Below are positions 1-32,144 of a DNA stretch of 32,144 nt, one piece after another (position 1 is the stretch's first letter; each line of letters starts with the position of its first letter). A model generated the notes under the pieces. That model did no database searches, was not told the origin of the DNA, and saw only the letters and a list, made by a program, of their open reading frames with translations. The translations under genes were made by a program, and so were the position numbers. The DNA is from Sphingomonadales bacterium (lineage in GTDB: Bacteria; Pseudomonadota; Alphaproteobacteria; Sphingomonadales; Sphingomonadaceae): contig JAIXQY010000141.1 of NCBI GenBank assembly GCA_027485485.1, positions 1 through 32,144 of the forward strand, read 5' to 3'.

Positions 1-179
1 GTGAAGCCCAGCAGCTCACGGCCAAAGCCCACGCCAAAGGCTTCGATCTTCGTGTTGAAAAACCGCCCGGCCAGATAATGGCCGCCTTCGTGCACCACCA
101 CCAGCAGGGCGATCATGCCCACGAAACTGGCCAGGGTGAACAACAGGCCCGGCTGTTCCAGCATCGGCAACGGGTTCAT
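1..179 (-). CDS. rseP: Site-2 intramembrane zinc metalloprotease RseP, N-terminal part (runs off window)
   Basis: Only the first 59 codons are present; the gene continues past the left edge. The visible N-terminus has a hydrophobic first transmembrane segment (about residues 12-29) carrying the zinc-binding motif HEGGH at residues 30-34, followed by YLAGRFF, as expected for the M50 family. RseP cleaves membrane-bound anti-sigma factors and remnant signal peptides within the inner membrane. The ATG overlaps the dxr stop codon by four bases (ATGA), so the two are probably translationally coupled. The order dxr-rseP is the standard one in Proteobacteria, normally followed by bamA, which would lie outside the window. 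Identity is firm from motif and context; the PDZ domains and second half of the active site cannot be seen. Confidence 0.93.
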   Translation of the reverse strand, partial: MNPLPMLEQPGLLFTLASFVGMIALLVVVHEGGHYLAGRFFNTKIEAFGVGFGRELLGF

Positions 180-1336
180 GCGGCGCGCGCCTGCACCAGC
201 GACCGCGCAACATCGCGGGCGGCAGCATCAACGGCCACCACCTCTTCCAATGTTTCAACCCGGCCCGATGGCACCATCGCCAATGTCTCCGCTACGATCG
301 CATCGATATCAAGGAAGCCGGCTTGCCCTGCGATGAACGCCGCCACGGCAATTTCATTGGCGGCGTTCAGGATGCACGGCGCGCTGCCGCCCGCCCGCAT
401 CGCCGCCCAGGCCAGGGCGAGGCAGGGGAACCGCTCCAGATCGGGCTTTTCAAAGCTCAGATTGGCCACGGCGGCGAAATCCAGCCGCTGTGCCGGGGTG
501 GCGATGCGTTCGGGCCAGCCCATGGCATAGGCGATGGGAATGCGCATGTCGGGGCTGCCCAATTGCGCCAGCACACTGCCATCGCGATATTCCACCATCG
601 AATGGATCACCGATTGCGGGTGGACGATCACATCAAGCTGTTCCACCGAAACCGGGAACAATTGCGCCGCCTCGATCAGTTCCAGCCCCTTGTTCATCAA
701 GGTGGCGCTGTCGATGCTGATCTTGGCGCCCATGCTCCATGTGGGGTGCTTGCAGGCATCGGCCACGCTCACGCCGCGCATCGCCTCGCGGCTGCGGGCG
801 CGGAACGGGCCGCCGCTGGCCGTCAGGATCACGCGCTCCACCTGGGACGGATCATCGTGCGGGAACACCTGGAAAATCGCATTATGCTCGCTGTCCACCG
901 GCAGCAGCGTGGCGCCATGGGCCTTGGCCGCCGCGGTCACCACCGGGCCGGCGCAAACCAGCGTCTCCTTGTTGGCAATGCCGATCTGCGCGCCGCGCCG
1001 CACCGCCGCCATGGTGGGGGCCAGGCCCGCCGCGCCCACAATGGCCGTCACCACGATTTCGGCATCGCGGGCGGCCGCATCCACCAGCGCGCCGGGCCCG
1101 GCGCCTGAGTCAATCCCGCTGCCGGCCAGCGCGGCTTTCAGCGCATCGCCCTTCGTGGCATCGGCAATGGCGGCAAAGCGCGCCCCACAGGCCCGCGCTG
1201 CCGCAGCCAGTGCGGCCACATCGCTGCCGGCGGTCAACGCCTCCACCTGCCAACGGCCGGGGTTGCGCGCCACCAGATCCAGCGCCTGGCTGCCCACCGA
1301 TCCGGTGGCGCCCAAGATCGTCAGACTGCGCGTCAT
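176..1336 (-). CDS. dxr: 1-deoxy-D-xylulose 5-phosphate reductoisomerase
   Basis: This 386-residue protein matches the usual DXR length. It converts 1-deoxy-D-xylulose 5-phosphate to 2-C-methyl-D-erythritol 4-phosphate with NADPH, the committed step of the MEP isoprenoid pathway in the cytoplasm. Visible motifs are the NADPH-binding GATGSVG at residues 9-15, NKE near 122-124, the metal/substrate motif VDSEHN with Asp148 and Glu150, ASGGPFR near 173-179 and MNKGLELIEA with Glu219. An upstream extension of the reading frame exists, but the ATG at 1336 is preferred: it begins just before the Rossmann strand and overlaps the cdsA stop (ATGA). It sits between cdsA and rseP in one minus-strand operon. 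A second MEP gene, ispE, lies elsewhere in this window. Confidence 0.97.
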   Translation of the reverse strand: MTRSLTILGATGSVGSQALDLVARNPGRWQVEALTAGSDVAALAAAARACGARFAAIADATKGDALKAALAGSGIDSGAGPGALVDAAARDAEIVVTAIVGAAGLAPTMAAVRRGAQIGIANKETLVCAGPVVTAAAKAHGATLLPVDSEHNAIFQVFPHDDPSQVERVILTASGGPFRARSREAMRGVSVADACKHPTWSMGAKISIDSATLMNKGLELIEAAQLFPVSVEQLDVIVHPQSVIHSMVEYRDGSVLAQLGSPDMRIPIAYAMGWPERIATPAQRLDFAAVANLSFEKPDLERFPCLALAWAAMRAGGSAPCILNAANEIAVAAFIAGQAGFLDIDAIVAETLAMVPSGRVETLEEVVAVDAAARDVARSLVQARAA

Positions 1337-2130
1337 CCCGCCCATCCCGTCGCTGCAAAAATGCCGGCCCCGGCCACCGCCACCGGCACCAGGCCATCCA
1401 GCCGGTCCATCACCCCGCCATGGCCGGGCAGGATCGTGCCGCTGTCCTTCACGCCGCACCGGCGCTTGAGCCAGCTTTCATACAGATCGCCCAAAATCGA
1501 CACCACCGCCAGCGGCAGGGCCAGCAGCGCCAGCCGCAGCGCGCCGGCTGTGTTGGCATAGCCGGGCCACCACAGCATCAGCAGCAGCGCCGCCGCCAGC
1601 GCGCCGACCAGGCCGCCCATGGCACCGCTCCACGTCTTGTTCGGGCTGATCGCCGGTGCCAGCTTGGGGCCGCCCAGGGCGCGCCCGGTGAAATAGGCGG
1701 CGATATCGGCACCCCACACCACCAGCATCAGCAACAGCGTGGCATAAAGCCCCCACCCCTGCCCGCGCAGCCACACCAGCGCGATGCCCGGCAGGCCGCA
1801 ATAGAGCAGGCCGATCGCCGCCGGCCGGCCGGCACCGCGCGCCAGCTTGCCGGCCAGGATCATCAATATCCCCGCCGCGCCGCCCAGCAGCATCAGGCCT
1901 TCGTTGGGGTTCTGCAGCACCGCCGTGATCCACAGCGTCAGCGCCAGCATGGCCAGGCCGATGCGGCGCACCGGCAACGGCAGGCGGTGCATGTTGCTCC
2001 ATTCCACCCACAGCAACAGCACGGCCACCGCTGCCAATGCGGCAAAGGCCATGCCGCCAAACCACAGCGCCGCGACCGCCAGCGCCACCAAAGCCACGCC
2101 CGTGACGATCCGCTTTGGCAGTTCGCCCAT
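1333..2130 (-). CDS. cdsA: Phosphatidate cytidylyltransferase (CDP-diglyceride synthase)
   Basis: A 265-residue integral membrane protein with about seven to eight hydrophobic segments. CdsA makes CDP-diacylglycerol from CTP and phosphatidic acid, feeding all phospholipid synthesis in the inner membrane. The C-terminal family signature is fully present: S-W-L-K-R-R, then K-D-S-G, then LPGHGGVMDRLDGL, which carries the metal-binding acidic residues. ISPNKTWSGAMGG further upstream is also typical. The ATG at 2130 shares one base with the uppS stop codon (TGATG), so coupling is likely. A longer upstream reading frame was rejected because it would run well into uppS and adds residues with no family counterpart. 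Confidence 0.96.
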   Translation of the reverse strand: MGELPKRIVTGVALVALAVAALWFGGMAFAALAAVAVLLLWVEWSNMHRLPLPVRRIGLAMLALTLWITAVLQNPNEGLMLLGGAAGILMILAGKLARGAGRPAAIGLLYCGLPGIALVWLRGQGWGLYATLLLMLVVWGADIAAYFTGRALGGPKLAPAISPNKTWSGAMGGLVGALAAALLLMLWWPGYANTAGALRLALLALPLAVVSILGDLYESWLKRRCGVKDSGTILPGHGGVMDRLDGLVPVAVAGAGIFAATGWAG

Positions 2131-2864
2131 CAACGACCCCCGAAGCGGCGTTCGCGGCGGGAAAACTCCGCCAGGGCCGCGGCCAGCGCCGGGCCATCGA
2201 AATCCGGCCACAGGGTTTGCGTCACCAGAAATTCGGCATAGGCCGATTGCCAGAGCAGGAAGTTGGACAGCCGCAATTCGCCCGATGTGCGCAGCACGGC
2301 ATCGGGCAACGGCAGACTGGCGGTATCCAGCCGGGCTTCCAGGGCCGCCGGCGTGATGCCGTCCACCGCCATCCGCCCGGCCACCACATCCTCGGCCAGG
2401 CTGCGCGCGGCGCGGGCCAGTTCGGCCTGGCCGCCATAGTTCAACGCCATCACCAGCCGCAGGCCCTGGTTGCCGGCGGTGCGTTCCCGCGCCCGTTCCA
2501 GCTGTTCAACCAGATCCGGCTTCAACGCGCGCCAATCGCCGATGAAATCCAGCCGCACATTGTTGCGGTGCAGATTGTCGATCTCATGCTGCACATAATG
2601 TTTCAGCAAGCCCATCAGATCGCCCACCTCTTCGGCCGGGCGCTTCCAGTTCTCGCTGGAAAAGGCATAAAGCGTGAGCACTTCGATGCCGAGGCCGGGC
2701 GCGGCCTCCACCACGCGGCGCACAGCTTCCACGCCCTCGCGGTGGCCGGCGATGCGCGGCAGGCGCCGGGCCTTGGCCCAGCGGCCATTGCCATCCATGA
2801 TGATCGCCAGGTGCCGGCACGCGCCGGCGCCATCATCAGCCATCGGGGCGGCCGCTGCCGTCAC
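2130..2864 (-). CDS. uppS: Isoprenyl transferase (undecaprenyl diphosphate synthase type)
   Basis: This 244-residue cis-prenyltransferase condenses isopentenyl diphosphate units onto farnesyl diphosphate to make the C55 lipid carrier for peptidoglycan and polysaccharide export. The signature [18 protein letters not shown] is present with catalytic Asp24, followed by AGHREGVEA, and the C-terminal [18 protein letters not shown] is the family's substrate-binding stretch. The start given is a GTG that overlaps the frr stop (GTGA), with AGGA about 12 bases upstream. An in-frame ATG seven codons later (2843) is a real alternative but has no obvious Shine-Dalgarno sequence. It is in the pyrH-frr-uppS-cdsA-dxr-rseP operon. 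Confidence 0.95.
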
Positions 2865-3430
2865 CGGCCAAGGATTTCCTTTTCCTTGGCGGCCACGGCG
2901 GCATCAATGTCCACCATCGCCTTGTCGGTGATCTTCTGCACATCGGTTTCCAGGCGCTTCTGCTCGTCCTGGCTGATCTTGCCCTTCTTCTCGGCGGTCT
3001 TCAGGGCTTCCATGCCGTCGCGGCGCACGTTGCGGGCGGCAATCTTGGCCTTTTCGGCATAGGTGCCGGCCAGCTTGACCATTTCCTTGCGGCGATCCTC
3101 GGTCATGTCAGGGATCGGCAGACGCAGGGTCTGGCCATCGGTGATCGGGTTCAGGCCCAGCCCGGCGGAGCGGATGGCCTTTTCCACCGGCGTCACCGAT
3201 GAACGGTCCCACACCTGCACCGACAACATGCGCGGTTCCGGCGCCGTGACGGTGGCCACCTGGTTCAGCGGCATCAGCGCGCCATAGATTTCCACCTGCA
3301 CCGGATCGAGCATGCTGGTGTTGGCCCGGCCGGTGCGCAGGCCGGACAGATCATGCTTCAGCGCGTCGATCGCGCCGGTGGTGCGGCGCTCCAGATCGGC
3401 CTTGAACGGGCCGGCTTCGAATTCAGCCAT
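2861..3430 (-). CDS. frr: Ribosome recycling factor
   Basis: This 189-residue protein is the expected size for RRF, which together with EF-G splits the post-termination ribosome. The sequence has the typical helical domain I ([20 protein letters not shown] near the N-terminus, then [12 protein letters not shown]), the domain II stretch [26 protein letters not shown], and a charged C-terminal helix ending in [10 protein letters not shown]. The ATG overlaps the end of pyrH by eight bases, and the stop overlaps the uppS start, so it is embedded in the operon. No anomalies were seen. Confidence 0.98.
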
Positions 3431-4157
3431 GGGTCAATCCTTCCTCATGTCCACCCACCGTCGTTGAAACGCCCTGCCCGGCCAGCACGCGGGCCAGATT
3501 GCCGGGCTCCCGGATGTTGAACACCACGATGGGGATATTGTTGTCACGGCACAAGGACACGGCAGCCGCGTCCATCACCTTCAGATTGTCGGCCAGCACC
3601 CGGTCATAGCCGATGCGGTCGAACCGTGTGGCGGCCGGGTTGGTCTTGGGGTCGCTGTCATAAACGCCGTCCACGCTGGTGCCCTTCAACAGGACATCGC
3701 ATTTCATTTCCGATGCGCGCAGCGCTGCGCCACTGTCGGTGGTGAAATAGGGCGCACCCACGCCGGCGGCAAAAATCACCACCCGGCCCTTTTCCAGATG
3801 CCGCTTTGCCCGGCGCAGGATCAGGGGTTCGCACACCTGGTTCATCTGCAAGGCCGATTGCACCCGGGTGGACACCCCGATGGCTTCCAGCGCATCCTGC
3901 ATGGCCAGCGCGTTCATCACCGTGGCCAGCATGCCCATATAATCGGCGGTGCCGCGATCCATGCCCTTGGCGGCACCGGCCATGCCGCGAAAGATGTTGC
4001 CGCCGCCAATCACCAGGCAGATTTCATGCCCGGCATCCTTGGCCGCCTTCACCTCGCCCGCCACCCGCGCCACCGTCGCCGGATCGATGCCGAACGATTG
4101 GTCGCCCATGGCGGCCTCGCCGGAAAGCTTCAACAGGATGCGCTTGAAACTGGCCAT
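3423..4157 (-). CDS. pyrH: UMP kinase
   Basis: A 244-residue amino-acid-kinase-fold enzyme that phosphorylates UMP to UDP using ATP. Motifs visible are KLSGEA near residue 10, the glycine-rich GGGNIFRG, the UMP-binding [11 protein letters not shown], and the nucleotide-site [13 protein letters not shown]. It is the first gene of the downstream operon: a hairpin terminator separates it from tsf, and a promoter-like pair is present upstream. GGGGGA just before the ATG serves as a close-spaced ribosome site. The order rpsB-tsf-pyrH-frr is conserved across bacteria and supports the call. Confidence 0.98.
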
Positions 4158-4194
4158 GATCCCCCGATTGTCCTGCCGTCTGCTGCCGCTAGGT

Positions 4195-4222
4195 CACTAG
4201 CCGTGTGTGGCGGCGCTGCCAA
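4195..4222 (-). promoter_or_regulatory. Candidate sigma-70-type promoter for the pyrH operon
   Basis: On the minus strand TTGGCA (4217-4222) and CTAGTG (4195-4200) are separated by 16 bases, the same layout as the candidate rpsB promoter. It lies just downstream of the tsf terminator and about 38 bases before the pyrH start, so pyrH to rseP can be expressed separately from rpsB-tsf. This is a by-eye call. Confidence 0.5.
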
Positions 4223-4263
4223 GCGGCGCGAATGAAAAAGCGCAGGCGCCATCACCCACCCAC

Positions 4264-4300
4264 AAAAAGGGCGGGCGCAAGGATGCCCCCGCGCCCGCCC
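4264..4300 (-). terminator. Intrinsic terminator after tsf
   Basis: A perfect 10-bp GC stem (4269-4278 with 4291-4300) with a 12-base loop is followed on the minus strand by five T residues (4264-4268). It begins 18 bases after the tsf stop codon and separates rpsB-tsf from pyrH. Confidence 0.85.
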
Positions 4301-4317
4301 CATTTGGCTTTGGTCGA

Positions 4318-5244
4318 TTACAGGCCGGCGGCCGCAGCGACTTCGGCGGCGAAATCGCTCGCCTGCTTCTCGATGCCTTCGCCCAGCTGCATGCGCACAA
4401 AACCCTTCAGCGTGATGGGCGTGCCGGCGGCCTTGGCAGCCGCGGCAACCACATCGCCAACCTTGGTCTTGCCGTCGATCACGAACACCTGATGCATCAG
4501 GGTCGATTCCTGGGCGAACTTGCGCACGCCGCCTTCGATCATCTTTTCGATGATTTCGGCCGGCTTGCCGCTGCCGGCGGCCTTTTCACGGGCAATGGCG
4601 CGCTCACGTTCGATCAGGGTGGGATCCAGGCCGGCTTCGTCCAGCGCCAGCGGGCTGGCCGCGGCCACATGCATGGCGATCTGCTTGGCCAGCGGTTCCA
4701 GCACGTCGGCGGGAGCGGCCGATTCCAGGCCAACCAGCACGCCGATGCGGCCGATGCCGCTGGCAACGGCGTTGTGCACATAAGAGGCGATCACGCCCTC
4801 GCTCACCGCCAGCGTCTGGGTGCGGCGCAGCGACTGCTGCTCGCCGATGGTGGCGATGTTGGTGGTCAGCTTGTCAGCCACCGTGCCTTCGCCGCCGGGG
4901 AAGGGCAGCGCGGCCAGCGCGGCGATATCGGCACCGGTTTCCAGCGCCAGCGCCGTCACGGTGGTGACGAACGACTGGAAGGTTTCGTTCTTGGCGACGA
5001 AATCGGTTTCGCTGTTCACTTCCACGGCCACGCCGCGCGTGCCGGCAACGGCAACGCCCACCAGGCCTTCGGCGGCGGTGCGGCCGGCCTTCTTGGCGGC
5101 CGAAGCCAGGCCCTTGGCGCGCAGCCAATCCACCGCGGCTTCCATGTCGCCAGCGGTTTCGGCCAGGGCCTTCTTGCAATCCATCATGCCTGCGCCGGTC
5201 TTGTCGCGCAGATCCTTCACCATAGCGGCGGTGATATCAGCCAT
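4318..5244 (-). CDS. tsf: Translation elongation factor Ts
   Basis: This 308-residue guanine-nucleotide exchange factor recycles EF-Tu-GDP. The N-terminal UBA-like region carries signature 1, [16 protein letters not shown] (about residues 12-27), and the core carries signature 2, [15 protein letters not shown]. The length fits alphaproteobacterial EF-Ts with two core subdomains. The ATG at 5244 has AAAGGA seven bases upstream, which decides it over a longer in-frame reading. It follows rpsB by 114 bases, an interval holding a strong hairpin, and is followed by an intrinsic terminator. Confidence 0.98.
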
Positions 5245-5308
5245 GGGCTGTTCCTTTCGGGTTGAACTGGGCAGCCTTTGCCGCGCCAATGTGAAATGCT
5301 TGTGACAA

Positions 5309-5337
5309 GAGGCCGGATGCGCAGCGCACCCGGCCTC
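5309..5337 (-). promoter_or_regulatory. Hairpin in the rpsB-tsf intergenic region (possible attenuator)
   Basis: Outer stem GAGGCCGG (5309-5316) pairs with CCGGCCTC (5330-5337), with an inner TGCG/CGCA stem and a CAG loop. On the minus strand no run of T follows directly, so it looks like an attenuator or an RNA-processing or stability hairpin that could set the S2 to EF-Ts ratio, rather than a full terminator. Confidence 0.6.
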
Positions 5338-5358
5338 CCGTTGATTGGGGCCAGTGCC

Positions 5359-6156
5359 TCAGGCGGCGGGCTGGGCGTCTTCCGCCAAGGCTTCAGCCAC
5401 CGGGGCCTCGGCCAGGAATTCGACCGGCGCTTCGTCCATCGCGCCCAGATCCACGCCCATATCGGCCGCACGGCCCTGGCGGGCATCGATCACGGCATCG
5501 GCAATGGCGTTGACATAGAGCTGGATGGCGCGGCTGGCGTCATCATTGCCCGGCACCGGGAAGGCGATGCCGCTGGGATCGGTGTTGGAATCGAGGATGG
5601 CCACCACCGGGATACCCAGCACATTGGCTTCCTTGACGGCCAGTTCTTCCTTGTTGACGTCGATGATGAAGATCACTTCCGGCAGGCCGCCCATGTCGCG
5701 GATGCCGCCCAGCGAGGCTTCGAACTTGTCGCGCTCACGCGTCAGCTTGAGCACTTCCTTCTTGGTGAAGCCGGTGGTGTCACCCGACAGGGTTTCCTCA
5801 AGCTGCTTGAACTTGCGGATCGAGCCCGAGATGGTCTTCCAGTTGGTGAGCATGCCGCCCAGCCAACGGTGGTTGACATAATGCTGGCCGCAGCGGCGGG
5901 CGGCTTCGGCGATCGGGTCCTGCGCCTGGCGCTTGGTGCCGACAAACAGCACCTTGCCGCCATGCTGCACCGAAGCGCGCACGAAATCGAGCGCACGGGC
6001 AAACAGCGGCACGGTCTGCGACAGATCGATGATGTGGACGCCGTTGCGATCGCCAAAGATGTAAGGCTTCATCTTCGGGTTCCAGCGATGCGTCTGGTGG
6101 CCGAAATGGGCGCCGGCTTCAAGCAATTGCGCCATGGTAACGACGGGAGCCGCCAT
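5359..6156 (-). CDS. rpsB: 30S ribosomal protein S2
   Basis: This 265-residue protein is S2, a small-subunit protein needed for mRNA binding and S1 recruitment. The N-terminus has the S2 signature ([20 protein letters not shown]), and [23 protein letters not shown] and [14 protein letters not shown] are all typical. The C-terminus has an acidic, Ala/Glu/Pro-rich tail common in alphaproteobacteria. GGAGG lies nine bases before the ATG. It is the first gene of the rpsB-tsf operon and is preceded by a promoter and a structured leader, which suggests feedback control by S2 as known in E. coli (inference here). Confidence 0.98.
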
Positions 6157-6246
6157 GATATCTAACCTCCGGTTGAGCCGCCGCGGGGGAGTGACAAGGC
6201 ATGAGTGCCCGGCACCGGATATGTCCCCCCGCGTGGGGTTTGGGAG
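6157..6246 (-). promoter_or_regulatory. Structured rpsB leader (candidate S2 autoregulatory RNA)
   Basis: Transcription from the proposed promoter would give a leader of about 90 bases. It contains a long-range stem, 6182-6189 (CGCGGGGG) with 6226-6233 (CCCCCGCG), continued by GACA/TGTC (6193-6196 with 6222-6225) after a three-base bulge, and capped by a GTGC/GCAC hairpin at 6205-6215. The Shine-Dalgarno sequence lies downstream of the stem. The structure is seen in the sequence; regulation by S2 is inferred from other bacteria. Confidence 0.5.
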
Positions 6247-6252
6247 TGGCGC

Positions 6253-6280
6253 GCTTAGCGAAGCGGGGCGGCGGCGTCAA
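6253..6280 (-). promoter_or_regulatory. Candidate rpsB-tsf promoter
   Basis: On the minus strand TTGACG (6275-6280) is followed after 16 bases by CTAAGC (6253-6258); shifting by one gives a 17-base spacer to TAAGCG. This TTGAC/CTAA layout is frequent for strong alphaproteobacterial promoters. The predicted start is near 6246. Confidence 0.6.
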
Positions 6281-6308
6281 GCGGGGCAAGGCGTTTCCAC
6301 AAGAGCCA

Positions 6309-6411
6309 CGTCATGCTGAACTTGTTTCAGCATCCATGGCGCGCCTGTGCCCCGCAGCGTGAGCCGGGTGGTGCTAACGCCCATGGATGCTGAAACAAGT
6401 TCAGCATGACG
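6309..6411. repeat. Large intergenic palindrome with two 31-nt arms
   Basis: The arms at 6309-6339 and 6381-6411 are perfect reverse complements over 31 bases, separated by 41 bases. Each arm holds a smaller hairpin (GCTGAA/TTCAGC) and the palindrome CCATGG. It lies between the 3' end of the aldose dehydrogenase gene and the rpsB promoter, so it may end transcription from the former. The arm resembles the TCATGC-TGAGCTTG intergenic repeat seen in many proteobacterial genomes; a related half-copy lies at 31935-31957. Confidence 0.85.
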
Positions 6412-6434
6412 GGTGCTTGCGATGAAGAATGCGC

Positions 6435-7601
6435 CTATTTGGCTGGCATCACCTTCAGCAGCTTGCCGTCCACCGCATCGGTGACCAGATACAGCTCGCC
6501 GGCCGGGCCTTCGACCACGTCGCGGATGCGCTCCTTGCGGTCGGTGAGCAGCCGCTCCTCGCCCACCACCTTGTCATTCTTCAGCACCAGCCGCACCAGC
6601 GCGGTGGAGCGCAGGCCGCCGACCAGGATATTGCCCTTGTATTCCGGCATCGCCTTGCCGCTGTAAAACACCATGCCCGACGGCGCGATCACCGGGTCCC
6701 AATAATAGACCGGCTGTTCCATGCCCTTGGCCTGGGTCGCGCTCTCCGAAATCGGCTTGCCGCTATACTCCTCGCCATAGGTGATGCTGGGCCAGCCATA
6801 ATCCTTGCCCTTGGTGATCAGGTTCAGCTCGTCGCCGCCCTGGGGCCCGTGCTCCACTTCCCACAGCCGGCCCCTGGCATCCAGCGCCGCGCCCTGCACG
6901 TTGCGGTTGCCATAGCTCCAGATTTCCGGCCGCACGCCGGGCTTGCCCACGAAGGGATTGTCGCTGGGGATCGAGCCATCCCGGTTCATCCGCACGATCT
7001 TGCCGAGCAGACTGTCAAGCTTTTGCGCCTGCATGCGGCCGGGCAGGATGGAGCGTTCGCCCAGCGTGATGATCAGCGTGCCATCCCTGGGGAACAGCAT
7101 GCGGCCACCATAATGCTGGGTGGCGTCCAGCGTTGGCAGCTGCCGGAAAATCACCTGCACATCGCGCATCATGGTGCCGACCAGATGCCCGCGCGCCACC
7201 GAAGTGCCATTGCCGCCCTCACGCGGCTCGGCATAGCTCCAATAGATCCAGCCGTCGCCGGGATTGGCCACGCCCAGCATGCCGCCCTGGTTGCGGGTGT
7301 CGGTGGCCGGCGTGCCGGTCACCGCCTGCTTGATGCCGCTGGTACCAACGATGGTCAGCCGGCCGGCAGCCTTTTCGCTGACCAGAAACATCCCGCCGTC
7401 CAGCAGCGCGATGCCCCATGGCTTGTTGAGCCCGCTGGCCAGTTCGGTCACCGCCAGGCGGGTTTTTGACACCACAGCCTCGGCGCGGGTCTGGCCGGCA
7501 AAGGCCGGGGATTTTTCCGGCACATTGGGCGGCGCCTGCACCACTGGCGCGGCGATGGCGGGCGCAGCGATCAGGGCGGCGATGATGAACAGGCGGGTCA
7601 T
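6435..7601 (-). CDS. PQQ-dependent aldose sugar dehydrogenase (soluble, YliI/sGDH-like)
   Basis: This 388-residue exported protein begins MTRLFIIAALIAAPAIAA, a clear signal peptide with AxA cleavage. The remainder is a six-bladed glucose/sorbosone dehydrogenase beta-propeller: LASGLNKPWGIALLDGG, the catalytic-His region around THQ-equivalent QHYGGRM, PEIWSYGNRNVQGAALD, and WEVEHGPQGGDELNLI are all family hallmarks. Such enzymes oxidise aldoses at C1 in the periplasm using PQQ and calcium. The start at 7601 is set by GAGGAG about seven bases upstream; an upstream TTG in frame lies across that site. It follows the PQQ alcohol dehydrogenase gene by about 97 bases on the same strand. No PQQ synthesis genes are in the window. 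The exact substrate is unknown. Confidence 0.92.
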   Translation of the reverse strand: MTRLFIIAALIAAPAIAAPVVQAPPNVPEKSPAFAGQTRAEAVVSKTRLAVTELASGLNKPWGIALLDGGMFLVSEKAAGRLTIVGTSGIKQAVTGTPATDTRNQGGMLGVANPGDGWIYWSYAEPREGGNGTSVARGHLVGTMMRDVQVIFRQLPTLDATQHYGGRMLFPRDGTLIITLGERSILPGRMQAQKLDSLLGKIVRMNRDGSIPSDNPFVGKPGVRPEIWSYGNRNVQGAALDARGRLWEVEHGPQGGDELNLITKGKDYGWPSITYGEEYSGKPISESATQAKGMEQPVYYWDPVIAPSGMVFYSGKAMPEYKGNILVGGLRSTALVRLVLKNDKVVGEERLLTDRKERIRDVVEGPAGELYLVTDAVDGKLLKVMPAK

Positions 7602-7698
7602 GGGCAGGCTCCTCTGCAAACAGGCAATGCCGGGTTATGGCACCACGTTCAAGGACGTGGATGCCGCGTCCGGCACGCAGCGGGTCAAGCGCCCCGCC

Positions 7699-9831
7699 TC
7701 ATTTCCCGCCAGCGGCTTCCAGTGCCTGCAATTTCGCCGCCTGCTGGCCAACATAGGCCCGCACCGCTTCCACCTGGGCCGGGTTGTACCAGCGGCTGAA
7801 GGCGATCATGCCATTGGCCTTGAGCGCGCCATCATGCACCACGGCCTTCCAGGCTTCGGCATCGGTCAACACGCCGGAGCGGCGCAGATCGGGCAATATG
7901 CCCGAGGCATGGGCATCGGGGCCATGGCAGAAGGCACAGTTGGCGCTGTAGATGGCGGCGCCTTCACTCACCTGGGCCGGGGTGAACATGTCCTTGGGCG
8001 GATTGGCTGCCGCAAACACCGGTTCGGTTGCCTTTGGCAGGGCCGCCTTGCCGCCCAGCTTGAACACCAGCACCCGGCCATTGCGGGCGTCGCGCGGATC
8101 ATCAAAGGCCGCGGTGAGCGGGAAGGCCCCGCCATACCCAACCATGATCGCCACATATTGCTGGCCCTTCACGGCATAGCTGATGGCCGGCGCGATGATG
8201 CCGGTCTGCGCCTTGAAGTTCCACAGCTTGGTGCCGGTGCTGGCGTTGAAGGCCTGGAAATCGCCGGCGCCATTGCCCTGGAACACCAGGTTGCCGGCGG
8301 TGGCCAGCGTGCCGCCGTTCCACGGACCATCATAGGTGACTTCCCAGGCCGGCTTCTGCGCCACGGGATCCCACGCGATCAGCTTGCCCTTCAACGATGC
8401 CTTGATCGCCTTGAACTGCGCCCGATCGTCCGGCACCGAACCGGCATCGATGTTGATGCCCAGGTTCCACGCGCCTTCGCGCCGTTCAAACCCGGCCTGC
8501 GCCAGATACATCTGCGGGATTTCCTGCGCCGGCAGATAGACGAGGCCGGTGCGCGGGGAAAAGCTCATCGGATGCCAGTTGTGCGCGCCCAGCGGCGACG
8601 GCATCACCAGCGCGCCGGCGGTTCGGAAGCGCGCTTCCGGCACCTCGATCGGGCGGCCGGTCTTCAGGTCTACGCCGGTTGCCCAAGTCTGGGTGGCAAA
8701 GCTCTTGGCCGAAATCAGCTGGCCATTGGAACGGTCGATCACATAGAAAAAGCCGTTCTTCGGCGCCTGCATCAGCACCTTGCGCGGCTTGCCTTCGATC
8801 ATCAGCGTCGACAGGATGATGGGCTGGGTGGCGGTATAATCCCAGGTCTCGCCCGGCGTGCCCTGATAATGCCAGAGATATTCGCCTGTTTCGGGTTTGA
8901 GCGCCAGCACCGACGACGGGAAGAGATTGTCGCCCTTGCCTTCCGAGCGGATCATGTGGTTCCACGGGCTGCCATTGCCCACGCCGATATAGAGCTGATC
9001 CAGCTCCTGATCATAGACGATGGCATCCCAGGCAGTGCCGCCAGCGCCGCCCTTCCAGAATTCGCCAAACCAGGTGGGTGCCGCCTTGCCGGCCAGCACG
9101 CTGTCTGATGCTTCGCCATCGGGGCCGTTGGCCGGATTGCCCGGCACCGTGAAGAAGCGCCATTTCTTCTTGCCGCTCATCGCATCATAGGCGGTGACAT
9201 AGCCGCGCACACCCAGTTCGGCGCCGCCGTTGCCGATGATCACCATGCCCTTCACCACGCGCGGGGCGCCGGTGATCGTGTAAGGCTTGGTGGTATCGGT
9301 GAAGGTTTGCGTGGACCATTTCTGCTTGCCGGTATCGGCATCCAGCGCGATCAACCGGCCATCCAGCGCCGCCACAAACACCAGGCCGTTCCACACCGCG
9401 ACACCGCGATTGACGACATCACAGCAGGCACTGTGGCCGCGCGCCTTGTCCACCTTGGGATCGAAGCGCCACTTCACCTTGCCGGTGACGGCATCCAAAG
9501 CCATCACGTTCGACCAGCTGGTGCTGGTGTACATGGTGCCATCCACCACGATCGGCGTGGCTTCCTGGCCGCGGTTGGTGGGCAGATCGGCATACCAGGC
9601 CAGGCCCAGCTGCTTCACATTGTCGGCGCTGATCTGGGTGAGATCGGCAAAACGCTGCTCGGCATAGCTGCCACCGTGCGTCATCCAGTTGCCCGGCTCG
9701 CTGCGGGCATTGGCCAGCCGCTGCGAATCCACCCCGCGCACACCGCTGCCGGGGCCACCAGAAACGGCACCGGCACCGGCAAGCAGGCTTGCCGTGGCCA
9801 ACAGGCCAACGGCCAGAGTCATTGTGCGCAT
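7699..9831 (-). CDS. PQQ-dependent quinohaemoprotein alcohol dehydrogenase with C-terminal cytochrome c domain
   Basis: This 710-residue periplasmic enzyme has a signal peptide (MRTMTLAVGLLATASLLAGAG), an eight-bladed PQQ propeller, and a cytochrome c domain with CAFCH at residues 632-636 and probable axial Met675. The vicinal disulfide Cys136-Cys137 (HSACCDVV), the calcium-site Glu in NGGAELGVRGY and the catalytic Asp331 in GETWDYTATQP are visible. Thr at position +2 from the catalytic Asp, not Asp, indicates a calcium rather than lanthanide enzyme. It oxidises primary alcohols and passes electrons via haem c to the respiratory chain. GGGGAGA precedes the ATG and a promoter-like pair lies upstream. 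The exact alcohol is not predictable. Confidence 0.95.
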   Translation of the reverse strand: MRTMTLAVGLLATASLLAGAGAVSGGPGSGVRGVDSQRLANARSEPGNWMTHGGSYAEQRFADLTQISADNVKQLGLAWYADLPTNRGQEATPIVVDGTMYTSTSWSNVMALDAVTGKVKWRFDPKVDKARGHSACCDVVNRGVAVWNGLVFVAALDGRLIALDADTGKQKWSTQTFTDTTKPYTITGAPRVVKGMVIIGNGGAELGVRGYVTAYDAMSGKKKWRFFTVPGNPANGPDGEASDSVLAGKAAPTWFGEFWKGGAGGTAWDAIVYDQELDQLYIGVGNGSPWNHMIRSEGKGDNLFPSSVLALKPETGEYLWHYQGTPGETWDYTATQPIILSTLMIEGKPRKVLMQAPKNGFFYVIDRSNGQLISAKSFATQTWATGVDLKTGRPIEVPEARFRTAGALVMPSPLGAHNWHPMSFSPRTGLVYLPAQEIPQMYLAQAGFERREGAWNLGINIDAGSVPDDRAQFKAIKASLKGKLIAWDPVAQKPAWEVTYDGPWNGGTLATAGNLVFQGNGAGDFQAFNASTGTKLWNFKAQTGIIAPAISYAVKGQQYVAIMVGYGGAFPLTAAFDDPRDARNGRVLVFKLGGKAALPKATEPVFAAANPPKDMFTPAQVSEGAAIYSANCAFCHGPDAHASGILPDLRRSGVLTDAEAWKAVVHDGALKANGMIAFSRWYNPAQVEAVRAYVGQQAAKLQALEAAGGK

Positions 9832-9861
9832 GATATTCTCCCCAACACGTCTTTGAAACAG

Positions 9862-9889
9862 AGACTATGGGTGTGGGGGAATGTTGCAA
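9862..9889 (-). promoter_or_regulatory. Candidate promoter of the PQQ alcohol dehydrogenase
   Basis: On the minus strand TTGCAA (9884-9889) and TAGTCT (9862-9867) are 16 bases apart, placing a start about 24 bases before the ATG at 9831. By-eye call only. Confidence 0.45.
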
Positions 9890-9941
9890 GCTTGATATTA
9901 TCGCAGGCCCGCCACCAGAGCGGGCGCGGCGGCCGCCCGGC

Positions 9942-10154
9942 TTACTGGCTGGTGCCGCTGGTCGCCTGGGCAGCAGCGGGCTTGGCCGGAGTCTGCTGCG
10001 CCTGTTCCTGCTTGGCCTTCGCCGCAGCCATCGCCTTGGCCTGGGCCGCCTTGGCCTTGGCCTGCTGCAAATACACGATATCGGCGTGGCGCTGGGCCAG
10101 CACCGGCGTGGCGAGCGTGGCACACAGCACAGCGGCGAGAGCAAGACGGGTCAT
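9942..10154 (-). CDS. Small exported Ala/Lys/Gln-rich protein, unknown function
   Basis: This is a 70-residue protein. It starts with a signal peptide (MTRLALAAVLCATLATPVLA, cleavage after VLA) and the mature part of about 50 residues is almost entirely Ala, Lys, Gln, Met and Pro, with an AKAKAAQAKAMAAAKAKQEQ run predicted to be helical or coiled-coil. AAAGGA seven bases before the ATG at 10154 supports translation. It lies upstream of, and on the same strand as, the PQQ alcohol dehydrogenase, 110 bases away with that gene's own promoter between. No family was recognised. The signal peptide, ribosome site and lack of a competing frame favour a real gene; low complexity makes homology weak evidence. 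Confidence 0.6.
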   Translation of the reverse strand: MTRLALAAVLCATLATPVLAQRHADIVYLQQAKAKAAQAKAMAAAKAKQEQAQQTPAKPAAAQATSGTSQ

Positions 10155-10324
10155 CGCGACATCCTTTCCTTCCATCATTACTGCATCGTAATGTTGCAGA
10201 TCCGGAGAGAAATTTCAAGATCGCGGCAGCAAAAAACGCACAATCGCGCGTTGGCAGCGTCATTTTCGCGGGAACTCCGCCTGAAAATTGCAAAATCCTG
10301 CCAGCAGATGCTGTATCAGCCCTG

Positions 10325-10506
10325 CTAGGCCGGCAGCGGCAGGCTGTTCACCCAGGCGTTGAATGCCACCACCAGCCCGGCCACCACCATCAATATGGCC
10401 TTGGTGCGGTTACCACCCGGCTGCTGCGCCAGCCACACGCCGCCCAGCACCAGCGCCAGCGCCGCCACCAGCGCCAGCCCGGTGATCGGGGTGATCTCGC
10501 CCGGCA

Positions 10507-10507
<1 letters not shown>
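10325..10507 (-). CDS. Small two-helix membrane protein coupled to glpK
   Basis: This 60-residue protein has two hydrophobic segments (about residues 7-27, ITGLALVAALALVLGGVWLA, and 36-52, ILMVVAGLVVAFNAWV) joined by a short polar GGNRTK loop. Its ATG shares one base with the glpK stop codon (TGATG), so it is very likely translated by coupling to glycerol kinase. No known family was recognised. The position suggests a role beside glycerol uptake or metabolism in the membrane, but that is only context; no glpF-like channel was seen in the window, and this protein is far too short to be one. Confidence 0.65.
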
Positions 10508-11985
<1,478 letters not shown>

Positions 11986-12026
11986 GTCGCCTTTTCTATG
12001 GCAGCAAACGCCGTTAGGGAAGGCGC

Positions 12027-13550
12027 GTGAGCGACCTCAACACCATATTTGATCTTGCCATCATCGGCGCCGGCATCAATGGCGCCGGCATCGCCCGGGA
12101 TGCCAGCGGGCGCGGCCTGTCGGTGGCGGTGCTGGATGGCGGCGATATCGGTGGGGCCACCTCATCAGCCTCCACCAAGCTGATCCACGGCGGCCTGCGC
12201 TATCTCGAATATTATGCCTTCGGGCTGGTGCGCAAGGCGCTGGCCGAGCGTGAGGTGCTGCTGGATATCGCGCCGCACATCACCTGGCCGCAGCCCTTCG
12301 TGCTGCCGCACGCGCCGGGCATGCGGCCGGAATGGCTGCTGCGGCTGGGCACCCTGCTGTATGACAATCTGGCCCGCCGCCAGGTGATGCCGGGTTCGGA
12401 ACGCATCGATCTACGCCGGGAACGCGCCGGCCGAGCGCTGTCGAGCGAGTATCGCAACGCCTTCCGCTATTGGGATGGCTGGGTGGATGATGCCCGGCTG
12501 GTGGTGGAAAATCTGAAGGATGCACGGGCGCGGGGCGCGCTGGTGCTGCCGCGCACCCCGGTGACCCGTGCCGAGCGGGTGGACGGGCTGTGGCAGCTCA
12601 CGCTGGGCGAAGGCCGCACGCTGCGCGCCCGCCGGCTGATCAACGCCGCCGGGCCCTGGGCCGAAGATGTGGCCCGCCGGGTGATGGGGCTGAACGATGC
12701 GCCGCCGCTGCGGCTGGTGCAGGGCAGCCATATCGTCACCCGCCGGGTGCATCTGGGCCGCGATGCCTTCATGCTGCAACAGCCCGATGGCCGCATCATC
12801 TTCATCATCCCCTATGAGCGCGACTATTCGTTGATCGGCACCACCGAAGGCGATGTGCAGCGCCCCGAGGATGCGAAGGTGAGTGATGCGGAGGTGAGCT
12901 ATCTGTTGGCTGCCGCCAACCGCTATTTGGCGCGGCCGCTCAGCCATGATGATGTGGTGCACCGCTTTGTTGGCGTGCGCCCGCTGATCCTCGAAACCGG
13001 CAAGGGCGACAAGGAAACCACCCGCGATTACCGGCTGGTCGATCATGCCGGGCTGGACGCGATGACCGTGGTGGGCGGCAAGATCACCACCTATCGCGTG
13101 CTGGCCGAAGATGTGCTGGCCCGCATCGCGCCGCGTTCCAAAGGCTGGACCGGCAGCGCCCCCCTGCCCGGCGGCGCCATCGATCGCCACCGCGGCGAGC
13201 ATGGCCAGACCGCCTTCAAGCGCTGGCTGGAACAGTTGCAGCGCCGCGAAGCCAATTATGATCCCAAGCTGATCAAGCGGCTGGCAATGACCATCGGCGC
13301 GCCCACCGAGGGCCTGCTGGCCGGCGGCCTTGGCCGCAATCTGGGCGGCGTGTTCGAAGCCGAGCTCGATTATTTCCGGGATCAGGAATGGGCCACCAGC
13401 GGCGCTGACGTGCTGTGGCGGCGCACCAAGCTGGGCCTGCATCTGGATGCCGCGGCGCAGGGTGAGGTTGCCCGCTGGTTTGGCGAAGATGCGGCGGCGG
13501 CCACCGAGATCCCGGCCGGCCACCGCTTTGCCCGACCCGGTATCGCCTGA
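12027..13550 (+). CDS. glpD: Aerobic glycerol-3-phosphate dehydrogenase
   Basis: This 507-residue FAD enzyme oxidises sn-glycerol 3-phosphate to dihydroxyacetone phosphate at the inner membrane face, passing electrons to quinone. The N-terminal FAD motif DLAIIGAGINGAGIARDASGRG, the family signature GGATSSASTKLIHGGLRYLE (about residues 43-62), VGVRPLI and VVGGKITTYR are all clear. The start is GTG at 12027 with a GGGAAGG stretch a few bases upstream; it fits the family N-terminus. It is divergent from glpK. No GlpR-type regulator is present in the window. The 3' end lies about 63 bases before a copy of a dispersed repeat. Confidence 0.97.
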   Translation: MSDLNTIFDLAIIGAGINGAGIARDASGRGLSVAVLDGGDIGGATSSASTKLIHGGLRYLEYYAFGLVRKALAEREVLLDIAPHITWPQPFVLPHAPGMRPEWLLRLGTLLYDNLARRQVMPGSERIDLRRERAGRALSSEYRNAFRYWDGWVDDARLVVENLKDARARGALVLPRTPVTRAERVDGLWQLTLGEGRTLRARRLINAAGPWAEDVARRVMGLNDAPPLRLVQGSHIVTRRVHLGRDAFMLQQPDGRIIFIIPYERDYSLIGTTEGDVQRPEDAKVSDAEVSYLLAAANRYLARPLSHDDVVHRFVGVRPLILETGKGDKETTRDYRLVDHAGLDAMTVVGGKITTYRVLAEDVLARIAPRSKGWTGSAPLPGGAIDRHRGEHGQTAFKRWLEQLQRREANYDPKLIKRLAMTIGAPTEGLLAGGLGRNLGGVFEAELDYFRDQEWATSGADVLWRRTKLGLHLDAAAQGEVARWFGEDAAAATEIPAGHRFARPGIA

Positions 13551-13613
13551 GGCGCCCGCTGATGCCGATTGCCAGCTTCAGCGCGCCGCCGGGGCAGCCG
13601 CCGCACTGAATTT

Positions 13614-13722
13614 CCTGTCCTACAGGGGCATTTCGGGCGATGATGTTGGCATCGCTCTTTGAAAATCGGCGTCAAAACAAGGCTGAATCCCGCCGGATTC
13701 GTCAATTGTGTCAAAATTGGCC
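13614..13722 (+). repeat. Dispersed ~110-nt repeat, copy A
   Basis: It begins with CCTGTCCTACAG (13614-13625) and ends with a 49-base block (13674-13722) that matches the reverse complement of 25857-25905 at 44 of 49 positions. The block contains the hairpin GAATCC-CGCC-GGATTC (13685-13700) and the end sequence GTGTCAAAA-TTGGCC. The middle is more divergent and differs in length by six bases from copy B. The last bases form the 3' end, including the stop codon, of the minus-strand membrane protein gene at 13711-14514. Confidence 0.85.
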
Positions 13723-14514
13723 GGGTTCAGCCACGGCGCGGCGATACAGATGCCAGGTGGCATGGCCCAGCACCGGCAGCACCACCAGCAGGCCCAGAAA
13801 CAGCGGCAGCATGGCCAGAAACAGGCCCACCGATATCAGCACCGCCCAGGCCAGCATCACCGCCGCATTGGCCTTCACCACGGCAAAACTGGTGATAATG
13901 GCGCTCAGGAAATCGATGTCGCGGTCCACCAGCATCGGCAGGCTGATCACCGTGGCAGCATAAAAGCCCAGCGCGATCATGCCGCCCACCGCGCCGCCGA
14001 TCAGCAGCATGGTGGCGCCGGCCGGGCTGAACAGAAACGCCAGCGATTCAGGCTTCTCGGTCGATTCGGCCATCGCGACGGCAAAAATGCCGTGGGCAAT
14101 CATCAGCCAGAAGCCGAAGGCGACAAACAGCACCACCCCCATGGCCAGCAACTGCTGATCACCACGGCCCTTCACCGCCGCCAGCACCGGCGGCCACCGC
14201 AAGGCCAGCCCACACTGCCGCCGCCGGCTCACCTCATAAAGGCCCACGGCGCAAAACGGCGCCAGCAACGGAAAGCCGGCCGCCGCCGGGATGAGGGAAA
14301 ACAGGTCGCCCCGGCCGGCCATCACCCAGGTCAACGCCAGGCCAACCACGACATAGACCATCGCAAAGCCAAGGCCAAAGCCCGGATGGGCCCGGAAATC
14401 GCGCCAGCCTGCCGCCAGCGCGGCCTGCAGATCAGCCAGGCCAAGATTGGTCGCGACCTGCTGCTGCAACGCCTGTGTCGTGCCGGCGGCTGCTGGCGAT
14501 TTGGCAATGGCCAT
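13711..14514 (-). CDS. DUF2189-like integral membrane protein
   Basis: This 267-residue protein has about six hydrophobic segments (for example FAMVYVVVGLALTWVMAG, LAMGVVLFVAFGFWLMI, TMLLIGGAVGGMIALGFYAA, NAAVMLAWAVLISVGLFLAMLPLFLGLLVVLPVLGH). The pattern RDFRAHPGFGLGFA, LLAPFCAVGLYEVSRR and MLVDRDIDFLSAIITSFAVVKAN resembles the DUF2189 family of alphaproteobacterial membrane proteins, whose biochemical role is not established. GGGGGGAG six bases before the ATG sets the start. A TGA-N6-TCA palindrome lies 50 bases upstream and may bring CRP/FNR-type control. The last codons and the stop lie inside a dispersed repeat, so its C-terminus may have been altered by repeat insertion. Confidence 0.8.
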   Translation of the reverse strand: MAIAKSPAAAGTTQALQQQVATNLGLADLQAALAAGWRDFRAHPGFGLGFAMVYVVVGLALTWVMAGRGDLFSLIPAAAGFPLLAPFCAVGLYEVSRRRQCGLALRWPPVLAAVKGRGDQQLLAMGVVLFVAFGFWLMIAHGIFAVAMAESTEKPESLAFLFSPAGATMLLIGGAVGGMIALGFYAATVISLPMLVDRDIDFLSAIITSFAVVKANAAVMLAWAVLISVGLFLAMLPLFLGLLVVLPVLGHATWHLYRRAVAEPGQF

Positions 14515-14563
14515 GGCGCGCTCCCCCCAACTTCGCCCTGTTCGGCGTCTGTTGGCGGGTATG

Positions 14564-14577
14564 GTGACGCAGATCAC
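14564..14577. promoter_or_regulatory. CRP/FNR-type half-site palindrome
   Basis: GTGA-CGCAGA-TCAC is a perfect inverted repeat with the TGA-N6-TCA core and spacing of CRP/FNR-family operators. It lies about 50 bases upstream of the DUF2189-like gene start, a plausible activator position. A single site by eye; the regulator is unknown. Confidence 0.4.
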
Positions 14578-14596
14578 GCCAACCAGCAAGCCGTGA

Positions 14597-15571
14597 TCAA
14601 AGCGCGCCCGCCTCCGTGAGGCAGGAGAGCAGCACCTCAGGATCGATATTGCCGCCCGACAATGTGGCGATCACCGTCTTGCCCGCCACGTCCAGCTTGC
14701 CGGCCAGAAGCGCCGCCAGCGTCACGCTTCCGCCCGGTTCCACCACCAGCTTCAGTTCGCGGAAGGCAAAGGCCACGGCCCGCGCCACTTCCGCCTCACT
14801 CACCGCCACACCGGTGGCGCCGTGGTGGCGCAGGGTTTCAAAGGTGATATCGGCCATCACCAGCGTTTGCAGCGCGTCGCAGCGGGTGGGGCCGGGATTG
14901 GTGACCGGCAATATGCGCCCGGCGGCCAGGCTGCGGCAGACATCATCATAGCCTTCGGGTTCCACCACCACGATCGGCAACTGGCTGCCCGCCGCAAAAC
15001 CGCCCGACAGGCCGCCACCGCCACAGCAGGTGAGCACCAGGTCCGCCGTTTCCCCCTTGGCCGCCAGATCTTCCACGGCCTCCAGCCCAGCCGTTCCCTG
15101 GCCGGCGATGATGAGCGGATCGGCAAAGGGCGGCACGATGATCGCGCCGCGCGCTTCGGCAATGCCGGCGGCAATGGTCTCGCGGGCTTCGGTCAGCCGG
15201 TCATAGAACACCACCTCGGCGCCATCGGCGCGGGTGCGTTCTACCTTCAGTTTCGGCGCATCGGCGGGCATCACGATCACCGCCGGCATGCCCAGCAGCC
15301 TGGCGGCCCTCGCCACGCCCTGCGCATGATTGCCCGATGAATAGGCAACCACGCCACCAAGCCGGCCTTCGGGCGGAATTGCCAGCAAGCGATTCATGGC
15401 GCCGCGAAACTTGAAGCTGCCGGTGTGTTGCAGATTCTCCGCCTTGAACCACACGCGCCCGCCGCAGATCGCATCCAGCGCGGCGCTGTTGATCAACGGG
15501 GTGCGCACCGGCCAGGCGCCAAGGCGATTTGCCGCGGCCAGGACATCGTCATGCAGAATCGGCGAAGTCAT
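14597..15571 (-). CDS. PLP-dependent threonine/serine dehydratase (fold type II)
   Basis: This 324-residue enzyme matches short catabolic threonine ammonia-lyases and serine racemases, without a C-terminal ACT domain. PLP-binding Lys54 lies in TGSFKFRGAMN, the substrate loop SSGNHAQGVA follows, and the phosphate-binding glycine loop CCGGGGLSGG is present. The C-terminal LSGGNIDPE is also typical. It deaminates threonine to 2-oxobutyrate (or serine to pyruvate) in the cytoplasm. Lack of a regulatory domain argues against a classical feedback-regulated IlvA, although ilvD is in the same window. It is divergent from the ornithine decarboxylase gene across a palindrome-rich region. The substrate preference cannot be read from sequence. 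Confidence 0.9.
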   Translation of the reverse strand: MTSPILHDDVLAAANRLGAWPVRTPLINSAALDAICGGRVWFKAENLQHTGSFKFRGAMNRLLAIPPEGRLGGVVAYSSGNHAQGVARAARLLGMPAVIVMPADAPKLKVERTRADGAEVVFYDRLTEARETIAAGIAEARGAIIVPPFADPLIIAGQGTAGLEAVEDLAAKGETADLVLTCCGGGGLSGGFAAGSQLPIVVVEPEGYDDVCRSLAAGRILPVTNPGPTRCDALQTLVMADITFETLRHHGATGVAVSEAEVARAVAFAFRELKLVVEPGGSVTLAALLAGKLDVAGKTVIATLSGGNIDPEVLLSCLTEAGAL

Positions 15572-15590
15572 TGAAAAAGCGCCCTTTCAC

Positions 15591-15660
15591 AAATTTGTCA
15601 CAACTGTGGCAAGCCTTTGAAAGGCCAAGCCAAAACCAGCATTGCCACTGTAACAAATTT
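15591..15660. promoter_or_regulatory. Divergent control region with two operator-like palindromes
   Basis: A near-palindrome TTGTCACAACTGTGGCAA (15595-15612) and a related TTGCCACTGTAACAA (15642-15656) flank a GCCTTTGAAAGGC hairpin. As a whole the two arms (15591-15612 and 15642-15660) are reverse complements apart from one mismatch and a three-base insertion. The region lies between the divergent dehydratase (start 15571) and decarboxylase (start 15834) genes. It is likely an operator pair or a transcript hairpin; the regulator is unknown. Confidence 0.5.
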
Positions 15661-15833
15661 CTTCTTTACACATGGGGGCAGAGACCATAGGTAGCGCGCC
15701 GCTGCCCCATGGGACTTCCACCGCAAGGCAGCTTTGGTGTCAATGCCGGCGACCGGCCGAGAAGGTTCCGCAAGGGATCATCCCGACAAGCGCGCAGCAT
15801 TGTCATACTTTGCCCACCCGGAGGTCCCTTGAG
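15661..15833 (+). promoter_or_regulatory. Long structured leader of the ornithine decarboxylase gene (speF-motif candidate)
   Basis: About 170 bases precede the decarboxylase start without a supported gene. A hairpin CATGGGGGCAG (15671-15681) with CTGCCCCATG (15702-15711) and a smaller GCCGG/CCGGC hairpin near 15755-15768 are visible, and the ribosome site GGAGG lies at its 3' end. Alphaproteobacterial ornithine decarboxylase genes are known to carry the conserved speF RNA motif upstream, and this leader is in the right place. The match to that motif was not tested. Confidence 0.4.
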
Positions 15834-17036
15834 TTGCTCAAGCACCATGATGCGCTGTCGGTAGCGCGGCTCCTGCGTCCAACGCAGCCCGTTACCCTTG
15901 TCCGCCCTGAAGCCGCCCGCCGCGCGGCCCGGTTCTTCATGTCGAAGTTCCCGGGCACCGCGATGTATGCGGTGAAGGCCAACCCGTCTGCCGATCTGAT
16001 CCGCACCCTGTGGGACGCGGGCCTGACCCATTATGACGTCGCCTCCATCGCCGAAGCGCGGCTGGTGCGCGAGGTGGCGCCCAATGCCACCCTGTGCTTC
16101 ATGCACCCGATCAAGGCGCCCGAAGCCATTGCCGAGGCCTATCACAGCCACGGCGTGCGGGTGTTCAGCCTCGATAGCATCGACGAGCTGGACAAGATCG
16201 TGGCGGCCACCGCGACCGGCGGCGTGCCGGCCAGCGACCTCACCTTGTGCGTGCGGCTGCGCGTCTCGTCCTTGCACTCCAAGCTCAGCCTGGCGTCGAA
16301 ATTCGGCGTGATGGCCGATGAAGCCGCGCCGGTGCTGATGGCTGCCCGCCAGGTCGCTGATGCACTGGGCATCTGCTTCCATGTCGGCAGCCAGGCGATG
16401 AGCCCGCAGGCCTATGGCGATGCCATGGCGCAGGTGCGCGCTGCCATCGTCGCGGCCGGCGTGACGGTTGACATTGTCGATGTGGGCGGCGGGTTCCCGT
16501 CCGTCTATCCGGGCATGGAGCCGGGCCGACTGGAAGCCTATTTCGAGGTGATCCACCGCGCCTTCGAAGCGCTGCCGATCTCCTATTCGGCCGAGCTGTG
16601 GTGCGAACCCGGCCGGGCGCTGAGCGCGGAGTATTCGTCCGTGCTGGTCCGCGTGGAGGCCCGCAAGGGCGATGTGCTGTACATCAACGATGGCGCCTAT
16701 GGCGCCCTGTTCGATGCGGCGCACATCGATTGGCGCTTCCCGGTGCAGCAGGTGGCCGCAACGCCCAGCCGGGCGCGGCTGCTGGATTTCAGCTTCTGGG
16801 GCCCGACCTGCGACGACATGGACTTCATGCGCGGCCCGTTCCCGTTGCCGGCAGATATCGCCGCCGGTGACTATATCGAGATCGGCATGTTGGGTGCCTA
16901 TGGCGCGGCGATGCGCACCGGGTTCAATGGCTTCACCGCCGGCGAAACCGTGATCGTGTCGGACGATCCCATGGACACGCTCTATGCTGTCACGGAAGAG
17001 TCACCGGACAAGATTATCCAGCTGCGCACGAAGTAA
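15834..17036 (+). CDS. Ornithine (or lysine/ornithine) decarboxylase, fold type III
   Basis: This 400-residue PLP enzyme of the alanine-racemase/ODC fold decarboxylates ornithine to putrescine, the entry step to polyamines. PLP Lys48 lies in MYAVKANPS, the phosphate-binding glycines are in IVDVGGGFPSVYPG (218-220), the WCEPGRAL motif spans about 256-263, and the catalytic Cys326-Asp327 pair lies in FWGPTCDDMDFM. The start chosen is TTG at 15834, nine bases after GGAGG and matching the family N-terminus; a frame extension upstream runs through the structured leader and is rejected. It is followed by a deoxyhypusine-synthase homologue in the same direction. Lysine as a second substrate is possible. 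Confidence 0.93.
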   Translation: MLKHHDALSVARLLRPTQPVTLVRPEAARRAARFFMSKFPGTAMYAVKANPSADLIRTLWDAGLTHYDVASIAEARLVREVAPNATLCFMHPIKAPEAIAEAYHSHGVRVFSLDSIDELDKIVAATATGGVPASDLTLCVRLRVSSLHSKLSLASKFGVMADEAAPVLMAARQVADALGICFHVGSQAMSPQAYGDAMAQVRAAIVAAGVTVDIVDVGGGFPSVYPGMEPGRLEAYFEVIHRAFEALPISYSAELWCEPGRALSAEYSSVLVRVEARKGDVLYINDGAYGALFDAAHIDWRFPVQQVAATPSRARLLDFSFWGPTCDDMDFMRGPFPLPADIAAGDYIEIGMLGAYGAAMRTGFNGFTAGETVIVSDDPMDTLYAVTEESPDKIIQLRTK

Positions 17037-17043
17037 GTTTTCA

Positions 17044-17069
17044 GGCCCCCGCCTTTGCCGGCGGGGGCC
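17044..17069 (+). promoter_or_regulatory. GC-rich hairpin between the decarboxylase and the DHS-like gene
   Basis: A perfect 10-bp stem (GGCCCCCGCC with GGCGGGGGCC, loop TTTGCC) starts seven bases after the decarboxylase stop codon. No T run follows, so it may attenuate or stabilise the transcript rather than end it completely. The next gene starts 90 bases later. Confidence 0.6.
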
Positions 17070-17158
17070 GCTTCCCCGCTCGGCGCCGGACTCCCCCGGC
17101 CGCGGGCGGCGTTTCCACTGTGGAACGCCGGGCCATCGTCTGATCCTGGGAGCAATCC

Positions 17159-18238
17159 ATGAGCGAAACCCTCAACCACGTTGTCACCGAACTCACCCCG
17201 GCCGAGCGCCAGCGCAAGGCCGAGCTGCTGTCCACGCTTGTCGAACATATCGACATCAAGAGCTTTGACGCCCGCCCGATCGTGGACGGCATGGCCAAGA
17301 TGAGCTTCACCAGCCGCGATCTGGCCCGCGCCACAGCCATCTACAACCAGATGCTCAGCGATCCCGATTGCACCATCTTCCTGGTCATCGCCGGATCGAC
17401 CAGCGCCGGCGGTTGCATGGATCTCTATGCCGATCTGGTTGCCAACAACATGGTCGATGGCATCGTCGCCACCGGCGCCAGCATCGTAGACATGGATTTC
17501 TTCGAAGGCCTTGGCCACAAGCATTATCAGGCGCTGGAAGTGCCGGATGATGACACGCTCCGCTCGCTGCTGATCGACCGCATCTACGACACCTATATCG
17601 ACGAAGAAGCCCTGCAGGATTGCGATCACACCATCTATGAGATCGCCAACACGTTGGAACCGCGCGGCTATTCCAGCCGCGAGTTCATCCGTGCCATGGG
17701 CAAATATCTGGCCGAACACGGCAAGAAGGACAACAGCCTCGTCAAGCTCGCCTATGAGCATGACGTGCCGATCTTCTGCCCGGCGTTCGTGGACTCGTCG
17801 GCCGGCTTCGGCCTCGTCAAGCACCAGGTCGACCGCGCCAAGGCCGGCCAGCCCTATATGATGCTCGATGCCATCGCCGATTTCCGCGAATTGACCGACA
17901 TCAAGATCAAGGCCGGCACCACCGGCCTGCTGATGATCGGCGGCGGCGTGCCGAAGAACTTCATCCAGGACACGGTGGTGTGCGCCGAAATCCTTGGCCA
18001 TCACGATGTGGAAGTGCACAAATATGCTGTGCAGATCACGGTGGCCGACGTGCGCGACGGCGCCTGCTCCTCCTCCACGCTGCAGGAAGCGGCCTCGTGG
18101 GGCAAGGTCAACACCGGCATCGAACAGATGGTGTTCGCCGAAGCCGGCAGCGTGATGCCGTTGCTGGCCAGCGACGCCTATCACCGCGGCCACTGGAAAA
18201 CCCGCGCCAAGCGCGCTTGGGGCAAGCTCTTCGCCTGA
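17159..18238 (+). CDS. Deoxyhypusine synthase homologue (candidate homospermidine synthase)
   Basis: This 359-residue protein belongs to the deoxyhypusine synthase family. The NAD-binding region IVATGASIVDMDFFEGLG (102-119), FCPAFVDSSAGFG (206-218), LLMIGGGVPKNFI (257-269) and the active-site stretch LQEAASWGK with Glu310, Trp314 and the imine-forming Lys316 are present. The eukaryotic HH after the GGG loop is replaced by Asn267-Phe268. True DHS modifies eIF5A, absent from bacteria, so a free polyamine substrate is likely; making homospermidine from putrescine fits the neighbouring ornithine decarboxylase and the homospermidine content of many sphingomonads. That function is inferred. GGGAG six bases before the ATG supports the start. 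A 20-base copy of its 3' end follows its stop codon. Confidence 0.88.
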   Translation: MSETLNHVVTELTPAERQRKAELLSTLVEHIDIKSFDARPIVDGMAKMSFTSRDLARATAIYNQMLSDPDCTIFLVIAGSTSAGGCMDLYADLVANNMVDGIVATGASIVDMDFFEGLGHKHYQALEVPDDDTLRSLLIDRIYDTYIDEEALQDCDHTIYEIANTLEPRGYSSREFIRAMGKYLAEHGKKDNSLVKLAYEHDVPIFCPAFVDSSAGFGLVKHQVDRAKAGQPYMMLDAIADFRELTDIKIKAGTTGLLMIGGGVPKNFIQDTVVCAEILGHHDVEVHKYAVQITVADVRDGACSSSTLQEAASWGKVNTGIEQMVFAEAGSVMPLLASDAYHRGHWKTRAKRAWGKLFA

Positions 18239-18267
18239 TGGCGAACGGGGGCAAGCTGTTCGCCTGA
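18219..18267 (+). repeat. Tandem duplication of the DHS-like gene's 3' end
   Basis: GGGGCAAGCTCTTCGCCTGA (18219-18238, last codons and stop of the gene) recurs at 18248-18267 with one mismatch, 29 bases later. The second copy is untranslated in the gene's frame. A local duplication or strand-slippage scar. Confidence 0.8.
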
Positions 18268-18292
18268 ATTGACAGGCAACGAAAAAACGAAG

Positions 18293-18325
18293 AACCCTCC
18301 CCGCCACAATCGGGGAGGGTTTTTT
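18293..18325 (+). terminator. Intrinsic terminator of the polyamine genes
   Basis: An 11-bp stem AACCCTCCCCG (18293-18303) with CGGGGAGGGTT (18311-18321), loop CCACAAT, runs into a T tract ending at 18325. It closes the decarboxylase/DHS-like unit. Its 3' arm contains the only Shine-Dalgarno-like sequence for the next gene, whose ATG is at 18327. Confidence 0.92.
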
Positions 18326-18326
18326 G

Positions 18327-18767
18327 ATGAACAAGGAAATCTTGGTGCCGATGCTGGTGCTGGCCGGCTGGACGATGATCGTGTGGATCTGGATGTATGC
18401 CACCCGCCTGCCCGCCATGGGCCGCGCCGGCATCGATGGCGCGAAGATGGTGGGCAGCACCGGCAAAAGCCTGCGCGATGATCTCGTCGCCGCCGGCGAG
18501 GTGCGCGCCAGCTGGGTGGCTGATAACTACAACCACCTGATGGAACAGCCGACGATCTTTTACGCGACGGTGCTGGCGCTGGCGGTGATGGGCGAAGCTG
18601 GCAGCCTGGCGGTGAATCTCGCCTGGGGCTATGCTGGCCTGCGCATCGTCCACAGCCTGGTGCAGATCCTCTCCAACCGGGTCGTGGTCCGTTTCGGCGT
18701 ATTCGCGCTGGCCTCGCTCTGTCTGTTCGGGTTGGTCGCGCTGGCGCTCAGCATCGCCAGCGCTTGA
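18327..18767 (+). CDS. MAPEG family membrane protein
   Basis: This 146-residue protein has four hydrophobic segments (LVPMLVLAGWTMIVWIWMY; TIFYATVLALAVMG; a segment around AWGYAGLRIVHSLV; FGVFALASLCLFGLVALAL). The loop motif NYNHLMEQPTIFYA and the following RIVHSLVQ are hallmarks of MAPEG proteins (membrane-associated eicosanoid and glutathione metabolism family). Bacterial members are mostly uncharacterised; some have glutathione transferase activity. The ATG lies only two bases after the terminator's T tract, and GGGAGGG from the terminator stem is the apparent ribosome site. Its stop codon directly abuts the stop of the convergent YdeI/DUF1801 gene. Confidence 0.88.
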   Translation: MNKEILVPMLVLAGWTMIVWIWMYATRLPAMGRAGIDGAKMVGSTGKSLRDDLVAAGEVRASWVADNYNHLMEQPTIFYATVLALAVMGEAGSLAVNLAWGYAGLRIVHSLVQILSNRVVVRFGVFALASLCLFGLVALALSIASA

Positions 18768-19364
18768 TCAGCACTTTTCATATCGCGAATTGAGCTTCCT
18801 GGCTTCGGCAACCTGAGCCACCGTCGTCTCAATGCGCCGGGTGCGAGTGGATTGTTGCTTGGCGCTGGTCACCCACTCCAGATACTCGCGGCGACACGCC
18901 GGCGAAAACGCCGCAAAATTCGTCTCCGCTGCGGGAATGGCGGCCAGCGCTGCCGCCAGATCGTCTGGCATGGCAATATCGGCCTTTGGTGCACGCGAAA
19001 CACGGGCTGAGGTGCGCATGCCGCCGCCACCCGCTGCAATCAGTGCGGCCGCATTTTCAAGCTGCTGCACGATGGCTGCATCGGAGGGCAGATCAGCAAG
19101 GCTGGCCAGTTTTCCGAAGTTGCCCATTCCCTTGCCTTTGGCCATGGGATTGCCATCGAAGATCCCGAAGCCGGCATGCGCCTTGAACGCCGCCATCATC
19201 GCCAGCGGCCGGCCGTTCCACTCGAAGAATGGCACGCTCCACTTGATGGTTTCGGTCGCTTCGGGAAAGCGGGCGTGAACAAGGTTGCGCAGGTGGTACA
19301 GGATCGGCCGTGCGAATTCGCGGTTGCAGTCAATATAGGCGGTAACGCGATCATCAAGCGGCAT
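18768..19364 (-). CDS. YdeI/OmpD-associated, DUF1801-type protein
   Basis: This 198-residue cytoplasmic protein has an N-terminal DUF1801 domain (residues about 10-110: YIDCNREFARPILYHLRNLVHARFPEATETIKWSVPFFEW, with the IKW.P.F pattern typical of the family) and a C-terminal YdeI-like region with PDDLAAALAAIPAAETNFAAFSPACRREYLEWV-TSAKQQSTRTRRI, in which the REY..W...AK...TR.RRI pattern is diagnostic. The biochemical role is unknown. The ATG at 19364 follows GGGGGAAGG by six bases. It is convergent with the MAPEG gene: the two stop codons touch without overlap, so each must end transcription inside the other. Confidence 0.85.
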   Translation of the reverse strand: MPLDDRVTAYIDCNREFARPILYHLRNLVHARFPEATETIKWSVPFFEWNGRPLAMMAAFKAHAGFGIFDGNPMAKGKGMGNFGKLASLADLPSDAAIVQQLENAAALIAAGGGGMRTSARVSRAPKADIAMPDDLAAALAAIPAAETNFAAFSPACRREYLEWVTSAKQQSTRTRRIETTVAQVAEARKLNSRYEKC

Positions 19365-19389
19365 GGCAGGCCTTCCCCCGCGTGCAACT

Positions 19390-20595
19390 CTATCCCCGAT
19401 CGAACCGCGCCACCAGTTCGACATGGGATGACCAGCGGAACTGCGCCACCGGCCACAATGTGGTGAGGCGATAGCCGCCCTCCACCAACAGCTTCGCATC
19501 CCGGCCAAACGTGTTGGGATTGCACGACACCGCCACCACCACGGGCACAGCTGATCCCGCCAGCGCCCTGGCCTGTGCTTCCGCGCCGGCGCGCGGCGGA
19601 TCGAACACCACGGCGTCCAGCCCGGCCATTTCCTTGTCCGCCAGCGGCCGGCGGAACAGGTCGCGGTGCTGCACCTCCACCCGGCGGCCGGCCCGGCGGG
19701 CGGCTGCCCCCAGCGCCATCACGGCCGGCCCCGCCGCATCGACGGCCAATACAGCGGCGCGCTGCGACAGCGGCAAGGCAAAAGTGCCCAGCCCGCAGAA
19801 CAGATCGGCCACCTTGCCCGCATCGCCCACCGCCTCCAGCACCGCCGCCACCAGGGCCGCCTCGCCTTCGCGGGTTGCCTGCAGGAACGGCGCCACCGGC
19901 AGCGGCACGGCCACGCCGCCCATGGTCAACACCGGCGGCCGCCGTTCCACCAGCGTGTCGATGCCGCCCGGCCCTTCCACGCTCAACCGCGCCAGATCAC
20001 AGCTTTGCGCAAAATCCGTCAGTGCCTCGATCGCTGCCAGCCCTTCGGCCGAAACATTGGCCAGCAGCACATCCGCCCCGGCATCACACAGGGTGAGCGC
20101 GATGCCTGCGCCCTGCCCGTCTTTCAACCGCGCCCGCAGCAATGCCCGCAGCGGCGCCAGCACCGCCATCAGTTCCGGCGCCAGCACTGGGCAATCCTGC
20201 ACATCCACCAATGCGTGCGTGCCCTCGCTGTGAAAGCCCAGCAGCAGCTTGCCGCCGCGCTTCAGCGCCTTCAGGCTGGCGCGGCGGCGGCTGCGCGGTG
20301 GGGACAGCGCGATTGGCCGCACATCGGCCGGCATGCCGCCCGGCATCACCCGGCTCAACCGATCAGCCACGAAATCGCCATAGGCGGCATCGTCCATATG
20401 CTGCAGCTGGCAGCCACCGCAGGCCGGATAATGGCGGCAGGCCGGGGCAACATGATGCGGTCCGGGGATGATGCCGGGCGGATCGGTGGCGAAATCAACC
20501 TGGTCACCAATCGCCGCCAGCGGCACGAAGCGGCCATCGGCGGTGATTCCATCGCCGCGCGCCGCCAGCCGAACAATGGGCACAAGGCCATTCAC
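19390..20595 (-). CDS. TrmA/RlmD-family class I SAM-dependent RNA uracil-5-methyltransferase
   Basis: This 401-residue protein has an iron-sulfur cluster Cys set near the N-terminus (CRHYPACGGCQLQH, residues about 53-66, with a fourth Cys in VQDCPVLAP). It also has a SAM-binding domain with FCGLGTFALPLS, FDPPRAGAE and the catalytic-Cys motif VAVSCNPNTFGRD. These are hallmarks of the enzymes that methylate uracil C5 in 23S rRNA or tRNA. Whether it is RlmD, RlmC or TrmA-like cannot be decided by eye; the cluster motif favours RlmD/RlmC-type. The start is a GTG overlapping the stop of the NAD(P)HX repair gene (GTGA), so the pair is coupled on the minus strand. Confidence 0.9.
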   Translation of the reverse strand: MNGLVPIVRLAARGDGITADGRFVPLAAIGDQVDFATDPPGIIPGPHHVAPACRHYPACGGCQLQHMDDAAYGDFVADRLSRVMPGGMPADVRPIALSPPRSRRRASLKALKRGGKLLLGFHSEGTHALVDVQDCPVLAPELMAVLAPLRALLRARLKDGQGAGIALTLCDAGADVLLANVSAEGLAAIEALTDFAQSCDLARLSVEGPGGIDTLVERRPPVLTMGGVAVPLPVAPFLQATREGEAALVAAVLEAVGDAGKVADLFCGLGTFALPLSQRAAVLAVDAAGPAVMALGAAARRAGRRVEVQHRDLFRRPLADKEMAGLDAVVFDPPRAGAEAQARALAGSAVPVVVAVSCNPNTFGRDAKLLVEGGYRLTTLWPVAQFRWSSHVELVARFDRG

Positions 20596-21974
20596 AAGCC
20601 GGCAAACACCTCGGGCAGCAGCGCCACCAGATCATCGGCGATGCGGCCAGGCCCCAACCGCTGCCCTGCATCGCCATGCAGCCAGGCCGCCCCGCACGCC
20701 GCATCAAACAACGGCAAGCCCTGCGCCAGCAAGGCCGCCACCATCCCCGACAACACATCGCCTGACCCTGCCGTTGCCAGCCAGGGCGCGGAATGGACAT
20801 TCAGCGCAACCCGCCCATCCGGCGCCGCGATCACCGCGGTCGGGCCTTTCAACAGCACAACCGCATCAACGGTGCGCGCCGCCGCCTGCACCGCGGCCAC
20901 GCGATCTTCCCCGATGGGCCCGAACAATTGCGCAAATTCGCCTTCATGCGGCGTCAGCACCGCTGGCGCGCCGATGGGGCCTTCGGCCAGCATCCGCAAG
21001 ATCCCGGCATCCAGCACCAGCGGCTTGCCCGCCCAGGTGAGCCGCTTCAACCAGCCGCGCGCCCGCGTGCCCGTCGCCATGCCCGGCCCGATGATCACCG
21101 AACCCAGCCGGGGATCATTCAACAAACTGGCTGCTTCCTCATCATTGCGGCGCATCATCGCCAGCGCCGGCAACTCGCCGCTTTCGCCCGCAATGGTGAC
21201 CAACCCGGCACCCGATCGCATCGCGGCCAGGCTGGCGAGGCCGGCGGCGCCGCCATGGCCGGTTTCGCCCTCCACCGTCAGCACCCAGCCGCGATCATAT
21301 TTGTGCGCCGAATGCGCCGGGCCCACCAATTTGGGTCGCGCCACCATGATGCTGTTGGTTTGCACCGGCACGCCGATGTCGATCACGCACACCCGGCCCG
21401 ACAGCGCGCGGCCCTCGCCCAGAAAATGGCCCAGCTTGGCCGCAGCAAAGGCAATGGTGAGATCGGCGGCCAGTGGCCGGCCTTGCGCCGTGCCGAGATT
21501 GGCATTCAGGCCCGAGGCGATGTCGATCGCCACCACCCGACCCTGCCCGCGCAGCCGGTCGATCGCGGCCTGATGATGGCCATCGAGCGGCCGGTTCAAG
21601 CCGATCCCGAACAGCGCATCAATCATCACCGGTGCCGCCGGGGCATCGTGCAGACCCACCACCGGCCCCTGCCAGCGCGCCGCCATGGCTGCGGCCGTAT
21701 CCGATGTGGGCGGCCCTTCGGTTGCCACGGTCACCGCCACGCCGGCTTCGGCCAGGCGCAGGGCAATGCCATAACCATCGCCGCCATTGTTGCCGGTGCC
21801 GCACAGGATCGTCGCCCGCCGCGTCGGCAGATGCGCCAATATGGCCCGTGCTGCGCCATCGGCAGCCCGCTCCATCAGGGTGAGAGCGGGCGTGCCGGCG
21901 GCAATCACCGCCGCTTCCGCCGCGCGCATGGTGTCAACCGTCACCAGCGGATGGCCGGGTGCAATCTGGAACAT
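20592..21974 (-). CDS. nnr: Bifunctional NAD(P)H-hydrate epimerase / ADP-dependent NAD(P)H-hydrate dehydratase
   Basis: This 460-residue two-domain repair enzyme converts damaged NADHX and NADPHX back to NAD(P)H. The N-terminal YjeF_N epimerase domain (about residues 1-210) shows CGTGNNGGDGYGIALRLAEAG, IDALFGIGLNRPL and AIDIASGLNANLG; the C-terminal YjeF_C dehydratase domain (about 225-460) shows VIIGPGM, VLTPHEGEFAQLFG, LLKGPTAVIAAPDG and the ATAGSGDVLSGMVAALLAQG nucleotide motif. The ATG at 21974 was preferred to an upstream in-frame start because GGGGGAAGGG directly precedes it. Its stop overlaps the methyltransferase start. Confidence 0.96.
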   Translation of the reverse strand: MFQIAPGHPLVTVDTMRAAEAAVIAAGTPALTLMERAADGAARAILAHLPTRRATILCGTGNNGGDGYGIALRLAEAGVAVTVATEGPPTSDTAAAMAARWQGPVVGLHDAPAAPVMIDALFGIGLNRPLDGHHQAAIDRLRGQGRVVAIDIASGLNANLGTAQGRPLAADLTIAFAAAKLGHFLGEGRALSGRVCVIDIGVPVQTNSIMVARPKLVGPAHSAHKYDRGWVLTVEGETGHGGAAGLASLAAMRSGAGLVTIAGESGELPALAMMRRNDEEAASLLNDPRLGSVIIGPGMATGTRARGWLKRLTWAGKPLVLDAGILRMLAEGPIGAPAVLTPHEGEFAQLFGPIGEDRVAAVQAAARTVDAVVLLKGPTAVIAAPDGRVALNVHSAPWLATAGSGDVLSGMVAALLAQGLPLFDAACGAAWLHGDAGQRLGPGRIADDLVALLPEVFAGL

Positions 21975-22073
21975 CCCTTCCCCCTTGCAAAGCGGCGCGG
22001 GGGTGGCAAGCATTTTTCCGCTTTTGGCGCGTCAGCCTCTGGCGGCCGGCGGTTCACATCCTATATTGCCGCC

Positions 22074-22418
22074 ATGCGCCGATCGACTGTTTTCCGTTGC
22101 CCGCCCGCCTTGCCGATGGTGGGCCTGGTGTCTGCCGCGTTCGTGGCCGGCTGCACGCCCGATACGGACGATGCCACTACCCGCCTGTGCAAGGACAGCA
22201 TGGGCCGCCGCGTGGCCGAGGCCAATTGCAACGGCAGCGGCAGCGCGGCCCGCGGCTTTTCCCATGCCTATATCAGCAATCGCCAGGCGGTGCCGGCGGT
22301 GGGACAGGCCATTGGCGGCTATCGCGACAGCCCCGGCCCTGGCGAGGTGCGCAGCCCCGAAGGCCGGGTGGTGCGCGGCGGGCTTGGCACCTCCGCCTAT
22401 CGCAGCGCCGGCTCGTGA
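22074..22418 (+). CDS. YgiB-like (DUF1190) small lipoprotein
   Basis: This 114-residue protein has an N-terminal hydrophobic signal ending in the lipobox FVAGC with Cys27, so it should be lipidated and placed on the periplasmic or outer membrane face. The mature part is Gly/Ser/Arg-rich, has Cys39 and Cys52, and ends VVRGGLGTSAYRSAGS; the RGG(F/L)G motif near the C-terminus resembles that of E. coli YgiB. Its stop overlaps the GTG start of the downstream ATP-grasp gene (GTGA), repeating the ygiB-ygiC pairing of enterobacteria. It is much shorter than E. coli YgiB, so orthology rests mainly on the gene pair. The ATG is chosen by the signal peptide; no strong ribosome site is visible. Confidence 0.7.
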   Translation: MRRSTVFRCPPALPMVGLVSAAFVAGCTPDTDDATTRLCKDSMGRRVAEANCNGSGSAARGFSHAYISNRQAVPAVGQAIGGYRDSPGPGEVRSPEGRVVRGGLGTSAYRSAGS

Positions 22419-23554
22419 GGCGCATCGCCTGCACCCCGCGCCCCGATTGGCAGGCCCGGGTCAGCCAATTGGGGCTGGTGTGGCACAGCCGGCCCGATGG
22501 CAGCCCCTATTGGGACGAGCGCGCCGCCTGGGCCTTCACGCCGCGCCAGGTGGAAACACTGGAAGCCGCCACGGTCGAGCTCTACCGGCTTTATCTTGCC
22601 GCAGGCCAACATGTGATTGATCATGACCGGCTGGGCGAACTGGGCATTCCGGCCAGCTGCCACCAGGCCATCCGTGATGCCTGGGATGCCGAACCGCGCG
22701 CGCTCAATCTGGGCCGGTTTGATCTGGGCTGGAATGGCGAAGGCCCGCCCAAATTGTTCGAATATAATGCCGATACCCCCACCAGCCTGCTGGAAGCCGC
22801 CGTGGTGCAATGGGACTGGAAGGCGGCCTTGTTCCCAGCGGCGGACCAGTTCAACAGCCTGCACGATGCGTTGGTGGCGCGCTGGCGTGAGATTGCGCCG
22901 CCGCCGGGCACCAGCCGCCTGTATCTGGCGGCGATGGCCGAAGCCAGCGGCGAAGACGCGGTGACCATCGCCTATCACGCCGATTGCGCGGCCGAAGCCG
23001 GCATCGAAACCAGCCTGATCGCCATCGATGATATCGGCTGGGATCCAGCCTTGCGCCACTTCGTCGATCTCGATGGCCGGGCCATGCGCGCCATCTGCAA
23101 GCTCTATCCATGGGAATGGCTGGTGCAGGATGATTTTGGCGCGCAGGTGATCGAAAGCCTGTCGTCCACCTTGTGGATGGAGCCGATCTGGAAAATGCTC
23201 TGGTCCAACAAGGCGATGCTGGCGATCTTGTGGGAATTGTTCCCCGGCCACCCCAATCTGCTGGAAACCCGCCGCACGCCGCTGGCTGGGCCACAGGTGG
23301 CAAAGCCGATCCTGGGCCGCGAAGGCGCCAATGTTCGGATCATCGGCGCCGAAGGCGATGCGCAGAGTGACGGGCCCTATGGCGGGGAAGGCCTCGTCTA
23401 TCAGGCGCTCTATCCCTTGCCTGGCGTTGGTGATCAGCGCCCGGTGATCGGTAGCTGGACGGTGGACGGCGCACCCGCCGGCATCGGCATCCGCGAAGAT
23501 GGCCCGATCACCGGCAATCTGGCGCGTTTCGTGCCGCACCTGATAGTGGAGTGA
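22415..23554 (+). CDS. YgiC-like glutathionylspermidine-synthase-type ATP-grasp protein
   Basis: This 379-residue protein matches the C-terminal synthetase domain of glutathionylspermidine synthase. Visible landmarks are GLVWHSRPDGSPYWDERAAW, the ligand region LGRFDLGWNGEGPPKLFEYNADTPTSLLEAAVVQWDW, KLYPWEWLVQDDFG, FPGHPNLLETRRTP, KPILGREGANVRII and the C-terminal GSWTVDGAPAGIGIRED with GPITGNLARFVPH. Family members form an amide between a peptide carboxylate and an amine using ATP; for YgiC-type proteins the true substrates are unsettled, and the amidase half is absent here. It is coupled to the YgiB-like lipoprotein upstream and nearly overlaps the GNAT gene downstream. Proximity to polyamine genes is suggestive only. 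Confidence 0.9.
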   Translation: MRRIACTPRPDWQARVSQLGLVWHSRPDGSPYWDERAAWAFTPRQVETLEAATVELYRLYLAAGQHVIDHDRLGELGIPASCHQAIRDAWDAEPRALNLGRFDLGWNGEGPPKLFEYNADTPTSLLEAAVVQWDWKAALFPAADQFNSLHDALVARWREIAPPPGTSRLYLAAMAEASGEDAVTIAYHADCAAEAGIETSLIAIDDIGWDPALRHFVDLDGRAMRAICKLYPWEWLVQDDFGAQVIESLSSTLWMEPIWKMLWSNKAMLAILWELFPGHPNLLETRRTPLAGPQVAKPILGREGANVRIIGAEGDAQSDGPYGGEGLVYQALYPLPGVGDQRPVIGSWTVDGAPAGIGIREDGPITGNLARFVPHLIVE

Positions 23555-23556
23555 AC

Positions 23557-24045
23557 ATGGCCGCCATCAGCATCCGCCCGGTTTCGAGCAGCGATGCCGC
23601 CGAACTGGCCGATCTGCTCAACGCCATCATCGCGCGCGGCGGCACCACCGCCTTTGAAACGCCGTTCACGCCAGACCGGCTTGACCATGCCTATCTCACC
23701 GGCCCCACCGTGCATTGCTGTTTCGTGGCCCACGATGATGACCAGTTGCTCGGCTTTCAGACACTGGGCACGCAAAGCTTCCTGCCGGCCGATATCGGCG
23801 ACATCGCCACATTCACCCGGCTGGGCGGCACGCAGGCCGGTGTTGGCTCCGCGTTGTTCGCCGCCACCACGGCGCGGGCCCGGCAACTGGGTCTTGCGGC
23901 GATCAACGCCACCATCCGCGGTGACAATGAAGGCGGCCTCACCTTTTACAGCCGCCTGGGCTTCATCGATCACGAAGTGGTGCCGGCCGTGCCGCTGAAG
24001 GACGGCACGCCCGTTGACCGGATCAGAAAGCGCTACAAGCTTTAA
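23557..24045 (+). CDS. GNAT family N-acetyltransferase
   Basis: This 162-residue single-domain acetyltransferase starts [22 protein letters not shown] and has an acetyl-CoA loop region [50 protein letters not shown], i.e. the G-x-G-x-A/G type loop followed by the N..GL.FY..LGF motif. It resembles amino-acid or phosphinothricin-type acetyltransferases ([10 protein letters not shown]). The substrate is unknown. GGAG five bases before the ATG at 23557 supports this start; a GTG at 23551 overlapping the previous stop is an alternative. The stop codon overlaps the ilvD stop by two bases on the other strand. Confidence 0.88.
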
Positions 24046-25760
24046 ATGTCGGCAAACATGTGGGTTTCCGCCGCCGCACCGGGATGCGTCACCGCGCCCA
24101 GCCTCGCCGGGCCCACCGTCTGCGCGAATTTCCAGATCGCGCCCGATTGATAACTGGTGCTGCGCGGCACCCACTTTGCCCGCCGCTCGGCCAATACCGC
24201 TTCATCCACCGCCAGATCGATGGTGCCGGCAATCGCATCGATGGTGATGATATCGCCATCCTCCACCAGCGCAATCGGCCCGCCTTCCGCCGCCTCTGGC
24301 CCAACATGCCCGATGCAGAAACCGCGCGTTGCGCCCGAAAACCGCCCATCGGTGATCAGCGCCACATCCTCGCCCAGCCCCAGGCCATAAAGCGCCGCCG
24401 TGGTGGACAGCATCTCGCGCATCCCCGGCCCGCCCTTGGGCCCTTCATACCGGATCACGATCACACAGCCCGGCACAATCCCGCGCGCCTCCACCACGGC
24501 AAAGGCGTCTTCCTCGCAATCAAACACCCGCGCCGGGCCGGAAAACACCAGATTCTTCATGCCCGCCACCTTCACGATGGCGCCTTCGGGGGCCAGATTG
24601 CCCTTCAGGCCAACCACGCCGCCGGTGGGCGACAAAGCGTTGGGCACCGAATAAATCACCTTCTGATCGGGGTTCCAGGTCACCTCGTCGATATTCTCGG
24701 CCAGCGTCTTGCCCGTCACCGTCATGCATTCGCCATGCAGGAAACCGGCATCAAACAACGCCTTCAACGCCATATAGACGCCGCCCGCGTCATACATGTC
24801 TTTGGCCACATAGCGCCCGCCCGGCTTCAGATCGGCAATATAGGGCGTCGTCTTGAAAATCTCGGCCATGTCGAACAGGTCGAAATCCACCCCGCATTCA
24901 TTGGCCATCGCCGGCAAATGCAGCGCTGCATTGGTCGATCCGCCGGTCGCTGCCACAATCCGCGCCGCATTTTCAAACGCCAGCCGCGTCGCCAGATCAC
25001 GCGGCCGGATATTCTTCTCGATCAGCGTCATGATCTGCCGCCCGGCAGCGATCGCGATATCCGCCCGGCTGGTATAAGGTGCTGGTGTCATGTTGCTGTT
25101 GGGCAGCGAAAGCCCGATCGCCTCCCCCACGCACGCCATGGTGTTGGCCGTGAACTGGCCGCCACACGCGCCATGGCCGGGGCAGGCAACCTTTTCCAGC
25201 GCCGTCAGCCGCGCCAACGGACAGTTGCCGGCGGCAAAGCCGCCCACCGCCTCGAACACGTCCACCACCGTCACGTCCTTGTCTTCAAAGCGGCCGGGCA
25301 GGATCGATCCGCCATAGACGAAGATGCTGGGCACATTCAGGCGCAGCATCGCCATCATCATGCCCGGCAGTGACTTGTCACAACCGGCAAAGCCGATCAG
25401 CGCATCATAACAATGGCCGCGCATCGAAAGCTCCACGCTGTCGGCGATGCAATCGCGCGAGACCAGGCTGGCCTTCATGCCCTGGTGGCCCATGGCAATA
25501 CCGTCCGTCACGGTGATGGTGTTGAACCGGCGCGGCATCCCGCCCGCCTCGTTCACGCCAATCCGCGCCGCATCGGCCTGCGCATCCAGGGTGGTGTTGC
25601 ACGGCGCCGAATCATTCCCGGCCGAGGCAATGCCCACGAACGGCCGGGCAATCTCTTCCTCCGAAAGCCCCATGGCATAATAATAGCTGCGATGCGGTGC
25701 CCGCTCCGGACCCACCGAAACATGGCGGCTGGGAAGCTTTGACTTGTCGAATCTTGTCAT
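24042..25760 (-). CDS. ilvD: Dihydroxy-acid dehydratase
   Basis: This 572-residue Fe-S enzyme dehydrates 2,3-dihydroxy-isovalerate and -methylvalerate to the keto acids for valine, leucine and isoleucine. The cluster cysteines are in [18 protein letters not shown] and [16 protein letters not shown]. The family regions [43 protein letters not shown] and [20 protein letters not shown] are intact. Residues around [20 protein letters not shown] are typical of IlvD rather than the Edd sugar-acid branch. GAGG lies seven bases before the ATG. It stands alone, without other ilv genes, and overlaps the convergent GNAT gene by four bases. Confidence 0.95.
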
Positions 25761-25856
25761 TTTGGGGCCTCAATCAATAACAAAATTGCCCTGCCTCAGC
25801 CGCGCGCACCGGTCAAGCGTGGAGTGGGGCCATGCTGTCGCCGCCGGCGGCCGCCT

Positions 25857-25971
25857 GGCCAGTTTTGACACTTGTTACGAATCCGGCGGGATTCAGCCTT
25901 GTTTTTGCACGCCTATCGCCATCATCCAGCGACAGGCATCATCATGACAGGCTTTGCCGCTGTAGGACAGG
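25857..25971 (-). repeat. Dispersed ~110-nt repeat, copy B
   Basis: Read on the minus strand it begins CCTGTCCTACAG (25971 to 25960), has a variable middle, and ends with the 49-base block (25905 to 25857) shared with copy A at 44 of 49 positions, including the GAATCC/GGATTC hairpin and GTGTCAAAAC-TGGCC. It lies in the divergent gap between ilvD (start 25760) and the VOC gene (start 26036), so it may supply or disrupt promoter sequence there. No terminal direct repeats of target sequence were seen. Confidence 0.85.
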
Positions 25972-26035
25972 ACGCCCGCTTGCCGATAGGCCGGGCAAGG
26001 CGCAGGCTGCACCGGACAGACGACAGGAGCGGAAC

Positions 26036-26416
26036 ATGGGGGTGGAGGGCATTGGCGGCATCTTTTTCCGGGCGCACGACCCGGAGGGTTTGAGCGCCTG
26101 GTACAAGCAGCACCTGAACATCGGGGCCGGCTGCAACGCTGATGCCATGGGGCCAGTGGACGAATGGGCGTGGATGACGATGGCCGGGCCCGTGGTGTTT
26201 GCCCCCTTCCCCGCCGACACCAGCTACTTCGCTGCCGACAAGGCCTTCATGATCAACCTGCGCGTGTCGGGAATTGACGATATGATTGCCGGTTTGCGCG
26301 GCAGTGGCATTGCAGTGGAAACCCGCGCCGAATGGGATGCGCCCGAAACCGGCCGCTTTGCCCGGCTGCATGATCCGGAAGGCAATGCCATCGAACTGTG
26401 GCAGCCGCCCGCCTAG
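26036..26416 (+). CDS. Glyoxalase/bleomycin-resistance-type (VOC) protein
   Basis: This 126-residue single-domain protein has the vicinal-oxygen-chelate layout: GIGGIFFRAHDPEGLSAWYKQHLNI at the N-terminus and the diagnostic ARLHDPEGNAIELWQPP at the C-terminus with the metal-ligand Glu in the IELW motif. It may be a lyase, isomerase or binding protein; the substrate is not predictable. AGGAG six bases before the ATG sets the start; a longer frame upstream runs through the dispersed repeat and is rejected. It is divergent from ilvD. Confidence 0.88.
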   Translation: MGVEGIGGIFFRAHDPEGLSAWYKQHLNIGAGCNADAMGPVDEWAWMTMAGPVVFAPFPADTSYFAADKAFMINLRVSGIDDMIAGLRGSGIAVETRAEWDAPETGRFARLHDPEGNAIELWQPPA

Positions 26417-26572
26417 ATGTTTGATCCCACGCCTGTTTTCAAGTGCGCCCGAACCAAAGCCACGCCTTCAAGCTGGCGCGGGCCAGCATCAATCGTGGAG
26501 CGCGAACCGCATTGATAGAACATGGGCCCACCGATATACACAAGGAACCTGCCACCATCGTCCGGAGCGTCC

Positions 26573-27829
26573 ATGCTGCTTGAACTGTTTTTTGCTGCTG
26601 CAGTATCGCAAGCGCCAATTGTTGTTCCCGCCGATGAAACGGCCCAGTTCAAATGGGATGGCGGCGCCCTGAAGTTCGATCCTGCCTGCCGGGATTACAC
26701 GCTGGACACTGTGCAGACCGATACCAATTGTGCAGCACGCGTGGCAAAGGGCGAAGCAGGGCCCGCGCTGGCAATCGCAGCCAGGACCTTGGGCACCGCT
26801 CCTGCCCGCGCGGCAGATGCGGTCAAGCTTCTGGAACATGCCGTGGCCGTGACTGACAGTCCGGCTGTGCATTATCTGCTGGGCAATGTGCTGAGCAGCG
26901 GCCAGCAAGCGCAGCCTGATTATCGGCGGGCCGTGCACCATCTCACCATCGCTGCCGATCGCGGCAATCCGGCCGCTGCCGATCTGCTGGCCGGCCTGCT
27001 GATTTTGGGCAAGGGCGCGCCGCGCGATGTGCCGCGCGGGTTGCGCTATTATGAAAGCGCGGCGGCCAATGGCTTCCCCCAGGCCGCCATCAGGCTTGGC
27101 ATTCTCTATCTGTCAGGCAAACAGTTGCCGAAGGATCCGGCCAAGGGCCAGGCCTGGCTGGATGCGGCCGCCGCCGCCAATGTGCCCGGTGCCGCGCAAT
27201 ATGCGGCGCTGGCCAAGGCGCAGGACAAGATCCGGAATTTCCAGTTGATCCCTGCGCCCAACCCGGCCGACGTGAAGGCCGTGCGCTATGGCACCTTTGA
27301 CAATCCGGATATTCCGCCCGGCTTTGGCTTTGATCTGGCGTTCCAGGCCGTGCACGATGCGCCGATTGATGATCCGGCAACATTGGCTCGGCTTGAGGCC
27401 GGCAAATCCACCCTGCCCACCCCCTATCTGTATGAACTGGCGCGCCGGCTTGGCCCGAAGGATGCCGCCCGCAGCGCAATCACCTATCTGGTTGCCCGCA
27501 TGCGCATGGCCTATGATTCCAGCCGCTGCAGCGATCCGGCCGCCACCGAGAGCCTGGGCGCGTGGGACAAGCTGTTCATAAGTGAAATGGCCTTCCTGTT
27601 CGCAAACGGATTGCCGGGTGCCCCGCTCATGGCGGCAGCCCTGGCCCAGGAAGCCACCCTGCCCGCCGATACCCAGCCGTGGTGGGTGTGCCGATCAGGC
27701 ATGGCCGCGATGACCGCCGCGATGGAAGGCAAGCCCGGCCCGCTGCAATTGAACCCCGAATCAGACTGGCCAGCCCTGCGTGCCCAGGCGCGCGCGCCCT
27801 ACGAACGCCGGGCTGCGGCCGGCAAATGA
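26573..27829 (+). CDS. Exported Sel1/TPR-like repeat protein
   Basis: This 418-residue protein has a short signal-like N-terminus (MLLELFFAAAVSQA) and Sel1-type repeats between about residues 95 and 210: VHHLTIAADRGNPAAADLLAGLLILGKG, GLRYYESAAANGFPQAAIRLGILYLSGK and GQAWLDAAAAANVPGAAQYAALAK. The C-terminal half, with paired Cys residues (RCSDPAA, WWVCRSG), has no recognised family. Sel1 proteins usually act as scaffolds in envelope or signalling complexes. CGGAG five bases before the ATG supports this start over an in-frame ATG at 26522. The gene stands alone and converges with the N-formylglutamate amidohydrolase gene, 11 bases away. Confidence 0.8.
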   Translation: MLLELFFAAAVSQAPIVVPADETAQFKWDGGALKFDPACRDYTLDTVQTDTNCAARVAKGEAGPALAIAARTLGTAPARAADAVKLLEHAVAVTDSPAVHYLLGNVLSSGQQAQPDYRRAVHHLTIAADRGNPAAADLLAGLLILGKGAPRDVPRGLRYYESAAANGFPQAAIRLGILYLSGKQLPKDPAKGQAWLDAAAAANVPGAAQYAALAKAQDKIRNFQLIPAPNPADVKAVRYGTFDNPDIPPGFGFDLAFQAVHDAPIDDPATLARLEAGKSTLPTPYLYELARRLGPKDAARSAITYLVARMRMAYDSSRCSDPAATESLGAWDKLFISEMAFLFANGLPGAPLMAAALAQEATLPADTQPWWVCRSGMAAMTAAMEGKPGPLQLNPESDWPALRAQARAPYERRAAAGK

Positions 27830-27840
27830 GGCGCTGAACG

Positions 27841-28557
27841 CTAAAGCCCGCGCCGCACCGTTGCGATGCAATCAGCGAGGATATGGGTCCAGCGGGCGAC
27901 GCCCGTCTTGTCCTGCAACCCGTCGTTGCGCACTTCGATGCCGAGATAGGGAATGTGGGCCGCTTCGGCGTGGCGGTCCATCGTGTAGTTGAGGTCGCGG
28001 CCCGAGTAAGGCTGGTTGTCCCCCACGTGCAGGCCGCGGCTGGCCAGCGCAACGAGGCCCAAGCGGGCGGCGCGGTCATCCATGTTGTACAGGATGCCCA
28101 CCGGCCAGGGGCGCTGCTCATCGGGCCGTGTGGCCAGGCGCGGCGTGAAGCTGTGGATGGAGATGATCAGCGCCGGGCGCACGCGCACGATCTCGGCGGC
28201 GATGGCGTCGTGATAGGGCACGTGGATGGCGCTCACCCGCAGTTCCCGCTCCTCGACCGGAAGATCCCAGTTGCCGGGGATCAGATGGCCATCGCTGCTG
28301 GCCGGCACGGCGCCCAGATCGGCGGGGTCGCGGTTTAGATCGACCACCAGCCGCGAGACGGTGGCAATGATCGCCGGGGCCGACAGTGCGCGGGCCAGCC
28401 GGCGGGTGAGCGCATCGGAGCCGATATCCACCGCAACATGATCGGCCAGCAGCGCGGCGGGCACGCCCAGATCGATACCCGGCGGCACGTCTGCCGAGGC
28501 ATGATCGGCGATCAACAGAATGTCGGCCGTGCCGGGCAGGATTTCGGGCAATCGCAT
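27841..28557 (-). CDS. N-formylglutamate amidohydrolase family protein
   Basis: This 238-residue protein shows the family pattern: ILLIADHASADVPPGIDLG, VDIGSDALTRRLARAL, SRLVVDLNRDP, HVPYHDAIAAEI, LIISIHSFTP, VGILYNMDDRA and VGDNQPYSGRDLNYTMDRHAE. The conserved His, Asp and Glu residues in these motifs likely bind zinc. Classical members hydrolyse N-formylglutamate in histidine breakdown, but no hut genes are nearby, so another N-formyl or amide substrate is possible. AAAGG precedes the ATG at 28557; an upstream in-frame start would include the terminator hairpin of the preceding gene and is rejected. Confidence 0.88.
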   Translation of the reverse strand: MRLPEILPGTADILLIADHASADVPPGIDLGVPAALLADHVAVDIGSDALTRRLARALSAPAIIATVSRLVVDLNRDPADLGAVPASSDGHLIPGNWDLPVEERELRVSAIHVPYHDAIAAEIVRVRPALIISIHSFTPRLATRPDEQRPWPVGILYNMDDRAARLGLVALASRGLHVGDNQPYSGRDLNYTMDRHAEAAHIPYLGIEVRNDGLQDKTGVARWTHILADCIATVRRGL

Positions 28558-28581
28558 CGGCCTTTCATAGCCATGCGGTGC

Positions 28582-28618
28582 GAATAAGAAAATGGCCCGG
28601 CGGGGGGCCGCCGGGCCA
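28582..28618 (-). terminator. Intrinsic terminator after the 99-residue exported protein gene
   Basis: A perfect 11-bp stem (28593-28603 with 28608-28618) with a four-base loop is followed on the minus strand by a T-rich tract (TTTTCTTATT region, 28582-28592). It starts about 58 bases after the stop codon at 28677. Confidence 0.85.
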
Positions 28619-28676
28619 GAGGTCATCCTGGGCTCAGGATGGGAGGAAAGATCGTCCCGGCAGGCCGGGAAGCCGC

Positions 28677-28976
28677 TTACTGACCGGCGGTGGCGGTCGG
28701 CAGGGCAGCCAGTTCGGTGCCGAGCAGCTTGGCAGCGGCGGCGAACTTCTTGCCGGCTTCGAACTTGGCATCCGAAGCGCACAGCTTTTCGCCAGTGGCG
28801 ACCAGCTTGACGGCCTTGGCGGCATCTTCACCGGTCTTGGTGGCGGCCAGGGTGCGGATCTGGGCCGGGGTGGCGGTGCAGCTGACGGTGGCGGCAGTGG
28901 CCGGGGCAGCAGCGGCGCCAACGAAGGTGACGGCGGCGAAGATGGCGAGCGGCAGAGCGATGATACGGTTGGTCAT
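28677..28976 (-). CDS. Exported 99-residue Ala/Lys-rich protein, unknown function
   Basis: The protein starts with a signal peptide (MTNRIIALPLAIFAAVTFVGAAAAPATA, cleavage probably after ATA) and has a mature part of about 70 residues that is helical, rich in Ala, Lys and Thr, with two Cys (VSCTATPAQIR and KLCASDAKF) that could form a disulfide in the periplasm. AGGAGAAG seven or so bases before the ATG, and an intrinsic terminator downstream, show an independent and well-built transcription unit. No family was recognised. It is preceded by a 340-base gene-free region full of short inverted repeats. Confidence 0.82.
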   Translation of the reverse strand: MTNRIIALPLAIFAAVTFVGAAAAPATAATVSCTATPAQIRTLAATKTGEDAAKAVKLVATGEKLCASDAKFEAGKKFAAAAKLLGTELAALPTATAGQ

Positions 28977-29316
28977 GGGTCTTCTCCTGTTACAGCAAGA
29001 AAGGGCTGCACCTGCTTGAAATTTCGGTTGATTTGAACCGCGGCAACCGGCCCCGAGGGGGGAGGTTAGAGCCGGCCTGAGCGCTGCTCAAATCAACTGT
29101 CCCCGGTTTAAGCGCGGCTCAGTTGCTGGTCAACCGTTATTTTGAGCGTGAATCAGCTTGGTGCAGTGCACCATAATGATTTCAACGTGTTGGCAAAATG
29201 ACGTAGGGGATAATGCGGCGTTGCGGCACTGGCTTTTCGGCCGTTTCAAGCCCGACTCAGCTGATATTTCGAGTCGCACTCATGTTCAGGTGAGCCCGAC
29301 TCAGGATTGAGTCGCT
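28977..29316. promoter_or_regulatory. Gene-free region with repeated AGCsCGrCTCAG motifs and palindromes
   Basis: No gene is supported in these 340 bases. Three related 12-mers, AGCGCGGCTCAG (29111-29122), AGCCCGACTCAG (29249-29260) and AGCCCGACTCAG (29293-29304), are present, along with the palindromes GAGT-CGC-ACTC (29271-29281) and GACTCA-GGAT-TGAGTC (29298-29313). A 10-base inverted repeat, GTTGATTTGA (29027-29036) with TCAAATCAAC (29088-29097), lies near the small gene. The DNA is more AT-rich than its surroundings. It should hold the promoter and operators of the 99-residue exported protein gene, or a small RNA. Confidence 0.5.
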
Positions 29317-30132
29317 TCAGCGCACCCGGGTGGCGGCCAACCACCAGCCGCTGCCGGCCAGTGCCCGCGCGGTGGCATCGCGTGCCGCATCGCTGGCAAA
29401 CATGGCCAGGCAGGTGGCCCCGGAACCGCTCATGCGCACCAGTTGCGCCGCGCTGGCCGCCAGCGCCGCCAGCACATCGGCAATCACCGGCTGGATCGCC
29501 ACGGCCGCCGCCGTCATGTCGTTGCGCAGATCGGCCAGCGGCGTGGCGGGATCGATGCCGCCATGATCAACCCGGTCCCAGCCGGCAAACACCGGCCCGG
29601 TGGGCACCGCCACGCGCGGATTGACCAGCAGAAGCGGCGTGCCGGCCATGGTATCGGGCCAGGGCGACAATTGCTCGCCCTTCCCCGCGCCCAGCATCGT
29701 CTGGCTGAACACGCACACCGGCACATCGGCGCCCAGCGGCTCGCCCAGCGCCGCCAGCCGTTCCAGCGGCCAATTGAGGCCCCACAGCCGGTTGAGCAGC
29801 CGCAGCGCCGCCGCGGCATCGGCCGAACCACCGCCCAGCCCGGCCGCCACCGGAATCTGCTTGTCCAGCTGCAGGCGGGCATTGGGCGTGATCCCAGCCG
29901 CCGCCGCCAGCGCCTGGGCGGCGCGCAGCACCAGATTGTCATCACCCACATCCGCCGCCGCCGCCGTCGGCCCGCTCAGGGCCAGGCTCAGGCCGTCGGC
30001 CAGCTCGCCAGACAATGTGTCGCCAAACTCGGTGAAGGCGAACACGCTTTCCAGATCATGATAGCCATCAGGCCGCCGCCGGCGCAGGTGCAGCGCCAGG
30101 TTGATCTTGGCCGGGGCGGGTTCGTGCATCAT
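29317..30132 (-). CDS. ispE: 4-diphosphocytidyl-2-C-methyl-D-erythritol kinase
   Basis: This 271-residue GHMP kinase phosphorylates CDP-methylerythritol in the MEP isoprenoid pathway. Landmarks are APAKINLALHLRRRRPDGYHDLESVF near the N-terminus, the ATP-binding PVAAGLGGGSADAAAALR, GADVPVC and the C-terminal VRMSGSGATCLAMF. The start at 30132 matches the usual short N-terminus before AKIN. An in-frame ATG at 30165, seven bases after the upstream TPR gene's stop, is an alternative giving 282 residues; an ATG directly after the chosen one (30129) has the better-spaced AAGG. It follows the TPR gene in the same direction, a common pairing in alphaproteobacteria, and shares the pathway with dxr in this window. 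Confidence 0.95.
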   Translation of the reverse strand: MMHEPAPAKINLALHLRRRRPDGYHDLESVFAFTEFGDTLSGELADGLSLALSGPTAAAADVGDDNLVLRAAQALAAAAGITPNARLQLDKQIPVAAGLGGGSADAAAALRLLNRLWGLNWPLERLAALGEPLGADVPVCVFSQTMLGAGKGEQLSPWPDTMAGTPLLLVNPRVAVPTGPVFAGWDRVDHGGIDPATPLADLRNDMTAAAVAIQPVIADVLAALAASAAQLVRMSGSGATCLAMFASDAARDATARALAGSGWWLAATRVR

Positions 30133-30172
30133 GGCCTTGCCCTGTGGAGCGGCCCAACCGGTCATTCAACCG

Positions 30173-31858
30173 CTATTTCTGCGCCAGCATCGCCGGGGCT
30201 GCATCCAGGCCATAATCCAGCCGGGCCTGCAGCCGGCGGCGCTCTTCGGCATCGCTGGCCCCCGTTCCAACCACGGCCAGCGCCTGTCGCCAGCGGAAGC
30301 GCGCTTCGATGCGCCGGCCCTGGCCCCACAGCGCATCGCCCAGATGGCTGGTGATGGTGGGGTCTTCCGGTTCCAGCGCCAGCGCGCGTTCCAGCGTCAC
30401 CACCGCCTGATCGGTCTGGCCCAGCTTTACCTGCATCCAGCCCAGCGAGTCGATGATGCCGCCGTCGCCCGGGCGCAAGGCCGCCGCCCGCTCGATCATG
30501 CTGCGCGCCGCCTCCGTCTGTTCGCCGCGCTCCATCAGGCTGTAGCCCAGATAATTCAGCACGCCCGGCTCTTCGGGCACCAACGCCAGTGCCGCTTTCA
30601 GATCGGCCTCAGCCCCCGCCCAATCGCCGGCACGATCCCGCATCATGCCGCGCAGGAAATGCAGGTTCCACGCCGAAGCACCCATGCCGGCGCCAAAACG
30701 GTCAATCGCCTGGCCATAGGCCAGCGCCGCCTGCGCATGGCGGCCCTTGCGCTGATGCCAGGCCGCCAGCCCGCCCAGATCCTCGGGCGTGGCACCCGGC
30801 GCCGCCGCGGCCGCCTGCAACAGCGCGCCAGCCGCCTCGGCCTCCCCGCTGGCTTCGAACAGATCGGCCTGCCGCCCGCGCACCATCTCATCCAGCCCAT
30901 AGCCGGCAGGCACCTTGGCAAAGGCCGCCAGCGCCGCCTGATTCTGCCCGCTGCGCGCCAGAAGATCGCCCACCGTCACCCAGGCCAGCGGCTGTTCGGG
31001 CGCCATGAAGCTGGCCAGCCGGGCAAACAGCAGCGCCAGCGGCTCGGCCCGCTCACGCGCCAGATCGGTCGAAAGCCGAACGAACATCCACGCCAGCCCG
31101 GTGCGGGCATCCGGCGCCACCGGGCCCAGCCGCTTGCCGGCCTCCAGCTTCTGCCGCGCCACCGCTGTCTGCCGATCGGATGGGAACAGCACCGCCAGCG
31201 CCTCGTCCCGCCGCCCGGCCATGGCCAGCGCATCGGCCTGACCCTGGCGCAGCACGGCCGTGGCCGGCCCGCCGCCGGCCCGCGCCTGGCGATAGGCCGC
31301 CGCCGCCTGATCCCAGCGGCCCAGCTCGGCCAGCATATGCGCCCGCTGTTCCGCCACATAGGCGCGCATGAACCCCTGGGTGCGCTGCGGATCGAGCGCG
31401 GCCAGCGCCGCCTCCGGCTCACCCCGGGCAAACATCGCCCAGGCATCAATGATCGGCCCGGCCACCATCGGCCAGCCCGGCCCGGCCAGCGCCTTGCGCA
31501 ACTGGGTCACCGCCGCCGCATCCTTGCGCAGCACCGCATCGGCCAGCCGGGTGATCGCCACGGTGGGATCGGCATCGCCGGCCGTGCCCAACTGGCGCGC
31601 CAGTTGAAAGGCACGCTTGGCATCGCCAGAGGCCATCGCCAGTTCCCAGGTGCGGCGGGTCACGCCACTGGCCGCCGGATCGGCCGCGCGCACCTCCTCC
31701 ATCAGTTTCGCCGCCAGCCCAACCTCCTTGTCGAGCACGGCATAGCGGCTGAACATATAGGCGTGCAGCGCCGGATCAGGCGCGCGCACCGGCTTGGCAG
31801 CCTGGGCCGCCGTGGTGGTGAGGGCCAGCAGGGCGGCGATGATCGGGGTTGCGCGCAT
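30173..31858 (-). CDS. Exported tetratricopeptide-repeat protein
   Basis: This 561-residue protein has a signal peptide (MRATPIIAALLALTTTAAQAA) and is otherwise nearly all helix-turn-helix repeats. Clear TPR units lie in the C-terminal half: AGAEADLKAALALVPEEPGVLNYLGYSLMERG, EAARSMIERAAALRPGDGGIIDSLGWMQVKLG and QAVVTLERALALEPEDPTITSHLGDALWGQG. The LNYLGYSL and IIDSLGW motifs are shared with a group of alphaproteobacterial periplasmic or outer-membrane-associated TPR proteins commonly found next to ispE. It probably acts as a protein-interaction scaffold in the envelope. No good Shine-Dalgarno sequence precedes the ATG, and the start is set by the signal peptide. Confidence 0.87.
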   Translation of the reverse strand: MRATPIIAALLALTTTAAQAAKPVRAPDPALHAYMFSRYAVLDKEVGLAAKLMEEVRAADPAASGVTRRTWELAMASGDAKRAFQLARQLGTAGDADPTVAITRLADAVLRKDAAAVTQLRKALAGPGWPMVAGPIIDAWAMFARGEPEAALAALDPQRTQGFMRAYVAEQRAHMLAELGRWDQAAAAYRQARAGGGPATAVLRQGQADALAMAGRRDEALAVLFPSDRQTAVARQKLEAGKRLGPVAPDARTGLAWMFVRLSTDLARERAEPLALLFARLASFMAPEQPLAWVTVGDLLARSGQNQAALAAFAKVPAGYGLDEMVRGRQADLFEASGEAEAAGALLQAAAAAPGATPEDLGGLAAWHQRKGRHAQAALAYGQAIDRFGAGMGASAWNLHFLRGMMRDRAGDWAGAEADLKAALALVPEEPGVLNYLGYSLMERGEQTEAARSMIERAAALRPGDGGIIDSLGWMQVKLGQTDQAVVTLERALALEPEDPTITSHLGDALWGQGRRIEARFRWRQALAVVGTGASDAEERRRLQARLDYGLDAAPAMLAQK

Positions 31859-31934
31859 GTTGCATTTTCATGGCGCGGGCGGGGGGGATTGTCGAGAGGG
31901 GGGAGGGTCGCGGGGGGCATATGGACAGGCTCGC

Positions 31935-31957
31935 TCATGCCGAGCTTGTCGAGGCAC
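31935..31957. repeat. Half-copy of a TCATGC-type intergenic repeat
   Basis: TCATGCCGAGCTTGTCGAGG and the next CAC form an intergenic sequence related to the arms of the palindrome at 6309-6411 (TCATGCTGAACTTG form). Only one arm is present here, upstream of the TPR gene. Confidence 0.6.
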
Positions 31958-31992
31958 GGCACGGACTCAAGGCGTGTGCGGTTGGGCGCGGC

Positions 31993-32062
31993 CGGCGGCG
32001 GAGCCGCCGAGTCCGCTGGAGGGGTGGAAGGAAGAGGGAGGGAGAGCGTGGCGGAGCCACGC
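31993..32062. other. Two GGA-loop hairpins in the right-end intergenic region
   Basis: CGGCGGC-GGA-GCCGCCG (31993-32009) and GCGTGGC-GGA-GCCACGC (32046-32062) are perfect 7-bp hairpins with the same GGA loop, 36 bases apart. No coding frame is supported between 31859 and 32144. They may be part of a small transcript ending at the terminator at 32079-32107, or simple GC-rich intergenic filler. Confidence 0.5.
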
Positions 32063-32078
32063 CGTCGGACGACACACG

Positions 32079-32107
32079 AAAAAGGCGGCTTGAGAGCCGC
32101 CTTTTTT
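32079..32107. terminator. Bidirectional intrinsic terminator
   Basis: A 12-bp stem AAAAAGGCGGCT (32079-32090) with AGCCGCCTTTTT (32095-32106), loop TGAG, gives a T run on both strands (six T on plus, five on minus). Since the genes to its left run leftward, it most likely ends a minus-strand gene lying beyond the right edge, or a plus-strand small RNA. Confidence 0.88.
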
Positions 32108-32144
32108 GGTCGCCGGCCGAGCTTGCCGGAGTCGGCGCGCGGGA

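Follow-up and report, generated by a model that had tools for sequence, protein, structure and literature searches.

Repeat copies in the window

The window, by which we mean the whole 32,144-nt stretch analyzed here, belongs to a draft genome of 3.32 Mb (G000), where it forms contig C25. Genomes G009, G010, G011 and G019 are relatives of G000 within its genus (Sandarakinorhabdus relatives), and G026 comes from a different family. No other inverted-repeat pair in the window matches as well as the two inverted copies of a short repeat, A and B, with 52 nt at 88% (Table 1). Copy A lies at a gene's 3' end and overlaps the last bases of the convergent DUF2189 gene, and copy B lies inside a divergent gap upstream of ilvD. 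This gene context, the shared left and right ends, a near-identical shared block and a GAATCC/GGATTC stem in both copies made up the original prediction, and each was found where it had been placed. A core of 26 nt, ACAAGGCTGAATCCCGCCGGATTCGT, is identical between the copies, and none was expected from 100 shuffles. Separately, positions 6309-6411 hold a perfect 31-bp inverted repeat, CGTCATGCTGAACTTGTTTCAGCATCCATGG, which has a 41-nt loop and is REP-like.

Table 1. Parts of the two repeat copies and neighboring genes in the window
Feature	Position	Strand	Remark
FAD-dependent oxidoreductase gene (DAO)	12027-13550	+	PF01266, 8e-58; ends upstream of copy A
Copy A, shared left end CCTGTCCTACAG	13614-13625	+	no mismatch between copies
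Copy A, GTA-type promoter-like box CTGTCCTACA	13615-13624	+	TGTCCT in the -35 place
Copy A, -10-like GATGAT	13639-13644	+	17 nt 3' of TGTCCT; sequence reading
Copy A, boxA GCTCTTTGAA	13654-13663	+	
Copy A, small hairpin GAATCC/GGATTC	13685-13700	+	weak covariation support
Copy A, tail of two 9-mers, CGTCAATTG TGTCAAAAT TG	13700-13719	+	
Copy A, shared right end GTGTCAAAAYTGGCC	13708-13722	+	
DUF2189 membrane protein gene	13711-14589	-	PF09955, 9e-29; antisense to the direction of copy A
ilvD (dihydroxy-acid dehydratase)	24042-25760	-	PF00920, 1e-120; sense, downstream of copy B
Copy B, shared right end GTGTCAAAAYTGGCC	25857-25871	-	
Copy B, tail CGTAACAAG TGTCAAAAC TG	25860-25879	-	no boxA match in this copy
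Copy B, small hairpin GAATCC/GGATTC	25879-25894	-	
Copy B, -10-like CATGAT	25941-25946	-	17 nt 3' of TGTCCT
Copy B, shared left end CCTGTCCTACAG	25960-25971	-	no mismatch between copies
Copy B, promoter-like box CTGTCCTACA	25961-25970	-	

A dispersed family of non-coding modules

The dispersed repeat is a real family of a few dozen non-coding modules. A blastn search with copy A gave 11 matches at E<1e-4 in G000, and the left-end 10-mer CTGTCCTACA, hereafter called the box, occurred 39 times as compared with 4 occurrences of the reversed control, which ruled out a coincidence between two copies. It had been foreseen that the repeat might prove to be confined to these two copies, with none in relatives, or to be the remnant of a decayed gene. 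Neither was the case, as many copies exist in the genome, others are present in other species of the genus, and no decayed gene accounts for them. The right block follows 23 of the 39 boxes in G000 (controls: upstream 0, reverse strand 3), ten belong to a second class that lacks the tail, another four (L181, L232, L225, L230) are in front of genes of a phage-like or regulatory kind, and L164 and L183 are intragenic.

Within the genus, enrichment of the box over its control varied: G017 (45 vs 6) and G023 (40 vs 3) were among the enriched members, whereas G001 (5 vs 4) and G004 (2 vs 5) were among those without enrichment. Among 147 genomes of the order, enrichment was seen in scattered genera, with a maximum of 82 vs 3 in G124. 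The left block was also found in 13 stretches of sequence records, five of them from records named Sandarakinorhabdus. Mobile element, small RNA and protein-binding site family had all been proposed for the conserved ends; the genome-wide family stood, a protein-binding site family and an RNA fit best, and the mobile element did not hold. At one locus (C97:221-1066; L003) two modules lie 730 nt apart in the same orientation, each followed by boxA. A hairpin family, GGGTGCAGGGTCTGCGACCCTGCCCGCCGGAGGC, perhaps a terminator or REP, adjoins several modules, lying upstream of the box at L009, L035 and L049 and after boxA at L119 and L122.

The left end and the promoters of GTA genes

The left end is promoter-like and resembles a sigma70 promoter in which CTGTCCTACA takes the -35 place. 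Of the 37 non-coding copies in G000, 28 had the pattern TGTCCT-N17/18-YAnnnT, as did 27/33 in G009, 13/16 in G011, 8/8 in G010 and 18/19 in G026, with G019 as the exception (only 2 of 18 copies), and in an alignment of 17 copies from G026 the TA of the -10 was at least 90% conserved.

The modules have this promoter sequence in common with the GTA genes, the regulator gene included, of their own genome. In G000, exact boxes precede a DUF6456 gene (PF20057, 1e-41), a GTA_holin_3TM gene (PF11351, 1e-30) and a terminase-small-subunit-like gene (phrog_4044, 2e-10). Across the genus, all 21 genomes with a DUF6456 match have the box ahead of that gene (20 exact, one with a mismatch), a count that uses one of the 26 DUF6456 matches per genome and omits one fragment and four below the cut-off. 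The box was upstream of the GTA holin in 11 of 14 genomes (nine exact, two ending in G), leaving three without it; GTA_holin_3TM had no match in G019 or in the box-rich G017, G023 and G013. G019 has many modules, but its own DUF6456 box carries one mismatch (GTGTCCTACA). The box is at the GTA genes of G001 too, although that genome has only five boxes in all. The box also lies 29-38 nt before genes for an endolysin (PHROG 3e-33), the terminase small subunit (PHROG matches 9e-26, 1.6e-9 and 2e-10) and a tail lysozyme (2e-26). In G026 a box is followed by the endolysin gene and then the GTA holin, with another box before the terminase small subunit gene, and in G009 a box precedes the tail-lysozyme-like gene. 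The names of these endolysin, terminase and lysozyme proteins, L181 included, come from PHROGs matches, and a Pfam search of them gave none. A degenerate second terminase-small-subunit-like gene also lies behind a box in G000 (L232).

In other genera, the form [CT]T[GT]TCCTACA was found within 450 nt upstream of DUF6456 in 20 of 23 genomes, nine with CTGTCCTACA, ten with CTTTCCTACA and one with TTTTCCTACA. All nine genomes with CTGTCCTACA at DUF6456 carry at least 16 copies of it, and most of those with CTTTCCTACA carry few. G026, G119 and G156 break this rule, with 26, 22 and 31 copies of CTGTCCTACA yet CTTTCCTACA at DUF6456, and G122 has 20 copies and no box at DUF6456. Among 14 control genomes the DUF6456 family was found in Caulobacter vibrioides only. 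DUF6456 is, in a passage of PMC9638019, the annotation of homologues of the GTA activator GafA.

A palindrome, AACC-N5-GGTT, lies just before the box at DUF6456 genes (L264-L284, L335-L356), between the box and the -10 at many holin genes (L250-L261), and within the region upstream of DUF6456 in 16 of the 23 genomes from other genera. It is likely the operator of a divergent XRE-type gene beside DUF6456. That gene is reminiscent of RogA, although we do not give it this name, since no S24 domain was found in it.

boxA and antisense placement

Many modules carry a boxA downstream of the promoter-like left end. The motif SYTCYTTCTCA has 13 sites in G000 (reversed control 1), of which seven are downstream of a box, one is in the 16S rRNA leader and five have no box within 300 nt upstream. 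The leader site, GCTCTTTCTCA, is 221 nt before the Rfam 16S start (L113), and the exact same letters lie downstream of modules; the modules differ from an rRNA-operon leader in that no rRNA follows and the promoter is another. With a broader motif, set after inspection of the data and applied to five genomes, boxA was downstream of 47 of 103 non-coding boxes, leaving 56 without it, as compared with 1 of 103 upstream and none on the reverse strands. The 103 leave out 24 boxes rated coding by a rough ORF rule, copy B among them, and five of these 24 have a downstream boxA. The distance from box to boxA was either 26-49 nt or about 93-208 nt.

The presence of boxA was linked to the orientation of the next gene. 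With boxA, this gene was antisense in 47 cases and sense in four, and without boxA in 29 and 32, respectively (Fisher p 2e-7); this count used a better gene caller than the rough ORF rule, 14 of 127 boxes were set aside, and one further copy had no gene in view. A second gene calling with G026 added gave 51 vs 6 with boxA and 33 vs 41 without (p 6e-8). In both counts a locus shared by several species contributes each of its orthologous copies. Antisense neighbors in G000 include glmS-like (SIS domain), S-adenosylmethionine synthetase (metK), aconitase, acyl-CoA dehydrogenase, M28 peptidase, WS/DGAT acyltransferase and short-chain dehydrogenase genes, as well as a PAPS reductase-family (cysH-like) gene whose module has no boxA match; three of ten antisense-neighbor proteins examined had no Pfam match. 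Sense neighbors include ilvD (copy B), thiolase, tyrosyl-tRNA synthetase (tyrS), aldehyde dehydrogenase and prolyl oligopeptidase genes. From what is established of Nus factors, boxA would load NusB-S10 and shield RNA from Rho. Its presence implies a transcript. Its place at antisense modules is what one would expect if an antisense RNA has to escape Rho. The antisense placement itself may only reflect residence between convergent genes.

The right block

The right block consists of a weak hairpin and two 9-mers, uniform within a species and differing between species. In G000, G009 and G010 it reads GAATCC/GGATTC followed by CGTCAATTG TGTCAAAAC TG, the G010 set of nine copies having been collected via the tail, so that its tail count is biased. 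G019 has GCGGAAAATGCGGAAAATGTTAAC (20 of 29 boxes read), G011 has the GTCAAAACTG type or TGTAACCTTTGTAACC (22 of 25 read), and G026 has TGTGACTTTTGTGACTTTTG.

A conserved 3' block, intergenic placement, a promoter of its own and many paralogues would suit a stand-alone small RNA family, whose short RNA would end near the hairpin and tail and act in trans on mRNAs. We consider such a family quite unlikely, since no T run follows the hairpin and support for the pairing is weak: 81% of cells were paired as compared with 76% in shuffles, 97 of 500 shuffles were as good, and two pairs showed double changes. Rfam gave no match at gathering score in the window, the right block also stands before the ilvD, tyrS, thiolase and aldehyde dehydrogenase genes, and boxA, an antitermination signal, is hard to reconcile with a short RNA.

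The tail could instead be a DNA site of the GTA machinery, for example a chromosome-wide, pac-like packaging start that is opened or marked by the promoter. Tandem 9-mers that are uniform within and different between species would fit such a site, as would their place downstream of the kind of promoter that serves terminase small subunit genes as well. Yet the helix-turn-helix of the terminase small subunit looks alike by eye in species whose tails differ, class-2 modules have no tail, and published GTAs are described, in passages of PMC9632790, as packaging random DNA, all of which makes this idea very improbable. By eye, the tail as a terminase site was unsupported. The tail as a reverse promoter was rejected as well, the other-strand TTGACA of G000 being absent from the tails of G019 and G026.

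Several loci could be followed between species. G000, G010 and G019 each have, at an M28 peptidase gene, a module that points antisense from an equal distance of 134-143 nt and carries the tail of its own species. The C178 locus has a module with a diverged interior in G000, G009 and G010, and in eight other members of the genus it has none, the genes nearly abutting. At the locus of copy B, G009 retains CTGTCTTACA and GGCATGATG, a degenerate box and -10, without the tail, and nothing alike was seen there in G007, G019 or G008. At least 14 of 33 G000 modules have a neighboring gene that also adjoins a module in some other species, in a comparison that took in part of the copies of the other species. 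We conclude that modules persist over long times along with their motifs and that the tails change in concert.

The ten class-2 modules of G000 (L145, L160, L161, L162, L169, L179, L180 and L227-L229) have the box and, in all except two copies, boxA; they lack a tail, and upstream they carry a long stretch rich in CCACC with GGCGAATC. The convergent genes between which they lie include metK, glmS and aconitase. Beside the box, five of them match eight of nine consensus positions of an IHF-like site (3.6% in letter shuffles) and the other five match only seven (28.5% in letter shuffles); none of the 28 copies outside class 2 reaches eight.

Relation to mobile elements

Conserved ends had suggested a non-autonomous mobile element, and we weighed the possibility of a MITE-like element that carries a GTA-type promoter and was spread by some transposase. 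The many copies, uneven among species of one genus, the right block uniform within a genome, the orthologous sites found both filled and empty, and the pair of copies on contig C97 separated by 730 nt all agree with it. The ends do not: the right ends of G019, G011 and G026 are unrelated to that of G000, so that the modules have no shared termini, and no terminal inverted repeat is kept. A partial agreement between the left and right ends in G000 (CCTGTCCT-ACA against CCAGTTTTGACA) was considered as a pair of transposon ends and rejected, as it is not kept in other species. No target duplication, which had been proposed as a check, was seen at the one locus compared with eight empty relatives, where the intergenic flanks have diverged so far that one could have been missed. 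Searches of phage and plasmid collections found no match. The sharing of sites between species and the degenerate box and -10 that G009 has at the copy B site, without a tail, also speak against it, and we judge an element of this kind unlikely. The conserved ends are better read as working motifs than as element termini. Correia elements of Neisseria are promoter-bearing intergenic repeats of about 100 nt with 26-bp inverted ends and TA duplications; the modules are like them in size, intergenic place and promoter, without the inverted ends or TA duplications.

Discussion

Detailed knowledge of GTA control comes from two model bacteria, in which mainly particle genes have been described as targets. 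The GTA promoters of Caulobacter crescentus are, in passages of PMC11150451 and PMC9632790, controlled by GafYZ and IHF and combine a degenerate -35 with a GafY site and an IHF site; accessory sites are many there, about 18 for GafY, and antitermination involves GafZ, a DUF6456-type regulator, with NusA, NusE (S10) and NusG (PMC11150451). The system described here has a DUF6456-type regulator too, and its ten class-2 modules in G000, with an IHF-like site beside the box, recall that design of GafY site, IHF site, degenerate -35 and antitermination. It differs in having about 20-35 repeat modules, mostly non-coding, that share a 10-mer in the position of the -35, and in their boxA and species-specific tail. 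The word boxA is absent from the main text of PMC11150451, and the binding elements quoted in passages of that paper do not resemble CTGTCCTACA. Among the literature matches listed, none concerned a sphingomonad GTA promoter motif, GTA with antisense transcription or GTA with boxA, and for the letters TGTCCTAC none of those listed was on such bacteria except unrelated primers. A search on boxA, Sphingo and antitermination found no report.

We lean toward the view that the modules are GTA-switched promoters that yield untranslated, boxA-protected RNA. Upon activation of the GTA regulon, the promoter of each module would start an untranslated RNA, with the DUF6456 regulator (GafA/GafZ-type) or its partner as the probable reader of the box. 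Where this RNA runs antisense through the neighboring gene, boxA would load NusB-S10 and protect it from Rho. Where the gene lies in sense, as with copy B and ilvD, boxA is absent and the module would act as a leader promoter. The sequence itself shows the promoter pattern, the box shared with GTA genes, boxA, its link to antisense placement and the species-specific 9-mer tail; transcription of the modules, the identity of the reader of the box and the function of the RNA are inferred.

A bolder and less probable proposal is that GTA induction is a genome-wide non-coding switch. Dozens of promoter-boxA modules would fire together, antisense through neighbors such as metK, glmS, aconitase and the cysH-like gene, shutting down host functions or remodelling the chromosome during particle production, and the 9-mer tail may be recognized by a factor coevolving with this tail in each species.

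The promoter signal of GTA genes appears to have been dispersed across the chromosome in the form of a repeat family, together with an rRNA-type antitermination signal. The box offers a simple sequence handle on GTA regulons in the Sphingomonadales. Should the modules fire together with the GTA, its program would extend to dozens of ordinary genes, often in antisense.
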